A stretch of 64,000 nt of DNA from Deltaproteobacteria bacterium (GCA_020354645.1 CP070652.1:3678891-3742890); one strand, 5' to 3'. Positions 1-64,000 are shown, numbered from the stretch's first letter. The notes: generated by a model not told the origin, from the sequence alone. Translations and numbers: made by a program.

Positions 1-380
1 GAATACCGAGCAATAGCGAGGCTATTCCTCGCAGTTTGCTGCGCGGTTAGCGAGCGAATCTAAAATGGTAAAATTCCTTTCAGGGGAAGATTCCCAGTAG
101 CTTGTTACAGGGAACTCTTCAGTTTTTTAACTTATTTGCGGGACACAACACTGCCGCTAGTTCAATACCTGAATTTAGCACGAGTCGGAGGCTTTCATAT
201 GCAAGGCATCTAAGGGCGAAGTCATAGTGAACCATTGCGAGCCCTTAGTAACGCCGCAGATGGAAGCTTCCGTCTTGCCCGCAGGGTAAAAATTAATGAG
301 ATAAAATGATTTTTATCCATTATACTTGATAGGTATTTTGGTTAACTTTTCTGGTATGCTTAACCTGATGTCATTAAATA
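1..380. other. Non-coding left edge with hairpin-forming repeats
   Basis: I see no gene here on either strand. The stretch contains a small hairpin at 91-114 (arms TTCCC and GGGAA, then GTA and TAC, around the loop GCTTGT), which resembles the REP-type hairpins common in bacterial intergenic DNA. A longer imperfect palindrome lies at 187-271 and is listed separately. The first 60 bases hold another degenerate CG-rich hairpin. This is the region downstream of the glycan operon, so these structures may also help end its transcript, but no clean U-run terminator is visible. Confidence 0.5.
187..271. repeat. 85-bp imperfect palindrome
   Basis: The two arms run inward from GGAGGCTTTCAT and from the complement of ATGGAAGCTTCC. 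The best-paired inner part is CTAAGGGC against GCCCTTAG, around a central segment of about 23 bases. Roughly two thirds of the arm positions pair. It looks like a non-autonomous, hairpin-forming intergenic repeat. No second copy is obvious in this window. Confidence 0.5.
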
Positions 381-1586
381 TTATTTCAACTTCTCATTAA
401 TTTTTATGCAAGATTTCGGTAATAACCGGGTGTACAAAGCATCGATTTTCTCAATCATGGATTCAACACTGAAACGCTGGCAAAAAGCTTTTCCATTTTG
501 CCCCATGGCTTTGGCCGCTTGCGGATATTTTATGAGTCTTAAAATCGCATCTGCCAGGGCCCGGTCGTCGCCCGGGGGCACCAGCAAACCATTCTCTTCA
601 TCTTTTATTAAATCCGGAATCCCCCCTGTACAGCTGGCAACAATCGGTCTTTCGGAGGCCATGGCTTCAACCAGTACCCGCCCCATGCCTTCGTTGAGGG
701 AAGGAAGCACAAATATATCAAAAATTGGCATGATTTCATCAATATCATCCCGCCAGCCCAAAAACTTCACTTTTTCAGAAACGCCCATGTGCAATGCTTC
801 TTTTTTTAGTTCTTCTTCTAATTCTCCTTTGCCGACGAACACCAGTTCAACATTGCCGTGATTCAGCCAAATATGGCCCATGGCTTTGAGCAAGACCATC
901 GGTCCCTTAATCGGAAGCAGCCAACCAACCGAGCCTACCAGGAGATTATTAGAATTAAGACCCAACGTATTCTTCTTTTTTTTGCTGTCAACTTTCACAT
1001 TCAAAAATCGTGCGATTTCAACACCGCTGTGAACCGTAACGAGCTTATCCGCTTTGCATACGGCATATTTAATTTAATCGTTTTTTTCATGAACCGTCAG
1101 GGCAACCATTTTTTTGGTAAAAGCAGCGAAATGCGTTTCAAGCAGCAGAAAAAACCTGGTGATCAGAGGATTAAAATGACCGTAATAAACATGGCCATGA
1201 TTGGTATGAACGATAACAGGCACCTTGGTCAGTTTGGCCGCCAATCGACCCAGAATCCCGGCTTTGGAGGTATGTGTGTGGACAATGGTGGGTCTTTCTC
1301 GAATCAATATCCGCCACAATGAAAAAAACGCTTTGATATCCTGAACCGGATTTATTCTTCTCATCAGAGACGGAATGGCAATCACCCTCAGGCCATTACC
1401 TTTAGCTTTCTCTGTTAAATTTTCTACCAGATGCTTTTCAGATTCCGTCATCTGCGATTCAAGCGAGATCCCATGAACCAGTACCACCTCGTATATATTT
1501 TTATCCAGGCCCTCACAGGTTAGCAGCGTATTTTGGGCCGAACCGCCCATATCAAGTCGGGTGATAATATGTAGATTTTTAATCAT
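381..1586 (-). pseudogene. GT4-type glycosyltransferase interrupted by an in-frame TAA
   Basis: The reading frame runs unbroken for 402 codons except for one TAA at 1074-1076 (codon 171). The N-terminal half starts MIKNLHIITRLDMGGSAQ and contains VHTHTSKAGILGRLAA, the acceptor-side Rossmann domain of GT-B enzymes. The C-terminal half has VGSVGWLLPIKG and the nucleotide-sugar region EGMGRVLVEAMASERPIVAS. The two halves are in the same frame, and sequence on both sides of the stop (HEKND, then IKYAVCKADKLV) reads as one continuous family member, so a single base change such as CAA to TAA explains it. The start ATG lies 15 bases from a 212-bp inverted-repeat element and has no clear ribosome-binding site. 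The gene may be decaying, or the stop may be a sequencing or assembly error. The sugar and acceptor are unknown. Confidence 0.85.
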
Positions 1587-1601
1587 ACAATTCTGATTAA
1601 A

Positions 1602-1813
1602 GGGGTCGGGGTATTTTTTTTCACGACAAGATCATCGCCCCGGTGCTTCTAAGGGGCAGAGGGCTATTGCCGCCGAGAAAGGCAAAACACGGCGTCGGTT
1701 CTTGTTGGCGTGAAAGTTTAAATAGCCAGCAGTAAAATGCAAGGCAGTTGCCGCTGTCAGGGTTGGCAGGCAACAACCCGGCATCTTGCCGTGAAAAAAA
1801 ATACCCCGACCCC
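1602..1813. mobile_element. MITE-like element with 31-bp terminal inverted repeats
   Basis: Positions 1602-1632 and 1783-1813 are inverted copies of each other over 31 bases with one mismatch. Each begins GGGGTCGGGGTATTTTTTTT reading inward. The interior of about 150 bases encodes nothing. The hexamer GATTAA occurs just outside both ends (1595-1600 and 1816-1821) and may be a target-site duplication, with one or two unpaired bases at each junction. The element fills almost the whole gap between the methyltransferase stop and the start of the broken glycosyltransferase, and so would separate that gene from its upstream neighbour's ribosome-binding context. There is no transposase, so it would be non-autonomous. 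Confidence 0.7.
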
Positions 1814-1822
1814 CGGATTAAT

Positions 1823-2698
1823 TCAATTTTGTATCCCCTCGGGCTTATCGGCCCAAATTAAAAGCGAAGGACCCACCACCCATCTTCTGCTGCTTAAAAC
1901 GTATATAACCCGAGAAGTGAGGTACACAAAAAATTTCACCAGGCTTACAAACCCGTTTATCTTCGAATGCTGGTAAGGATCTCCGGCGGTTAAGGGCGAG
2001 TTGGTTATCTCAATATTTTCAAACCCGGCCCGTGTTAATAATAAATAAATTGATTTGGGACTGAAACAGTAACGATGAAAAACGTAGGGCTTTTTTATGC
2101 CAAATCTTAACGCAATGTTTTTTAATGTTTTATAAAGTCTGTAAATCGCTCTATGAAAAAACACATTTCTAACCCTTATTCCTATTTTGCCACCCCTTTT
2201 AAGGATCCGAACACATTCCTTGAGATCTTCAAAGGGATCATCAACAAATACTAAAACATCCCACATCGTAATGGCATCGAAAAAGTCATCCGGAAAATTT
2301 GCTTCCTTCAACAAACCATGAAAGATATTTTGTTCCCCGAATAATTCCTTGGACCTTCTGGCTGCATCGCTTACAATCTCAACTCCTTTAACAATCCAGC
2401 CTCGATTGGCAGCCGTCTTTAGAAAGTAACCATAGCCACAGCCCACATCTAAAATCTTCATGTCCCTATCAACAGGTGCAGGCAATTGGGATATGGCTGA
2501 TTTAAAAAAAGGTCGCTTTGAACTCGCCACATGCTCATGCGGGTCAATATGTTGATAGTGATTTTCGATCCGGTTTCGTCGGCCCTGGGTTCCTCTCTTG
2601 GAGTTAAAAACGAGGCCGCAATTTTGGCAAACGTCAAATCCAAATAAGGCCAAATCTGAAGAAGAGATTTTTTCAGATGTACAGCAAATACATTGCAT
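1823..2698 (-). CDS. Class I SAM-dependent methyltransferase with N-terminal zinc-ribbon-like motif
   Basis: The 291-residue protein opens with paired cysteines (CICC near residue 3 and CQNCG near residue 24), a small metal-binding knuckle seen in many methyltransferases of sugar and secondary metabolism. The SAM site follows as ILDVGCGYGYFLKTA (motif I, about residue 80), with a later acidic motif around DAITMWDVLVFVDDP. Its place inside a glycosyltransferase operon suggests methylation of a sugar or a sugar-linked group. The substrate cannot be told from sequence. It lies directly upstream of the inverted-repeat element in transcription order. A start at the ATG is likely, although no strong Shine-Dalgarno is visible. 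Confidence 0.8.
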   Translation of the reverse strand: MQCICCTSEKISSSDLALFGFDVCQNCGLVFNSKRGTQGRRNRIENHYQHIDPHEHVASSKRPFFKSAISQLPAPVDRDMKILDVGCGYGYFLKTAANRGWIVKGVEIVSDAARRSKELFGEQNIFHGLLKEANFPDDFFDAITMWDVLVFVDDPFEDLKECVRILKRGGKIGIRVRNVFFHRAIYRLYKTLKNIALRFGIKKPYVFHRYCFSPKSIYLLLTRAGFENIEITNSPLTAGDPYQHSKINGFVSLVKFFVYLTSRVIYVLSSRRWVVGPSLLIWADKPEGIQN

Positions 2699-2878
2699 GC
2701 TTGAAGGAAAGCCTCACCAGCACGAGAAGCTATCTCAAAAAAGATCGTCTACAATGGCAAGACGAATAGCTCAACTTTAAATAACAAATACGCGATTGTG
2801 GTGAAATCAGAGATGACCTCCGGCTGCATTGGCGGGTCTCACAGCCATTATAAGTTAGATGCAATTTTGAGATGGCTT

Positions 2879-4093
2879 TTAGTATTCAATCGATTCAGCT
2901 TGCAGGTCTCTGACAATTGATCGCAACTGACAGACATGCCGGTTCCAGGAATAATGTTTTTCTGCAAATGCTCGGCATCGCATTCTGAGTTCGTCATATT
3001 TTTTTTTATTATTTAAATAGTTTTGGATCGCCGCTTGAATGCCACGAGCCATGGCCTCAGATGTCGCATCTTTAAAAAGAAACCGGTCATCAAGGCCGGA
3101 GAGAATTTCCCGCGTGGCTCCCACAGGAGTGCCTAAAACCGGGGTGCCGCAAGCCATAGATTCAGGTGTTACCAACCCGAATCCTTCTAAATGCCGGGTC
3201 GGCAAAATAAAAAAATCTGAAGCAGCATAATACTTGGGCAACACATCCGGTGGGATAAAGCCGGTGATCGAGACTTCTTTATTCAATCCGAAATTCACAA
3301 TCAACTTCTCAAGTTCTTTCCGTTGACCGCCTTCGCCACCTAGAGTCAGATAAACAGGAAGGCCATTTTTTTTTAGCGCGACCATACATTTTAACAGATT
3401 ATCCAAACCCATCCGGGGTTCAAGATTGCGAACGGTCAACAAGTGGATTTTGGATCTGGGGAAACCGAGTTTTTCTTTTAGCTGATTGCGTTTCAGATAT
3501 GGTGTGAATCTGTCGAGGTCAACACCGCCCGGGTTAACGAGGATTTTGTCGGCTGGAATACGATGGATAGCCTGGACCTTTTGTTTCATGTATCGGCTTT
3601 CGACCATAATTTTCATGGCTCTGGTGAGACAAATTTTTTCTATAAGGCGTCGTACGGTAGCGGGGAAAAAAATGCTGAGATGACCTTTTTTTTGATGTGA
3701 CAATAAATATTCTTGATGACTTGGAGAATGAAAATTGTATAGCAGGGGTAACTTACCGATCCGCTTCCGCAGCAGTAACGCAAAGAAGTTAAACGGTTGA
3801 TGGCAGATTAACACCTGAAAAGGGCCATCTTGGACAAAATGATTGTAGAATTTAACCGGATATTTGAGCAATGCGAAGAAAAACCTGAACATCGCTTGCG
3901 GGCACCCGCAGTAAGACCCTTCAACGACACCATCGACATTTGTAATGCTGGCCGGGATCTTATCAGCAGTGCGGGTTATGGCATAAACTTGGATTCCTTC
4001 GCTTGCCAACCCGATTGCTTGGTGATTTAGCATCTGCTCTGAACCACTGGTGGGATTGGACAAGGCAACATCGCTTATGAACAGTGTTTTCAT
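2879..4093 (-). CDS. GT4-family glycosyltransferase
   Basis: This 404-residue protein has the two Rossmann domains of GT-B enzymes. The N-terminus is MKTLFISDVALSNPTSGSEQ, with a Gly/Ser-containing loop typical of donor-retaining GT4 members. The C-terminal domain has LTVRNLEPRMGLDNLL and the signature EGFGLVTPESMACGTPVLG, whose first Glu belongs to the EX7E motif. The start codon overlaps the stop of the upstream methyltransferase by four bases (ATGA), indicating translational coupling. It should transfer a hexose from a nucleotide sugar during assembly of a surface glycan at the cytoplasmic membrane face. The specific sugar is unknown. Confidence 0.88.
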   Translation of the reverse strand: MKTLFISDVALSNPTSGSEQMLNHQAIGLASEGIQVYAITRTADKIPASITNVDGVVEGSYCGCPQAMFRFFFALLKYPVKFYNHFVQDGPFQVLICHQPFNFFALLLRKRIGKLPLLYNFHSPSHQEYLLSHQKKGHLSIFFPATVRRLIEKICLTRAMKIMVESRYMKQKVQAIHRIPADKILVNPGGVDLDRFTPYLKRNQLKEKLGFPRSKIHLLTVRNLEPRMGLDNLLKCMVALKKNGLPVYLTLGGEGGQRKELEKLIVNFGLNKEVSITGFIPPDVLPKYYAASDFFILPTRHLEGFGLVTPESMACGTPVLGTPVGATREILSGLDDRFLFKDATSEAMARGIQAAIQNYLNNKKKYDELRMRCRAFAEKHYSWNRHVCQLRSIVRDLQAESIEY

Positions 4094-4788
4094 AGGTTAA
4101 ATACTTGCGGGATCGGAGAATTTTTTTGACGACCTGATACCGGTAAAGGTTCTTTGACTAATTTCAAAATAAGAATCTCCCCGGCTAGAATATCTTTTCT
4201 GTTAAATCTTTCCCGAAACACACTCCCGAAAACTTTAAGACAGGGCGCCAGCAATCTCATCCAGAAGCGCTTTCGGTTAAAAAACAGCCCTACTATTTTA
4301 AAGCCGTTTTTATGACAGAAGTACTCAAGATGGTATAGCGATAGCGGGGTGATGTGCCCGTATTTTTCGATCGCATTATTGCCAAACCAGAACAAACATC
4401 CCGTTAATAGAAATTTAATTCTGGATCTTACATTTAGAATATTGGGGGTCGTTAATATCAAAACCCCGCCGGTTTTGATGACACGTGAAAACTCGCCGAT
4501 AACTGCCTTTGGATTTTCAGTATGCTCAATACCTTCAACCGATACAATTTTATCGAAAACCTCATTTTTATAAGGTAAAAAATCATTAAGATCCCCAACA
4601 ACACGGTTATTGCTGGAATAATCGGAAAGAGAAATATCCAGTTCGTAAACATTGCCTCCTGTCGATCTGAGCTTATCCGCAAATGAACCTGCTCCAGCCG
4701 GAGCATCTAATATTTTATGACCCGTGCCGTCACCGATCAGTTCCAGCACCTTCTCCCAAACACCTTGCGCGGCAAGTCTGTTGGTCAC
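4090..4788 (-). CDS. Class I SAM-dependent methyltransferase
   Basis: About 232 residues. Motif I reads ILDAPAGAGSFADKL, and the motif II/III region includes DKIVSVEGIEHTENP, the layout of a Methyltransf_11-type domain. I chose the GTG at 4788 because it overlaps the upstream stop as GTGA and has GGAAGG a few bases before it. A TTG at 4815 would add nine residues and a 31-base overlap and cannot be excluded. The C-terminal third is basic with hydrophobic stretches, which suggests membrane-associated or lipid-linked substrates. The gene is coupled at both ends to its neighbours in the glycan operon. The substrate is unknown. Confidence 0.78.
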   Translation of the reverse strand: MTNRLAAQGVWEKVLELIGDGTGHKILDAPAGAGSFADKLRSTGGNVYELDISLSDYSSNNRVVGDLNDFLPYKNEVFDKIVSVEGIEHTENPKAVIGEFSRVIKTGGVLILTTPNILNVRSRIKFLLTGCLFWFGNNAIEKYGHITPLSLYHLEYFCHKNGFKIVGLFFNRKRFWMRLLAPCLKVFGSVFRERFNRKDILAGEILILKLVKEPLPVSGRQKNSPIPQVFNL

Positions 4789-5564
4789 AAATGATCTTTC
4801 CTTCCGATTGCCCAAATTTGATCACAAAAAACCCATTTAAACGGTGAAACCGAATGAATCAGGTCGTAAAATAAATGCCGGATCGAATCTGTGCCTGTTT
4901 TATGGTGGCGCAAAAAAATTTCGGGATCAAAACCCGCTTCCTTCAAATTGATTCTTAGTTTATGGGGGGATTGTTCGTTGACATGCATCAATTTTTCATG
5001 CAGGGTTCGGGGATCCCTCGGTCGCGGTTTCCCCGATATTTTGCCGATGTAATACGCAATAGGATAGGTCAACTGACGATGCCACCGATTGGGCCAGGTA
5101 TGGACAATCAATCTTCCGGAAGCCTTTAAAGATTTATGGATACCGGATAAAACCAACAGGGTGTGATGGGGAGTCAAATGTTCGATAACATCCAATAAAA
5201 ACACGGCGTCAAAAAAGTTATCGGGAAATGAATACCGAGAAAAATCTAGATTGACAAATGTGACTTTTTCTTGAACTTCAGCGTTGAAGTATTTCTTGGC
5301 ATCCAAAGCTAATTCAATCGCCGCTTCAGAATAATCTACGGCTAAGACCGATTTCACCAGCGGGGCAGCATTTAGTGCAACTTCTCCACAACCACATCCC
5401 AAATCAAGCACAACATCATCTGCATTGAGGTCGGCAATCTTTAGGGCAAATTTGTGAGTCTCGTATAACTCCTTGCCTTTGCTGCGCAGAAACTCTGAAC
5501 TACCCCCTCGATGTTTCAGGAAATATTCTTTGTCATATATTTCACGGGATACGGGTTTGGCCAT
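4785..5564 (-). CDS. Class I SAM-dependent methyltransferase
   Basis: The 259-residue protein carries VVLDLGCGCGEVALNAA (motif I, about residue 52) followed by VLAVDYSEAAIELA, with the acidic residue that binds the SAM ribose, and FLLDVIEHLTPHH. These are the features of a Methyltransf_11/25 domain. It follows the GT2 gene after only three bases and overlaps the next methyltransferase, so it belongs to the same transcript. Adjacent methyltransferases in one glycan locus suggest two different methylations of one sugar or a capping reaction. No substrate-specific motif is recognised. Confidence 0.8.
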   Translation of the reverse strand: MAKPVSREIYDKEYFLKHRGGSSEFLRSKGKELYETHKFALKIADLNADDVVLDLGCGCGEVALNAAPLVKSVLAVDYSEAAIELALDAKKYFNAEVQEKVTFVNLDFSRYSFPDNFFDAVFLLDVIEHLTPHHTLLVLSGIHKSLKASGRLIVHTWPNRWHRQLTYPIAYYIGKISGKPRPRDPRTLHEKLMHVNEQSPHKLRINLKEAGFDPEIFLRHHKTGTDSIRHLFYDLIHSVSPFKWVFCDQIWAIGRKDHL

Positions 5565-5567
5565 CCT

Positions 5568-6356
5568 TCAACTTTTCGGCTGAATGCGTGATAAATTTAC
5601 ATAGGCCTTATGATAACAAATAGAACTGCATACGGATACAAACAACCCGGCTTTGCCCCGCATAAATTTTCGCTTTAAAAAATACTCCCTTAAAAAAACC
5701 AGCCCCGGTATGAGCATAATCTTCCATATCGCATTCAAACCTGTTACGCGGTCACCTCGCTGTTGATAGTCTCTTGCGGCTAATTTACCATATTCAATGA
5801 CATATGTTTGATAGTGTTTTTTAAAACTCTCATATGATTCCGGTTCATGAATCAGGAGACCATTCAACTGACCGCACTCGCCATTTAATAAAACTCTTTC
5901 ATGAACATATCCCTGGTTGAACCTCCCGTTGTGCTTGCGGAAAAGCCTCAAGCTACCGGGAAAACTATCGGTGTAGTATTTTCCAAACCATAAATTTTTT
6001 CTGCGTATGAAAAACCCTGAAAAGGGGGTTTTGCGGGATACGACATCTCTTATTTCAGTTTGAAGCCCGTCGGTAACTATCTCATCCGCGTCAATATTTA
6101 ACACCCATTCGTTGGCGGCGAGATCCAAGGCGTAATTTTTTTGAATGCCAAAGCCTTCAAATTTGCGCGTTGAATAACTCACATTTTTAAATCTGTGACA
6201 AATATCAGGCGTATTATCCGAGCTGAAATCATCTACCACAATTACTTCCGGCGCCCACTGGATGCTACGCAGGCACAGGGGCAACTTATCTTGCTCATTT
6301 TTGGTAATTATGCAGACGGACAGCGGAAGCTCGGGCCCGTTTTCTTCTTCAACCAT
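5568..6356 (-). CDS. GT2-family glycosyltransferase, WaaE/KdtX-like
   Basis: The 262-residue protein has the GT-A fold signature of family 2: LSVCIITKNEQDKLPLCLRS at the N-terminus, VIVVDDFSSDNTPDIC, and the metal-binding DxD-type motif in WVLNIDADEIV (about residue 91). The combination of KNYALDLAANEWVLNIDADE and HERVLLNGECGQLNG resembles the LPS-core beta-glucosyltransferases of the WaaE/KdtX group. Its start overlaps the preceding glycosyltransferase by eight bases. It probably adds a hexose to LPS core or another lipid-linked glycan. The sub-family assignment is by resemblance only. Confidence 0.85.
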   Translation of the reverse strand: MVEEENGPELPLSVCIITKNEQDKLPLCLRSIQWAPEVIVVDDFSSDNTPDICHRFKNVSYSTRKFEGFGIQKNYALDLAANEWVLNIDADEIVTDGLQTEIRDVVSRKTPFSGFFIRRKNLWFGKYYTDSFPGSLRLFRKHNGRFNQGYVHERVLLNGECGQLNGLLIHEPESYESFKKHYQTYVIEYGKLAARDYQQRGDRVTGLNAIWKIMLIPGLVFLREYFLKRKFMRGKAGLFVSVCSSICYHKAYVNLSRIQPKS

Positions 6357-7455
6357 TTCTTTTTACTTTTTTCCTTCCTAAAAGAACCGCGATATCTGAC
6401 AGATGCCTTGTCCAGCCTTTTCGACCCTTTAATGATTCAGTCCATCTCAGTCCTCGGATAACCTGTGCGCGATAGATTTTTTCGTTTTCCAGTGTTTGGA
6501 AAGCTTCCCGCCAAGTCTCGGGTCTATACGGATCAGCGGTTAACGAATGGCCTCCCGTGGTTTCAACCAAAACCGGTATGTTACTTACCACTGCCGGAAT
6601 GCCGCAGGCCATAGCCTCTAAAGGCGGATAACCATAACCTTCGGCCGTAGAAGGCTGTGCCAGGCAAAAGGCGCTTCTTATGAGTGTCGGCAGATCATTA
6701 TCATCCACCTGACGAATCCAGATACAACTGGCATTAGGATATCTGGATTGCCAGTAGCCTTCATATTCTTGCGTAACACCGATAAAAACGGGTTGTCTGG
6801 TCAATTTCTCCGACAGCTCTAAGAGCACGCCCAAATTTTTATGAGGCAAGCCGTTACCGATAACCAGAATATAGCCGCCTTTAAGTCCATATTTTTGAAG
6901 GATGGAATTCTCATTTTCCGGGTCAATATAATTGAATTTTTCGTTTATCCCTGGGTGCCGAACCTTTGGTTTTTTGCCTGCAAATCCAATCAATGCTTCT
7001 GTCGCCTGCTTACTGGATACCGAATCATACCAGGTCAAATCGGCCTTTTTGAGGGCGGATTTTAACCTGAAAGTATCAAAAAGAACCCTGGTGCGTTTCT
7101 TGTAGGCCGGATGCGTTAAATCAAGAACATCATGAATAGTATTGATGGAAGGACAAAAGGTACCAAAAAATGGAAGCTTGGGATAAGGACTTATAAAGAG
7201 ATTAATATTGCGCCTGCTGCAGTCAGATAAAGCCTTTTCAGATTGTATAAAAGCAGTTGGAATATTCTTTGTTTTTACATTTTTTTTGTCCGTCAGTTTA
7301 AACGGAATAAAGTCCCTAGAGAAGCACGCGAGTATCACTTGATCAGTAACCTCTGATTCAGCCAGCGCGTCAACAAAACCTTCTATGAAACGTTCAATGC
7401 CGGTTCTTTTGTGCGAAAACTCCCGGGCGTCAACAAGTATTTTTTTTGATCCCAT
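6349..7455 (-). CDS. GT4-family glycosyltransferase
   Basis: The protein has 368 residues. The N-terminus ILVDAREFSHKRTGIERFI has the Gly-containing loop common in GT4 mannosyl- and glucosyltransferases. The C-terminal domain has GGYILVIGNGLPHKNLGVLL and STAEGYGYPPLEAMACGIPAV, the EX7E donor-binding signature. Its end overlaps the GT2 gene by eight bases. The product most resembles enzymes that extend O-antigen or exopolysaccharide chains in the cytoplasm. The sugar donor is not predictable by eye. Confidence 0.87.
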   Translation of the reverse strand: MGSKKILVDAREFSHKRTGIERFIEGFVDALAESEVTDQVILACFSRDFIPFKLTDKKNVKTKNIPTAFIQSEKALSDCSRRNINLFISPYPKLPFFGTFCPSINTIHDVLDLTHPAYKKRTRVLFDTFRLKSALKKADLTWYDSVSSKQATEALIGFAGKKPKVRHPGINEKFNYIDPENENSILQKYGLKGGYILVIGNGLPHKNLGVLLELSEKLTRQPVFIGVTQEYEGYWQSRYPNASCIWIRQVDDNDLPTLIRSAFCLAQPSTAEGYGYPPLEAMACGIPAVVSNIPVLVETTGGHSLTADPYRPETWREAFQTLENEKIYRAQVIRGLRWTESLKGRKGWTRHLSDIAVLLGRKKVKRNG

Positions 7456-7487
7456 TTAGCGACTATGGATCATGAATGATGTGTCCG

Positions 7488-8579
7488 CTATTGGGGTGCC
7501 TCCTCAAAGGTTCGAATCATTTTGTCTACCTGATTATCCAAATCAAATAATTTGACTCGATCCCTTGCGGACATCGCCAGACGTTTCCTCAATGATTCAT
7601 CTTTTAATATGCGGCTAACAGCATTGGCCATCTCTTTTACATCCCCCGCTGGGGTCAACAAACCGTCTCTGCCGGATCTCACAATTTCAGGTATGCCGCC
7701 AGTCATTGGTGCCACTACAACGACCCCGGTGGCCATGGCCTCCACCAGCACCCGGCCAAAAGGCTCATTTTCCGAAGCCAGAACAAGTACGAAAGATGAG
7801 CGGTACCACGGCCGAACATCCTCGACCGGGCCGATCCAATGAATGCGATCTGAATATTCTGATCGATGGGTTATTTCCTGCAGATACGACCACCAGCGCG
7901 GCTCAGATCGATCCCGCTCCCCGATACAAACAAGATGGACAGCGGAATCTTTTGAGGCCGCTAATTCGAATAGCGCAAGGATCAAATCATGCCTTTTCCA
8001 CTTTGATGCACGCGCCACGACCAATATGACCTTCCAATCTTCGTGAATTAGGTCTGGTATTTTAACTGATTTGTGTTGCAACCACTCAATATCGACCCCA
8101 TTATAAATGACCTTGACCTTGTCTTTAATGCGCGGAGGGAAACGGTTTCCGGTAGCTTTGCTATTAACAACAATTTTATTGCTGAGTCTTATCAGGAGAG
8201 GGTCCGCAAACGGGTCCCGCTCTGCAATTCTGCAATGCCAGATAACCGGCAACTTTAGCAATTGCCCCAAAAAACCGCCGTAAAGCGCAGCCCTGGAACC
8301 GTTGGCGTAAATCAGGGCAGGACGATGGCTTCGGCCGAGTCGCAAATATGTTGCCAGGGTCGACACGATATTCGCTATCCGCCAGGGTCTTATGGGCGGC
8401 AGGGCAACGGTATGGGTCTCAATGCCCTGCTGCCTGAGTCTTTGGGCCAGCTCCCCATTGAAAGGGACGGTGGCCACAGCTCTCCAGTTCGGCTTCAATC
8501 GGGAAATGAATTCCAGAAATGAATATTCACCGCCACCAAGCATGTTCCCGTGATTAGAAATGGCCAAAGCAAGTTTCAT
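7488..8579 (-). CDS. GT4-family glycosyltransferase
   Basis: This 363-residue GT-B protein begins MKLALAISNHGNMLGGGEYS (a glycine-rich acceptor loop) and carries NEPFGRVLVEAMATGVVVVA near residue 275, the GT4 donor site. KVIYNGVDIEWLQ marks the linker before the second Rossmann domain. GAGGAA lies about ten bases before the ATG as a ribosome-binding site. It sits between two other glycosyltransferases in the same direction and so belongs to the glycan assembly line. The acceptor and sugar are unknown. Confidence 0.87.
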   Translation of the reverse strand: MKLALAISNHGNMLGGGEYSFLEFISRLKPNWRAVATVPFNGELAQRLRQQGIETHTVALPPIRPWRIANIVSTLATYLRLGRSHRPALIYANGSRAALYGGFLGQLLKLPVIWHCRIAERDPFADPLLIRLSNKIVVNSKATGNRFPPRIKDKVKVIYNGVDIEWLQHKSVKIPDLIHEDWKVILVVARASKWKRHDLILALFELAASKDSAVHLVCIGERDRSEPRWWSYLQEITHRSEYSDRIHWIGPVEDVRPWYRSSFVLVLASENEPFGRVLVEAMATGVVVVAPMTGGIPEIVRSGRDGLLTPAGDVKEMANAVSRILKDESLRKRLAMSARDRVKLFDLDNQVDKMIRTFEEAPQ

Positions 8580-8603
8580 TAAACACCATTCCTCAAATGT
8601 TAT

Positions 8604-9734
8604 TTACCCGGGCAGCATCAGTATTTTTTTATAAAATGTAATGGTCTTTTCCGCAATTTTATCCCAAGAGAATTTAATTTCGGCATCCTTTCTGGCATTG
8701 GCACCCATCACTTCCCAACGGTGGCGATGTCTAAGCGCCTGTTTCAGCGCCTGTGTTAAAGCCACCGTGGAAATATCCGCTGCTAAAAAACCGATACCGG
8801 GATGAACTGTTTCAGGGAATGCTCCGACCGGCGTACACAAAGTTGGGCGTCCGGCCGCCATGGCGGCCATCAATACGCCGCTTTGATCGATACTGAGATA
8901 AGGTAAGACCACCAAATCTGCTATTTTGAATATGGCCGGAATTAATTCCTCCGGAAAATATTTAAAGCGAAACTCCACCCGCTGATCAATACCCAAATCA
9001 TTTCCGAGCCGGCGAAGTTCTTCACCGCAAACACCATCCATCGGTTGCCCCGCGATCAATAGTTTCACGTCTTCCGGCCAGTCTTTAGTTTCCGCTACAG
9101 CGCGCAAAAAATTAGGCAATCCTTTATAGGGGCGAATTGCACCAAAAAATACGAGATAACTGTAATCCTTCAGCGCTAGGAGCTTAAGCGCGGAAGATCG
9201 CGATAAATCGGCAGCCCGAGTAATTTCACCATAATGACCAAGCGGGATCACGGTTACCGGTTTGTTGAAATGTTTACCCATCATCGCTGAAATGCGATCT
9301 CGACTGATATGGGAATGGGTGATAATTCCTGCGGCACAGGCATACAAACCTCGATAGGCAATACGTTCAGCCACCAAAAACTCGTGAGGGATCACATTAT
9401 GCGCCGTATAAATAAATTTTGGCGTTGCGCAGAAAGTTCCAACAGCCAAAAATGTCAACCAATCTCTGCGCGTTGATAAAAGTGACTGGAAATGGACAAT
9501 CTGAGATGATCGACTTCTCACCTGCTTTAATAATCGCTTCCAATCCAGTATAAAACTATCCCCTTTAAATAACTTGACGACTTCATACGTTTTGGGGATG
9601 TTTTCCAATTGGTAGTTATGCGCATGGGTCAATAGACAGACCGACACCCTTTTCTTTTGCATGGCTGCGCACAGAAAATGAGCGTAATGCCCGATTCCAC
9701 CCCATCCGCCTGTTTCTATGATTAAAATATCCAT
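8604..9734 (-). CDS. GT4-family glycosyltransferase
   Basis: The protein has 376 residues with a GT-B layout: MDILIIETGGWGGIGHYAH at the start, FGAIRPYKGLPNFLRAV at the second domain, and YLSIDQSGVLMAAMAAGRPT in the donor region. The usual first Glu of EX7E is not obvious in that last motif (a Gln/Ser segment stands there), so it may be a divergent member with different donor binding. A gap of about 130 bases with no gene separates it from the sulfotransferase. It is part of the glycan operon. Confidence 0.83.
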   Translation of the reverse strand: MDILIIETGGWGGIGHYAHFLCAAMQKKRVSVCLLTHAHNYQLENIPKTYEVVKLFKGDSFILDWKRLLKQVRSRSSQIVHFQSLLSTRRDWLTFLAVGTFCATPKFIYTAHNVIPHEFLVAERIAYRGLYACAAGIITHSHISRDRISAMMGKHFNKPVTVIPLGHYGEITRAADLSRSSALKLLALKDYSYLVFFGAIRPYKGLPNFLRAVAETKDWPEDVKLLIAGQPMDGVCGEELRRLGNDLGIDQRVEFRFKYFPEELIPAIFKIADLVVLPYLSIDQSGVLMAAMAAGRPTLCTPVGAFPETVHPGIGFLAADISTVALTQALKQALRHRHRWEVMGANARKDAEIKFSWDKIAEKTITFYKKILMLPG

Positions 9735-9868
9735 AGCGGCTTTTCAGAAATGAAGCTCCTTGCAGTCCGGCTGTCAGACTTCGACCAGCTCAGTCGAGTC
9801 GCGGGACAGGGTATTCAAGCGAAGGCGAGTAACGGCCTTTCTCACAAATGGATGCATGTAGTGGGGAT

Positions 9869-10801
9869 TCAACATGGCTTTATCCCGTTTGATTGCCAAC
9901 AGGACAGATCATATAGACCGGCATCTTTCAGCCGGTCGATAATGTATCGCTGCTTGCCCTGATCGAATATCCTGATAAATTTATCGCCTTTATCTCTACG
10001 GATGCCATTGCCTATCAAGGCTTTCCACGGTTCATCGCTTGTTGTTAAGCGTTTTGCGGCAAGTGTATAGTCCTGGAGCAAAATTTCATTATATTCAATG
10101 CCGATGAATCGACACAGATCCTTTAGCACCGATTCTGGCTCAGCTGCCAAATGCTCGTATCTCACCAACAGGTGACGAGGCTTTTGGATGCATTGCAAGC
10201 TAATAACCACATCTCGTATCCAGCGGCGGATGCAGCGTTCAATATCCCGTGGTCCTCCCCACTGCTCGGGATGCTGATGGGTAACCTCATATAAAGAAGC
10301 CACCACATCCGTTCCATTGCGAATAACGTGGATGAATTTACTGTTCTTTATCAGTTTCTCGATATACTTGATGTAATGCAAATGGCCGGGTGTTTTTTCC
10401 AGCCAAATTTCTTTCCCCTGCTCCGCCGTTAATCGATCACAAATATATTTGAAGGCTTTGCTATAAGGTCCGATAAAAAAAGCCTTTTTCGGAATAAATT
10501 GTTTCATATCTTCGCGGCCCATATCTTCTAAGAACCTGTTAAGTCGCGGCGCTGCTCTCGATGAAGCAATCCTTAATGGCCGAAACCATCGACTGACAAG
10601 CAAATGGGAGAAGAAATGACTTTCCGGAAATGAAGCAATCCGAGGATGGGCTGCCAGCAGGCTTTGTGTCAAGGTTGTCCCGGATCGCGGACACCCCACC
10701 AAAAAAATTCGGGATGCAATGCTGTGAATGTTATTCAGATTGTAATCCAAATGTTTCTTTTTCTGTTTTTGGCGATAAAGTAGATCAAAGAAAAAGATCA
10801 A
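9869..10801 (-). CDS. PAPS-dependent sulfotransferase
   Basis: The frame is open well upstream, but those residues lie under the flippase gene in another frame and look non-native. The likely start is the TTG overlapping the flippase stop (TTGA), or the GTG one codon before it, giving about 310 residues. The 5'-phosphosulfate loop is RIFLVGCPRSGTTLTQSLL, about residue 35. The 3'-phosphate-binding part probably lies in FIHVIRNGTDVVASLYE, which contains the Arg and Ser seen in this family. It would move a sulfo group from PAPS to a hydroxyl of the glycan. It is translationally coupled to the flippase, which suggests a sulfated surface polysaccharide or glycolipid. Confidence 0.85.
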   Translation of the reverse strand: MIFFFDLLYRQKQKKKHLDYNLNNIHSIASRIFLVGCPRSGTTLTQSLLAAHPRIASFPESHFFSHLLVSRWFRPLRIASSRAAPRLNRFLEDMGREDMKQFIPKKAFFIGPYSKAFKYICDRLTAEQGKEIWLEKTPGHLHYIKYIEKLIKNSKFIHVIRNGTDVVASLYEVTHQHPEQWGGPRDIERCIRRWIRDVVISLQCIQKPRHLLVRYEHLAAEPESVLKDLCRFIGIEYNEILLQDYTLAAKRLTTSDEPWKALIGNGIRRDKGDKFIRIFDQGKQRYIIDRLKDAGLYDLSCWQSNGIKPC

Positions 10802-12222
10802 CACTTCACTTTTTCCGGACCACCCATCCGCCGTTTTATCAATGCGTGTAGATCGGATCCGGAAATTTTGTCCAGGACAGCGCTGGCAATTCCGTATATT
10901 GATAGACCGGCGCCAAGCACCAAAATAAGGGAAACCCAGCTTGTTAAGCTGATCAGCCTTGCTTTGGTGACGTATAACAAAATAGCCATCACAACCGTGC
11001 TGCAGCACGGTATCGATAGAATTTTGATAAATTCCTTCGCCCGGCCACCGACTATTCTGATTGCTTTTAGATGCGCAAATGGGTTTACAAGAGCCCCGTT
11101 GATGACGACAGCTAAAGCGGTTCCCAGAATACCCCATCGAAGCGTCAACGGATATATAATCAGTAAAAGCAAAATCAACTTTGCAATTTGAAGCTTGGTT
11201 GCCAAGTCAGGTCTTCCGATTGCTTGAAACAATGGCCCTGTGGTGGCTCCGGTTGATCGAATAAGCCCGGCAATGACGAGGGCCTGCATGGCAGGTACCA
11301 TCGGCAACCAATGACCCCCCAAGAAAATCCGCGTAAAATCCGGACCCAAAGTAAAGATGCAACCTGCAATCGGAAAGGAAACAACTAATGTGACCTGCAA
11401 TACTTCCAGGTAGGCTGTTTTTAATCTTGGCAAATTATCCTGCAGTTTGGCGTATGCCGGAAATGTAACCTGAGAAATAACATGCGTTATTTCAGTGGCA
11501 GGCAAATTGGACAGCCTGTAGGCCATTTGGTAAAAACCCAAGGCCGCAATCCCGAGCATTTTAGCAACAAAAATATCATCTCCCTGGGTTACCAGAAAAA
11601 TGAGTATTCCGGAAACTAAAAGCCATCTGCCGTAATGAATTAAATCTTTAAATTTTTCTTTTTCGAATTTGAGCCGGGCTCGACCGGGATGTATTACGAA
11701 AGACATAATCAATCGGACCATTTGTCCCGCCAGCCCGCCCCAAACCAGCGCCCAAACGTTTCTAAAAGTAATAACTAAATAAATGGATACGATAAGGTCT
11801 GCAATGGTGGCGGAAAATTCATACAAACACTTTTTATTAAATTCTAATTCTTTTGTTAAATGGAGAATACCGATGTTTCTGAATCCCGCAAGCAAGGTGG
11901 AAATTGCAATTATTCTGATGATCAGCACCGCCCCGGGGGAGCTGAAAAATCCGGCGATGACAGGAGCTGAAAAAAAAAGAATAGCAAAAAGCAAACAGCC
12001 TCGAATCACCGAAACCGTCCAAGCCGTATCGAGATACGAGGCCATATCACCTCTGCGTTGAATTAAGGCTTCCTGATAACCTGTTTGGGAAAAGGTCTCA
12101 AGGGTTGACAAAGAAAGCATTGCAATACCGAAAAGACCAAAATCCTCCGGGGCAAGAAACCTTGCCAGAACAATCGTTCGGATGATACCCAAGGCCTTAT
12201 TCATCACTCTCAACGAAAGCAC
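10798..12222 (-). CDS. Wzx-like polysaccharide flippase (MATE/PST superfamily)
   Basis: The product from the first usual start (GTG at 12222) is 474 residues and strongly hydrophobic, with about 12-14 membrane segments. It has the N-terminal hallmark IVLARFLAPEDFGLFGIAML of lipid-linked oligosaccharide flippases. It would move undecaprenyl-linked repeat units across the inner membrane. In the same frame, upstream codons down to about 12258 still read like the family N-terminus (SLAQKTVQGGLWVLSLRV), yet there is no ATG, GTG or TTG before an in-frame TAG at 12322-12324. The true start may therefore be a rare codon, or the original start has been lost. It is the first gene of the glycan operon seen here. 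Confidence 0.86.
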   Translation of the reverse strand: MLSLRVMNKALGIIRTIVLARFLAPEDFGLFGIAMLSLSTLETFSQTGYQEALIQRRGDMASYLDTAWTVSVIRGCLLFAILFFSAPVIAGFFSSPGAVLIIRIIAISTLLAGFRNIGILHLTKELEFNKKCLYEFSATIADLIVSIYLVITFRNVWALVWGGLAGQMVRLIMSFVIHPGRARLKFEKEKFKDLIHYGRWLLVSGILIFLVTQGDDIFVAKMLGIAALGFYQMAYRLSNLPATEITHVISQVTFPAYAKLQDNLPRLKTAYLEVLQVTLVVSFPIAGCIFTLGPDFTRIFLGGHWLPMVPAMQALVIAGLIRSTGATTGPLFQAIGRPDLATKLQIAKLILLLLIIYPLTLRWGILGTALAVVINGALVNPFAHLKAIRIVGGRAKEFIKILSIPCCSTVVMAILLYVTKARLISLTSWVSLILVLGAGLSIYGIASAVLDKISGSDLHALIKRRMGGPEKVKC

Positions 12223-12946
12223 CCACAGCCCCCCCTGAACCGTCTTTTGCGCCAGGGATCCATTTTGTTCAAGGTAACTGAGGTTGGTATTATCTAATCT
12301 TGCAGTGATAGCGGCACCAGTCTAAAGAAATTTTCGGGAGGGTTTAAAAGATAGGGCGTTATTCAGCGGGGGAGCGGAGCAAGTTCACCGCATGCATTAT
12401 CAGGCACTCCTGGTCTTGTATATCAAAAATGGCCTCTGGGCCAACACAAGCCCGCTGTCAAGTAGCCGCGGAATCATTTTGTTTCAATACAGCTCCGCAC
12501 CGTCAATTACATAGAATTGATTAATTAATCCACCGAAACACTGTGATAAATAGCTCAGGGAGCGGGGCAATTTTTTCGCCCCCTGCAATGACTAATTGTG
12601 CCTCAGGAGTTGTTCTATAAAAAAAGCATAACACAACCACCGCAAAAGAACAAGCAGAAGTTAGAATTTATTATTGTAATATCAATTGGTTAAAACCAAT
12701 CGCCCCTCTCAGCATTCGCAAGTCGCCAGCCCTGTTTCAGAATCTGCCAGATGTTAGTGAAGCTTTCGCCGTTCCGGGCGGAAGTTTTTGTAATCCCACC
12801 TTGAAGCGCAAAATCCGCACGAAAGCGAATCGGTCATCATGTTTTAACATAATTCTCCACAATACTCCACCTTCATTTTTAAATTGTGTATTTGTTTAAC
12901 ATTAAATAATTATTATAAAAAATTATTTTAATTTAAAGTTTTTTTC
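12223..12946. other. Non-coding gap with degenerate repeats between the glycan operon and the dcw cluster
   Basis: No convincing gene lies in these roughly 720 bases. They hold two members of an intergenic repeat family (12363-12419 and 12555-12610), a CG-rich hairpin near 12757-12780 followed by a T run, and a very AT-rich stretch (about 12890-12946) just ahead of the mraZ promoter. The promoter of the leftward glycan operon should also lie here, but I could not pick out convincing -35 and -10 boxes for it. Confidence 0.5.
12555..12610. repeat. Copy of the GCGGGGCAAT intergenic repeat family
   Basis: The core CAGGGAGCGGGGCAAT, followed by a T run, then CCCTGCAA and GTGCCTCAGG, matches the copy at 60871-60938 at most positions. 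A more degenerate copy stands at 12363-12419. Related cores occur at 44133 (AAGCGGGGCAATTTTT) and at the ends of the 1602-1813 element. It looks like the remains of a dispersed non-coding element. Confidence 0.5.
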
Positions 12947-12975
12947 TTGACAGTTATTGAAAAATATACTTTGAT
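12947..12975 (+). promoter_or_regulatory. Predicted sigma-70 promoter of the dcw cluster
   Basis: There is a perfect -35 box TTGACA at 12947-12952, a 17-base spacer, and TTTGAT at 12970-12975 as a weak -10 box (4 of 6). It lies about 40 bases before the mraZ start, immediately ahead of the MraZ operator repeats, which is the usual arrangement. Confidence 0.65.
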
Positions 12976-12984
12976 ATATAGATC

Positions 12985-13010
12985 GTGGATAAAAGTGGGT
13001 AAATAGGGAG
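12985..13010 (+). promoter_or_regulatory. MraZ operator repeats
   Basis: Three G-rich units recur with exact 10-base spacing: GTGG at 12985, GTGGG at 12995 and AGGGAG at 13005. MraZ proteins are known to bind TGGG-type direct repeats separated by about five bases upstream of their own gene. The third unit also serves as the mraZ ribosome-binding site. This predicts repression of the whole cluster by its first gene product. Confidence 0.65.
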
Positions 13011-13015
13011 ATTGT

Positions 13016-13465
13016 ATGTTGTTTCGTGGGAGCTCATTTCATACCATCGATACGAAGGGACGCATCATCATTCCAGCGCGATTCCGTGAAATCATCAAAG
13101 ACGGCGACAAGGCCGGTGTGATGATTTCGAAAATGGATAAGGGCCTGGTGGCGTATACATTTGAGGAATGGCGGAATATAGAAGAAAAAATCTTATCACT
13201 GGCGGAAAAGAGTGAAAGCATGCGGCGGTTCCGGCGGGTGTTTATCGGGGGAGCTTCCGAATGTCTCTGCGATAAACAGGATCGGATCCTGATACCTGTT
13301 CCTTTAAGGCTATACGCCGGATTCAATAAGGGGATTGTTTTGGTGGGAGTGCTCGATCATTTTGAAATTTGGTCTAGAGAGAACTGGGAAAATGAGAATG
13401 CAGCCTTAGATAAAGATATGCAAAAGGAGGATGTCAGAAACGAAATCGCTAAATTAGGTCTTTGA
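13016..13465 (+). CDS. mraZ: Transcriptional regulator MraZ
   Basis: The 149-residue protein has the two AbrB-like repeats of the family, each with its DxxxR motif: IDTKGRIIIPARFR near residue 10 and CDKQDRILIPVPLR near residue 85. MraZ forms a ring-shaped oligomer that binds the DNA ahead of its own gene and tunes expression of division genes. It is the first gene of the dcw cluster and is separated from rsmH by only four bases. The operator repeats are visible just upstream. Length and motifs are normal. Confidence 0.95.
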   Translation: MLFRGSSFHTIDTKGRIIIPARFREIIKDGDKAGVMISKMDKGLVAYTFEEWRNIEEKILSLAEKSESMRRFRRVFIGGASECLCDKQDRILIPVPLRLYAGFNKGIVLVGVLDHFEIWSRENWENENAALDKDMQKEDVRNEIAKLGL

Positions 13466-13469
13466 TTCT

Positions 13470-14405
13470 ATGCCTTACTTTCATATCCCTATTATGCTGG
13501 CCGAAGTTGTCCATTACCTGAATTGCAGGCCCGGGAAAACCTACATTGATTGCACGCTTGGCGGCGCGGGGCACGCCAGGACCATATGTGACAAAATTCT
13601 GCCACGCGGAATTCTCATCGGTATAGATCAGGATAAAGATGCGATCCGCAACGCAAAACGGTCGCTAAAATCATATGAGCCAAATGTCTACCTGGTTCAC
13701 GACAATTTTATAAACCTTCCGGAGATAATATCACAATACCATATTAGGGCGGCAGACGGCATCCTTCTCGATCTCGGCCTTTCATTGCATCAGCTTGAAT
13801 CGAGCAACCGGGGTTTCAGCTTCCGTAAGGATGAGCCCCTGGATATGCGCATGAATACAGATAAAAAGCTTAAAGCTGCGGATATCGTAAACGCAGAAAG
13901 CGAGGAAAACCTCAAAAAGATTTTTAAAGATTATGGAGAGGAGCGTTGGTCGAGGCGCATAGCTCGAAAAATAGTTCAGATAAGAAAACATGAAAAAATC
14001 TTTTCCAGCCGCCAATTGGCCAGCATTGTTTGCAACGCCGTTCCAAAAGAAGCGTTTAAGCAAAAAATTCATCCGGCCACTCGCGTATTTATGGCGTTAA
14101 GAATCGCTGTCAACCGGGAGCTGGATAATTTGGAGTCTTTCATGCCATCGGCGTTAGCCTGTTTGAATCCCGGCGGGCGGCTCTGTGTTTTATCGTTTCA
14201 CTCGCTTGAAGACCGAATTGTTAAAAAACAAATGAAAGCGTGGGAAAAAGGATGTACCTGCCCGCCGGATTTTCCGGATTGCGTCTGCGGTCAAAAACCG
14301 CTTGTACGAATCTTAACAAAGAAAGTGGTGAGACCCAAGGAAAAAGAAATTGAAATCAACCCGATGGCAAGGAGTACAAAACTCAGAGCTGCGGAAAAAC
14401 TGTAA
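13470..14405 (+). CDS. rsmH: 16S rRNA (cytosine-1402-N4)-methyltransferase RsmH
   Basis: The product has 311 residues, the usual length. It shows the N-terminal HIPIMLAEVV, motif I KTYIDCTLGGAGHARTI, the catalytic-region DGILLDLGLSLHQLE, and C-terminal GGRLCVLSFHSLEDRIVK, all diagnostic of RsmH (formerly MraW). It methylates C1402 in the ribosomal P site using SAM. It follows mraZ almost without gap. About 160 non-coding bases with a small GGCGTT/AACGCC hairpin separate it from ftsL. Confidence 0.96.
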   Translation: MPYFHIPIMLAEVVHYLNCRPGKTYIDCTLGGAGHARTICDKILPRGILIGIDQDKDAIRNAKRSLKSYEPNVYLVHDNFINLPEIISQYHIRAADGILLDLGLSLHQLESSNRGFSFRKDEPLDMRMNTDKKLKAADIVNAESEENLKKIFKDYGEERWSRRIARKIVQIRKHEKIFSSRQLASIVCNAVPKEAFKQKIHPATRVFMALRIAVNRELDNLESFMPSALACLNPGGRLCVLSFHSLEDRIVKKQMKAWEKGCTCPPDFPDCVCGQKPLVRILTKKVVRPKEKEIEINPMARSTKLRAAEKL

Positions 14406-14564
14406 TTCGGTCCGCAAAGCATGCGGCAAAAATAGGCGTTAAAAAACGCCAATTGTTTGAGAGTCTTCGCTCAAGTATTAGCCCCGCAGCGGGATTGGCT
14501 GAATATTAAAAGCGCGCCGGAAGTGCTTACCGAGTGAAAAAAGGGACTTTTTACGAAAACATCA

Positions 14565-14867
14565 ATGTTTACTATGCTAAAAGCCCGAAAAAAAGCACGT
14601 AATTTAAAAATGATGGGAATCTGGATCATAATTATGGTGATATTTATTGCGGAACTACTGCTTTATACCTGGTCCAGGGTCCAGTGTGTCCAACTGGGTT
14701 ATGCGGTATCAGAATTAACAGAGATCCACCATAAACGGATTACCATGCAAAGCAACTTGAAGATTGAACTTGCGCGTTTGAAATCTCCTGATCGAATTGT
14801 AAATATTGCTAAAAACCAGCTCGGTTTGATCATGCCGACGTCCGAACAGATTATCCTTATGCCATGA
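14565..14867 (+). CDS. ftsL: Cell division protein FtsL
   Basis: A 100-residue bitopic membrane protein. A basic N-terminus precedes one membrane span (about residues 19-37, IWIIIMVIFIAELLLYTW). A periplasmic helical segment rich in heptad hydrophobics then ends in PDRIVNIAKNQLGLIMP, which is typical of FtsL. It forms the FtsQLB subcomplex that activates septal peptidoglycan synthesis. The gene overlaps ftsI by four bases (ATGA). The sequence is weakly conserved in this family, so the call leans on position, topology and the C-terminal motif. Confidence 0.88.
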   Translation: MFTMLKARKKARNLKMMGIWIIIMVIFIAELLLYTWSRVQCVQLGYAVSELTEIHHKRITMQSNLKIELARLKSPDRIVNIAKNQLGLIMPTSEQIILMP

Positions 14868-16600
14868 ACACACCCGTGCATAAATATTTAAAATTTCGCG
14901 TGACGATTGTTGCCTTGCTTTTTATGGGCTGTTTGGCAGTTATCGGCGCAAAAGCCACTTATCTGCAAATTTACCGTGGTTCATGGCTGGCTCAAATGGC
15001 AGCCGACCAGTACGAAAGAACATCCCCCATTTCAGGCAAACGCGGTACGATATATGATCGCAACCATGCGGAAATGGCAGTCAGCATAAGGGTGACCTCC
15101 CTGGCCGCCTATCCCGGACAAATCGAGAACATCCGCGCGACAGCTACCGCTTTGGCAAAGGCCTTGAATATTAAATATAAAAGGCTGTACCAAAAATTGA
15201 CGGCTAACAAATCTTTTGTATGGATCAAAAGACAGGCCACCCCCAAAGAAACCGAAGCCGTAAAAAACCTAAAACTTAAGGGTATCGGCTTCATTCCTGA
15301 ATATAATCGTTTCTATCCGAACAAAACGCTTGCCGCTCAGATCCTTGGATTTACAGGCATTGACGGGGAAGGTCTCGAAGGAATCGAATTCTACTACGAC
15401 CGATATCTGAAAGGCGCCAAAGGCAATTTCACGATTTTAAGAGATGCACTCGGTAACGGATTCATATCGGCTGACAATAGCCTACCGGACAATAGCGGGA
15501 GTAATCTCATTTTAACGATTGACCGTAACATTCAATACATATCCGAAAAAGCCCTGCAAGAAACGGTGACGACCTTCTCAGCAAAGTCCGGTATTGCGAT
15601 TGTGTTGGTTCCAAAAACGGGTGCGATTTTGGCGCTGGCGCATTTTCCTTTTTTCAATCCCAACGCCTTTGCCGACTATAGTCGGGAACGCTGGCGAAAC
15701 CGGGCAATCACCGATCCGTTTGAGCCCGGCTCGACCATGAAAATTTTTAGCGCCACAGCAGCCATAGAATCCGGAGGATCTTCGCCGAACTCAATTTTTT
15801 TCTGTGAAAACGGCGCTTACAGGATAGGTGGCAATATCGTCCATGATCTCGGCACTTATGGCTGGCTGTCTCTGCAGCAAATCATTAAGTATTCCAGCAA
15901 TATCGGTGCTGTTAAAGTCAGCGAGATGGTTGGGCCTGAACTGTTATACCATTCGTTGCGTGGTTTTGGTTTCGGCCAAAAAACAGGAATTGACTGCCCC
16001 GGTGAAACTCCCGGCAGCCTGATGCACTTTGAGAAATGGTCGAAATTGGATACCGGCGCAATTTCCTTCGGCCACGGCATTGCCGTATCTGCCGTACAGC
16101 TTGTCGCCGCTGTATCCACCATTGCTAATGACGGAATTCTTATGAAGCCTTATCTTATAGAAGAAATAACCGATCAGAACGGTAACACTGTCCATCGGTT
16201 TGAACCACGCAAAATCAGGCAGGTCATTTCATCTGAGACAGCCCGCACAGTGAAGAAAATGATGCAGACCGTTGTCACAAAGGGCGGCACCGGCGTCAGG
16301 GCCGCCCTGGACGGATACTCGGTTTGCGGCAAGACAGGGACGACCCAGAAAATAAACGAGGAAGGCACTTACGCCGAAGGGAAATATATCGCATCTTTTG
16401 TCGGATTGACACCCGCTAAAAACCCTGAAATAGCCGTTTTGGTGGTCATCGACGAACCGCAGGAAAAATATTACGGCGGAATCGTTGCTGCGCCGACTTT
16501 CAAAAAAATCGCTCACGAAACGCTCAATTATTTAAACATACCTCCCAACAAAGATCTAAATCGACTGACTGTATCACGGAAGAGGGAGACTAAAGGGTGA
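14864..16600 (+). CDS. ftsI: Septal peptidoglycan transpeptidase FtsI (PBP3)
   Basis: The 578-residue class B penicillin-binding protein has a membrane anchor at residues 12-30 and the dimerisation domain (RGTIYDRN). Its transpeptidase domain carries all three active-site motifs: STMK at residues 290-293 with the nucleophilic Ser, SSN at 344-346, and KTGTT at 490-494. It cross-links peptidoglycan at the division septum together with FtsW. There is no C-terminal PASTA domain. The gene overlaps both ftsL and murE by four bases, so expression is coupled. Confidence 0.95.
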   Translation: MNTPVHKYLKFRVTIVALLFMGCLAVIGAKATYLQIYRGSWLAQMAADQYERTSPISGKRGTIYDRNHAEMAVSIRVTSLAAYPGQIENIRATATALAKALNIKYKRLYQKLTANKSFVWIKRQATPKETEAVKNLKLKGIGFIPEYNRFYPNKTLAAQILGFTGIDGEGLEGIEFYYDRYLKGAKGNFTILRDALGNGFISADNSLPDNSGSNLILTIDRNIQYISEKALQETVTTFSAKSGIAIVLVPKTGAILALAHFPFFNPNAFADYSRERWRNRAITDPFEPGSTMKIFSATAAIESGGSSPNSIFFCENGAYRIGGNIVHDLGTYGWLSLQQIIKYSSNIGAVKVSEMVGPELLYHSLRGFGFGQKTGIDCPGETPGSLMHFEKWSKLDTGAISFGHGIAVSAVQLVAAVSTIANDGILMKPYLIEEITDQNGNTVHRFEPRKIRQVISSETARTVKKMMQTVVTKGGTGVRAALDGYSVCGKTGTTQKINEEGTYAEGKYIASFVGLTPAKNPEIAVLVVIDEPQEKYYGGIVAAPTFKKIAHETLNYLNIPPNKDLNRLTVSRKRETKG

Positions 16601-18165
16601 AACTTTCGAAACTGCTGAAATCGATTAATCCCAAACAAATTACCGGCATCCGGACGGATTTCGGAGGGCATCACCATACGGAAGACCCCGATATCGCTTC
16701 AATTCATTACCGTGCCCAAGATGTTGAACCCAGCGGCATGTTTGTGGCCATACCGGGATTTGTTGTCGATGGCCATGATTTTATTGACCAAGCCATACAA
16801 AAAGGTGCCGTTGCGGTTGTCGCCCAGAAACCGGTGAAAAGCCGATCTGTAATCATAGAGGTCGACGATACGCGTAAGGCTCTGGCAGCCCTTGCGGCGG
16901 AGTTTTACCAAAATCCCGCCGAACACTTATTTCTTATCGGCATTACCGGAACCAACGGCAAGACCACCACCGCTTATCTGGGCGAAAGTGTCCTTGCCAA
17001 TGCCGGGTTAAGGGTCGGAGTGATTGGAACCGTGAATTATCGCTACGCCGGCAAAGCTTTTAAAAGCCCGGTAACCACTCCGGAATCCTTGGATCTCCAG
17101 CGAATCCTGGCGGAGATGCGAAGACACGGAATTACCCATGTTGTGCTGGAGGTATCTTCACATGCCCTCGACCTTAACCGGGTGGAGAAGTGCTGGTTGG
17201 ATGTCGGCGTGTTTACCAATCTAACTCAGGATCATCTGGACTACCACAAAGACATGGACAGCTATTGGGCCTGCAAAAAAAAACTTTTTACGGAATACCT
17301 GCCGCACGGACCGAAAAAAGATCGCGCCATGGCGATCATCAACGGCGACGACCCCAAAGGTCAAGAACTACTTGATGTGCTTTCCATTCCCTGCATTTCC
17401 ACCGGTCTATCCCCTGATAGAATGATATGGCCACAGGATTTCCGCACCGATCCATCCGGCATCACGGGACGGATTGCAACCCCCCTGGGGGCATTTAATT
17501 TTACTTCCCCGCTGGTGGGAAAACACAATCTCGAAAATATACTTTCCGCTGTCGGAATAGGACTGGCGCTTAAAATATCCCTGTCCGATATCAAGTCCGG
17601 CATAGGGCACACGTCATTCGTACCGGGACGTCTTGAACGAATTCAAAACGATAACGGGTATTATATTTACGTCGATTATGCTCACACCCCCGATGCGCTT
17701 ACCAACGTTCTTTCCGCTCTGAGCGCTTTAAAGACTCATAAAATTATCTGTGTGTTCGGTTGCGGTGGAGACAGGGATAAAGAAAAACGACCTCAAATGG
17801 GGCAAATAGCAGGCAAGTTTTGTGATCTCTCAATCATAACCTCGGATAATCCGCGATCCGAGGAACCTATGGCAATTATCAATCAAATTCTTGAGGGCAC
17901 CCAGGAAATAACTCGCAATGTATATACCCCCGCAGCTGTGTCAGACGCCTATGAGCATAAGGGTTATGTTGTTGAGCCGGATCGCAGAAAAGCCATCCGA
18001 CTCGCCATCGCTGCAGCCCGGCCGGGAGATACGGTGCTCATTGCGGGAAAGGGTCATGAAACTTATCAGATTATTGGGGATAAAACCATCGCATTTGATG
18101 ACAAAAAAGAAGCTGAAAAAGCCTTGTTCGATCGACGTCTTCGAAGATTGAAAGGAACCGCTTAA
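16597..18165 (+). CDS. murE: UDP-MurNAc-L-Ala-D-Glu:meso-diaminopimelate ligase MurE
   Basis: The 522-residue Mur ligase has the ATP loop GITGTNGKTTTAYLGE near residue 113 and a C-terminal ligand domain. The motif DNPR (in ITSDNPRSEEP) marks enzymes that add meso-diaminopimelate rather than lysine, as expected for a Gram-negative. It adds the third residue of the stem peptide in the cytoplasm. The start overlaps the ftsI stop. About 145 bases without a gene separate it from murF. Confidence 0.95.
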   Translation: MKLSKLLKSINPKQITGIRTDFGGHHHTEDPDIASIHYRAQDVEPSGMFVAIPGFVVDGHDFIDQAIQKGAVAVVAQKPVKSRSVIIEVDDTRKALAALAAEFYQNPAEHLFLIGITGTNGKTTTAYLGESVLANAGLRVGVIGTVNYRYAGKAFKSPVTTPESLDLQRILAEMRRHGITHVVLEVSSHALDLNRVEKCWLDVGVFTNLTQDHLDYHKDMDSYWACKKKLFTEYLPHGPKKDRAMAIINGDDPKGQELLDVLSIPCISTGLSPDRMIWPQDFRTDPSGITGRIATPLGAFNFTSPLVGKHNLENILSAVGIGLALKISLSDIKSGIGHTSFVPGRLERIQNDNGYYIYVDYAHTPDALTNVLSALSALKTHKIICVFGCGGDRDKEKRPQMGQIAGKFCDLSIITSDNPRSEEPMAIINQILEGTQEITRNVYTPAAVSDAYEHKGYVVEPDRRKAIRLAIAAARPGDTVLIAGKGHETYQIIGDKTIAFDDKKEAEKALFDRRLRRLKGTA

Positions 18166-18310
18166 GTTCGAAGACCAAACAGTTTTATAACTATTTCAGG
18201 AGGCACGGAAAAAATATCGCTGCGAAGTCATCCTAAAATTAAAAATAAGGTTATCCTTTGTTTCGCATATACAACCGAACAATTCAAAGACAGACAAACT
18301 AATAAAGATC

Positions 18311-19720
18311 ATGAACGAACCAATCCCATGGACCACTGCAGATATATTCGAAGCCACCGGCGGAGAACTTATCAGCGGAGATATCGGCTAAACTTTTGCA
18401 GGTATATGCATCGATTCTCGCAATATATCCCCCGGGAAACTGTTCGTTGCAATCAAAGGAGATGTGCATGATGGTCACGGTTTCGCAGACGATGTGATTC
18501 GAAAGGGCGCCGGAGGCCTGGTGATTCGTAAGGATAAAAAAGACGAACTGCCATACCAAACTTGGTCTGAAAAAGGTATCGTGTGTCTGGCGGTCGACGA
18601 TACCACCCGGGCCCTCGGTGATCTGGCCGCTTTTCATCGAAAACGAACCAACGTTTCGGTTGTGGCCATAACCGGTTCAAACGGGAAAACCACTACCCGG
18701 GAAATGACGGCTGCTGTTCTATCGCGGCGATTTAATACCTTGTCAAGCAGTAAAAATTTCAACAACGACATCGGCGTTCCGTTGACACTTTTTATGCTCA
18801 ATTCAGACCATCAATGGGCCGTGGTTGAATTGGGTATGAATGCCCCCGGGGAGATAGACCGGCTGGCCGAAATCTGCCGGCCGGATATCGGCGTTATCAC
18901 CAATATTGGCCCTGTTCATCTGGAAGGTGTCGGCTCCCTAGACGGGGTTATGCGTGCCAAAGGTGAACTCCTCCCCAGAATCAACCCAGATGGAACTGCT
19001 GTTTTGAACGCGGATGACCATAGAGTTGTAAGCTTGGCTGAAAAAACAAGAACGGCTGTGCTTTTTTTCGGCACATCCGGAAGGGCCCAGATTAGAGCCC
19101 TGGATCTTAAAGGAAGGGGGCGGGGAACAACTTTTACCCTGGTGCTGCTGGATGAACAAATTTCCATCGATTTAAAAATACCGGGTGCTTTCATGGTTTC
19201 AAACGCACTGGCTGCAGCAGCCGTCGGGTATCAGCTCGGCATCCCCGCTGCGGAAATCAAAGCCGGTCTTGAAAGTTTTCAACCGGTCCAAGGGCGCATG
19301 AACATCCTTGAAACCCGCAAGGGCATCCATATCATCGACGATACGTACAATGCCAACCCGCGCTCAATGGAAGCAGCCCTAACGACCTTCAAAGAATTAA
19401 AGGGAGATAACCGGGGCGTTTTTGTCGCCGGTGATATGCTTGAACTTGGCGCGCACGCCGAATCCTCACACTACAGAATCGGCGCTTTGGCGGTTCGATC
19501 GGGAATCCTCCGGTTGTACGTAACCGGGGCGTTTGCCGAAAAAGTCACGGCAGGAGCCCACAGCGAAAATATGGAGCTTCAAAATATTTTTAGGGGCAAT
19601 AAGAAAGAAATCCTCGAAGATTTGGCCCGCTGGCTGCAACCAGGCGATTGGATTCTCATCAAAGGGTCTAGAGGGATGAGAATGGAAGAAATCGTGGAAG
19701 GATTGATGAATGAAGATTGA
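18311..19720 (+). pseudogene. murF: UDP-MurNAc-tripeptide:D-Ala-D-Ala ligase MurF, with an in-frame TAA at codon 27
   Basis: From the ATG the frame gives WTTADIFEATGGELISGDIG, a normal MurF N-terminus, then TAA at 18389-18391. It continues in the same frame with TFAGICIDSRNISPGKLFVA and the rest of a normal enzyme: ATP loop VVAITGSNGKTTTREM, then GHTxP-type residues, and IIDDTYNANPRSME in the C-terminal domain. A single C-to-T change from CAA (Gln) would account for the stop. The longest unbroken part begins at GTG 18464 and would lack about 51 residues of the substrate-binding domain. MurF is essential and no second copy is in the window, so a sequencing error, a strain variant, or readthrough/reinitiation must be considered before calling the gene dead. 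Confidence 0.85.
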
Positions 19721-19798
19721 AAATTGATTATTGAAAAAAATTAGTAAATATATCTTTAAATCGCCATTAGTCAATCGAAAATCATCAATAATAAATTG
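19715..19798. repeat. Inverted repeat with 7-bp periodic arms between murF and mraY
   Basis: The left arm reads in heptads as GATTGAA, AATTGAT, TATTGAA. The right arm reads AGTCAAT, CGAAAAT, CATCAAT. The left arm overlaps the last codons of murF. Similar heptad-periodic inverted repeats with other base sequences occur in further gaps of this cluster. Confidence 0.5.
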
Positions 19799-19800
19799 CT

Positions 19801-20880
19801 ATGCTTTACCATCTTTTATATCCGCTCCATACAACGATTTCAGCGTTTAATGTATTCCGTTACATTACGTTCAGAACGATCTACGCCAGCCTGACGGCCT
19901 TTATAATTTGTTTTATTCTCGGACCCTGGTTCATACGAAAACTAAGCCAAATGCAGGTGGGTCAATACATACAGGAAGACGGCCCTGAGACTCACCACAA
20001 AAAGGCCGGTACGCCGACGATGGGGGGAACCCTGATAATTTTTGCAATTATCATCGCCACCATGCTTTGGACCAATTTAACCAATTTTTACATATGGATC
20101 CTGATTCTCATCACCACATGTTACGCCGCTATCGGCTTTATCGATGACTATCTGATGCAGGTAAAAAAACGAAACAAGGGCCTGACCGTAAAAGGCAAAC
20201 TCGCATTGCAGATTATCATTGCAATTATTACCGGAATACTGGTCTGCTCACGACCGGATTTCAATACCCAGGTAACCATACCGTTTTTTAAGAATATTTC
20301 ACCGGACCTCGGATGGGGATACGTGATATTCGCCACCCTCGTAATTGTGGGAACGTCCAATGCGGTTAATCTAACCGATGGTTTGGATGGCCTCGCGATC
20401 GGGCCGGTGATTATTGCAGCAGTCACTTATATGATTTTTGCCTATGTCGCAGGGCATGTAAAATTCGCAAACTATCTGCAGATCAATTATGTTGCTTCCA
20501 GCGGAGAAGCCACTATTTTTTGTGGAGCCCTGGCCGGAGCAGGACTTGGGTTTCTATGGTTCAACGCCTATCCGGCTCAGATTTTCATGGGGGATGTTGG
20601 ATCCCTACCGCTGGGAGGAGCACTGGGCACCATAGCGGTTATTACCAAACAAGAGATACTGCTCGTAATTGTAGGGGGGCTGTTTGTCATTGAGGCGCTT
20701 TCGGTAATTTTCCAAGTTGGCTATTTCAAGGTCACCAAAGGACGCAGAATATTTCGCATGGCCCCCCTACATCATCACTTCGAATTGAAAGGATGGGCGG
20801 AGCCCAAGGTGATCGTTCGCTTCTGGATCATTGCCATCGCGCTGGCATTAATATCGATGAGCACCTTGAAGCTCAGATAA
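19801..20880 (+). CDS. mraY: Phospho-MurNAc-pentapeptide transferase MraY
   Basis: The 359-residue integral membrane protein has about ten membrane segments. It has the family motifs GTPTMGG, the catalytic Asp pair in [42 protein letters not shown] and [19 protein letters not shown]. It makes lipid I from UDP-MurNAc-pentapeptide and undecaprenyl phosphate at the inner face of the membrane. No Shine-Dalgarno is visible before the ATG, which lies directly after the heptad repeat. Length and motifs are normal. Confidence 0.96.
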
Positions 20881-20881
20881 A

Positions 20882-20992
20882 AGGGTTCGAGGTTCAAGGT
20901 TATGCGTTCCGAGTCGAAATTTAGATTATTAGTTTCGTATTTCGATAAAATTAAAGACGTTGAACCCAGAACGCTGAGCTTGGAACATCATA
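20882..20992. repeat. Inverted repeat with 7-bp periodic arms between mraY and murD
   Basis: The left arm reads GGGTTCG, AGGTTCA, AGGTTAT, GCGTTCC. The right arm reads GTTGAAC, CCAGAAC, GCTGAGC, TTGGAAC. An inner TCGAAAT/ATTTCGA pair lies between the arms. It belongs to the same sequence type as the repeat between ftsA and ftsZ. The right arm ends only a few bases before the murD start and may contribute its ribosome-binding site. Confidence 0.6.
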
Positions 20993-20996
20993 CGGT

Positions 20997-22403
20997 ATGG
21001 AATTAAACCAAAAAAAAGTCCTGGTCGTCGGCCTTGGCAGAACCGGTGTTGCGGCAGCCTCATTTTTGAAAAAAAGGGGGGCATTGGTGACGGTTACCGA
21101 TTCAGCTGCTGAACAAGATCTTGCAGAATATTCACAGCAGGCGCATCAATTGGGAATCAAAACGGAGCTGGGCCACCATCGTGCGGAGACATTCAATAGT
21201 TCCGATCTGATCGTGCTCAGCCCAGGTGTTCCCCATACCATTCGGCCGATTACAAAGGCTAATGAAAACGGAATTCGGATAATGGGCGAGATCGAAATAG
21301 CCTCCCGGTTTATCCGGGAGCCGATTATCGCCGTCACCGGAACCAATGGTAAGACAACCACAACAAGCTTGTTGGGTGAAATGCTCAAAAAATCAGGACT
21401 TAAAGTATTCGTGGGGGGGAACATCGGCAAACCCTTGATTGATTACCCCGATGAGAAAGAAAAAGCACAAATCATCGTCGCTGAAGTGAGCAGTTTTCAA
21501 TTGGATACCATCGACACTTTCCGGCCCAAAATCGCAATTCTGCTTAATATTGCTGAAGATCATTTGGATCGTTATCCGGATTATAGAGCTTATTACAGAT
21601 CCAAGTTTCGGATATTCGAAAATCAGGATGCCAACGATACGGCCATACTGAATGGCTCAGATCCCCATATTCGATCATCAGCCCGTAAAATAAAAAGCCG
21701 CAAATTGTTTTTTAGCGAACGGCTAAAAAAAGAAGAAGGCGCCATCATAACCGACGATAAGATAGTTCTACATATAAAAAACAATAAATTTACTGAAGAA
21801 AATTTTCAGGTCTCGCGCAACACCACCTGTGAATCGCTCAGTATTGATCGAAGAGATTTACGGATTCCGGGGAAACACAATTCAGAAAATGTTGCCGCTG
21901 CAAGTATAGCGGCCTTGGTTGCCGGTGGCACACCCCAGGGCGTGCAGTCTGCTCTGATTAATTTTAGGGGGATCTCACACCGGCTTGAATATATCGAAAC
22001 GATCAACGCCGTCAGGTATTATAACGACTCAAAAGCGACCAATACAGCAGCCGTGATTAGGGCGTTGGAGTGTTTCAACGATTCGGTAATCCTTATCTTG
22101 GGGGGGCGCAATAAGGGAGGCAATTTTCACGCATTGGCGGAAGCGGTCCGCAGTCATGTCACACAAATTATCGCCCTGGGGGAAGCCAAAAACGATATTT
22201 TATCGTCATTAGGCGCCATTGTTTCAATAAAAACTGCGGCAACTATGGAAGATGCTGTCTTTAAAGCAGCTCAAAAAGCCGTTCCGGGAGACGTTGTACT
22301 TTTATCGCCGGCGTGCGCCAGCTTTGATATGTATAGGGACTATGCTCACCGCGGTACAGTGTTTACCGAGGCGGTTAAAAAATTAAAAAAGAAGTCGGCA
22401 TGA
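20997..22403 (+). CDS. murD: UDP-MurNAc-L-alanine:D-glutamate ligase MurD
   Basis: The product has 468 residues. It has the N-terminal UDP-binding fold VLVVGLGRTGVAAASFL, the ATP loop IIAVTGTNGKTTTTSLLGE near residue 113, and C-terminal YYNDSKATNTAAV and LILGGRNKGGNF. It adds D-glutamate to UDP-MurNAc-L-Ala in the cytoplasm. The stop overlaps the ftsW start by four bases. All catalytic motifs are present. Confidence 0.96.
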   Translation: MELNQKKVLVVGLGRTGVAAASFLKKRGALVTVTDSAAEQDLAEYSQQAHQLGIKTELGHHRAETFNSSDLIVLSPGVPHTIRPITKANENGIRIMGEIEIASRFIREPIIAVTGTNGKTTTTSLLGEMLKKSGLKVFVGGNIGKPLIDYPDEKEKAQIIVAEVSSFQLDTIDTFRPKIAILLNIAEDHLDRYPDYRAYYRSKFRIFENQDANDTAILNGSDPHIRSSARKIKSRKLFFSERLKKEEGAIITDDKIVLHIKNNKFTEENFQVSRNTTCESLSIDRRDLRIPGKHNSENVAAASIAALVAGGTPQGVQSALINFRGISHRLEYIETINAVRYYNDSKATNTAAVIRALECFNDSVILILGGRNKGGNFHALAEAVRSHVTQIIALGEAKNDILSSLGAIVSIKTAATMEDAVFKAAQKAVPGDVVLLSPACASFDMYRDYAHRGTVFTEAVKKLKKKSA

Positions 22404-23515
22404 TTGAAAATAAACCAGTGCGATCATCGGCGGCATATGACGTCACGCTGCTATTTCCTGTCCTTCTTCTGGTCGGTGTCGGTATTGTAATGGTTTACAG
22501 TGCCAGCTCTGCGCTGGCCCTGAAAAAGTTTGGCAGCAGTTACTTTTTTCTGAAAAAACAGACGCTGTTTGCACTTGCGGGAACAGTTGCCCTGGTCGTT
22601 TGCAGACATTTCCCTTACAAATGGTATCGTTCACTGACATATCCGCTGCTCATACTGGCCATTGTATTTCTTTTTGCGATTCATATATCCGGGTTCGGAT
22701 ACGCTGCCGGCGGCTCGTCACGATGGCTTCGTTTGGGAGGTTTTACTTTTCAACCTTCCGAATTTGCTCGCTTTGCACTGGTCATGTATTTGGCATATTC
22801 CATGGATAAAAAGAATGCTCAGATCAAGGATTTTACTATTGGTTTTTTACCCCACATTTTCGTGTTGGGAATTTTGATGATCGCGTTATTTATGCAACCT
22901 GACTTTGGCTCGGTGGTTATTTTCGGTGCCATTACCTGGATCATGATGTTTGTCGGCGGTGTGCGTACAGCCCACCTTTTATCATCACTGGCACTTCTTG
23001 TGCCGGTTGGGTATCTGGTTATGATCAATGCCGAATATCGCTTAAAAAGAATCCTGAGCTTCCTCAATCCATGGCAGTATCCGGCCGACGAAGGCTATCA
23101 AGTTATCCATTCTCTGATGGCCTTCGGAACGGGCGGCATTTGGGGTGCAGGCGTTGGTAAAGGTTATCAGAAACTTTTTTATCTACCGGAACCCCACACT
23201 GATTTTATCTTTTCGGTGATCGGGGAGGAACTCGGTCTTTTGGGTATTTTGATCATCCTGTTCCTTTATACCTGGATCTTGTGGCGTGGAGTCAGCATTG
23301 CCAGAAATGCCGAGGATTCCTTCGGATCCTTGGTGGCCATTGGCCTGACGTTTGCAATAATTCTGCAGGTTTGTGTCAACATGGGCGTCACGTTGGGACT
23401 TTTGCCCACCAAAGGATTAACCCTGCCCTTTTTAAGTTATGGCGGAACATCCCTGCTGATAAACATGGCTTCTATCGGTATATTGATGAACATTGCAGCG
23501 TATCAAAACCAATAA
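22400..23515 (+). CDS. ftsW: Septal peptidoglycan polymerase FtsW (SEDS family)
   Basis: The 371-residue membrane protein has about ten spans and the SEDS signatures GIVMVYSAS near the N-terminus, GGSSRWLRLGGFTFQPSEFA, WQYPADEGYQVIHSLMAFGTGG, and the C-terminal LPTKGLTLPFLSYGGTSL. It polymerises glycan strands from lipid II at the septum together with FtsI. The gene is translationally coupled to murD. About 85 bases separate it from murG. Confidence 0.95.
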   Translation: MIENKPVRSSAAYDVTLLFPVLLLVGVGIVMVYSASSALALKKFGSSYFFLKKQTLFALAGTVALVVCRHFPYKWYRSLTYPLLILAIVFLFAIHISGFGYAAGGSSRWLRLGGFTFQPSEFARFALVMYLAYSMDKKNAQIKDFTIGFLPHIFVLGILMIALFMQPDFGSVVIFGAITWIMMFVGGVRTAHLLSSLALLVPVGYLVMINAEYRLKRILSFLNPWQYPADEGYQVIHSLMAFGTGGIWGAGVGKGYQKLFYLPEPHTDFIFSVIGEELGLLGILIILFLYTWILWRGVSIARNAEDSFGSLVAIGLTFAIILQVCVNMGVTLGLLPTKGLTLPFLSYGGTSLLINMASIGILMNIAAYQNQ

Positions 23516-23600
23516 AGGTGGGCCGGTCGGTGCCCGCGGAACAAGGAAGTCTGGAAGCAGTTTCACGACAAATAGTTAAAACCTTAAGTTAGGTAAAACC

Positions 23601-24737
23601 ATGTTGTTTGCCCCAAGTAATAGCGGCAACCGGGTCACCGCCCCCCGGAAAATAGTCATCGCAGGCGGTGGAACCGGGGGCCATCTTTTTCCGGGGATCG
23701 CGATTGCACAGGAATTTATGTCTCGGAACTCTCAGAACTCGATTTTATTTGTATCCACCGGCAACCCCTTTGAGAAGCGGGCCCTATCGCAAGCGGGTTT
23801 TCGGTTGAAAGAAATTACCGCCGCAGGAATCAAAGGCATGGGGCGTTGGCGACAATTAAAATCAATGCTGAAAATTCCGCAGGGGATTATTGGCTCGATC
23901 CGGATACTTAAAAATTTCAAACCCGACCTGGTTGCCGGGGTTGGCAGTTATGCTGCCGGACCGGTGGTGATGGCCGCCTGGTTGATGCGCAAAAAAATTG
24001 TTCTTCATGAGCAGAATATTCTACCGGGGATAACAAACCGTTTGCTCGCCCGTTTTGCGGATCGAATATATGTGTCATTCAAAGACACCCAGGCAAATTT
24101 TGGTCCTAAAAAAAGCAAACTTACCGGAAATCCGGTACGAAAGGAAATTCTGATCAATCACAAGCAAGGCCTGACAGCTGCAACCGGCCGCGAAAGCCCT
24201 TTTACGGTGTTGATTATCGGTGGAAGCCAGGGGGCCCATAGCATAAATTTGGCCGTGATAGAAACCTTGCAATACCTTGGCGGAAAAGACAGGTATCGCT
24301 TTATACATCAGACCGGACCGGTCGATGAACACGAAGTAAAAGCGGCCTACGATAAATCCGGTATTGCCAGCACGGTTAAACCATTCTTCGACAAGATGGG
24401 TCACCAGTACCAAAAAGCCGATTTGATCATATGCCGGGCCGGGGCAACTACGGTGGCGGAAGTCACCGCTATCGGAAAAAGCGTGATTTTCATTCCCTTT
24501 CCTTTTGCGGCTGACAATCACCAGGTGGTAAACGCCCGCTCACTGGCCCAAAGCGGGGCAGCCGAATTGATCCTTCAAAAGGACCTCAGCGGCAGATTGC
24601 TGGCCGAAAAAATTGAATACTATGCTTATCATTCAGAGGATCTTGAGCGGATGGCATCAAGGGCCAGAGATTTTGGCAGACCCCGGGCAGCCCGGGAGAT
24701 CGTTGACGACATCTATGAATTGATGAGTGACAACTGA
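23601..24737 (+). CDS. murG: UDP-GlcNAc:lipid I N-acetylglucosaminyltransferase MurG
   Basis: The 378-residue GT28 enzyme has the glycine-rich loops IAGGGTGGHLFPGIAIA near residue 19 and IIGGSQGAHSIN in the second domain, plus VICRAGATTVAEV-type residues at the donor site. It converts lipid I to lipid II at the cytoplasmic membrane face. The first 13 residues before PRKIVIAGGG look dispensable, so an internal start is possible, but no better-placed start codon is evident. It lies three bases before murC. Confidence 0.95.
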   Translation: MLFAPSNSGNRVTAPRKIVIAGGGTGGHLFPGIAIAQEFMSRNSQNSILFVSTGNPFEKRALSQAGFRLKEITAAGIKGMGRWRQLKSMLKIPQGIIGSIRILKNFKPDLVAGVGSYAAGPVVMAAWLMRKKIVLHEQNILPGITNRLLARFADRIYVSFKDTQANFGPKKSKLTGNPVRKEILINHKQGLTAATGRESPFTVLIIGGSQGAHSINLAVIETLQYLGGKDRYRFIHQTGPVDEHEVKAAYDKSGIASTVKPFFDKMGHQYQKADLIICRAGATTVAEVTAIGKSVIFIPFPFAADNHQVVNARSLAQSGAAELILQKDLSGRLLAEKIEYYAYHSEDLERMASRARDFGRPRAAREIVDDIYELMSDN

Positions 24738-24740
24738 AAA

Positions 24741-26120
24741 ATGTATCGGAAAAAATATCACATACACTTTGTCGGCATCGGCGGAATCGGCATGAGCGGT
24801 ATTGCTGAGCTTCTTTTGAACCTGGGTTACAAGGTTTCCGGTTCCGATCTCAAGGCATCGGATATCACCCAACGTTTGGAGGAACTCGGGGGCATTATAT
24901 TTGAAGGGCATGCTGAAAATCAGATCGCCGGAGCAGATGTCGTCGTTGTCTCCTCCGCCGTTGATTCAGACAATCCTGAACTCATTGCGGCCCGACAGAC
25001 ATCCACACCGGTAATACCGAGAGCTGAAATGCTGGCTGAACTCATGCGGCTTAAATACAGCGTAGCGATTGCGGGAGCCCATGGGAAAACATCGACCACT
25101 TCCATGGTCGCGGCCGTGCTGGGCAGGGGTAATTTTGACCCAACGGTGGTGATCGGCGGCAAGCTCAAAAGCATTGGTTCCAATGCACTCCTGGGGCAGG
25201 GCGATTTTATTGTGGCCGAGGCAGATGAAAGTGATGGATCCTTTCTGAAAATGTCGCCGACCATCGCAGTGGTCACCAATATTGATCGAGAACATCTCGA
25301 CTACTACCGGGATTTAGATGACATAAAGACGGCCTTCCTAAAATTTATTGACAGAGTGCCTTTCTATGGTTTGGCGGTACTTTGTCTGGACAACGAACCG
25401 ATCCAGGATCTTATTCCAAAGATACAAAAGCGCTATACCACATACGGAATGAGCACCCAGGCGGATCTTCAAGCAACAAACGTGATATTCGAAAATTTTA
25501 AATGCCGGTTCACCCTCCAGGAACAGGGCAAGGTGCTTGGCGAAATTCGGTTGAATCTCCCGGGTATCCATAATGTCTATAATTCAATGGCCAGTGTGGC
25601 GGTTGGCATCGAACTTGGTATCCCGTTTGAAACCATCAAAAATGCACTGGAAACGCTGCAGGGGGTTCAACGCAGACTCGAAATCAAGGGGGAAATAAAT
25701 GGCATAACTGTTGTGGATGACTACGGTCATCACCCCACTGAGATCAAAACAACCTTGCAAGCTGCCACCGAGTGCTGGCCGGATAGAAGAAAGGTAGTGG
25801 TGTTCCAGCCCCACCGCTACACCAGAACCCAAGCGCTGTTTGATGATTTCACCCGGGCCTTTTACCAGTCGGATGTGCTCCTGGTTTTGCCGATATACGC
25901 CGCCAGCGAGAAAAAAATTCCCGGGGTAAACAGCAAGTCCATCTGTGAGGGCATCAGAGAACACGGTCATAAAGAAGTAATTTGTAAAGACAGCCTCCGT
26001 GGGGCAATTTCAGACTTGAAAGAATTATTAAAACCCGGAGATGTCTTACTGACCCTGGGTGCCGGAGATGTTTGGAAAGTCGGGGAAGAAATACTCACAA
26101 AACTGAAAGCTGAAAGCTGA
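24741..26120 (+). CDS. murC: UDP-MurNAc:L-alanine ligase MurC
   Basis: The protein has 459 residues. It has the N-terminal [18 protein letters not shown], the ATP loop [15 protein letters not shown] near residue 114, [21 protein letters not shown], and [16 protein letters not shown] in the C-terminal domain. These are standard for MurC, the first Mur ligase. The last codons and the stop are built from the tandem heptamer CTGAAAG (26103-26123), so the C-terminal KLKAES appears to derive from an intergenic repeat. Confidence 0.96.
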
Positions 26121-26130
26121 AAGCTTTCAG
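26103..26130. repeat. CTGAAAG tandem heptamers with an inverted copy at the murC stop
   Basis: Three perfect CTGAAAG units in a row are followed at once by CTTTCAG, their inverted form. The murC stop codon TGA lies inside the third unit. Another AGCTGAAAG occurs at about 26173, shortly before murB. The array is short but perfectly regular. Confidence 0.7.
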
Positions 26131-26188
26131 AAGGAACACATTTTATTCGCATCAGCCTCGCATTTGAACCTAAGCTGAAAGCCTTGCG

Positions 26189-27145
26189 ATGCCACTTGAC
26201 CGTGATGCAAAAAAATGGCTGAAACATCGATTCGGTCAACACATTAAATTTGACGAGCCCATGTCCAAACACACATATTTTAGGATTGGCGGAACGGCTG
26301 ATGCCTATCTGGTGCCGCCAGACCGGAAAGATTTGATTGAACTCATCCAATGGGCCAAGCAAAGGCAACAGCCTTATCTCGTCATCGGAGACGGGACGAA
26401 TCTATTGGTAAGAGACGCCGGCATTCGCGGACTGGTGATCGCGCTGACAAAATGCCTTAATCATATTACGTGCACCGAATGGCGCAAAAAAAAGGCTGTC
26501 GTTTCTGCCATGGCCGGGGCCAAATTACAGGCCTTATGCAAATTTGCGATCAAATCCGGTCTTGCCGGAATGAATTTTGCCATCGGAATTCCGGGTACTG
26601 TCGGCGGTGGTATAATGATGAATGCCGGCACCGCTAAGGGATCAATCGGAGATGTTCTTGATTCCATCGAAGTTTTGCTTCCGGATGGTCAGGCTGTGAG
26701 AATCGGAAAGGAAAAACTTGATTTTGAATACAGAAACCTTTCACTAAAAAAGAGGGAAGACCTCGAGGCTGAAGGAAAACCGATTATCCTCGAAGGTCGT
26801 TTTCAGCTGTGGCATTCCGACGCCGGATACCTGAAAAAAGAGGCACAAGAATTGCTGAATATCCGAAAAAAAACCCAGCCGACCAATTATCCCTGTGCCG
26901 GTTGCTTTTTTAAAAATCCCCCTGCTGGAAAAACGGCCGGCGAACTTATCGAACTGGCCGGTCTAAAAGGTAAAAGAATCGGTGGCGCAGAAGTTTCCAC
27001 AAAGCATGCCAATTACATCATAAATTCCGGCAATGCAACCGCCAGCGATGTTATTGCCCTGATGGAAATGGTACAAAAAATCGTATCGCAAACCTTCAAC
27101 ATTGAGCTAAAACCCGAGGTTAAAATTGTTGGGCCACAGGTATAA
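26189..27145 (+). CDS. murB: UDP-N-acetylenolpyruvoylglucosamine reductase MurB
   Basis: The 318-residue FAD enzyme has HTYFRIGGTADAYLVP, the FAD-binding VIGDGTNLLVRDAGIRGLVI, GIPGTVGGGIMMNAG, and the active-site segment CAGCFFKNPPAGKTAGELIE. It reduces enolpyruvyl-UDP-GlcNAc to UDP-MurNAc with NADPH. The proton-donating serine of the usual AGSxFKNP motif is a cysteine here (Cys239). The gene overlaps ftsQ by 20 bases. The position between murC and ftsQ is classical. Confidence 0.95.
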   Translation: MPLDRDAKKWLKHRFGQHIKFDEPMSKHTYFRIGGTADAYLVPPDRKDLIELIQWAKQRQQPYLVIGDGTNLLVRDAGIRGLVIALTKCLNHITCTEWRKKKAVVSAMAGAKLQALCKFAIKSGLAGMNFAIGIPGTVGGGIMMNAGTAKGSIGDVLDSIEVLLPDGQAVRIGKEKLDFEYRNLSLKKREDLEAEGKPIILEGRFQLWHSDAGYLKKEAQELLNIRKKTQPTNYPCAGCFFKNPPAGKTAGELIELAGLKGKRIGGAEVSTKHANYIINSGNATASDVIALMEMVQKIVSQTFNIELKPEVKIVGPQV

Positions 27146-28049
27146 TGCCAAAAAACACTCCCGCAGGGGCCATCCAGAAAAACGTCGCCGTCCCATCAAA
27201 CACGTTGGGCTTTTGACAAAAATGGTGACCATTGTTGTGCTGGTGGCATCCATGAGCCTTGTGTTTATATTGATCCACGACCTTGTTACTCAAATTGCGT
27301 ATTTCAGGCTAAAAAATTTGGTTATCAGCGGCCTGCAACGGCTATCTACAGAACAGATACGCAAACAGACCGATATCCACCATGGGATAAACTTGCTGTC
27401 CATCAATCTTTCTCTGGTGAGAAAAAGACTGCTGGTCCACCCGTGGATCGCTGAAGCGACAGTCAACCGGGAGATTCCAAACGAAATTCATGTTTCAATC
27501 AGGGAACATATCCCGTTGGCCGTCGTCGATCTGGGTCGTAAATACCTGATTAGCGATAGGGGTATTATCTTTAAGGAAAAGGAGATATCCGATCCTGACA
27601 ATCTGCCGATCGTCCGCGGCCTGAGGTATTCGGATATCAATATCTCCGGAGAAAACAACCGATCATGGTTTAAAAAAAATCGTCTTCCAAGCGCCGGCGC
27701 CCCCAGCCGTTCAGGCAGCAAGAACGTCAACAGCTATCCGCTAAATGCCGTTATGGAAATTCTGCACCTTGGCCAGAAGAAGGGAAGTATACTGCCCAAC
27801 CATCGCATCAAACAAATCCGGATTGATAGGGATATCGGCCTGACGCTCTACCCGTTGGATACCGTCCGAGAAATCAAGCTGGGATACAATGACTTTTCTA
27901 GCAAGTATGACGTGCTTAGAAAAGTTCTTATGTATATTAAAACCGGAAAAATAAAAAACTTTGCGGATTTTGATTCAATTGATCTCAATAATTTAAATCG
28001 CGTCGTTTTACATCCCATCAAACCCGCAAAAGACCATAAGGAGGTTTAA
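27126..28049 (+). CDS. ftsQ: Cell division protein FtsQ
   Basis: The 307-residue bitopic protein has a basic N-terminal tail, one membrane span (about residues 33-54, MVTIVVLVASMSLVFILIHD), a POTRA domain beginning FRLKNLVISGLQRLS, and the FtsQ domain (WIAEATVNREIPNEIHVSIR). The first codon is TTG, preceded by GAGG at a suitable distance inside the end of murB; the next codon is also TTG. FtsQ links FtsL and its partners to the divisome. A stretch of about 25 residues around SAGAPSRSGSKNVN is a low-complexity insertion in the FtsQ domain. Confidence 0.93.
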   Translation: MLGHRYNAKKHSRRGHPEKRRRPIKHVGLLTKMVTIVVLVASMSLVFILIHDLVTQIAYFRLKNLVISGLQRLSTEQIRKQTDIHHGINLLSINLSLVRKRLLVHPWIAEATVNREIPNEIHVSIREHIPLAVVDLGRKYLISDRGIIFKEKEISDPDNLPIVRGLRYSDINISGENNRSWFKKNRLPSAGAPSRSGSKNVNSYPLNAVMEILHLGQKKGSILPNHRIKQIRIDRDIGLTLYPLDTVREIKLGYNDFSSKYDVLRKVLMYIKTGKIKNFADFDSIDLNNLNRVVLHPIKPAKDHKEV

Positions 28050-28050
28050 G

Positions 28051-29277
28051 ATGCAGGGACAGGATCAAATTGTCGTTGGCCTGGATATTGGGACGACAAA
28101 AATCTGTGCCGTGGTCGGTGAATTATCCGGGGATCGGATAAACATCATCGGAATCGGCACCCATCCTTCCATCGGGCTCCGCAAAGGTGTTGTTGTAAAT
28201 ATCGAATCGACCGTAGAATCGATAAAAAAAGCGGTTGAAGAGGCGGAACTTATGGCAGGTTGCGAAATATCATCCGTATATGCGGGAATCGCCGGGGGAC
28301 ATATCACCGGCTTCAACAGTAGAGGGATTGTCGCCATAAAGGGAAACGAAATTAAGGAGAACGATGTGGATCGCGTGATCGATGCGGCACGGGCAGTTGC
28401 AATACCCATGGATCGCGAAGTCATCCATGTGCTTCCCCAAGAATACATTGTCGATGATGAACGGGGCATTCAAAACCCTGTCGGCATGGCCGGCGTAAGA
28501 CTTGAGGCAAAAATTCATATCGTCACCGGGGCAGTTACTTCGGCCCATAACATCGTCAAATGTGCCAACCGATCCGGCTTGGATGTATGCGATATTGTTC
28601 TTGAATCTCTGGCTTCCGGAGAAGCGGTGCTGACCGAAGAAGAAAAACAATTGGGTACGGGGCTTCTGGATCTGGGAGGCGGCACCACCGACCTGGCGAT
28701 ATTTTCCGCTAAAAATATCAAACATACTTTCGTTCTGGCGCTGGGTGGCAACAACCTCACCAATGACATCGCAATTGGATTGCGTGCACCGCATGCTGAA
28801 GCCGAAAAGATTAAAACAAAATACGGTACCTGTATAATACGGAATATAGGCAGCGATGAAACGATTGAAGTGCCGGGAATGGGAGGACGCGAGCCTCGCA
28901 AACTCCCCAGACAGGTTCTCGGAGAAATTTTGGAGCCCCGGATTGAAGAGATCTTTTCCTTGATTCAAAGGGAAATTTACAGAGCGGGAATGGAAAATGC
29001 CATCCCATCGGGAATCGTTTTGTCTGGGGGATCGTCATTGTTGGAAGGTGTCATCGAGGTGGCTGAATCGGTTTTCAACCTTCCCACCCGACTGGGTAAA
29101 CCGCGGGGGATCAGTGGTCTGGTTGATGTGGTCAATAATCCGATGTATGCCACCGGCGTGGGTCTCGTCATTTACGGTGCCCGAAACAGGGACGCCAAGA
29201 AGTTCAGAATTCGCGACAATAATATATTCAACCGGATCATGACCCGGATGAAGCGATGGTTTAAAGATGTGGTTTAA
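28051..29277 (+). CDS. ftsA: Cell division protein FtsA
   Basis: The 408-residue actin-like ATPase has the phosphate-1 loop VVGLDIGTTKICAVVGE at residue 8, the 1C domain, and the phosphate-2 motif GLLDLGGGTTDLAIF near residue 204. It ends in an amphipathic basic helix (IFNRIMTRMKRWFKDV) that tethers it to the membrane. It anchors FtsZ filaments and recruits later division proteins. It follows ftsQ after one base, with GGAGG as the ribosome-binding site. Confidence 0.96.
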   Translation: MQGQDQIVVGLDIGTTKICAVVGELSGDRINIIGIGTHPSIGLRKGVVVNIESTVESIKKAVEEAELMAGCEISSVYAGIAGGHITGFNSRGIVAIKGNEIKENDVDRVIDAARAVAIPMDREVIHVLPQEYIVDDERGIQNPVGMAGVRLEAKIHIVTGAVTSAHNIVKCANRSGLDVCDIVLESLASGEAVLTEEEKQLGTGLLDLGGGTTDLAIFSAKNIKHTFVLALGGNNLTNDIAIGLRAPHAEAEKIKTKYGTCIIRNIGSDETIEVPGMGGREPRKLPRQVLGEILEPRIEEIFSLIQREIYRAGMENAIPSGIVLSGGSSLLEGVIEVAESVFNLPTRLGKPRGISGLVDVVNNPMYATGVGLVIYGARNRDAKKFRIRDNNIFNRIMTRMKRWFKDVV

Positions 29278-29292
29278 AATCAAAAATTGAGC

Positions 29293-29478
29293 GGTTCCGG
29301 GTTCCCGGTTCAACGTTCAAGGTTATACGCAAAAGCTACAGTTCATTGATGCCTGCTTTTGGCCAGCTGCAACACTCACCCAATGGGTGATGCGACAAGC
29401 GTTGCCGGATTCTCTATGAGGCCTTGCAAGCTAAGACATTGGCAGTGCTCAACCTTGAACCTTGAACCATGAACCGCC
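29293..29478. repeat. 186-bp inverted repeat with 7-bp periodic arms between ftsA and ftsZ
   Basis: The left arm reads GGTTCCG, GGTTCCC, GGTTCAA, CGTTCAA, GGTTATA. The right arm reads GAACCTT, GAACCAT, GAACCGC, its inverted form. The centre has a CACCCAATGGGTG hairpin. The same type occurs between mraY and murD. It occupies most of the ftsA-ftsZ gap and ends about 35 bases before the ftsZ start, so it could affect expression of ftsZ relative to ftsA. Confidence 0.65.
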
Positions 29479-29515
29479 TAACCCAGAAGTTAATAAATCA
29501 TAGGAGGTGGGGGAA

Positions 29516-30691
29516 GTGTTCACTTACATAGACAACGAAAAGTCGGCTAAATTGAAAGTTATCGGTGTAGGCGGAGCGGGTGGTAATGCAATCAATAACA
29601 TGATCGCATCCAAGCTGCAGGGTGTCAAATTTATTTCAGCCAATACGGATGCGCAGGCACTTGATATTTCCAACGCTCCCGTTAAAATTCAGATGGGCGA
29701 AAGGTTGACCGAAGGACTCGGAGCCGGAGCCAACCCGCAAATCGGCCGCGAAGCAGCCCTTGAAAGCGAGGAGGCTCTCAGAAGCGCTTTGCAGGACAGC
29801 CATATGGTATTTATCACTGCCGGATTCGGAGGCGGCACCGGTACCGGTGCAACGCCTATTATCGCCGAGATCTGCAAAGATTTGGGGGCATTGACTGTTG
29901 CAGTCATAACCAAACCCTTTTCATTCGAAGGCCGCAGACGGACACGACAGGCGGAGGACGGCATTGATACCCTTAAAGAAATCGCGGATACAACCATCAC
30001 CATTCCCAATGACAGGCTCAGAGGAGTTGCTTCGAAAAATGCGACAATGCTTGAAATGTTTAGAAAGGCAGATGAGGTATTGCTGCATTCTGTTCGGGGA
30101 ATCACCGATCTTATCATGATGCCGGGGCTGGTCAACCTTGACTTCGCCGATGTAAAAACAACCATGTCAAAAGCCGGGATGGCCATCATGGGCATCGGCA
30201 TCGCCAGTGGTGAGAACCGGGCGACACTAGCGGCCGAACGAGCAATCTCCCACCCCCTTCTGGAGGATATCTCCATTTCCGGTGCCACGGGTGTCTTGAT
30301 GAACATTACCAGCAGCAGTGATTTGACCATGGAAGAAATGACCGAGGCTTCCGACCGGATCTACAACGAAGTGGGTGAGGATGCCGATATTATCTGGGGA
30401 ACGGTGGTGGATGACAGTCTCGGTGAGGAAATGCGGGTGACCGTTATTGCAACCGGCATCGGCACCGGGCCTGAATCGGCAATAACTGAAAAACACGGTG
30501 ATCTTTCGACCAGGGGCAAGATAAGGGATATCACCCCGGCCGATATGAAAACTGCCGAGGACTATGAGGTGCCGACGTTCATCCGCCAAAAAAAAGCAGT
30601 CGGAGAATCTGCCGGTTCCCGTTACAAGGGCATTGTTCTGGACAACAATGATCTGGATATTCCCACTTTTCTCAGAAGGAAAGCCGACTAG
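29516..30691 (+). CDS. ftsZ: Cell division GTPase FtsZ
   Basis: The 391-residue tubulin homologue has LKVIGVGGAGGNAINNM, the GTP-binding tubulin signature GGGTGTGATP, the T7 loop NLDFADVKTTM, and a C-terminal linker ending in LDIPTFLRRKAD, the peptide that binds FtsA. I chose the GTG at 29516 because AGGAGG ends eight bases upstream; the GTG nine bases earlier overlaps that ribosome-binding site. It forms the Z ring at mid-cell and closes the dcw cluster. Confidence 0.96.
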   Translation: MFTYIDNEKSAKLKVIGVGGAGGNAINNMIASKLQGVKFISANTDAQALDISNAPVKIQMGERLTEGLGAGANPQIGREAALESEEALRSALQDSHMVFITAGFGGGTGTGATPIIAEICKDLGALTVAVITKPFSFEGRRRTRQAEDGIDTLKEIADTTITIPNDRLRGVASKNATMLEMFRKADEVLLHSVRGITDLIMMPGLVNLDFADVKTTMSKAGMAIMGIGIASGENRATLAAERAISHPLLEDISISGATGVLMNITSSSDLTMEEMTEASDRIYNEVGEDADIIWGTVVDDSLGEEMRVTVIATGIGTGPESAITEKHGDLSTRGKIRDITPADMKTAEDYEVPTFIRQKKAVGESAGSRYKGIVLDNNDLDIPTFLRRKAD

Positions 30692-30811
30692 AAATCGATT
30701 TTCGGCGATTGGTGATTTTCGAATGGTCATTGACAAGCGCCCGTTGACGACTGAATATTGTGCCAAGATACCATTGCCATTTGATCGTCAATAGTCGAAA
30801 GTCGGGCCGCC

Positions 30812-32557
30812 ATGGCACACAAAACCGGAAAATCACTTAAAAGTCTTCTCGAATCTGAAACCGGCACGATCCGGAAAAGTAGTAAAACACGACGAAGGAT
30901 CGCTCTCGTTTATCCCAATCACTATCATATCGCTATGTCAAATCTTGGTTTTCAGACCACCTACCGATTATTTAACCAAATTGATGGTCTGGCCTGTGAA
31001 AGAGCCTTCCTGCCGCTGGATAACAAACGCAAAAACCATCGCCTTAAAACAATCGAATCCGTTACAGCGCTCGGTGATTTTGATATCATTGCTTTTTCCG
31101 TATCTTTTGAAAATGACTTTCCCAATATATTAACCATTCTCCATTCTACAGGTCTCCCCCTGCAATCCAGTGATCGATCAGCCCCCCACCCCCTGGTAAT
31201 TGCAGGGGGAGTGGCCTGTTTTTCGAATCCGGAACCGCTGACTCCCTTTATCGATGTTTTTTTGATCGGCGAAGCAGAAGTGATGCTTGAGCAGTTTGCC
31301 GGGTGTCTGCTGGAATTTGATCCGGGGACCAAATCCGGCAGACAGCAATGTTTAAAAGCGATTGCTCAAAAGGTTCCGGGAGCTTATATTCCGTCCTTCT
31401 ACACAACGTCCTATAATGCGGATGGAAGTGTTTCAGCCTTTGAGCCGCTTATTAATGTCCCGCCCAAAATAACGCGCTCCTTCCTGAAAGACCTGGCCCA
31501 AGTTGCGACATGCAGCAGTATAATTACCCCGAATACAACCTTTGCCGAAACCTTTCTGGTAGAAGTCGGCCGAGGGTGCCCCCACGGCTGCCGCTTTTGC
31601 AGTGGAGGATTTGTTTATCGGCCGCCTCGTTTCAGACCGGTGCCGTTGCTTCAGGAATGTATCCGGCAGGGTATCGATATAACCGATAAAATCGGTCTGG
31701 TGGGTGCGGCCGTATCGGATCTTCCCGGCATCCAGCAAATCTGTGACCGTTATCTAAAAAAAGGCATCAGCCTCTCTTTCAGTTCTCTGCGGGCTGACGC
31801 GCTTGGCCCCGATCTGGTTTCGGTGCTGCGGCAAAGCAAGATCAAAACTGCCACCATCGCGCCCGATGCCGGATCTGAGCGCATGCGCCGTGTGATCAAC
31901 AAAGGTATTACCGAAGAAAACCTTCTCAATGCCGTCGAAGTCATTGTGGAAAGCGGCATTCCGAACTTAAAGCTATATTTTATGATCGGATTGCCAACCG
32001 AAACCCCGGATGATGTTGCAGCCATCATTCAACTGTGCAAAAAAATAAAATACCGCTTCCTTAGATCGAGTCGACCGAAAAAGCATATTGGTGAAATAAC
32101 GGTCAGTTTAAATTCGTTTGTCCCGAAGCCGTTTACTCCCTTTCAATGGGTGGCGATGGATGACGTGGCGACAATTAAAAAGAAGATAAAAAAGATAAAA
32201 GAGGGGCTCAAAAAAGTGGCCAATATGCGGGTCCATGCTGATATACCACGCTGGGCGTACATCCAGGCCCTTTTCTCCCGCGGTGATCGCAGGGTGGCGG
32301 ATATTTTATCGCTGGCACACGCTAACAAAGGCAATTGGCCCCAAACCCTCAAAGCAACGCCGCTGAATCCTGATTTTTACGCCCTTCGGGAGCGTGAGCT
32401 GGACGAGTTGTTTCCCTGGGATTTCATCGATCACGGTATCAAAAAGTCTTTCCTGCAGCAGGAATACAAAAGAGCCAAACAGGAAAAAAAATCTCCGCCC
32501 TGTCCTGTAGGATCTTGCAGCATCTGCGGTGTCTGCCAAGAAGATGAAGTCGGGTAA
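30812..32557 (+). CDS. Radical SAM protein with B12-binding-like N-terminal domain
   Basis: The 581-residue protein has an N-terminal Rossmann-like region (RRRIALVYPNHYHIAMSNLG, then DFDIIAFSVSFENDFPNIL) resembling the cobalamin-binding part of the TIGR03960-type family. The radical SAM cluster motif CPHGCRFC follows near residue 255 in VEVGRGCPHGCRFCSGGF, and the rest of the SAM barrel comes next (TIAPDAGSERMRRVINKGI). A cysteine-rich tail (CPVGSCSICGVC) may hold another iron-sulfur cluster. The usual partner domain of this family (DUF2344) is not fused here. The substrate is unknown; relatives are often linked to tRNA modification. Confidence 0.8.
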   Translation: MAHKTGKSLKSLLESETGTIRKSSKTRRRIALVYPNHYHIAMSNLGFQTTYRLFNQIDGLACERAFLPLDNKRKNHRLKTIESVTALGDFDIIAFSVSFENDFPNILTILHSTGLPLQSSDRSAPHPLVIAGGVACFSNPEPLTPFIDVFLIGEAEVMLEQFAGCLLEFDPGTKSGRQQCLKAIAQKVPGAYIPSFYTTSYNADGSVSAFEPLINVPPKITRSFLKDLAQVATCSSIITPNTTFAETFLVEVGRGCPHGCRFCSGGFVYRPPRFRPVPLLQECIRQGIDITDKIGLVGAAVSDLPGIQQICDRYLKKGISLSFSSLRADALGPDLVSVLRQSKIKTATIAPDAGSERMRRVINKGITEENLLNAVEVIVESGIPNLKLYFMIGLPTETPDDVAAIIQLCKKIKYRFLRSSRPKKHIGEITVSLNSFVPKPFTPFQWVAMDDVATIKKKIKKIKEGLKKVANMRVHADIPRWAYIQALFSRGDRRVADILSLAHANKGNWPQTLKATPLNPDFYALRERELDELFPWDFIDHGIKKSFLQQEYKRAKQEKKSPPCPVGSCSICGVCQEDEVG

Positions 32558-32756
32558 CCGGCCAGTTGCCCGTTTTTATCCGCTCCAGATGCCGTAGTTG
32601 ATAATCTTAAAAATTTTTTATTTATCCTTATCTTTCTTTTATAACTCCCTGCTTTCCATCACCAAAAAAGGACTTGCAAGCTTTACCCCATTATGATAGG
32701 GGAGCACTCTTGATTCATCGCATTTGTGATCGCGCTTTGAAAGGAAATAATAAAGT

Positions 32757-33203
32757 ATGACCTCAAAGAAGCAACTCCAGCTGGCCTACGGTCTTGCGAT
32801 CGGACTATTTATTGTCGGTGTTGTCTGCTATGCCTACACCGCTTTTTCCGCAAAACCTTTGGATCAACCGATACGGCTCATGTATAAAGTCGCAGCTGGG
32901 AATGTGTTATTTGATCACCAAACCCATGCAGATGAATCAGGGTATGGATTATCCTGCGCAGATTGTCATCATCACCCTGAAGAGGATGAAGAGGCCAATC
33001 AAGCCTGCGGCAATTGTCATGTCATCCCTTCAGAAGCTGAACCCGTACCGAAAACCTGCCTGGACTGTCACGAGGCTGATGAAATCGAGGACGCTATTCC
33101 CATGAAAAGGAGCGATGCCTTCCATAAGCAATGCGGCAATTGCCATGCAGAAATCGAAGCCGGTCCTCTGGAAAAAGAGTGTAATTCCTGTCACGTGCGC
33201 TAG
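32757..33203 (+). CDS. Five-haem class III-type cytochrome c, Rnf-associated
   Basis: The 148-residue protein has an N-terminal membrane or signal segment (residues 10-28, then AFSA). Five haem-binding CxxCH motifs follow, starting at Cys67, Cys84, Cys101, Cys126 and Cys142, with extra histidines (such as FDHQTH and CADCHHH) suited as distal ligands. This is the pattern of the cytochrome c3/c7 group. It has a good ribosome-binding site (GAAAGGA) and lies about 55 bases before rnfC, so it should be co-transcribed with the Rnf operon. It would sit on the outer face of the membrane and pass electrons to or from Rnf. Confidence 0.88.
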   Translation: MTSKKQLQLAYGLAIGLFIVGVVCYAYTAFSAKPLDQPIRLMYKVAAGNVLFDHQTHADESGYGLSCADCHHHPEEDEEANQACGNCHVIPSEAEPVPKTCLDCHEADEIEDAIPMKRSDAFHKQCGNCHAEIEAGPLEKECNSCHVR

Positions 33204-33258
33204 GACGGTATTGTTCCAGCTACACTAAGATGCTCACTTTACCGCAGAAAGTTGACCC

Positions 33259-34542
33259 ATGATAAGAAAATCATTTTTCGGATTTGTAAAACCACGGATT
33301 GAATATGCGCTGCTTTCCGACCAGCATCTGAATATTGTCGAAATTCCTGATCCAAAATCCATAAACCTTCTCGTGGACGGTCCCTTTAATCCCGGGGAAG
33401 CCACTTTACTCAAAGAAGGCGACACGGTAAAAACAGGTCAGAAACTCGCACCCTCAACCGAAAAAGATGCTTATGCGATTTCCCCCGTTACCGGCACTGT
33501 AACCTCCATTTCTTCCTACGCCGGTGATTTTGGCAAGTTTTATACGGCTGTTTCAATTGATGTTTCCGATCAGGAGGAATTCGACGATCAATTCGAAACT
33601 GCATGTGTGGAGACGACCCTGCCGGTTGCCCGGAATTACCTGACCCAATTACCCGGCAAGCTACCGCTAAACTTTTTTAACGACTCTGAAAAACCGATTA
33701 ATACCATCGTCATTTACGGCGGTGACAACGATCTGCTGGTCACCACCAACCAATATATAGTTAAATCCCGCACCGATGATTTGAAACATGGCATCCGTAT
33801 TTTAAACCAAATCAGCGACGTTGATCACATTATTATGGCCATACCCGGCGAATTCTTACAGGGATACGGCCATATCGGTGCGGAGGTAAAAAATGTTCCC
33901 ATCGAATATCCTGCCGCCAATCCTTTCATGATCATGAAAGATACCCTGGGCCGGATCGTGCCGGCCGGAAGACAATCCGAAGATTTAGGGGTGTGCTTTA
34001 TCACCGCAGAGGCGGTTGCTGCGCTTGGCAGCGCTTTTCAAAACGGCCAGATTCCGGTCTCAAAGCTTATGACCGTAGTGGGAAAAAACGGTGATCAGCA
34101 ACTGGTATCTGCTCGGATCGGGACTCCTATCAGCCATATTTTCGATACATTGGGTATCACACTGTCGGAAAAAGACAGAATTATTTTGGGCGGACCGATG
34201 ACAGGCGCCTCCGTATGGTCTGAAGATTACCCGGTTATGCCGGACACGAGTGCCTTGATGGTGCAAGATAAAGAAATGATTCCGTATGTCTCCGATTATC
34301 CCTGCATCAACTGCGGTGAATGTATCAGAATCTGCCCGGTTTATATTCCGATCAATATGTTGGTTCGGTTTCTTGAGGCCGGACACTACGAGGAAGCTGC
34401 AGACCAATATGACCTGTATTCGTGCATTGAGTGTGGCCTGTGCAGCTTTGTCTGTCCATCGAAAATTCCGATCTTTCAGTTTATCCGATTGGCAAAATAC
34501 GAACTGGGTCGGGTAAATTCAGCGGAGGAGGCGCATGGATAA
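33259..34542 (+). CDS. rnfC: Electron transport complex subunit RnfC, divergent
   Basis: The 427-residue protein has the N-terminal barrel-sandwich domain (SPVTGTVTSISSYAG), the family segment GGPMTGASVWSEDYPV, and two C-terminal 4Fe-4S motifs (Cys349/352/355/359 and Cys389/392/395/399). Canonical RnfC also has a glycine-rich GLGGAGFP loop and an ECEPY segment at the NADH/FMN site. At those places I read TTLPVARNYLTQLPGKLPL and IYGGDNDLLVTTNQY instead, so the NADH site may be missing or changed. It overlaps rnfD by eight bases. The subunit identity is secure from operon order. Confidence 0.88.
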   Translation: MIRKSFFGFVKPRIEYALLSDQHLNIVEIPDPKSINLLVDGPFNPGEATLLKEGDTVKTGQKLAPSTEKDAYAISPVTGTVTSISSYAGDFGKFYTAVSIDVSDQEEFDDQFETACVETTLPVARNYLTQLPGKLPLNFFNDSEKPINTIVIYGGDNDLLVTTNQYIVKSRTDDLKHGIRILNQISDVDHIIMAIPGEFLQGYGHIGAEVKNVPIEYPAANPFMIMKDTLGRIVPAGRQSEDLGVCFITAEAVAALGSAFQNGQIPVSKLMTVVGKNGDQQLVSARIGTPISHIFDTLGITLSEKDRIILGGPMTGASVWSEDYPVMPDTSALMVQDKEMIPYVSDYPCINCGECIRICPVYIPINMLVRFLEAGHYEEAADQYDLYSCIECGLCSFVCPSKIPIFQFIRLAKYELGRVNSAEEAHG

Positions 34543-35494
34543 AGCAAAAAAGTTCATCGTTTCGCACGCTCCGTTCTGGCACAATGGGAACAGCGTTAAC
34601 GAAAGATATTATCATATCATGATTGCGGCTTTGCCTGCGGTGCTGCTGGGCATCAAACAGTACGGGATACCGGCTGTGGGTGTCGTTGCACTCTCGGTAT
34701 CTTCGGCGATTTTGTGGGAACTCGCCATGAACTATTTGACCCATCGACCGATTACCATCGCAGACGGCAATGCAGCCCTTATCGGACTCTTATTCGCCAT
34801 GGCGGTCCCCGCCACAATGCCATGGTGGGCAGTGCTCACGGGAACCTTTATTTGCGTAGTGATCGGCAAACATATTTTTGGCGGGATTGGCAGCAACGCC
34901 TTCAACCCGGTAGTGCTCGCGGTTGCGATGGTAATGGTTTCTTGGAAAGATCTTTTTGATTTTGATGGAGCCCTTTTAAATTATGATTTAGATATGGTGA
35001 TGGCATATCCGCTGGCCGCTGTTAAGCATTTCGGGGTTGGGGCAATTGAATCGTTTAGCACCGCAGACCTTTTACTGGGAAGACAAAGCGGCGGGATTGG
35101 CGCCACATTCGGACTGGGACTCATTCTTGGCGGAATCTATCTGATCATCCGAGGCTTTATTCGCTGGGAGATATCTGTGTCCTTTTTATTGGGCGTTTTT
35201 TTGACCGCCTGGATTTTTAATCTGGCCGCTCCGGACCGTTTCGCCGGACCGACGTTTCATCTTCTTACGGGTTACACCTTAATCGGTGCCTTTTTCCTGG
35301 CAACCGAGGATTCCTCTTCACCGGTTAATTTTATTCCAATGCTCATCTATGGCGCGGCCGGTGGCGTCTTGACCGTCCTAATAAGAAATATTGGTGCTCA
35401 TGTGGACGGCGTCGTCTATGCGATCCTAACGATTAATCTTGTAAATCCGCTTTTGGACAAGATCCGACCCAAAGCGGTTGGAAAGGTCGTTTAA
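34535..35494 (+). CDS. rnfD: Electron transport complex membrane subunit RnfD, divergent
   Basis: The 319-residue membrane protein has about nine spans, with IGKHIFGGIGSNAFNPVVLA and GLILGGIYLIIRGFIRW matching RnfD/NqrB. In canonical RnfD a covalent FMN is held by Thr in DxxSGATPLA. The aligned stretch here is DMVMAYPLAAVK (residues 153-164), with Tyr158 where the Thr should be, so this subunit probably does not carry that flavin. It ends one base before the rnfG start codon. Other parts of the membrane core look normal. Confidence 0.87.
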   Translation: MDKAKKFIVSHAPFWHNGNSVNERYYHIMIAALPAVLLGIKQYGIPAVGVVALSVSSAILWELAMNYLTHRPITIADGNAALIGLLFAMAVPATMPWWAVLTGTFICVVIGKHIFGGIGSNAFNPVVLAVAMVMVSWKDLFDFDGALLNYDLDMVMAYPLAAVKHFGVGAIESFSTADLLLGRQSGGIGATFGLGLILGGIYLIIRGFIRWEISVSFLLGVFLTAWIFNLAAPDRFAGPTFHLLTGYTLIGAFFLATEDSSSPVNFIPMLIYGAAGGVLTVLIRNIGAHVDGVVYAILTINLVNPLLDKIRPKAVGKVV

Positions 35495-35495
35495 T

Positions 35496-36092
35496 ATGCG
35501 TGAAATGATAAAAATGGTCGTTGTTCTTACGGTGTTATGTTTATTTTCTGGCGGGTTGCTGGCTGCAATCAAGAACAAGACCAAGGAAAGAATCAAACTC
35601 CAGTTACTGGAATACGTCAAAGGCCCCGCCGTTCGGACCATCTTTGAAGGCGCTTCAAATGATCCCATTGCCGATCGATTTGATCTGAAAGAAGGCGACA
35701 TCGTAAGAAATTTTTTTGTCGGTGTTTTTGAGGGCAAGCCCCGCGCGCTGGCCATAGAAACGTTCGGTAAAGGAGGTTATGGGGGTGATGTGGGACTTAT
35801 GGTGGGCATAGATACGAAAGAGGATAAGCTTATTGGCGTCGGTGTTACCACGCATTCTGAAACCCCTGGAATGGGGGCCAGAGCCGAGACTGATCCGAGC
35901 TTTGTGACCCAGTTCAAGAACCTTTCCTTAAAAGAACCTTTTAAAGTTACCCAAGATGGCGGGTCCATAAATGCCCTTAGCGGGGCAACCTTGACGTCCC
36001 GTGCCGTCTGTGCAGCTGCAACGGATGCGAGTAAAATCTACCAACAGCTTAAACCTCAACTTATTGAAAAATTGAAGGAGTTCGAAAAATAA
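35496..36092 (+). CDS. rnfG: Electron transport complex subunit RnfG
   Basis: About 198 residues. I start at the ATG that follows GGAAAGG at a proper distance; an upstream TTG would lie inside rnfD. One N-terminal span (residues 3-23) leads to a periplasmic FMN-binding domain with GGYGGDVGLMVGID and the flavinylation motif ALSGATLTSRAV, in which Thr carries covalent FMN. The Asp usually found three residues before SGAT is Asn here. No apbE gene for flavin attachment is in the window. Confidence 0.9.
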   Translation: MREMIKMVVVLTVLCLFSGGLLAAIKNKTKERIKLQLLEYVKGPAVRTIFEGASNDPIADRFDLKEGDIVRNFFVGVFEGKPRALAIETFGKGGYGGDVGLMVGIDTKEDKLIGVGVTTHSETPGMGARAETDPSFVTQFKNLSLKEPFKVTQDGGSINALSGATLTSRAVCAAATDASKIYQQLKPQLIEKLKEFEK

Positions 36093-36102
36093 GGGGAAAT
36101 AA

Positions 36103-36708
36103 ATGGCAAAGTCTCTCACACAGGAATTTGTCAAAGGCCTTTGGGATGAAGTTCCACCGTTTCGTCTGGTCCTGGGGCTCTGTCCCACTTTGGCGGTAAC
36201 CAAGGCAGTGGAAAACGGCATTGGAATGGGCGTGGCAACAACGTTTGTGCTGGTGTTTTCCAATATCCTGATTTCATCTATGCGAAATGTAATTCCGTCT
36301 AAAGTCAGAATTGCCTCTTTTATTGTCATCATTGCCACATTTGTTACGATTGCGGAGCTTTTGATGCAAGCGTATACCTATCCATTATTTAAAAAACTGG
36401 GTATTTTTATTCCGCTAATTGTAGTCAACTGCATTATTCTTGGGCGCGCCGAAGCATTTGCTTCTAAAAGGGGGGTCTTCCGATCTTTTTTAGACGGGCT
36501 GGGCATCGGAATTGGATTCACCCTATCTTTAGTTGCATTGGCTGCCGTCCGCGAGCTCCTTGGAACAGGTTCCTTGACGTTCTGGGTAAAACCCATCCAA
36601 ATTCTTGGCCCATCCTTTAAACCGTTTTCATTCATGGTTGAGGCCCCCGGCGCTTTCGTGGCCTTGGGATTGATGCTGTGTATTATGAATCTTGCGGGGA
36701 GAAAATAG
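36103..36708 (+). CDS. rnfE: Electron transport complex membrane subunit RnfE
   Basis: The 201-residue protein has six predicted spans. It keeps the two conserved cysteine motifs that bind an intramembrane iron-sulfur cluster, GLCPTLAVTKAVENGIGM and VVNCIILGRAEAFA, and the C-terminal MVEAPGAFVALGLML. It pairs with RnfA in the ion-translocating core. It has a clear GGGGAAAT ribosome-binding site and is ten bases from rnfG. Length and motifs are normal. Confidence 0.93.
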   Translation: MAKSLTQEFVKGLWDEVPPFRLVLGLCPTLAVTKAVENGIGMGVATTFVLVFSNILISSMRNVIPSKVRIASFIVIIATFVTIAELLMQAYTYPLFKKLGIFIPLIVVNCIILGRAEAFASKRGVFRSFLDGLGIGIGFTLSLVALAAVRELLGTGSLTFWVKPIQILGPSFKPFSFMVEAPGAFVALGLMLCIMNLAGRK

Positions 36709-36717
36709 GAGTCTGTC

Positions 36718-37293
36718 ATGGGTGATTACTTTGTACTTGCGATCAGCAGCATTTTTATCAACAATATCCTTCTGGCCCAATACCTGGGCAACTGTCCCTT
36801 CCTGGGTACGTCCAAGAAAATGGAAACAGCCGTTGGAATGGGAATGGCGGTTATCTTTGTCCTGGTGATGGCGGGAATCATCACCTGGATTACAAATACA
36901 TTTTTCTTGGTAAAATTCGATCTCGAGTATCTGCGTACAGTTGTATTTATCCTGGTCATTGCCTCGTTGGTGCAATTTGTCGAAATGTTCTTGAAAAAAA
37001 GTATCCCGGCGCTTTATGCCGGACTGGGGATCTTTTTGCCCCTGATTACAACCAACTGTGCCGTTATGGGCGTGTGTCTTATTCTTGTCAATGAAGAGTA
37101 TAATTTCATGCAAGCGCTGGTTGCATCGTTTTGCTATGCCGTCGGATTCGCTCTGGCATTGATCCTCTTTGCAGGCGTGCGGGAACGAATCCTTCTGGCC
37201 CGGGTACCAACACCCCTCCAGGATACTTCGATTGCCCTGGTGACTGCCGGGATTCTCTCCCTGACTTTTTTTGCCTTCAAAGGAATGGTTTAA
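36718..37293 (+). CDS. rnfA: Electron transport complex membrane subunit RnfA
   Basis: The 191-residue protein has six spans and is homologous to RnfE. It carries the paired cysteine motifs NCPFLGTSKKMETAVGMG and ITTNCAVMGVCLIL for the shared intramembrane iron-sulfur cluster. The start MGDYFVLAISSIFINNILLAQ is typical, and AGGAGT precedes it as a ribosome-binding site. About 95 bases separate it from rnfB. Confidence 0.94.
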   Translation: MGDYFVLAISSIFINNILLAQYLGNCPFLGTSKKMETAVGMGMAVIFVLVMAGIITWITNTFFLVKFDLEYLRTVVFILVIASLVQFVEMFLKKSIPALYAGLGIFLPLITTNCAVMGVCLILVNEEYNFMQALVASFCYAVGFALALILFAGVRERILLARVPTPLQDTSIALVTAGILSLTFFAFKGMV

Positions 37294-37389
37294 TTATCTC
37301 GAAGGGCAAAATAACTGACCGCTATCCTTTGATATGAATTTATTGCGGTGTGGTGTTGATGATTTTTCGAAATAAATCAGGAGGTAGTC

Positions 37390-39480
37390 GTGATTGAAGC
37401 TTTGCTTTTAATGCTTGGTTTAGGCGGCACATGTGCAGCTGTGTTAAGTATTGCGTCGAGGGTATTTTATGTATGGGAAGACCCCCGTATTGCGGAGGTT
37501 GAAGGATTTTTAGCAGGCGCTAACTGTGGTGGCTGCGGTTATCCCGGATGTGCCGCGGCTGCGGTTGCGGTGGTAGATGGAAAAGCGCCCCCCAGCGTTT
37601 GCATGGTCGGCGGCCCGGAATCGGCTGCCAATGTTGCGGCGGTGATGGGTGTGGATCCCGGCAGCGCAGAAGCTCTGCGCTCTTTAAATACCTGCCTGGG
37701 CGGTCATCGGGCCGAAGATAAATACCATTATTTGGGGGTACAAAGCTGCGGCGCTCTGGCCAATATGTTCGGCGGAAAACGCGTTTGCAGCATCGGATGC
37801 TTGGGCCTGGGCGACTGTATCAAATCATGTATCTTTGATGCCATCAAAATGGGACCTGACGGATATCCCGTTGTGATTGAAAGCAAATGTGTGGGGTGCG
37901 GTGCCTGTGAAAAAGCCTGTCCCAAAAATATTCTGACCGTCAGAACCATGTCCGAACGGCTGCTGGAGTTCAACCAGGAAGACGCCGCCCTTGCCCCCTG
38001 CAGACAAACGTGTCCGGCGGAAATCAACATTCCCCAGTACATTGCCCAGATCAGATCCGGGGATTACGAAGGCGCTGTACATACCATCCGCGAGCGTAAT
38101 CCCTTGCTGCTGTCTTGCGGTCGGGTCTGCCCGCATCCCTGTGAAGACTATTGCCGCAGAGGAATCGAAGACGAACCCGTTTCCATCAATCAGCTCAAAC
38201 GGTTTGCAGCTGATATTGAAATGGATTCGGGCAAACGCTACCCGATACCCTGCGCCCCGGATACCGGCAGAGAGGTGGCCGTCATTGGCGGGGGCCCGGC
38301 CGGGCTGAGCTGTGCGTATTTTCTCAGACGCCTCGGACATAGCGTTACCATTTTTGACATGATGCCGGAACTGGGGGGTATGATCCGATACGGGATACCG
38401 GAGTATCGGCTTCCCAAAAAGGTTCTAGAATGGGAAATCGAAGGGATTCTGAATCTAGGAATTGAAAGCCGAACCAATGTCAGATTCGGCCGGGACTTCG
38501 ACATGCATTCATTGGCCGAAGAAGGTTTTGAAGCTGTGTTCATCGGTGTCGGGGCCTGGAGCGATTACCGTCTGAAAGCCGAAGGTGAAGATCTGGAGGG
38601 TTGTTACACCGGAATCGACTTTCTCACCAAATACGCCATCAATCAGCAAACCGGCCAAGAAATTTACAAAATACCCATTGGCCGCAAATGCGTCGTCATC
38701 GGCGGCGGAAACACCGCCATAGACTGTGTCCGGACGCTCATCCGCTTAGGAGCTGAGGAAGTTTCCATCGTGTATCGCCGCACCCGCAAGGAAATGCCGG
38801 CAAATGCAGTGGAAATTGATGCCGCCGAGCATGAGGGTGTTAAATTCCATTTCCTGGCAGCGCCGGTAAGGGTCATCGGTGATGAACAGGGCAGAGTCAC
38901 CCAGCTGGAATACCTGGAGATGAAATTGGGAGAGCCGGATGCCAGTGGCCGGAGACGGCCGGTTCCGATTGAAGGATCGGAAACCCTGATGAATATCGAT
39001 ATGCTGATCACCGCCATCGGTCAGGGACCGGATATGTCTTTCGTTAAAGAAGACAGTAGCCTCGAAGATTTGAGCGTCACTCGCTGGAATACCATCGAGG
39101 CCGATCCTGAAATATTACAGTCCAACATTCCGAAAATATTTACCGCTGGAGATTCATACACCGGTGCCTCACTGGTTATCGAAGCCATCGGCGGCGGCCG
39201 AAGAGCGGCCAGGGCCATACATCTCTACCTGACGGAGGAAGAGATAAAACCCGTGCCGAAATCCTTGCTCAAAAAGCACATACCCGAATCCCTCTTTGAA
39301 CACGTTGAAGGCATCAAGCCGAAAGCCAGAGCAAAGATGCCCGAACTCCCGGTTACAGAACGCATTAAATCCTTTGCTGAGTCTGATCTGGTACTCCAGC
39401 AAAAAGATGCGCTGGCTGAAGCCGAACGTTGCCTCAATTGCTGCCGAATCTGCTACGACCCGGATGCAGACGTAGCCTGA
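37390..39480 (+). CDS. rnfB: RnfB fused to a GltD/NfnB-like NAD(P)-FAD oxidoreductase
   Basis: The 696-residue product is over twice normal RnfB length. Residues 1-25 form the membrane anchor. Cys46, Cys49, Cys54 and Cys71 make the first 4Fe-4S site (NCGGCGYPGC). Two ferredoxin motifs follow (CSIGCLGLGDCIKSC and CVGCGACEKACP). From about residue 200 a full glutamate-synthase small-subunit-like module begins: iron-sulfur cysteines (CRQTCP, CGRVCPHPCEDYC), the FAD loop VAVIGGGPAGLSCAYFLRR at about 297, and a second nucleotide loop CVVIGGGNTAIDCVRTLI, probably for NAD(P)H. The start is GTG behind AGGAGG. This would let the cytoplasmic ferredoxin arm of Rnf react directly with NAD(P)H. There is no sign of a frameshift at the joint. 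Confidence 0.92.
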   Translation: MIEALLLMLGLGGTCAAVLSIASRVFYVWEDPRIAEVEGFLAGANCGGCGYPGCAAAAVAVVDGKAPPSVCMVGGPESAANVAAVMGVDPGSAEALRSLNTCLGGHRAEDKYHYLGVQSCGALANMFGGKRVCSIGCLGLGDCIKSCIFDAIKMGPDGYPVVIESKCVGCGACEKACPKNILTVRTMSERLLEFNQEDAALAPCRQTCPAEINIPQYIAQIRSGDYEGAVHTIRERNPLLLSCGRVCPHPCEDYCRRGIEDEPVSINQLKRFAADIEMDSGKRYPIPCAPDTGREVAVIGGGPAGLSCAYFLRRLGHSVTIFDMMPELGGMIRYGIPEYRLPKKVLEWEIEGILNLGIESRTNVRFGRDFDMHSLAEEGFEAVFIGVGAWSDYRLKAEGEDLEGCYTGIDFLTKYAINQQTGQEIYKIPIGRKCVVIGGGNTAIDCVRTLIRLGAEEVSIVYRRTRKEMPANAVEIDAAEHEGVKFHFLAAPVRVIGDEQGRVTQLEYLEMKLGEPDASGRRRPVPIEGSETLMNIDMLITAIGQGPDMSFVKEDSSLEDLSVTRWNTIEADPEILQSNIPKIFTAGDSYTGASLVIEAIGGGRRAARAIHLYLTEEEIKPVPKSLLKKHIPESLFEHVEGIKPKARAKMPELPVTERIKSFAESDLVLQQKDALAEAERCLNCCRICYDPDADVA

Positions 39481-39606
39481 AAGCGGATCGGATTCTGAAC
39501 TAGTGTGCAAACGATTGGGGGGTGCAGGCTGTAACATCCCAGCGAAACTTCCAGCCTTAGCGGCTTTTGGGAACCGTTGTTTACCGATAGGTTCACCTAA
39601 CAAAAA

Positions 39607-40800
39607 TTATACGTCGTATAAATAATGGCAGACGTTACACCCTTGCGGGGGTTCGGGCATCGCTTCAATGGCTGCCTGCAAGGCTTTTTCACGACTGGAC
39701 GAAGCGCCGATGAGACTCGTCATAATCTGGTCGTCATGCGCTTTTACCCGGTTTTCAAACTTTTCCCGGAAGAACTTGCACGTCTTGGTTTCCCACAATC
39801 CCATCAAGTCTTGTTCCGGCAGATGTCCGTAGTGAATCACCGGCAGCGTGACGTCCTGGCCTAAAAAAGTAGTGGGACCACCGATAGCCAGATTGATACA
39901 GGGCGCTATTGCACCATCGTATCGAATAAAAAGAGAATCGCGGGGATCCTGATCGCATACCGGTTGTTCCTGGGGCGTGAATGAAAAGGCTGTGGTCTGA
40001 AGCCCTAATTTCTTGGCGCGTCGTCGGGCTTTTGACAGGGATTTTTCCAACCGCCGGATTTCTCTTGTCTCTTTGGTGCCAAACAGCCCGAACCCTTTTC
40101 CATGTTCGCCGCGAATAACGTCACATTGTTTAAAGTTTACCTGATCAACACCCAGCCGGGCCGCAAGCGTTACAATTTCCTCAATCTGGTGGAAGTTTAT
40201 ATTCATCAATACAAAGTTGATCATGATTTTGGGAACCTTGCCGATTCGAAGGCGGTTGATATTGTCGACATTGTCACAAACCCGATCAAAATTTGATCCC
40301 ACGCGAATCTGCTCATAGAGTTCTTTGGTGGCACCGTCCATGGAGATGCATATCCAGTTCACACCGGCTTCGATAATCTGTTTAGCCTTCTTTTTGTTCA
40401 AAAGAAGCCCATTGGTAAGAATTCCGGTTTCACAACCGGCAGCATGGGCACCCTTTATCCATTCTGCCAATTTGGGCTGCAACAAAGGTTCACCGCCACC
40501 GGTAAAGTCCACAGAATTAACTTCGGGGAGATGGGGGCGTATTGCATCCCATATTTCCTGAGACATGAGTCCGCGATTTTTGGCCCTTTTGCTGATTTCC
40601 TTCCAGGGACACATGACGCACCGAAGGTTACAAGAAATAGCCGACTCCACTTGCAACAACCGCCAGCGCTTTTGCTTGAGGGACCCGGTTTCAACATGGG
40701 AAGCACCCTTATCGGCCAGGAGCCTTACCAATGCCGAACTGAGACCGCCGCTGGCACCGGTCACACGTGTATGTTTTCCCGCCAAAGAATATTTACCCAT
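39607..40800 (-). CDS. Radical SAM/SPASM protein with an SDR-like N-terminal segment
   Basis: From the ATG at 40800, with AGAGG just upstream, the protein has 397 residues. The first 40 or so read LAGKHTRVTGASGGLSSALV, the dinucleotide-binding start of short-chain dehydrogenases (TGxxxGxG with the last Gly replaced by Ser). Then comes a radical SAM domain with the cluster motif CNLRCVMC (residues 57-64), DFTGGGEPLLQP and the C-terminal half of the barrel. A SPASM-like tail carries further cysteines (CDQDP, APCINLA, CNVC). Only the first beta-alpha unit of the SDR fold is present, so it is a fragment. The substrate is unknown. It is divergent from the three-paralogue locus, which it may serve. 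Confidence 0.83.
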   Translation of the reverse strand: MGKYSLAGKHTRVTGASGGLSSALVRLLADKGASHVETGSLKQKRWRLLQVESAISCNLRCVMCPWKEISKRAKNRGLMSQEIWDAIRPHLPEVNSVDFTGGGEPLLQPKLAEWIKGAHAAGCETGILTNGLLLNKKKAKQIIEAGVNWICISMDGATKELYEQIRVGSNFDRVCDNVDNINRLRIGKVPKIMINFVLMNINFHQIEEIVTLAARLGVDQVNFKQCDVIRGEHGKGFGLFGTKETREIRRLEKSLSKARRRAKKLGLQTTAFSFTPQEQPVCDQDPRDSLFIRYDGAIAPCINLAIGGPTTFLGQDVTLPVIHYGHLPEQDLMGLWETKTCKFFREKFENRVKAHDDQIMTSLIGASSSREKALQAAIEAMPEPPQGCNVCHYLYDV

Positions 40801-40898
40801 CAATCCTCTCAATTAGTTTGTTTTGAGACAAGATAAACACCCAGCTTACAAAAGCAAGATCTTACCGGCAGGTACCTTTATACTCAGACAGCTTTCCA

Positions 40899-40927
40899 TT
40901 GACATAGAGTTTGCGATCCATTAATTT
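40899..40927 (+). promoter_or_regulatory. Predicted promoter placing +1 at the start codon of the next gene
   Basis: TTGACA at 40899-40904, a 17-base spacer and TAATTT at 40922-40927 (3 of 6 to the -10 consensus). Counting seven bases on puts +1 at about 40934, the A of the ATG. The gene has no Shine-Dalgarno, which fits a leaderless transcript. Confidence 0.4.
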
Positions 40928-40933
40928 TTGCCT

Positions 40934-41542
40934 ATGTCTAAATATCGAATCATCTGGGACTACGAGCAAAAAAAAGCCAATAAAATTGCCCGGCGCTTAT
41001 TGGAGACTGAAAGAATAAGGACCAGCGGTTGGCGGAAGCTGCTGATGCCTGTTTTTCTGCCGCAATATATTCGATATCGGCGAAAATTGAGCGTTACCCG
41101 TAAAAACCTTTTGTTTACCAAAAAGTTGGCGTTAGAAGCTGCAAAGAATCTCCAACTCGGCAAGGAACGGGCCCAGGAAATAAGACAAATAGAAATCAAA
41201 ACCCGAGAGATTTTGAACAGACAAACGAAAGGCCTGTATACCGAAAAAGTGCGCCAAAAGCAATTGGCTGAAATTGAGTTTCTCATTAACTATTACTTGG
41301 ATCTTCTGGATTCAAACCAAAAGAATTATGCGTCCATGCTTAAATCCAAATTCCCATCTAAAGGAAAATATCTTTCGTTTTTGGATACCCTTCAAAAAAT
41401 AGAGCACGCAGTCATTCAAGCTTCCATTGAAACTGTTCGAAGAGGCACCAAGAAGGAGCGGCGCATATGGTTTGAAAACCTTATAAATGCCATCAAAGAA
41501 GTTCGCAGGGCAGAAGTGGATGATATTTTTGCCAATCGTTGA
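40934..41542 (+). CDS. Uncharacterised protein, paralogue 1 of a three-member local family
   Basis: I do not recognise this family. The 202-residue product is basic and mostly helical. A short hydrophobic patch (WRKLLMPVFLPQYIRYRRK, about residues 35-53) is followed by NLLFTKKLALEAAKNL and then by long helices with LYTEKVRQKQLAEIEFLINYYLDLL. These blocks recur in the same order in the products at 43414-44043 and 44267-44848. There is no signal peptide or full membrane span; the hydrophobic patch suggests peripheral membrane contact. It overlaps or nearly abuts the alpha/beta hydrolase gene downstream, so the two are probably co-expressed. An alternative TTG lies six bases upstream. Confidence 0.75.
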   Translation: MSKYRIIWDYEQKKANKIARRLLETERIRTSGWRKLLMPVFLPQYIRYRRKLSVTRKNLLFTKKLALEAAKNLQLGKERAQEIRQIEIKTREILNRQTKGLYTEKVRQKQLAEIEFLINYYLDLLDSNQKNYASMLKSKFPSKGKYLSFLDTLQKIEHAVIQASIETVRRGTKKERRIWFENLINAIKEVRRAEVDDIFANR

Positions 41543-41580
41543 TCGTTTTTGAAAAACCTTGTCACCGAAAGGGTTTTTGC

Positions 41581-42423
41581 GTGCCGTATGTCGAGGTTGA
41601 AAAGGGTAAACTCCATTACATCATAAATGGATCCGGACCTTCGTTGGTGCTACTTCACAGTGCCTGGGCCACCCATGAGTGGTGGCGCTGGCAGATACCG
41701 TCTCTTTCCCGGATTTATCGAATATATGCTCTGGATTTAAGGGGTCACGGAAAATCCACCCCGCTGGAAAGGCCATATTCTGTGGCGGGATTTGCCACAG
41801 ACCTCAAAATATTTCTCACAAAACTTAAAATTGAAAAGACAGTTCTGATCGGCTGGTCTTTGGGTGGTATTATTGCCATGCAATATTGTATCCAAAACCC
41901 ACAACAAGTAAGTGCCCTTGTTTTGATTGCCACCCAGGGGCATAAAAATCCCCGTTTGAAGCGTCAAATCATCGCCTATTATTTCCAAACTCTCCTGCAG
42001 TTTCTAATGGATCTCAGTCAACCGCGCAAATACGATCGCAACGCCCAAAAATTGCCCCGTCAAACAGATGCATGGTTTGAGCGGCAGGTCAGGAGTATGG
42101 TGTCGCCGACTGCTCCCCGGGAAGTATTCGATTGGATTGTTGCTGACGTTACCAACAATCCCAGAAAAAACTATTGGGAAGTTATCAGAAGTGTCTGGAA
42201 TTGGGAAGCCGGGAAAAAATTAAAACAAATTCATGTACCGACCTTAATTCTGGTTGGAGACAAAGACAGTCTCACACCACCCAGTATCTCGCATCGCCTG
42301 CATGCTGCTATCCCAAATTCTAAACTAGTGATCGTTAAAGATACCAGTCATTATCTCGTGCTTGAACGCCCCGATCGGGTCAATACCGAAATCCTCAAGT
42401 TTTTGCATAGAATCGGTTACTAA
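41581..42423 (+). CDS. Alpha/beta-fold hydrolase
   Basis: The 280-residue protein has the full catalytic set: oxyanion region LVLLHSAWATHEWW, nucleophile elbow GWSLGG, acid in LVGDKDSLTPP and histidine in KDTSHYLVLERP. I chose the GTG behind GAAAGGG; a TTG at 41539 that overlaps the preceding stop is the alternative. Members with this layout cleave esters, lactones or C-C bonds of small molecules; nothing shows the substrate here. The gene follows paralogue 1 of the unknown family, converges on the acyltransferase-like gene, and is separated from it by a long palindrome. Confidence 0.87.
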   Translation: MPYVEVEKGKLHYIINGSGPSLVLLHSAWATHEWWRWQIPSLSRIYRIYALDLRGHGKSTPLERPYSVAGFATDLKIFLTKLKIEKTVLIGWSLGGIIAMQYCIQNPQQVSALVLIATQGHKNPRLKRQIIAYYFQTLLQFLMDLSQPRKYDRNAQKLPRQTDAWFERQVRSMVSPTAPREVFDWIVADVTNNPRKNYWEVIRSVWNWEAGKKLKQIHVPTLILVGDKDSLTPPSISHRLHAAIPNSKLVIVKDTSHYLVLERPDRVNTEILKFLHRIGY

Positions 42424-42480
42424 ATAGTTATTTCAGATACGGAATATAAATAAAGGTTTTGAAATAATTTTAGGCCGGAT

Positions 42481-42588
42481 ACTTCACGATTCTGATGCGC
42501 CCAGTTGCACGGCATCGGGGGTGAAGCTGTATTGTAATACCGCGAACCCCCGATAACACAGCAAATGGGATGCATCAGGCTTGTGAAG
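42481..42588. repeat. 108-bp nested palindrome between convergent genes
   Basis: The outer arms pair ACTTCAC, CTGATGC, CCCA and TTGC (from 42481) with the inverted series ending GTGAAGT at 42588. The inner arms ATCGGGGGT and ACCCCCGAT surround a central loop of about 18 bases. It fills the gap between the hydrolase and acyltransferase genes, so the transcript from either side would fold into a long hairpin. It may be a bidirectional terminator or a mobile hairpin repeat. Confidence 0.6.
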
Positions 42589-42596
42589 TGTTCGGG

Positions 42597-43421
42597 CTAA
42601 AGTTTGTTTGCCAACTTACCCAGCCCCACCGGCTTTCCAGGCACCAACGCAGAAGCATAAGAAAGAAACGGAACGCCTCCCCACTTTTCCTTAAAGCGGC
42701 GAATACCGGCATGGATGCCTAGTCCCAGATTGATGGCCTTCTTTTCTTCGGATCGAGCTAAATTGACCATCTCGTTAAAGAGCAGATCTGAGGCGCCGGG
42801 CATCTTATCCCGTGTTGACCGAAAATTGAACATATAGAAAGCATAATCGGCCGAACCCATGTCCGTGATCGTGAATGCCGCCAGTTTGGTTCCTTTTCTT
42901 GCCTCAATCAGCCGTGCACTTTTAGAATTTTTCAAATAATATTGGATGTGCGTAAAAATACGCTTTTGGCCTGATGTTAACTTGTGTTTAGAAATAAAAC
43001 CGTTAACCATTCTCCGGTGCTCTCTGCCGTATTCACCATAAGCAATTTGGAGCTCTCTTTCTGCACGCCGAATCATATAAGCCACACCAGGATGAAGGAT
43101 TCTCAGAGGCAGGTCGAGCCGGTAGTAACTGTCTTGCGGCTGTTTTTCATAAGTTTCAGGGGATAACCATATTTTCGGTGCAATCAGCGCTACGGTAGAC
43201 GGCTGGAAGCGCTCACAAGCGGCTGTATAGGCGCCGGGAAGATCACGTGAATCATTCCCCAGGGGGTAACCGATAAACGTGAGGTGATTGTCTCGGATGA
43301 AACAAAGATAATTGTCATGCAGATAGGCCTTTGCACCGGAGACTGCCACAACATAATCGGGAAGGTGTTCGGGCAAATAGGCATGCTGAAAGATCCAGTG
43401 GCGATCTTCGCTATCAAGCAT
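42597..43421 (-). CDS. FemAB/GNAT-fold acyltransferase-like protein
   Basis: The 274-residue protein ends with a segment typical of the FemAB/Acetyltransf_6 group: DLLFNEMVNLARSEEKKAIN, then GIHAGIRRFKEKWGGVPFL, where the G-x-x-x-FKxKWG motif is characteristic. The N-terminal half is a second, weaker copy of the fold. Such enzymes transfer aminoacyl or acyl groups to lipids, peptidoglycan precursors or sugars. The start overlaps the end of paralogue 2 by eight bases, so the two are translated together. The specific activity is unknown and the family call is moderate. Confidence 0.65.
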   Translation of the reverse strand: MLDSEDRHWIFQHAYLPEHLPDYVVAVSGAKAYLHDNYLCFIRDNHLTFIGYPLGNDSRDLPGAYTAACERFQPSTVALIAPKIWLSPETYEKQPQDSYYRLDLPLRILHPGVAYMIRRAERELQIAYGEYGREHRRMVNGFISKHKLTSGQKRIFTHIQYYLKNSKSARLIEARKGTKLAAFTITDMGSADYAFYMFNFRSTRDKMPGASDLLFNEMVNLARSEEKKAINLGLGIHAGIRRFKEKWGGVPFLSYASALVPGKPVGLGKLANKL

Positions 43422-44043
43422 TCTGCTGTTTACCTTGGGGTCCGAAAATCTTTTCGACCTCCGCCATCCTTTGCTTATTCATCGCTTCCTCAATTCGTGC
43501 CGCCATGGCTGAATCTGTATTGACACCCAAGGTTTGTCGTGCGGCTTGTGCCACTTTTTTTTCCGCGTCCTTCAGCCGCGCGTGGAAAGCTTTATATTGC
43601 TCTCGATTGCCATAAGCACTGAGAACCAATGCGTCGTAATCATTGCCTTCGGCCTGAATCAGTTTACAGTAATGGTCGATAAGCAAATCAATTTCCTTGA
43701 CTTGTTCCTGACGAATGGCGTTCGAATAGAGATTGTCCGGTAATGTAGAAATAAGTTGGTCGGTTTTGGATTTTATTTGATCCATTACCGATTCTCGGGA
43801 TTTATTCTTTTCAATCATATCAAGGGCAGCCTCTAGGGCCAGTTTTTTAGTGAAAAGCAAATTCTGGGCGAATACCTCCCTATCCTGTTTGGATTTCATA
43901 AAACTCAAAATGAAAAGAATCGGTATCAAAACCTCCCATACTGACAGCGGTTTTGGGGTCAATGCTTTTAGAGCCACGTATTTGGCCGAAATTTGCTCCC
44001 GGGATAAGATGATGTCGAATTTCTTCTTTAAATCAGCCGGCAA
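43414..44043 (-). CDS. Uncharacterised protein, paralogue 2 of a three-member local family
   Basis: Family not recognised. The 209-residue product shares with its two local relatives a hydrophobic patch (WEVLIPILFILSFMKSKQ), the block NLLFTKKLALEAALDM, LYSNAIRQEQVKEIDLLIDHYCKLI, AYGNREQYKAFHARLKDAEKKV, and an end of the form RMAEVEKIFGP. It is predicted largely helical and charged, with the patch as its only membrane-prone part. It is coupled to the acyltransferase-like gene by an eight-base overlap. Partners in the same locus (acyltransferase, hydrolase, radical SAM) suggest a shared pathway, but no function can be stated. Confidence 0.75.
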   Translation of the reverse strand: MPADLKKKFDIILSREQISAKYVALKALTPKPLSVWEVLIPILFILSFMKSKQDREVFAQNLLFTKKLALEAALDMIEKNKSRESVMDQIKSKTDQLISTLPDNLYSNAIRQEQVKEIDLLIDHYCKLIQAEGNDYDALVLSAYGNREQYKAFHARLKDAEKKVAQAARQTLGVNTDSAMAARIEEAMNKQRMAEVEKIFGPQGKQQNA

Positions 44044-44072
44044 CTTATCGGACTCCCTTTTGTCGCAAGTGA

Positions 44073-44103
44073 AACTCCCCCACTGAAAGACGGGGCTTCC
44101 CGG
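44073..44103. repeat. IS200/IS605-like terminal hairpin, solo
   Basis: The hairpin with core CCCCCACTGAAAGACGGGG followed by CTTCCC resembles another at 62833-62863 over most of its 31 bases. Such stem-loops, with a GGGGCTT flank, are typical of the ends of IS200/IS605-type elements. No transposase or TnpB gene is nearby, so it would be a remnant or a short hairpin repeat. Confidence 0.35.
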
Positions 44104-44132
44104 TAAGAAAAATGTCTATTTCAGATTAATCA

Positions 44133-44240
44133 GGAAGCGGGGCAATTTTTGCGACGACAAGATGCCGGGTTATCACCTGCTCGGTCCAGCAGCGGCAAAT
44201 GCTATACAATTTACCGCCTGCTGATGGCCGGCCCGCTTCC
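44133..44240. repeat. 108-bp element with inverted ends between paralogues 2 and 3
   Basis: The element starts GGAAGCGGG and ends CCCGCTTCC, a perfect nine-base inverted pair. Its left part (GGGGCAATTTTT, then CGACAAGATGCCGGGTT) resembles the ends of the 1602-1813 element. It occupies about half of the gap between two paralogous genes and encodes nothing. It is probably a member of the same dispersed non-autonomous family. Confidence 0.5.
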
Positions 44241-44266
44241 CGGGAAGCCGCCAGGTCAGCTGCTAA

Positions 44267-44848
44267 CTAAAAGATTTCATCCAGTATTTTTTGACGCCTT
44301 CTATCGACCTGTTGTTCCTCGGTCTGCAACTTTTCCCTGAGCGTTTGGTTCTCCCCCAACCTTTCGATAATCGCCCGGTCAACTTCTTTTTCGGCCGAAG
44401 AAAGACGGTGCAGGTGCTCCTCGTATTCGTCCCGAGACGCATAGGCACTTCTGATTAAATCGTAAAAGCTGTAACCCGCCGCCCCAAGAAGTTTCAAGTA
44501 ATGATCGATCAGAAAATCCACCACGACTTTTTGAAGACGGGCCAGGTCTAGGGAATAGAGATTGAGAGCATTCAGCCGGTTTTCGATTTCAGCTTCTATC
44601 CGTGAATTGATCCCTGCTTTGTCCTGGCCCTCTGCAAGCGCCTGCGCTGCATCCAGTGCTAATTTCCTGGGAAACATATAATAATTGGTGTATTGCCGGA
44701 TCGCTCTGCCACGGCGCAGAAAATCAAAAATGAACATCCCCGGGATCAGCGTCTGCCAGACCGGCGGTGGTTTCTGAACGATGACGCCCAAGGTTACTTC
44801 CCGGGCGAATTGCTCCTCGGCGTTTGCAATTATCTGTTTTTTTTCCAT
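44267..44848 (-). CDS. Uncharacterised protein, paralogue 3 of a three-member local family
   Basis: Family not recognised. The 193-residue product has the same block order as its two relatives: hydrophobic patch WQTLIPGMFIFDFLRRG, FPRKLALDAAQALAEG, LYSLDLARLQKVVVDFLIDHYLKLL, SAYASRDEYEEHLHRLSSAEKEVDRAI, and the end RRQKILDEIF. It is the most divergent in its first 30 residues. It is the first gene of the leftward group 44848-42597 and is separated from paralogue 2 by about 220 bases that contain repeats. Duplication within the locus is the simplest origin. Confidence 0.75.
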   Translation of the reverse strand: MEKKQIIANAEEQFAREVTLGVIVQKPPPVWQTLIPGMFIFDFLRRGRAIRQYTNYYMFPRKLALDAAQALAEGQDKAGINSRIEAEIENRLNALNLYSLDLARLQKVVVDFLIDHYLKLLGAAGYSFYDLIRSAYASRDEYEEHLHRLSSAEKEVDRAIIERLGENQTLREKLQTEEQQVDRRRQKILDEIF

Positions 44849-45061
44849 GAAGGTAACTCTCTTTGAATACGCATATCACCGAATCGTTTCTCCTGTCAAC
44901 GGCTCCGGCCATCAGAAGCAAAGAAAGGATTCAATAGCGCTTGTTTGAAAGGGCGATGTCGTGATCTTCAAATAGGTGGTCATCTGGTCGGTAAAATAAT
45001 TCGGGATTTTCAATCGAAATTGCGAGGCCTGCGCACCGGCAAGCACGGCGATTTTCAGGAA

Positions 45062-45100
45062 AAAATGGGAGATGCCCGCCGAAAGGGCATCTCCCATTTT
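45062..45100 (-). terminator. Rho-independent terminator of the YeiH-type transporter gene
   Basis: A near-perfect stem pairs ATGGGAGATGCCC with GGGCATCTCCCAT around a seven-base loop, and on the minus strand it is followed by six T residues. It lies about 30 bases after the transporter stop. The stem is symmetrical enough that it might also act on the plus strand. Confidence 0.85.
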
Positions 45101-45130
45101 AGTTGCGATGATAGGTGTTATTTATAACCA

Positions 45131-46492
45131 TCAATCGGGCGGGATGACTGCCGGAAAAAACGTGCTGGACCATAGAATCCAGGTAATAAACAGGGTCCAG
45201 ACGGCGTTGGCTGTCTGGGAAATCCAGTAAGCAATTGCCGGCCGGCCGCCACCCACCGAAACCAATTCTTTAAAGCGCGTTTCCAGGCCGATGGACACGA
45301 AACACAGCGCGAAAAACCAGTTCCGATAAGTTTTGGTTGCGCTGCCGATCGCTTTGGTGGCTTTAGGGCCCGAGACCGGTTCAACCAATGCCGAGACGAC
45401 AATCGAGGCTACTATGAATCCGAGCACGAACTTGGGGAACCGATACCAGATTTCCATAAAGGACGGTCTTTCGGTGATTCCCGATTCTTTGCGGTCCAGC
45501 GTCATGGTCGCCCACAGCGCCATTAAGAAGGCGGCCACTCCAATCAACACGTTCTGGGCCATCTTGACCATTGCAGCAACTTTGTAGGCAGCATCACCGC
45601 CGATAATTCCGCCGGCGGCCACGACGGCACCGGTATTGTCAATGACTCCGCCGACCCAGGCACCGGCCCAGTTGTTGGGAAGATTCATCCACTTGGCAAT
45701 CGGCGGCATCACCAAAATCAAGACCACCGCGCAGACCAATACCCAGGCGACCATAGAGCTGACTTCTTTTTTATTGCCCTGGATCGCACCACCGGCAGCA
45801 ATGGTGGCGGACACACCGCAGATGGCATTGGCGGAAGCGATGATGGCGCTGAAGCGTTCATTGACCTGAAATTTGCGGCAAATAAAGTAAGTCATGAACC
45901 AGACCGAAGTGGCCACCAGAATCGCTTGAACGAGACCCAGAAAGCCGCCCCTGAGAACATCGGAAAAAAGGATACCCGCTCCCATGCACACCAGACCGAT
46001 TTTGATGAAGTATTCGGTTTGCCCGGCGGCTTGCAGGATTTTAGGCACCTTGAAAAAGTTACTGATAATCAAACCGAACACCAATGCGAAAATAACGTAT
46101 TCTATACCCCATTTGGCGAAGAATTGCTGTTTGGACAAAACCGTAGAGATCAAGGCCAGGACAAAAATAACAATAAAACCGGGGATATAGCGCTTAAAAT
46201 CAAACTTCATGAAAGCACCCCCGATGCTCGTGAGAACGGCTAAAAATAGGAAAAGAACGACCGTCTGCCCAAGGGTTGTGCCGAACCCTTTCGGGAAGGC
46301 CGCTGCCAGTGACGTCCAGCCCTTGGCAATTTTGGGACCCGCCGGAAGGATCCCAACCGCCCATTTACCGGCCGCAGCTTCATGCAAACCGATAATGGCC
46401 AGAACCAGTATCAACCAGCCGAGAAAACACGCCCACCAGTCCTCGTTTTGAAGCACTGGTTTTGTTGCGCGTTGTTGGGTTTCTTCGTTCAT
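45131..46492 (-). CDS. YeiH/UPF0324-family transporter (putative sulfate exporter family)
   Basis: The 453-residue membrane protein has about 12 spans. The family core is seen in FFKVPKILQAAGQTEYFIKIGLVCMGAGILF, ASANAICGVSATIAAGGAI and NTGAVVAAGGIIGG. Relatives are annotated as putative sulfate or sulfonate-related exporters, but function is not settled. AGGAGG stands before the ATG. The gene is transcribed alone, with its own terminator and a predicted promoter about 150 bases upstream. In a sulfur-metabolising anaerobe a role in sulfite, sulfate or sulfonate movement is plausible. Confidence 0.82.
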   Translation of the reverse strand: MNEETQQRATKPVLQNEDWWACFLGWLILVLAIIGLHEAAAGKWAVGILPAGPKIAKGWTSLAAAFPKGFGTTLGQTVVLFLFLAVLTSIGGAFMKFDFKRYIPGFIVIFVLALISTVLSKQQFFAKWGIEYVIFALVFGLIISNFFKVPKILQAAGQTEYFIKIGLVCMGAGILFSDVLRGGFLGLVQAILVATSVWFMTYFICRKFQVNERFSAIIASANAICGVSATIAAGGAIQGNKKEVSSMVAWVLVCAVVLILVMPPIAKWMNLPNNWAGAWVGGVIDNTGAVVAAGGIIGGDAAYKVAAMVKMAQNVLIGVAAFLMALWATMTLDRKESGITERPSFMEIWYRFPKFVLGFIVASIVVSALVEPVSGPKATKAIGSATKTYRNWFFALCFVSIGLETRFKELVSVGGGRPAIAYWISQTANAVWTLFITWILWSSTFFPAVIPPD

Positions 46493-46670
46493 ATGACATG
46501 CCTCCTTTTAATTGAATTGAGTTCGGGTAAGAATGCGAAGCATAAAAAAAAACATACAGATGAATTTACAACAACCCTACTGTGTTCACCTCCTTTCACC
46601 ACTTAAATATTCACACTCATAAACAGATAAATTCTTTATATTTTTAGTCGAGAAAGAGGGATTTTGTCAA
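46493..46670 (-). promoter_or_regulatory. Promoter and leader of the YeiH-type gene
   Basis: On the minus strand TTGACA (46670-46665), an 18-base spacer and TAAAAA (46646-46641) form a candidate promoter. The leader of about 140 bases contains a very strong Shine-Dalgarno core (AAAGGAGGTGA, near 46597-46587) that is not followed by a start codon of a real gene at the right distance. Further on is a 15-codon frame beginning ATG TTT TTT TTT. The 145 bases further upstream, up to the antiporter stop, are AT-rich and show nothing else. Confidence 0.4.
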
Positions 46671-46815
46671 TATTTTTTCAAATTATTTGCTTGAGTGGAT
46701 ATTTTGATCCTTGGGCACAGCACTGCTATTATATATTTATATATTTTAAAATCAAGTGTTTAAAATACATCCCTTCACCAAATTGAGAAAATCAGACGAC
46801 TTTTTGGGATGGGAT

Positions 46816-47883
46816 CTAGCCTTCAACAGTGCCAATATTGAAAGCATATTGTAAAATCAAATAAATGATGTAGACGCCGAACAGCCAGCCACCTTGCCAT
46901 CTTCGGAAACGTCCGTCCTTATTCTGGAAAATGAAAAATCGGAAAGGATACAGAATGAGTATCATGGCCGGAAAGTGGAAGGTATAAAAGTTTTGCGGCA
47001 CGGCCAAAGGTCTGGCGGCCGCTGCCGCGCCGATGACAAAAAGGCAGTTGAGCACATCAGCCCCAACGACGTTGCCGACCATAATCTCCGGATGTCCTTT
47101 GCGCACGGCGGCAATGGCCGTCATCAGTTCCGGTAAAGACGTGCCGAGTGCCACCATGGTGGCGGCAATAACATCCTCCGGCACGCCGAGCCGGTGGGCG
47201 ATTTCTGCTGCAGAGGGAACCAAGATCCGTGCTCCGACAATGACAAAAAACAGCCCCCCTACGATCAGCAACCAGCACTTTGCCAGGCTCAAGAGCTCGG
47301 AAACGTCGGCTTCCTCCCCCTCAAGCGCCATATCGGCCCCCTGCTTGGCCCAAAGATAGGTAATATACATATAACCTGCCAATAATATAAGAAATAATAT
47401 GCCAACCCATCGGTGCAATATCGGTTCACCCTCCATTGCGCTCAGCGCAATCAGCGCAATGAGAACCAGCAACGTCGCTGCTCCCACCTGCACCCAACCT
47501 GTTCGATTGAGTATGAAGCGGTTGACCGGCACAGTGGTCAACATACAAGTCAAGCCAAAAATTAAGCCGGTGTCGGCAATGATGGACCCCACGCCATTGC
47601 CCAGGGCCAGTCCGGGATTACCCATCCAGGCCGCCATAACCGACACGAACGCTTCCGGCATGGTCGTTCCAAGGGAAATAATCGTCGCCCCGATGACGAT
47701 TCGAGGCAAACCCGTTCGGCGTGCCAAATGGACCACGCCGTCGATCATCCAATCGGCACCTTTCGACAACAAAAAAATGCAGACGGCCATAATGACCAGC
47801 AAAGCCGCAATCGGCAAACCCTTCACAAACTCCTGCAATATTGTTTCATCTCCAATCCAACGCAATACTTCGCTTAGCATCAC
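46816..47883 (-). CDS. Ca2+/cation antiporter (CaCA family, YrbG-like)
   Basis: The 355-residue membrane protein has two inverted halves, each with the alpha-repeat of the CaCA family: GATIISLGTTMPEAFVSV with GNGVGSIIADTGLIFG, and AATMVALGTSLPELMTAI with VGNVVGADVLNCLFVIG. The acidic Glu in each xPE motif coordinates the cation. It exchanges Ca2+ (or another divalent ion) for Na+ or H+ across the inner membrane. It is a single gene, about 210 bases downstream of rluD. Confidence 0.9.
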   Translation of the reverse strand: MMLSEVLRWIGDETILQEFVKGLPIAALLVIMAVCIFLLSKGADWMIDGVVHLARRTGLPRIVIGATIISLGTTMPEAFVSVMAAWMGNPGLALGNGVGSIIADTGLIFGLTCMLTTVPVNRFILNRTGWVQVGAATLLVLIALIALSAMEGEPILHRWVGILFLILLAGYMYITYLWAKQGADMALEGEEADVSELLSLAKCWLLIVGGLFFVIVGARILVPSAAEIAHRLGVPEDVIAATMVALGTSLPELMTAIAAVRKGHPEIMVGNVVGADVLNCLFVIGAAAAARPLAVPQNFYTFHFPAMILILYPFRFFIFQNKDGRFRRWQGGWLFGVYIIYLILQYAFNIGTVEG

Positions 47884-48095
47884 TTATTCCTCCCGCCTTT
47901 CGCAAAATTTCAAAGGCTAATCGGAAAACCCATAACCGTTCAAATTAGGAAATAATTTTTTTGATAAACAGCTCTGGGTCTTCTAAAAATTTTCCACCCC
48001 ACGACTCTTAAATAATGCAGTCGGCCGCCTTTTGTCCAAATGTTAGCCCATATTCAATAATTAAAAAAAATTGCATGGAAGATATTTATTTCGTG

Positions 48096-49064
48096 TCACA
48101 CAGAATGACCAATTATTTTTAAGCGCATGATTTGATTCTCCATGTCTGCTGGGATCGGGGCCTCAAATGATACGAACTGGTTGGATCTTGGATGAAAGAA
48201 TCCCAGCCGCCAGGCATGCAGCATCTGCCTGGTGATGCCCTGGATAATGGCAGAGATATCTGTGGATAGGTTTCTTTGGACCCTGCGACCGCCATACTTC
48301 GAATCAGCAATAATTGGATGGTTGATTGCGGCACAATGCACACGGATTTGATGGGTCCGGCCGGTTTTTAAATTCAATTCGACCAGGGTGACACCGTCAA
48401 AACGCTCGCGGACCTTCCAGGTGCTCTCGGCCTCCCGTCCCTTCCGACTGATGGTGGACATCCGCTTTCGATCGACCGGGTGCCTGCCGATGGGCAGCGA
48501 AATGACACCCGTTTCTGACCTCATTTCTCCATACACCAGCGCCAGATATGTCTTTTGAACCCTCCTGGATTTAAACTGCGCAGCCAGATGGGCATGGGCC
48601 GAGTTGTTTTTAGCGACCACCAGAACACCAGAGGTATCCTTGTCGAGCCGGTGGACGATTCCCGGCCTGAGTTCACCGCCGATATTGCAGATATCCGGGC
48701 GATGATAAAGAAGCCCGTTGACCAAAGTGCCTGAATAATGCCCCGGTGCGGGGTGAACCACCAGTCCCGATTGTTTGTTAATGACAATTAGATCCTGATC
48801 TTCATAAAGAAAATCGATTTCAATGGGCTCAGGCTCAAATGAAACCGTCTCCGGTGGTGAAACATGACCGCAGATTTCATCACCAGTTTTTACGCTATAG
48901 CCGGGTTTTTTAAGCGCCCCGTTAACCCGTATCTTTTCATTAAGAATTAAGTTAGCGGCTTGTGACCGGGAACATGCAGAGATGCGAGAAGCTATATGAA
49001 CATCAAGGCGTTCGCCAGCATGGGAGGCGTCGACAAAAATGGTGAAAGCACCGTCAGCGGGCAT
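48096..49064 (-). CDS. rluD: 23S rRNA pseudouridine synthase, RluD-like
   Basis: The 322-residue protein has an N-terminal S4 RNA-binding domain (ERLDVHIASRI to about residue 75) and a PseudoU_synth_2 catalytic domain with the active Asp in GIVHRLDKDTSGVLVVAK and the C-terminal LKTGRTHQIRVHCA. RluD modifies U1911/1915/1917 in helix 69 of 23S rRNA; the exact target of this member is assumed by similarity. It starts 15 bases after the carD stop and is likely co-transcribed with it. Confidence 0.9.
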   Translation of the reverse strand: MPADGAFTIFVDASHAGERLDVHIASRISACSRSQAANLILNEKIRVNGALKKPGYSVKTGDEICGHVSPPETVSFEPEPIEIDFLYEDQDLIVINKQSGLVVHPAPGHYSGTLVNGLLYHRPDICNIGGELRPGIVHRLDKDTSGVLVVAKNNSAHAHLAAQFKSRRVQKTYLALVYGEMRSETGVISLPIGRHPVDRKRMSTISRKGREAESTWKVRERFDGVTLVELNLKTGRTHQIRVHCAAINHPIIADSKYGGRRVQRNLSTDISAIIQGITRQMLHAWRLGFFHPRSNQFVSFEAPIPADMENQIMRLKIIGHSV

Positions 49065-49078
49065 GATTCAGTGGTGGG

Positions 49079-49657
49079 TTAATTATCGGGATTGTCTGAA
49101 GTCTCAGGATTCTCCGCAGCGAAGAAAGATTCGAGTTCAGAGATAATCTTTTTTTCATCTGTTTTTTTGGCGGTAGAAAGCTCTTTTACCAGCAAAACTT
49201 GGGCGGTATCGTAAAGCTTGCGTTCACCAAAGGACAAATCTTTGGTTAACTTCAGTAGTGAAAGATCTCTGAAGACTTCGGCGACATCATACAGTGAACC
49301 GGTCTTGATCTTATCCATGTATTCTCTATACCGGCGATTCCAGGTTTGATTGTCGTTAAGCGATTCCTTGCGGGTCTTTATCACCTGGTATACTTTGGAA
49401 ATCTCTTTTTTATCAATAATATCTCTTAAACCAACCGATTCTACGTTGTTGGTCGGGATCATGATCAGCATGTTGTTTTCGAGAACGTTCATGATATAAA
49501 AATCATGCTTTTCCCCGTTGATAACTCTGGTCTCAATCGCTTTTATCTTTCCAACGCCGTGAGCCGGATAGACCGCTAGATCGCCAACTTGAAAAGTACG
49601 CATTTTTCGTTTGCTGGTTGGTTTTCGAGTTTTTCCACTGGCCTTTTTGTCACTCAT
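49079..49657 (-). CDS. CarD-family transcriptional regulator
   Basis: About 192 residues from the internal ATG (MSDKKASGK), preceded by TGGAG; an upstream start would add 21 atypical residues. A lysine-rich tail precedes the RNA-polymerase-interaction domain FQVGDLAVYPAHGVGKIKAIE, which is followed by a helical domain with LKLTKDLSFGERKLYDTAQ. CarD/CdnL proteins bind the RNA polymerase beta subunit and stabilise open promoter complexes. A CarD gene near pth, prs and ispE is commonly seen in deltaproteobacteria. Confidence 0.92.
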   Translation of the reverse strand: MSDKKASGKTRKPTSKRKMRTFQVGDLAVYPAHGVGKIKAIETRVINGEKHDFYIMNVLENNMLIMIPTNNVESVGLRDIIDKKEISKVYQVIKTRKESLNDNQTWNRRYREYMDKIKTGSLYDVAEVFRDLSLLKLTKDLSFGERKLYDTAQVLLVKELSTAKKTDEKKIISELESFFAAENPETSDNPDN

Positions 49658-49932
49658 TTTAACTCCATCAATAAGATTGTATACGAACCAAAATATAATT
49701 TTTATCTCACAGGCACCCACCGCGGATAAACGGAATCATTAAAAGAGCCGTTTGCACGGCGTTTAAATCTGTTGAGATAAACACATAGCCCCGCTGTACT
49801 GTCCAAAATAAAATGCGAGACGCAAAAACGCGGAAGATAACAGGGCTTTAAACCTTTATCATATAACATAACTTATCGTAATTGTCAAAAATATATTCCA
49901 TTGGAAGTGTCTCTACCGGGTCGATACTAAGC

Positions 49933-49961
49933 TTGACACACATACTGGTTTTTGCCATAGT
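49933..49961 (+). promoter_or_regulatory. Predicted sigma-70 promoter of hppA
   Basis: TTGACA at 49933-49938, a 17-base spacer and CATAGT at 49956-49961 (4 of 6 to the -10 consensus). It lies about 55 bases ahead of the hppA start in the gap divergent from carD. The rest of the roughly 357-base gap shows nothing further that I can call. Confidence 0.6.
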
Positions 49962-50014
49962 GTGCCAGCCCAAAATCACTTTATCACTAATTATCAAATA
50001 AGGAGGAGAGAGGT

Positions 50015-52012
50015 ATGGAGCTATTAGTTGCATTGATTGCGAGTATTCTCGCCTTGGTCTATGTGGTCTTTCTGATCACTCGCATCACCAAGGTGGAAAA
50101 GGGTACGGAAAAGATGATCGAGATTGCGGACGCTATTCATGAGGGGGCAATGACATTCCTAAAACGAGAGTACACTACACTCGTTTTGGTCTTGATTGCG
50201 ATTGCTATTTTGCTGGGAATTTTTATTGATCCACGTGAATCCATAACCTTTATCGTGGGAGCTGCTATTTCCGGGCTGGCGGCATGGGTCGGTATGAACG
50301 TTTCGACGGCTTCCAATGTAAGGTCTGCCAACATTGCTTCGCAAAGCTTTCCCAGGGCTTTTCAGGTAGCCATTTCCAGCGGAGCGGTTATGGGAATGTG
50401 TGTCGTTGGTATGGGGCTTCTGGGAGTCGTGATTATATACTTTATCACCCCTGATTTGAGGATGCTGGTTGCTTATGCGTTTGGTTCTTCTCTCATCGCT
50501 TTATTTTTGAGAGTGGGGGGTGGTATTTTTACCAAAAGTGCCGATGTGGGAGCCGATCTGGTCGGAAAAGTAGAGGCTGGAATCCCGGAAGATGACCCCA
50601 GAAATCCAGCCGTAATAGCAGATGCTGTCGGTGACAACGTGGGTGACATTGCCGGCATGGGTTCGGATTTATTTGAATCCTATGTAAGTGCCATCGTAGC
50701 CACTATGTTCTTAGGGGCTGCTTTGAGTAACCAGCATCTGTTGATACCGCTTTTGCTGGCCGGCGCCGGTATTATCTGCTCGATAATCGGATCTCTGTGT
50801 GTGCGAGTGGCGGAGGGCAGAACCGATGAGACTTTTGAACAGCAGACAGATCGGGTCCGCAAGGCCATGAATTTGGGAATCGTAATCGCTAATGGTCTAA
50901 TGGTGATCGCTTCTTTTATCATTGTAAAGGTCGTGCTCACGGAGCTTGATGTTTTTTGGGCACTTTTGGCCGGTCTTTTGTGCGGAATGATCATCGGTTG
51001 GGCCACTATCTATTACACCTCCGATAAATATGGTCCGGTTTCCAACATCGTGAAATCCACGGAGACCGGCGCTTCAACGGTTATCATCGAAGGCCTGGCG
51101 CAGGGAATGTACAGCACCGTGATTCCCGTGCTGGCGATTTCAGCAGCCATGGTAGCTGCCTATCTAACCGCCGGTCTTTATGGTATTGCGGTTGCCGGAG
51201 TAGGCATATTGGGAGTGCTGGGTGTTAACCTTTCCTGCGACTGCTACGGGCCTATTGTAGATAATGCGGCTGGGATTGCCGAGATGTGTGAAATGGACGA
51301 AATCGTCAGAACGCGGTGCGATGCTTTGGATTCGGTCGGAAATACAACGGCTGCCATGGGAAAAGGGTTTGCCATCGGTTCCGCTGCTCTGGCCGCTTTG
51401 GCCTGGTTGGCAGCTTATTACGAAGCCGCTGATCTTGAGGTCATTAGTATAACGGAGCCAACGGTGATGGCAGGCCTGTTCATCGGCGGGCTGATGGTAT
51501 TCCTGTTCGCGGCCTTAACCATGAAGGCTGTGGGTCGCGGCGGCTATGACATCGTCCGCGAAGTCCGCCGGCAGTGGAAGGAAATTCCCGGATTAATGGA
51601 AGGAACCGCAAAGCCGGACTCCGCCACGTGTGTGGATATAACCACCCGCGGGGCCTTAAAATCCATGGTCATTCCCGGTTTGCTTTCGGTCGTCATACCG
51701 GCTGCGGTTGGTTTTACACTGGGATTGGCGGCTTTAGGTGCCCTCTTGGCGGCAGCACTGGCCGTCGGGTTGCTGGTTGCCTTATTTATGGCCAACGCCG
51801 GTGGGGCCTGGGACAATGCCAAAAAATACATCGAAGCCGGACACATGGGAGGAAAGGGTTCCGACTCTCATAAGGCGGCAGTGGTAGGCGATACTGTGGG
51901 CGATCCATTCAAGGATACATCGGGACCTTCACTCAATATCTTGATAAAGATCGTCGGTAAAGTGGCTTTGATCATGGTTCCCGTGCTCCTGGTATTCTGG
52001 GGCAAGGTATAA
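50015..52012 (+). CDS. hppA: Ion-pumping membrane pyrophosphatase
   Basis: The 665-residue protein has about 16 spans. The pyrophosphate site is shown by DVGADLVGKVEAGIPEDDPR with NPAVIADAVGDNVGD, and by the C-terminal GDTVGDPFKDTSGPSLN. It couples PPi hydrolysis to export of H+ and/or Na+. The motif GNTTAA, with Ala446 where K+-independent enzymes have Lys, indicates the K+-dependent class. Whether H+ or Na+ is pumped cannot be told reliably by eye. It has a strong ribosome-binding site (AAGGAGGAG), its own promoter and its own terminator. Confidence 0.95.
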   Translation: MELLVALIASILALVYVVFLITRITKVEKGTEKMIEIADAIHEGAMTFLKREYTTLVLVLIAIAILLGIFIDPRESITFIVGAAISGLAAWVGMNVSTASNVRSANIASQSFPRAFQVAISSGAVMGMCVVGMGLLGVVIIYFITPDLRMLVAYAFGSSLIALFLRVGGGIFTKSADVGADLVGKVEAGIPEDDPRNPAVIADAVGDNVGDIAGMGSDLFESYVSAIVATMFLGAALSNQHLLIPLLLAGAGIICSIIGSLCVRVAEGRTDETFEQQTDRVRKAMNLGIVIANGLMVIASFIIVKVVLTELDVFWALLAGLLCGMIIGWATIYYTSDKYGPVSNIVKSTETGASTVIIEGLAQGMYSTVIPVLAISAAMVAAYLTAGLYGIAVAGVGILGVLGVNLSCDCYGPIVDNAAGIAEMCEMDEIVRTRCDALDSVGNTTAAMGKGFAIGSAALAALAWLAAYYEAADLEVISITEPTVMAGLFIGGLMVFLFAALTMKAVGRGGYDIVREVRRQWKEIPGLMEGTAKPDSATCVDITTRGALKSMVIPGLLSVVIPAAVGFTLGLAALGALLAAALAVGLLVALFMANAGGAWDNAKKYIEAGHMGGKGSDSHKAAVVGDTVGDPFKDTSGPSLNILIKIVGKVALIMVPVLLVFWGKV

Positions 52013-52028
52013 ATTCAAATCTCTCATT

Positions 52029-52071
52029 AAAAAAGCCCTTTCGGTGATCGGAAAAGCCGAAGGGGCTTTTT
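52029..52071 (+). terminator. Rho-independent terminator of hppA
   Basis: The stem AAAAAGCCCTTTCGG pairs with CCGAAGGGGCTTTTT around a loop of about 12 bases and ends in a T run. It stands 17 bases after the hppA stop. Confidence 0.85.
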
Positions 52072-52228
52072 GTTAGTTCATTGCGACCGGCAAACCGGCC
52101 AACAGGCTGACGGGCTAAACCTAACCAGCCGGTTGAACACAATAATTCAAGTAAAGAAGATGTGAAATTCCGCCTGTGGAACAATCCCGCGGGACCATCG
52201 GAGCGAATACGGGTTTTTGAGATAACTT

Positions 52229-52825
52229 CTAACCTGCTATCATGATTCGAGTGCTATTAAACCGATTCATCCCTTCCTGTGGGCCTTCACAAAGGACCGT
52301 AACAACCGCATCCCGGGCTGTCGCTATAACCTGGGCCAGAATCTTTATCTCTTCCGAACGAAAGTTCCCCAGCACATGATCGGTAACACGGAACGCTTCT
52401 TCGGAACGCCCGACACCGATACGCAGCCGGCTAAAATCACCTTCACCGAAGGCTTTCATCAGCGACTTGACCCCTTTGTGCCCGGCGTGGCCGCCGTTAT
52501 CTTTTATCTTTAATCTTCCAAGGGCTAAGTCTATGTCATCATGAATAACCAGCAGATCCTGGCTTTTTATCCGGAAATAATCGGCAAGTCTCTTCGCTGG
52601 CGGCCCGCTGTTGTTCATAAAGGCCATCGGTTTGGCTAAAATGACCTCAATGCCTTTTATCGAGCCTCTTCCGTATAAAGTGTCAAACTTTTGCCTATCA
52701 AGGGAAATTGCAAAAACAGTCGCAATATCGTCAATTACCATAAATCCGGAGTTATGACGGGTCTTCTCATAAATACTCCCAGGATTACCGAGGCCGACGA
52801 TTAACCGAATGCGTTTTTCCGGCAT
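52229..52825 (-). CDS. pth: Peptidyl-tRNA hydrolase
   Basis: The 198-residue protein has LIVGLGNPGSIYEKTRHNSGF, with the catalytic His and the first Asn, then KPMAFMNNSG, VIHDDIDLALG and GGHAGHKGVKSL, and RLRIGVGR. These are all standard. It releases tRNA from stalled peptidyl-tRNA in the cytoplasm. It follows rplY (about 115 bases between) in the conserved order prs-rplY-pth. Confidence 0.96.
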   Translation of the reverse strand: MPEKRIRLIVGLGNPGSIYEKTRHNSGFMVIDDIATVFAISLDRQKFDTLYGRGSIKGIEVILAKPMAFMNNSGPPAKRLADYFRIKSQDLLVIHDDIDLALGRLKIKDNGGHAGHKGVKSLMKAFGEGDFSRLRIGVGRSEEAFRVTDHVLGNFRSEEIKILAQVIATARDAVVTVLCEGPQEGMNRFNSTRIMIAG

Positions 52826-52940
52826 ATCATCCCTTATTTCGATCCGCTCAAACAGTGCTCAAAATGCCAGCGGCCCGTAAGGCCTGCCTCATCTGGGTCT
52901 CCTCTTTTAAAAAGGCAGACTTTGCGGACCGCTGCAAAAA

Positions 52941-53603
52941 TTAGTCTTCTTCAGTGGCTTCGGGGGCCCCTTCTTCTTCGACTTCTTCTTCGACTTCGGC
53001 TTCAGCCTCTTCTTCCTCTTCTTCGACCTCTATCGCCTCAATCTTTGGACTCAGTATGGTGAGAACCGTGAAATTCACCTCAGCCGGAATTTCGATGTCC
53101 CCTTCAAGCGGTATTTCTTCTACATGGACTGAATCACCGACACCAAGATCGGTAATATCAATTTCAATTGTGTCCGGGATCTCAGCCGGCAGGCACAATA
53201 CCTCCAATTCACGCCTGACGATCTGAAGGACGCCGCCAAGCTCCACACCTTTGGATTTGCCTTTGGCGACAACCGGGATGTTCACTTTGATTTTGCGATC
53301 CATGGCGATTTCATAAAAATCAACATGCAGAAAATTCATGGAAACCGGATGGGCCTGCAATTCTTTGACCATGACTTGTTTTTTTACAGTTTTACCATCT
53401 TCGATAACCAGATTCAAAAGAACGTGGTTGAGATTGTATTTTTTTGAAATTTGTTCGAGTTCTTTGATATCAACGGATAGCAGCATGGACTCTTTGTTTG
53501 GGCCGTAAAGCACCGCAGGCATTTTATTTTCACGGCGCAACGTCCGCGCAGGTCCTTTTCCAGTAGATTCTCTAACGCTGGCTTTTAGTATGATTTGTTC
53601 CAA
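52941..53603 (-). CDS. rplY: 50S ribosomal protein L25, general stress (Ctc) form
   Basis: The 220-residue long form has an N-terminal 5S rRNA-binding domain (LKASVRESTGKGPARTLR, MPAVLYGPNKE) and the C-terminal TL5/Ctc beta domain (IEIDITDLGVGDSVHVEEI). A very acidic tail of about 35 residues is mostly Glu. I chose the TTG at 53603 because GGAGG lies six bases upstream; an upstream frame would add 19 unlikely residues. The acidic tail is longer than average but known in the family. Confidence 0.93.
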   Translation of the reverse strand: MEQIILKASVRESTGKGPARTLRRENKMPAVLYGPNKESMLLSVDIKELEQISKKYNLNHVLLNLVIEDGKTVKKQVMVKELQAHPVSMNFLHVDFYEIAMDRKIKVNIPVVAKGKSKGVELGGVLQIVRRELEVLCLPAEIPDTIEIDITDLGVGDSVHVEEIPLEGDIEIPAEVNFTVLTILSPKIEAIEVEEEEEEAEAEVEEEVEEEGAPEATEED

Positions 53604-53673
53604 GATATTTCCTCCGTGAGAGTTTTTTATATGCGATAATGGCTTTCTTGCGTCACCCAATGATAATGAATTG

Positions 53674-53922
53674 ATTAACCACGGATTGCACGGATATCAC
53701 TGATTTTTTTAATTCGAGTTTTATCCGTGGTAAAAAACCAAAAGCTGGAATTCACTGACCACTGATGACACTGATAAATACGAATGCCTTATACAATGTT
53801 TTTTATTATCCGTGAAATCCGTGTAATCCGTGGTAAAAAACAAAACCCTGGATTTTATTGACCACCGATTACACGGATGACATTGATTTTTGATTCTAGC
53901 ATTATCGGCGTTTATCGGTGGT
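53674..53922. repeat. Array of 9-bp periodic inverted repeats between rplY and prs
   Basis: Several arms are built of nonamers: CACGGATTG, CACGGATAT, CACTGATTT; then ATCCGTGAA, ATCCGTGTA, ATCCGTGGT; then CACCGATTA, CACGGATGA, CATTGATTT. The orientation alternates, so the region can form two or three hairpins. It fills the whole gap and touches the prs stop. Sequences of this ATCCGTG type are known as dispersed intergenic repeats in many bacteria. Confidence 0.7.
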
Positions 53923-53923
53923 A

Positions 53924-54874
53924 TTAAACAAATAGTGAGGTTACTGAATCACCTCGATAACTTCGAATCATCGCCTCACCAACCAGTTCCGAAATCGTGA
54001 GCACCTTAATTTTACCGCAGTTTTGAGCTTTGCTGTTTAATGGAATCGTATCCGTAACAACCACGCTTTTGAGTTCGGATTCGAGTATGCGATCAACCGC
54101 CGGACCTGAAAGCACGGGATGGGCGCATGCCGCATGAACCTCCCGGGCACCGGCTTTGACAATCGCTGTTGCCGCTTGGCTCAAGGTACCGGCCGTGTCG
54201 ACCATATCATCCAGAATGACGGCAGTTTTATCCCTCACATCACCCACCACCGCCATTGCTTTGGCTTTATTGGGTGCTGCTCTGCGTTTATCAATTATTG
54301 CCAAATCCGCATTAAGACGCTTGGCAAATGCCCTGGCTCTTTCAACGCCGCCAGCATCGGGCGATACAATGACAAGATTGTCATCAAAATTTTCCTTTAT
54401 ATATTTAATCGTTACCGCGGCTGAAAAGAGATTGTCCACCGGAATACTGAAAAATCCCTGTATCTGGCCGGCATGAAGATCCATGGTAATGACCCTGTTC
54501 GTGCCGGAGACAGTCAGCAGATCCGCAACCAGCTTGGCGCTGATGGGAACCCGGGGGGCGACCTTCTTATCCTGGCGGGCGTAACCATAGTAAGGTATTA
54601 CGGCAGTTATCCTTCTGGCCGAAGACCGTTTAAAAGCGTCTATCATCAACAGCAGTTCGACGAGATTATCGTTCACCGGTGAACATGTCGACTGGATCAC
54701 ATAAACATCCCTGGATCTGACATTTTCGTTAATTTCAATTTGGATCTCGCCGTCACTGAATGTTTTTACCTTGGCCTTGCCAAGTGACACGCCCAAGTAT
54801 TTACATATTTTTTGAGCAAGAACCGGATTTGAGTTACCTGAAAAGACCACAAAGTCTTTCATCTGATTTTCCAT
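53924..54874 (-). CDS. prs: Ribose-phosphate pyrophosphokinase
   Basis: The 316-residue protein has [19 protein letters not shown], the ATP-site region [34 protein letters not shown], and the PRPP-binding loop [13 protein letters not shown]. It makes PRPP from ribose 5-phosphate and ATP for nucleotide, His and Trp synthesis. It lies just downstream of tRNA-Gln and ispE. A start four codons later (MKDFVVFSG) is possible. Confidence 0.96.
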
Positions 54875-54952
54875 AGCACCACTCTATTGCACGTTCGATT
54901 GGACCAACAGAAGTTCATCGTTTGATACCTGTTCTGAAAAAACGTTAAAACA

Positions 54953-55027
54953 TGGCTGGGGCGGGAGGATTCGAACCTCCGAATGCAGGAACCAAAATCC
55001 TGTGTCTTACCACTTGACGACGCCCCA
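54953..55027 (-). tRNA. tRNA-Gln (anticodon TTG)
   Basis: The minus strand folds into a complete cloverleaf of 75 bases. The acceptor TGGGGCG pairs with CGCCCCA, the anticodon stem CAGGA pairs with TCCTG around loop TTTTGGT, the T arm contains GGTTCGAATCC, and the 3' CCA is encoded. The anticodon TTG reads glutamine codons CAA and CAG. It lies between ispE and prs. Confidence 0.95.
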
Positions 55028-55087
55028 ACTTAAAAAAAACAGGTTTCACGGATGTCGTAAAGCAATTCTGCATCTAAGCTTGAGACT

Positions 55088-55966
55088 TCAGGTAATCATT
55101 ACCCTGTCTTCAAAGATAATATTGGTTAAAAAAAAGCGCCAATTTCGATGTTGCTTCAGCGCCTCGCGGGCGTTTTGTGCCTGCCGAATATCAGAAAACA
55201 GGCCGAATACCGTCGGCCCGCTCCCCGACATCAACGCTCCTGTTGCCCCATGACGAATCAGTGCATCCTTCACCAATGCAATTTCAGGATATCTTTTTAC
55301 GGTTACGGTCTCCAGGTCATTGCATAAATGATTGGTCGGTTTAAAAGTATTATTCTGTAAAACTTCCTTTTTAAGTTTTTTTTTGCAATTTGTCAATCCC
55401 AAATCAAGGTTTTTATAGACCTCTGCGGTTGAGACCTCGAAACCGGGATGCACCAATAAAATATGATAGGGCTGCAGTCCGGAATAAATTTCAAGCCGCT
55501 CCCCGATGCCGGTAGCAATCGCCGGATGACGAAATATAAAAAAAGGAACATCGGCTCCAATCGACTGCCCCATGGTCAGAAGCTGGGTTTTGGAAAAGGG
55601 TTGGCCGTAATAACAGTTCAAACCCAAAACGACAGCAGCCGCATTGCTGCTTCCGCCACCAAGGCCGGCTGCTGCCGGTATGCGCTTGTCAATATGAATG
55701 GCGACATGATCAGGCCGCATTTTGTGATGCATCCATAACTGAGTGAAGAAACATTCTGCGGCACGATATGCCAAATTTGTTTTGTCTTTAGGAATTTTAG
55801 CGTCGCGGCACGTTATGACAGTTTCAGGAACCCCGAATTCAAGGGTAACTGTATCATGGAGCCCAATACAGCACATCAGGGTAACCAGATTATGATACCC
55901 GTCTTTTCTTTTTCCAGCAACGTGCAAAAATAGATTTATTTTCGCCGGAGCGTAAATCTTCATCAT
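55088..55966 (-). CDS. ispE: 4-diphosphocytidyl-2-C-methyl-D-erythritol kinase
   Basis: The 292-residue GHMP kinase has APAKINLFLHVAGKRKDGYHNL at the N-terminus, the phosphate-binding loop PAAAGLGGGSSNAAAVVLG near residue 92, and the C-terminal GALMSGSGPTVFGLF. It phosphorylates CDP-methylerythritol in the non-mevalonate isoprenoid pathway. The order ispE - tRNA-Gln - prs is common in related bacteria. Confidence 0.95.
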   Translation of the reverse strand: MMKIYAPAKINLFLHVAGKRKDGYHNLVTLMCCIGLHDTVTLEFGVPETVITCRDAKIPKDKTNLAYRAAECFFTQLWMHHKMRPDHVAIHIDKRIPAAAGLGGGSSNAAAVVLGLNCYYGQPFSKTQLLTMGQSIGADVPFFIFRHPAIATGIGERLEIYSGLQPYHILLVHPGFEVSTAEVYKNLDLGLTNCKKKLKKEVLQNNTFKPTNHLCNDLETVTVKRYPEIALVKDALIRHGATGALMSGSGPTVFGLFSDIRQAQNAREALKQHRNWRFFLTNIIFEDRVMIT

Positions 55967-56004
55967 CGTATGAACAGCGGTATTGCAGCAAGGATGCTCG
56001 TTTA

Positions 56005-56430
56005 TTAGCCTCTCTCCTTAACATAGGCTATCCTCAAATCATAGAGGATATTCTTAAGGATGTTGGCTTCATCCTCGCTTAGGTTGCCCTGGGTTTTTTC
56101 CTCCATCATGCTTAATATATCAATGGTCTGCTTGGCCATGGGCAAATTTTTTACTTTTTTTCCAGAGGCAGGATCGTCAATGGCACCCAGGTGAACCAGG
56201 GCAGATGCGTTTAAAGAAAAGATAAAGGTTGAAAAATTAATCTTCGGTAACGGAGTTTCCGGCTCACTTTCTTCAGCATGGTCGGCTTCCGCGGATGCCT
56301 GGGCAGTAGATTGCTCTACGGCCTCTTCATCCGGGGTCTCTTTCTTTTCTTTCTCCTCTTTTTGATCCCGATTTTCGTCGGCAAAGATCCTGCGATCTTT
56401 TATTATAAAATCTTTTTTTTCTTCGGACAT
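56005..56430 (-). CDS. DUF1844 domain protein
   Basis: The 141-residue protein has an acidic, Glu-rich first half (about residues 20-60) of low complexity and a C-terminal helical DUF1844 domain: INFSTFIFSLNASALVHLG, NLPMAKQTIDILSMMEEKTQ and ANILKNILYDLRIAYV. Function is unknown. AGGAGGT precedes the ATG. The gene is 38 bases upstream of ispE and probably shares its transcript. Confidence 0.88.
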   Translation of the reverse strand: MSEEKKDFIIKDRRIFADENRDQKEEKEKKETPDEEAVEQSTAQASAEADHAEESEPETPLPKINFSTFIFSLNASALVHLGAIDDPASGKKVKNLPMAKQTIDILSMMEEKTQGNLSEDEANILKNILYDLRIAYVKERG

Positions 56431-56623
56431 GTCTGACCTCCTGTAAAACTTAATTGGAACTCATCGTTCAGGGTGGCCGTATTATGGGGCAATTAACTTA
56501 CAGATTCAACTAAAATTTTTCAGCAAGCGCAATTCAGCATGACGGGATCTTCGGCAGCAAAGCAAAGATTTTTTGAAACCGGTTGCATCGAAACAAGGTA
56601 CCGATTAGACCAGACGGATGCAT

Positions 56624-57457
56624 TTATTCCGCGACTTTAGCTTTTCTGAATTGAATATAGCCGTCTCGGATGGCCTCATAAGGTTCAATAGCTGCTTCTT
56701 TAATGGCCTCGTATTCTCCAATTCGAAAAGAAGTCTCATTCAGTCTGTCATAAAACCAGATTCCAACGGCAAGACTGATAGGATCGACATAGGAAATCGG
56801 ATTTAAAAAGCGATCTCCCACCAATCCGACTGAATCTCGCAAGGTAGATGGCCCAATGACGGGCCATACGATGTAGAAACCATTACCAATCCCGTAAGCA
56901 CCAAAGGTCTGACCAAAATCTTCATCACTTAATGGGATTTTAAGTTTTTTCTGAGCCGGCTCGCCGAAACCGAGGACCCCCCAAGTGCTGTTGAATATGA
57001 AACTGGCAAACTCGTGTCCGGCAGCTGTGCTCCTGCCCTGTAGAAGGGAATTGGTGAAACGGATAGGAGTGAAAATGTTGCGGAAAAAGTTTTTTACACC
57101 GGTGCGAATAACCCCTGGAAAGATGAATGTATATCCTCGGGCAAGCGGTTTCAAAAACCAGAAGTATAATTTATCATTAACATGGAACATCAACCGATTC
57201 CAAGGTGCAAGCGGATCAGCCACCTGGATCGATTTGCCTTTATATTCTTCTTCAAATTCATCAAACACATCATCCTTTTCGCCAAGCTCCGGCGAAACCT
57301 TTTCAGGTGAAGATGATTTTTGTATTGGCGAAACCGATGAAACATTTTTTAATTCCACCGGACCGGTTTGATCCTTGACGGTTCTGTGAGCACATCCGGA
57401 AAAGAATAACATTACAAGTACGGATACGTAAAACAAAATCAGCGGTCGGCCTATCAT
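56624..57457 (-). CDS. mlaA: MlaA-family outer-membrane lipoprotein
   Basis: The likely start is the ATG at 57457, giving 277 residues with a lipoprotein signal ending LFFSGC (lipobox, Cys22). A TTG further upstream would put 21 charged residues before the signal. The MlaA/VacJ domain shows DPLAPWNRLMFHVNDKLYFW, RGYTFIFPGVIRTGVKNFF, and GFYIVWPVIGPSTLRDSVGLV. It removes phospholipid from the outer leaflet of the outer membrane. It is third in an operon with mlaC and an RND-type transporter. Confidence 0.92.
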   Translation of the reverse strand: MIGRPLILFYVSVLVMLFFSGCAHRTVKDQTGPVELKNVSSVSPIQKSSSPEKVSPELGEKDDVFDEFEEEYKGKSIQVADPLAPWNRLMFHVNDKLYFWFLKPLARGYTFIFPGVIRTGVKNFFRNIFTPIRFTNSLLQGRSTAAGHEFASFIFNSTWGVLGFGEPAQKKLKIPLSDEDFGQTFGAYGIGNGFYIVWPVIGPSTLRDSVGLVGDRFLNPISYVDPISLAVGIWFYDRLNETSFRIGEYEAIKEAAIEPYEAIRDGYIQFRKAKVAE

Positions 57458-57533
57458 GAACCCGGTCCTATTCTTTCTTATAAATTTGGCAAACTTCTCA
57501 TCGTCGGTGACATCCTCCAAATCAAATCTGATT

Positions 57534-60044
57534 CTATTTGGCCTCGGGCCCCAACGGTTTAATAAAAATCAACAGCTCCGGCAACAACGTCAAAGCAGCA
57601 ACGAGGGCGATTAACATTGCCAATCCCGTCAGCAGGCCGAAATATATGCTGGGAATAAAATTGGATAGCGTCAGAATTGAAAACCCAATGATGATGGTCA
57701 GGGATGTAAAATAGAGCGCATTGCCGATACTCCCGTGGCAGCGATGCATGGCTTGAAGATAGTTCCGATCGACCTCGAACTCCTGTTTGAACCGGTGAAT
57801 ATAGTGAATTGAGTTATCCACGGCAATCCCGATACTGATGGCGGCAATGGTGATGGTCATCATGTCGAGGGGAATATCGAGCCAGCCCATGACGCCCAAG
57901 ACGACAGCGATGGATAATAGGTTTGGGAAAAGTGCAATTAACGCAATTTTGATGGATCTAAACAGGATTAAAAACATACCCATCAGCGCCAGTGATGTGA
58001 TCCCCAGGGTCAGAATTTGTGAGTTGAAGAGACTTTGCAGCATATTGTTATACAAGACCAGCAAACCGGTTAGATGGACATTGTCCTTTTTTAACCCCGG
58101 TTGACTGCTTAAATCGTGCCGGATTTTGTTCAATAACGCGTTGCGGTTTAAGGTTTTTTCTGAATCCCTGACACGGACGGAAAAACGAATCTGATTGTTT
58201 TCCACGGATACATATGGTTTCAGTATCATGTTCTTAAATTCGTCAGGTATTTCACTATACAGTAAGGCCAGCATAAAATTATCCAGCGGCTTGCCGTTGT
58301 TTATTTTTTCAGCAATTTTAAGCAGGCTTGCCAGCGACAGAACCTTGCCGGTTTCGATCAGATTTTCCAGATAATCATGAATTTTTGTAACCTGGGCCAT
58401 CTTGTCGATCGTAAACCAGTATTTGGCATCGTCTTTGACCTGATCGAATTCATCAAACTCGGCAAATTCATCGTTTCTTTTATCGGCCGGTTCAGATGCA
58501 GGATGGGCAGAGGCTGTTTCGGATTCGCCGAGGTCAATGACGACATCCAGGGGTGTGGTGCCGCCCAGATGTTGATCAATGACCTTCATACCCTTGTAAA
58601 TCTCGGTGTTATCTTTAAAGTAATCGATAAAGCTGTTCTCGACTTCCAGCCTTGAGATGCCGATCACACTGGCTACAAATGTCAAGCAACTTATAATCAG
58701 AATCATCAGGCCGTGGCCCTCTGTGAACCTGGCCAGCACGGCGGTCAGTGAAAAGAATGCTTTCCGTCTGTCCGGTGGGAGTCCCTTTCTCAACTGCAAT
58801 AGTCCGGTCGGAAAAATCAAAAATGTCACGATTAATGAGACTACAATGCCGCCAATCATCATCCAGCCAAAATTGATGACGGGCAATATATCGCAGAGCA
58901 CCAGCGAGCCAAATCCGGCTATGGTCGTTAGAGCGGCGTACAGGCAGGGTTTAAATTTTAAACGGACCGTATCGAGAATGAGCTTGCGTTGCTCGGTTTC
59001 CGGGCGGTTGCAATGGAGCTCGCGATAGCGCACCACCAGATGGATTGCTATTGCCATGGTGATGATCAGCTGCAAGGATATAAAGTTAGACGAAATCACC
59101 GTGACCTCCCAGCCAAACAGCCCGAGCAACCCGATCATGGAAATTGCTGAAAGCGCACAGCAGAGCATGGGCAATAAAATCCAACGTAATTTCTTGAAAA
59201 TAATGGTTAGGGTTACAATCAGAAAAAACAATACCCCGAGACCGAAGATCTTTAAATCGCTTTTAATGTAACTGATCAGATCATCTGCAATCATACTGAT
59301 GCCGCCCAGGAAAAGTTCGGCGTCCTGGCGGTATTTGTCCATCACCGCTCGGATTTCAGCAATTAAACGATGCCTGTCTCTTCTCATCTTGTCCCGGTGT
59401 TTTTGAAATTGCCGGGACACATCTTTGTATTCAGCAGACTCGGAGGCCGTCAGCCTGCCGGCAGCCTGCTTTGCCCTGAAATGGTTGCGGCGGGACAGTA
59501 AATTTCGATAGACATTTTCGATGGGCAAGTTGATCTGAAGGGCAGTAGTTCTGAGATCCGAACTAATGAGCAGGTTTTGGTAAAGCGGGCTGCTTCTGAG
59601 TTCAATTCCGGCTAGATTTTTGTCAACACTTTCTGATTCAAGCGTCCGTTTAGCACCGGCCAATTCCTTTATTGGAACCGGGGGGCTTTCCAGCAGCGGG
59701 ACATCCAAAATGGAAACGACTGAGGTTACTCCTTCAATTTGCCTTAGCTCGTCCCGCAGTCGGGCCAGTGTTTTCAGAGTCTTCTCTGAAAACAAATCAT
59801 CTTTGGGGGCATAGGTCAGAAATAAATACTCATTTTGACCGTAGCGTGAATTGATCAGGCGCGAGTAGCGCAAGTCTTCGTCATTTTCGAGGATCAGCGT
59901 CTCTGCCGACGCATCGAGTTTAAAATCCTTGGTCTTATAGGCAAGAAATGAAACTACCACCAACAGGCAGATAATGACTCTTTTGGGGTGTTCAAGAATC
60001 AACAGGTCAAAATAACGTATCAACCGAGAATGTAGTTCTGTCAT
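57534..60044 (-). CDS. RND/MMPL-family transporter
   Basis: The 836-residue protein has two repeats of one N-terminal span, a large periplasmic loop and five spans: first span near VIICLLVVVSFLAY, first bundle from about residue 255, second from about 680. Motifs include ITMAIAIHLVVRYRELH and ITIAAISIGIAVDNSIHYIHRF, the latter carrying the Asp of the proton relay. The layout is that of the HpnN/MMPL lipid-exporter type rather than tripartite drug pumps. It overlaps mlaC by four bases and is followed by mlaA, pointing to lipid transport between membranes. Confidence 0.9.
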   Translation of the reverse strand: MTELHSRLIRYFDLLILEHPKRVIICLLVVVSFLAYKTKDFKLDASAETLILENDEDLRYSRLINSRYGQNEYLFLTYAPKDDLFSEKTLKTLARLRDELRQIEGVTSVVSILDVPLLESPPVPIKELAGAKRTLESESVDKNLAGIELRSSPLYQNLLISSDLRTTALQINLPIENVYRNLLSRRNHFRAKQAAGRLTASESAEYKDVSRQFQKHRDKMRRDRHRLIAEIRAVMDKYRQDAELFLGGISMIADDLISYIKSDLKIFGLGVLFFLIVTLTIIFKKLRWILLPMLCCALSAISMIGLLGLFGWEVTVISSNFISLQLIITMAIAIHLVVRYRELHCNRPETEQRKLILDTVRLKFKPCLYAALTTIAGFGSLVLCDILPVINFGWMMIGGIVVSLIVTFLIFPTGLLQLRKGLPPDRRKAFFSLTAVLARFTEGHGLMILIISCLTFVASVIGISRLEVENSFIDYFKDNTEIYKGMKVIDQHLGGTTPLDVVIDLGESETASAHPASEPADKRNDEFAEFDEFDQVKDDAKYWFTIDKMAQVTKIHDYLENLIETGKVLSLASLLKIAEKINNGKPLDNFMLALLYSEIPDEFKNMILKPYVSVENNQIRFSVRVRDSEKTLNRNALLNKIRHDLSSQPGLKKDNVHLTGLLVLYNNMLQSLFNSQILTLGITSLALMGMFLILFRSIKIALIALFPNLLSIAVVLGVMGWLDIPLDMMTITIAAISIGIAVDNSIHYIHRFKQEFEVDRNYLQAMHRCHGSIGNALYFTSLTIIIGFSILTLSNFIPSIYFGLLTGLAMLIALVAALTLLPELLIFIKPLGPEAK

Positions 60045-60658
60045 ATTGATTGCTTTGGGTCAGTGGCAAGTGTCGAATCGGTTATTTCGCGGTTTTCCAG
60101 CTTGATGAGAAGGTCATCAATGGTACCTTTGCGCAGGACATGGTCGAATTGCGACCGGTAGGTTACAATGAGACTGACACCCTCAACTTCGATATCATAG
60201 ATCTTCCAGCCGTTTTTTGATTTGTAAAACTTGTATAACATGGAAAATTTGGTGTCTTTGGAGATCACTTCGGTTGGAATGTGGACTTTGTTGTTAACCT
60301 TAACAGACGACTTAAAAATGATTTTTTCGTCTGTATATTGGTTCATTTTGTCGAGATAGAAGTCCTTTAAGAGTTTGACAAAGAGATCCGTAAATTTTTT
60401 TTTCTTTTCTTCAGGTATATCCGGCCAATGCTTTTTACCCAGGGTAAGTTTGGCCATCAGCGAAAAATCAAAAATCGGCGTGACAATTTCGCTGACTTCT
60501 TTTTTCTTTGCCTGCTGTTCAAGGTCCTTGTTTGCCAGCACGGACATGACAGCCTCAATCTTGCTTTTCAATAATTCTTCAGCTGTATATTGATCATCCG
60601 CCAGGACTGAAACGGTTGAAATTAACGTAAACAACATCAAATACCCGAAGCTCTTCAT
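60041..60658 (-). CDS. mlaC: MlaC/Ttg2D-family periplasmic phospholipid-binding protein
   Basis: The 205-residue protein has a signal peptide (MKSFGYLMLFTLISTVSVLA, cleaved near residue 20) and the MlaC domain: VSEIVTPIFDFSLMAKLTLGK, FTDLFVKLLKDFYLDKM and GWKIYDIEVEGVSLIVTYRSQF. It would shuttle phospholipid in the periplasm between MlaA and an inner-membrane partner. Here that partner is the adjacent RND protein; no mlaFED genes are in the window. Confidence 0.92.
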   Translation of the reverse strand: MKSFGYLMLFTLISTVSVLADDQYTAEELLKSKIEAVMSVLANKDLEQQAKKKEVSEIVTPIFDFSLMAKLTLGKKHWPDIPEEKKKKFTDLFVKLLKDFYLDKMNQYTDEKIIFKSSVKVNNKVHIPTEVISKDTKFSMLYKFYKSKNGWKIYDIEVEGVSLIVTYRSQFDHVLRKGTIDDLLIKLENREITDSTLATDPKQSI

Positions 60659-60870
60659 TTACTTTTCCCTAACGTCTTGTAAGTTGATGGTGCAGACAAT
60701 TCCTGATATATAATGCTTTTGACTGACAATGGCAAATGTGATCATTGAAAAATATCGTAAAAGTATAGTCAAACGATACTAAAGGTGTCAATAAATTAAG
60801 GCCTTTTAAAAATAGGTCAACCGGCAAGAGGCGGGTTTCCGGGCGACTGCCGCTGCCGGGTGTAAATAAT

Positions 60871-60938
60871 TCAGGGGGCGGGGCAATATTTTCATGCCCT
60901 GCAAACCCACTGAAACCAGTTGGTGCCTCTGGTCTTGA
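60871..60938. repeat. Copy of the GCGGGGCAAT intergenic repeat family
   Basis: The core TCAGGGGGCGGGGCAAT, then ATGCCCTGCAA, and GTGCCTCTGG match the copy at 12555-12610. Its right end lies only seven bases before the ABC-F start codon, and the TTGAGGTC that would serve as ribosome-binding site borders the repeat. The rest of the roughly 286-base divergent gap shows nothing I can call. Confidence 0.5.
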
Positions 60939-60944
60939 GGTCTT

Positions 60945-62819
60945 ATGATCAGCGTTGACAATCTTACAAAAAGTTTCGGCAGCCATGTTCTCTTTGAGCG
61001 GGCAAGTTTTAAGCTTAATGCCCGCGAAAGGCTGGGGCTCGTCGGAAGAAACGGTCACGGTAAAACGACGCTTTTGCGGCTGATCGCCGGCGAAGAGCTA
61101 CCTGATTCGGGAACTGTAATAATGCCCAGGCACTATCGCATCGGCTACGTTCGCCAGCGACTGGCATTTACCCGAAACACTATCCTGGATGAGGGAATGA
61201 CCGGGTTGCCGGATCAGGAAGTTGGTCATTATTGGAAAGTTGAGAAGATACTCGCCGGTCTGGGGTTTTCCAGCAGTGATTTGCAGCGTCATCCAAAAGA
61301 GTTTTCCGGGGGATACCAGGTGCGTCTGAACCTGGCCAAAGTACTGGTATCCGATCCTGATCTCCTTTTGTTGGACGAACCGACCAATTATTTGGACATT
61401 AATGCCATCCGCTGGATCGAGCGTTTCTTGAACACCTGGCCCCGTGAGGTCATGCTGATAACCCACGACAGAAGTTTTATGGATAAAGTCGTGACCCACA
61501 CCATCGGTATTCATCGCAAAAAACTGCGCAAGGTAACGGGGGGTACTGAAAAATACTATTCTCAGATCGCTCAGGATGAAGAAATTTATGAAAAAACCCG
61601 TATCAACGATGAACGCCGTCGAAAGGAAATCGAACAATTTATTGACCGTTTCAGGGCCAAGGCCAGATTGGCCAATCTTGTGCAATCCCGTGTCAAACAA
61701 TTGTCGAAAATGAAGAAGCACCAGAAGCTTGAAAAAATCAAGACCCTCGACTTTTACTTTCGAAGCCTGCCTTTTCCGGGTAAACATCCCTTGACTATTC
61801 GTAATATTTTTTTTGCTTATAATCGACGCCATCCTATCATTAAGGATTTCAGCTTCACACTTAATGCCGGGGACCGAGTCTGTGTTATCGGAAAAAACGG
61901 CAAGGGCAAAACAACGCTGCTAAAACTCCTGGCATGTGTGCTGCAACCGCAGCAGGGCCAAATTACATATAACCCCAATGTTACCATGGGCTTTTTTGAA
62001 CAGACCAATATTAAAAGCCTGGTGGATGAGCGAACGGTGGCAGAAGAAATCCTGTATGCGAGCCCTGCACTTGACAAGCGCCTCGCCCGGAATATTTGTG
62101 GTGCCATGATGTTCAGCGGTGATGAGGCCTTGAAGAAAATCAGCGTGCTCTCGGGGGGAGAAAAAAGCCGGGTCATGCTCGGCAAGATTCTGGTCACCCC
62201 GCTAAACCTCTTGATTCTTGATGAACCTACAAACCATCTTGACCTGGAATCATGCGACGCCCTGCTTGCGGCGCTTGATAGTTTCGAAGGCACGATCGTC
62301 ATGGTAACCCATAATGAAATGTTTCTTCACGCCCTGGCGAATCGTCTGATCGTCTTCCAAAACGACGGCATAAACGCTTACGCAGGAAGTTACCAGCATT
62401 TCCTGGATAAAGATGGTTGGTATGAGGAGCGAATTGCCGTTGAAGCTTCTCAAAAAGAAATGTCCAAAGATCCCATTAAATTGAATAAAAAAGAAATCAG
62501 GCGCCAGCGTTCGGAAATCGTTATTGAACGGGGTAAGGTTTTGAAACCGCTTAAACGGCAAATTACCCGTATCGAAAACGATATCGACAGACATGAAAAA
62601 GAACTATCTGAACGCAACAGGGAAATGCAAACAGCAACTTTGGACCGGGACGGAAAAAGAATCGCTGAACTCGCTCAGGCTATTCACCGCAACCAATCCG
62701 CAATTGATCGTCTTTTGGATGAACTTGAAATAGCCAGTGCGAATTACGACAAAAAGAAGTCAGAGTTTGAAAAAATGCTTGGAAAGCTGGATTTCAGGCC
62801 TGTTCAGACTGCCCGATAG
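60945..62819 (+). CDS. ABC-F family ATPase, Uup-like
   Basis: The 624-residue protein has two ABC domains in one chain and no membrane span. The first has GLVGRNGHGKTTLLRL, signature FSGGYQVRLNLA and Walker B LLLLDEPTNYLD. The second has VIGKNGKGKTTLLKL, LSGGEKSRVMLGK and LLILDEPTNHLD. A charged linker and a C-terminal coiled coil (about residues 540-615) complete the Uup-type layout. ABC-F proteins act on the ribosome or in genome stability rather than transport. The role of this member is not known. Confidence 0.92.
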   Translation: MISVDNLTKSFGSHVLFERASFKLNARERLGLVGRNGHGKTTLLRLIAGEELPDSGTVIMPRHYRIGYVRQRLAFTRNTILDEGMTGLPDQEVGHYWKVEKILAGLGFSSSDLQRHPKEFSGGYQVRLNLAKVLVSDPDLLLLDEPTNYLDINAIRWIERFLNTWPREVMLITHDRSFMDKVVTHTIGIHRKKLRKVTGGTEKYYSQIAQDEEIYEKTRINDERRRKEIEQFIDRFRAKARLANLVQSRVKQLSKMKKHQKLEKIKTLDFYFRSLPFPGKHPLTIRNIFFAYNRRHPIIKDFSFTLNAGDRVCVIGKNGKGKTTLLKLLACVLQPQQGQITYNPNVTMGFFEQTNIKSLVDERTVAEEILYASPALDKRLARNICGAMMFSGDEALKKISVLSGGEKSRVMLGKILVTPLNLLILDEPTNHLDLESCDALLAALDSFEGTIVMVTHNEMFLHALANRLIVFQNDGINAYAGSYQHFLDKDGWYEERIAVEASQKEMSKDPIKLNKKEIRRQRSEIVIERGKVLKPLKRQITRIENDIDRHEKELSERNREMQTATLDRDGKRIAELAQAIHRNQSAIDRLLDELEIASANYDKKKSEFEKMLGKLDFRPVQTAR

Positions 62820-62832
62820 CAGGCAAACGTTT

Positions 62833-62863
62833 AACTTCCCGCCCTAAAGGGCGGGGCTTGCAG
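62833..62863. repeat. IS200/IS605-like terminal hairpin, solo
   Basis: A perfect stem pairs CCCGCCC with GGGCGGG around TAAA and is followed by GCTTGC, just after the ABC-F stop. It resembles the hairpin at 44073-44103. There is no T run, so a terminator role is doubtful. No transposase is nearby. Confidence 0.4.
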
Positions 62864-63504
62864 AGAAGCGAACCGGTCAATTCAGTTGCACCGCAGCCTG
62901 CGACGAGCTCAGCCGAGTCGAATGTCGAATAAGGAATGATGAATGTAGAAGGAAAAAAAATCATCATTCGAAATTCCTTGTTCGTTATTCGATATTCAAT
63001 ACCCTAAAACTGTTTGCCTGCCAGGCCTAAAACGGCAACTCCCTTCCATTTTGCTGCTTGCCGGCACAATATTCGGTGTCCCACAAAATTCGGCATATAT
63101 TTAGCGAATCACTCTACCGCCGTCGCCTGTTCCAATAGACACGTCAACTGCCCACCCAAGCGCATTTTTTCCGTCAAATAGTAATACAATATATATCAAT
63201 AAAATTATTTCCCCCCGCTAATCATGTGATTAAGAAATAAATGTCATACATTTTATGTCACAAAATACATATAATTGGGAAATTATTTTCCCACCTATCA
63301 GTATTGATGAAAATAAGGATGCCTTTAATTATCTATGTTTATTCGATTTATTATCATTTCATACATCTGGCATCTATTTTGCTCAACGATTAAAATGCAA
63401 AATGATTTCAGTTGTTTGTAGTTATATGTAATACATTGTTTGACCCTCCTTATCTTGTAAGAACTTAAAATGAAATACCAACCAGTGCTTATGGGGAGTA
63501 AAAA
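62864..63504. other. Non-coding gap with a heptad repeat and an AT-rich regulatory region
   Basis: No gene is seen. Positions 62920-63000 hold an inverted repeat with 7-bp periodic arms (right arm ATTCGAA, ATTCCTT, GTTCGTT, ATTCGAT, ATTCAAT). From about 63180 the DNA is AT-rich and has two palindromes that could be activator sites: TAATCA/TGATTA at about 63222-63235 and TGGGAAA/TTTCCCA at 63276-63293. A sigma-54-like promoter follows at 63368. Confidence 0.55.
63368..63383 (+). promoter_or_regulatory. Predicted sigma-54 (-24/-12) promoter
   Basis: TGGCATCTATTTTGCT has the invariant GG and GC with the required ten-base spacing, and matches the consensus TGGCAC-N5-TTGCW except at one position. 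It lies about 120 bases before the start of the sensor gene. Upstream palindromes may bind an enhancer-binding protein. Confidence 0.6.
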
Positions 63505-64000
63505 ATGAGATTTCTACCAAAATGGCCAAGGGCAGATATTTCGCTCCATCTACGCACCAAATTTCTGATCGGAATTATCGTTTTAGAATGCCTGATAATG
63601 ACGGGTACTATTCTGGTTGTCGAACGCCAGATGCGGGCGTCTATTCTGGATGAATTTGTAAAACTTGGTATTGCCATCAGCAAGAACTTATCTGCAGTAA
63701 ATGCGAATTTTGTGACGACTTACAACTATGTGGGAATCGAACAAAACGTGGCCAAAGCGGTTAAAGATAATAATTTAGCTTATGCGCTGATTGAATTTTT
63801 TGATGGAGACATTGCCGCCTACATCGGCAAAGATGATATTAAACGGGAAGTGATAAAAAATAAGACTGAAGGCCACGCTTTCAGGGATAAAGACATACTG
63901 GTCCGATATTTAAAATTTAATAATTCCGAGTCGCAAATATGCGATCTTGCGTCTCCCATTATCGTTCGTGACAAACAGTGGGCTACGGTTCGGGTGGGGT
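63505..64000 (+). CDS. Membrane sensor protein, partial (probable histidine kinase or related)
   Basis: Only the first 165 codons lie in the window. The ATG has GGGGAG six bases upstream. A basic start is followed by one membrane span (about residues 20-40, FLIGIIVLECLIMTGTILVV) and a sensory region with ASILDEFVKLGIAISKNLSA and DNNLAYALIEFFDGDIAAYIG, the layout of single-Cache-type periplasmic sensors that precede a HAMP domain. Output could be a histidine kinase, a cyclase or a chemoreceptor; the deciding part is beyond the edge. Confidence 0.75.
   Translation, partial: MRFLPKWPRADISLHLRTKFLIGIIVLECLIMTGTILVVERQMRASILDEFVKLGIAISKNLSAVNANFVTTYNYVGIEQNVAKAVKDNNLAYALIEFFDGDIAAYIGKDDIKREVIKNKTEGHAFRDKDILVRYLKFNNSESQICDLASPIIVRDKQWATVRVG

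Follow-up and report, generated by a model that had tools for sequence, protein, structure and literature searches.

An Rnf operon of Desulfobacterales with altered flavin and NADH sites in RnfC and RnfD

What Rnf does in sulfate reducers is a long-standing question, and the complex has mostly been treated as a ferredoxin:NAD pump. In canonical Rnf, electrons pass from RnfB through the RnfA/RnfE cluster to the FMN of RnfG in the periplasm, return by way of the FMN and then the riboflavin of RnfD to the two clusters of RnfC, and finally reach the RnfC FMN and NAD. An operon within a 64,000-nucleotide stretch of a Deltaproteobacteria bacterium genome (GCA_020354645.1, CP070652.1:3678891-3742890; the whole stretch is called the window, and positions are counted from its first letter) raises the question of whether this route is still present. 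The original prediction held that RnfC and RnfD of this operon seem to lack the canonical NADH/FMN and covalent FMN sites, that RnfE, RnfA, and the ferredoxin motifs of RnfC look intact, and that the complex has a rerouted electron path rather than being a simple ferredoxin:NAD pump.

Layout of the operon and its retained parts

The operon (32757-39480, all genes on the + strand) has the order cytochrome c, rnfC, rnfD, rnfG, rnfE, rnfA, and a fused rnfB, so that all six homologous Rnf subunits, which match Rnf families and solved Rnf chains, lie together. The first gene (32757..33203) encodes a membrane-anchored c-type cytochrome that is class III/TmcA-like; it has five CXXCH motifs and matches to Pfam Cytochrom_CIII and Cytochrome_C7, and its score against the TmcA model (51 bits) is under the cut-off of 114. 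This gene is followed by those for RnfC (427 aa; 33259..34542) and the membrane subunit RnfD (319 aa; 34535..35494), both assigned by Rnf families and solved chains, and then for the periplasmic flavoprotein RnfG (35478..36092), whose start is likely the ATG at 35496, six codons in. RnfE (36103..36708) and RnfA (36718..37293) were assigned by Rnf family matches, and the last gene (37390..39480) encodes the RnfB fusion of 696 aa. Directly upstream of the operon there is a murC-murB-ftsQ-ftsA-ftsZ run together with a radical SAM gene (24741-30691).

Several parts of the canonical machinery are retained. RnfG has its flavinylation Thr within an SGAT motif (35979-35990), and its score against the family model NF045876 (RnfG_DVU2794) is 251.6 bits, which passes the cut-off of 205; canonical RnfG proteins score 126 bits (locus L176) and 80 bits (Desulfococcus multivorans Rnf1) against the same model. 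The paired membrane cysteines of RnfE (C27 and C110) and RnfA (C26 and C114) are present, and these pairs are invariant across the Desulfobacterales loci. The source genome has one ApbE gene, and its Nqr operon requires ApbE too. The N-terminal part of the RnfB fusion (residues 1 to about 195) matches RnfB of solved Rnf complexes, and the remainder (about 196 to 696) matches NfnA of NfnABC, StnC, NfnL, and the glutamate synthase small chain, with scores of 500 bits for PRK12771 and 428 bits for NfnA (9bov). The fused domain contains the dinucleotide motifs GGGPAG and GGGNTA, and we infer that this NfnA/GltD-like domain binds FAD and NAD(P)H.

A second Rnf-type RnfC was not found in the source genome (one contig, 5.57 Mb), where the other strong RnfC matches are an NqrA-like protein beside NqrB and a PduS-like protein. 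The former, encoded in the Nqr operon (L016:1417-2793; G000:C1 about 1365500-1367800), has retained paired [4Fe-4S] cysteine motifs at its C terminus, and the neighboring NqrB has the flavinylation motif GATPL; this NqrA-like protein appears intermediate between RnfC and NqrA. The PduS-like protein (L001:1513-2850; G000:C1 about 3857990) adjoins a EutJ-like gene and has a C-terminal RnfC_N-type domain together with intact GAGGAGFP and SCEP motifs; no other strong RnfC match that was examined in the source genome has an intact loop of this kind.

Residues altered in RnfC and RnfD

Alignment with the solved chains 8ahx, 9eri, and 7zc6 places TTLPVARNYLTQLPGKLPL (RnfC residues 119-137; 33613..33669, + strand) in the GLGGAxFP region, where it replaces the glycine-rich FMN/NADH loop and bears the PG signature of its type. 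Likewise, GGDNDLL (residues 154-160; 33718..33738, + strand) occupies the ECEP region and carries the DxD(L) signature of the type, and VCFITAEAV (33991..34017, + strand) replaces the NVxT motif. A larger alignment, which included Escherichia coli RsxC and the loci of the phylum, consisted of 40 canonical rows and 133 rows of the window's type, designated type II. (The 130-133 type-II rows considered here and below are not all independent, since some genomes occur both in the order sample and among the named contigs; L166, L198, and L200, in which RnfC is truncated or missing, were left out of the counts.) In all 40 canonical rows the G-G-A-F-P of the loop, E-C-E-P, and the N and T of NVxT are invariant. 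In the 133 type-II rows ECEP has become D-x-D-(L) (D in 125, D in 117, and L in 91), the loop is mostly shortened and contains P-G, and NVxT has become S/T-A-E-A. The eight cysteines for the two [4Fe-4S] clusters of RnfC (34303..34455, + strand) are present in 132-133 of these 133 rows.

The score of the window RnfC against TIGR01945, 200.5 bits, is under the cut-off of 245.95. An AlphaFold2 model of this RnfC (31 sequences; mean pLDDT 80.9, with low confidence in the cluster region) has as its best match RnfC itself (8ahx_C, Z 29.8 over 384 residues with an rmsd of 7.8), and it also aligns with 7zc6_C (Z 27.8, 322 residues, rmsd 3.2); NqrA comes next, at a Z of about 22. By its alignment with 8ahx_C, the NuoF-like fold of RnfC is judged to be kept; the ligand-binding residues are lost, and the flavin is predicted to be absent. 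The same alignment rules out the loss of the whole NuoF-like domain.

In RnfD of Clostridium tetanomorphum, Thr153 carries the covalent FMN, and Arg130 and Glu185 are the sole polar residues around its flavin ring (PMC9588780). All three have been replaced in the window. Tyr158 (35006..35008, + strand) aligns with Thr153 of 7zc6 and with the Thr of TATPL in 9eri, and Val130 (34922..34924) and Ala190 (35102..35104), on the same strand, stand in place of Arg130 and Glu185 (7zc6 numbering), an equivalence obtained by counting positions along the alignment of RnfD with the solved chains. Of 49 Thr-type rows, 49, 48, and 48 have the pocket Thr, Arg, and Glu, respectively; of 130 type-II rows, 3, 0, and 3 do. 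The type-II residue at the flavinylation position varies (Y, P, S, D, A, F, H, N, or E). Three type-II members of a single family (L182, L207, and L208) have a Thr at this position in an altered context (AETFL or SETPL), and their RnfD proteins may be intermediates or may have retained the flavin. A hidden flavinylation motif was considered and rejected, given that some matching string occurs in 6 of the 130 rows and none of these lies near the site.

The contacts to riboflavin have fared differently. In Acetobacterium woodii RnfD, they have been reported at N123 and D249 (PMC11889175), which correspond to N124 and E258 of the window RnfD. An N is found at the former position in 112 of the 130 type-II rows and an acidic residue at the latter in all 130 (E in 100, D in 30). 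Because the riboflavin contacts are kept while the Thr/Arg/Glu pocket is gone, the prediction for type-II RnfD is that the riboflavin may stay and the covalent FMN is lost.

Distribution of the losses

Close homologues of this RnfC occur in most of the 146 Desulfobacterales genomes searched. The same operon with the same losses is found in 20 fetched loci and in 80 named Desulfobacterales loci, whose members by name include Desulfonema magnum and Candidatus Desulfaltia, and the order cytochrome-C-D-G-E-A-B(fused) is conserved in Desulfobacterales. The losses are not a matter of chance: an intact loop is present in 0 of 81 Desulfobacterales RnfC proteins (the window plus 80 loci), and a flavinylation Thr in 0 of 78 aligned RnfD proteins (the window plus 77 loci). 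Together with the alignments to solved chains, these counts bear out the original prediction with respect to the missing NADH/FMN loop and ECEP of RnfC and the Tyr at the place of the flavin Thr in RnfD, and the retained cysteines agree with its view of RnfE, RnfA, and the ferredoxin motifs of RnfC as intact. A search for the missing elements elsewhere in the window proteins, by alignment for a GLGGAxFP loop in RnfC and by alignment and motif scan for an ApbE-like flavinylation motif in RnfD, found neither.

Across the phylum (Desulfobacterota), 98 of 247 genomes have an RnfD-family match, and these supplied 80 fetched loci. An intact loop with ECEP always accompanies a Thr-bearing RnfD (40 of 40 RnfC), and for these 40 no linked cytochrome was found on the same strand within the fetched DNA. 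A lost RnfC loop coincides with a lost RnfD Thr, and these losses usually go with the cytochrome and/or the RnfB fusion. In a tree of Desulfobacterota RnfD (a quick tree, built with the motif columns masked and containing long branches), one main split separates 49 Thr-bearing rows from 53 rows, in 50 of which the Thr is lost (SH-aLRT 96); a single origin of type-II RnfD is likely on this evidence. Neither the fusion nor the cytochrome is strictly required, as some type-II members have an RnfB of 271-333 aa, and at several type-II loci no cytochrome was found within the fetched DNA. One subclade of Candidatus Desulfaltia and related MAGs (L079, L080, L087, L091, and L098) has an unfused RnfB of 271-277 aa upstream of the cytochrome and the same RnfC and RnfD losses, which rules out the RnfB fusion as a strict driver of these losses. 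A third form is seen on the Thr-bearing side of the tree (L185, L204, L212, L216, L221, and L224), where the RnfC loop is lost and EFEP replaces ECEP, the RnfD Thr is kept, and no cytochrome adjoins.

The losses co-segregate cleanly and recur throughout the order, and they are not a quirk of one genome. This co-segregation gives good support to the part of the original prediction stating that the complex is not a simple ferredoxin:NAD pump; the path proposed in its stead is an extrapolation from sequence, and the fusion and the cytochrome, on which the prediction had drawn, are not strict requirements of the type. About half of the phylum's Rnf loci that were examined do not have the cofactor sites for the ferredoxin:NAD reaction, which would alter energy-balance models for marine sulfate reducers and syntrophs.

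Both kinds of Rnf can be encoded by one cell. Four genomes (G369, G246, G181, and G370) have one canonical and one type-II Rnf each, and D. multivorans (G010) encodes both kinds 19 kb apart. Its Rnf1 is canonical (GLGGATFP, ECEP, and QATPM); its Rnf2 (L057) has the altered form, with FYPL in RnfD, a cytochrome of 150 aa, the gene order of the window operon, and 51% (RnfC) and 67% (RnfD) identity to the window proteins. Proteomics of D. multivorans recovered all six subunits of Rnf1 and five of those of Rnf2 on every substrate tested (PMC5109826). The presence of both kinds in this organism makes their comparison testable.

Electron route and relation to known systems

Judged by its residues, the return leg of the canonical path (RnfD FMN to RnfC FMN/NAD) is gone from the type-II complex, and the entry, crossing, and periplasmic flavin sites are kept. 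The reading that we favor, with a probability of roughly 0.6, is an Rnf of the Tol2 kind (compared below) with a dismantled return leg, in which electrons enter at RnfB and leave at RnfG to periplasmic cytochrome c, in a direction that is possibly reversible. Ferredoxin would donate at RnfB and/or NAD(P)H at the fused NfnA/GltD-like domain, the electrons would cross through RnfA/RnfE to the RnfG FMN, and RnfG would pass them to a periplasmic cytochrome c, either the multihaem one encoded first in the operon or another, so that they probably reach a periplasmic cytochrome rather than NAD. The retained RnfA/RnfE/RnfD core would carry out ion translocation, and RnfC might have a structural role, be NqrA-like, or serve as a port consisting of clusters only.

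A cytochrome exit is favored because there is a cytochrome in the operon, because there is a precedent in Methanosarcina acetivorans, and because of findings with Desulfovibrio alaskensis. The Rnf of M. acetivorans works without NAD and has been modelled with electron transfer from RnfG to cytochrome c (PMC4023990), and ferredoxin reduces the membrane cytochrome c (PMC3160891). Tests for ferredoxin:NAD activity with D. alaskensis vesicles were unsuccessful, and the proton-motive force is reduced in an rnfA mutant (PMC4841214). The layout of the D. alaskensis operon (decahaem cytochrome, CDGEAB, and ApbE) is that of the type-II loci L158 and L163, and from this layout and the NF045876 name, rather than from its own sequence, we infer that the D. 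alaskensis Rnf belongs to type II. Other considerations weigh against parts of the favored reading. Under conditions in which rnf genes are essential to D. alaskensis, no fitness effect is seen for dhcA, the gene of its operon cytochrome (PMC4215793, PMC4841214), which speaks against an obligatory role for the operon cytochrome; hypothetically, redundancy with other periplasmic cytochromes could account for the missing phenotype. The type-II loci without a cytochrome in the fetched DNA count against a cytochrome exit, and outward electron flow is disfavored because it would spend membrane potential, a cost that ion pumping would have to outweigh. A purely structural RnfC is likewise disfavored, because the RnfC clusters and the RnfD riboflavin residues, which such a role does not need, are strictly kept, and for this we offer no good explanation.

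The same wiring might instead run in reverse, with electrons from periplasmic cytochromes (from hydrogen or formate oxidation) entering at RnfG and reducing ferredoxin or NADP+ at RnfB at the expense of the ion gradient. This is possible, if somewhat unlikely: the cytochrome-linked Desulfovibrio Rnf has been proposed to join the pool of periplasmic cytochromes with NAD(P)H/ferredoxin in the cytoplasm (PMC4287179), and hydrogen and formate are both substrates on which rnf mutants of D. alaskensis fail (PMC4841214, PMC4215793), but the lower proton-motive force of the rnfA mutant suits a generator rather than a consumer, and reverse operation has been deemed unlikely (PMC4215793). The conserved cysteines of the RnfC clusters and the conserved riboflavin-contact positions of RnfD would be in keeping with a pump that still ran from cytoplasm to cytoplasm, in which a different soluble carrier (ferredoxin-like, or a thiol protein) docked at the two clusters as acceptor and the riboflavin bridged in some other way. 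We regard this as doubtful, for without the RnfD FMN no known cofactor joins the RnfG FMN to the riboflavin, and the three polar residues of the pocket are all gone. A more elaborate scheme, which we consider improbable, would make the NfnA-like domain a flavin site of the bifurcating or confurcating kind, dividing the electrons of NADPH between ferredoxin and the core of Rnf, the whole being an NAD(P)H-/ferredoxin-linked, ion-pumping cytochrome c reductase with RnfC and the riboflavin as a separate cytoplasmic half-chain; the kinship of this domain to Nfn/Stn consists of sequence similarity to NfnA/StnC and NfnL.

Retention of the canonical function, with the RnfD flavin bound non-covalently or through Tyr158 and the RnfC FMN held in a remodelled pocket, would fit with the kept RnfC fold and with the newly conserved residues (PG and DxDL in RnfC; D142, Y158, F192, and Y247 in RnfD). 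However, the residue that replaces the Thr varies, Arg and Glu have been lost as well, the loop has become shorter, and the genomes with two Rnf operons named above also encode canonical complexes, all of which make this very unlikely. Finally, apart from the missing motifs themselves, nothing points to a decaying operon or a sequencing artefact, an idea refuted by conservation: the frames are open, the operon order is conserved over Desulfobacterales families, the new motifs are invariant throughout the order, and subunits of D. multivorans Rnf2 have been seen by proteomics (PMC5109826).

Several known systems are close to the window operon. The idea of a rerouted Rnf is not wholly new, as the Tol2-type Rnf (Desulfobacula toluolica Tol2; D. 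multivorans DSM 2059 Rnf2) has been described as having sites for NAD in a large RnfB and an RnfC that is devoid of NADH- and ligand-binding domains, with an unknown acceptor and an unverified mode of action (PMC5109826). By that account the type has an RnfB of about 700 aa with a nucleotide-binding domain, an RnfC without a working NADH site, and a small cytochrome in the cluster; the window operon shares its 696 aa RnfB, an RnfC that by sequence and predicted fold has no functional NADH site, and homology to D. multivorans Rnf2 that extends to its small cytochrome. The difference is that the published RnfC is described as having no NADH domain, whereas the window RnfC keeps the fold and has lost only the ligand residues. 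In the literature covered, which lacks several key papers, no report was found of RnfD FMN loss in a six-subunit Rnf, of the clean co-segregation, of the retained RnfC fold, or of the wider distribution that includes members with unfused RnfB. The kind has been partly described before; what appears to be new is the RnfD part, together with the clean co-segregation.

The Desulfovibrio Rnf (dhcA-rnfCDGEABF; the NF045876 family, whose model the window RnfG passes) also has the cytochrome first in the operon, and the matching loci (L158/L163) have lost the same RnfC and RnfD sites, but its cytochrome is a decahaem protein, its RnfB is unfused (316-333 aa), and an ApbE-like gene ends the operon. 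Many Desulfovibrionaceae have a FAD-dependent oxidoreductase in place of rnfB (PMC11434368), which, judging by the loci studied here, is probably the RnfB fusion. By its published description, the M. acetivorans Rnf is similar in having a cytochrome c gene in its operon, in not using NAD(P), and in the proposed donation from RnfG to cytochrome c; it differs in being archaeal and in having an RnfB that is not described as fused. An SGTF motif has been proposed for its RnfD (PMC4023990), and the window RnfC and RnfD score 140 and 168 bits against the Methanosarcina models NF041837 and NF041838, under the cut-offs of 650 and 400. Canonical Rnf (A. woodii, C. tetanomorphum, and Azotobacter vinelandii) shares the six homologous subunits and the cofactor motifs of RnfB, RnfA/RnfE, and RnfG; the window operon differs from it in having neither the covalent FMN site of RnfD nor the FMN/NADH sites of RnfC, and in having a fused RnfB and an added cytochrome.

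In Na+-NQR, the RnfC homologue NqrA has also lost cofactors, but NqrB keeps its covalent FMN, NqrF takes the place of RnfB, and NqrA of Vibrio cholerae has no clusters; the window operon has neither an NqrF donor subunit nor the covalent FMN site of NqrB. The NqrB chain 9ud3_B has a Y at the equivalent of the flavinylation Thr. We take this chain to be the engineered variant T236Y; in the window RnfD a Y at this position is the natural state. NqrA has been proposed to derive from RnfC through loss of sites (PMC4014512), and type-II RnfC represents a state between canonical RnfC and NqrA. A two-subunit Nqr/Rnf-like complex also has an RnfD-like subunit without the flavinylation Thr, but it has no RnfA, RnfE, RnfB, or RnfC, and its RnfD-like subunit has its own NAD domain (PMC11334425). 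A 2025 review describes the membrane cofactors of RNF and NQR as strictly conserved (PMC12174285); the RnfD loss qualifies this claim, and type-II RnfD provides a natural test of whether the RnfD FMN is needed for ion pumping.
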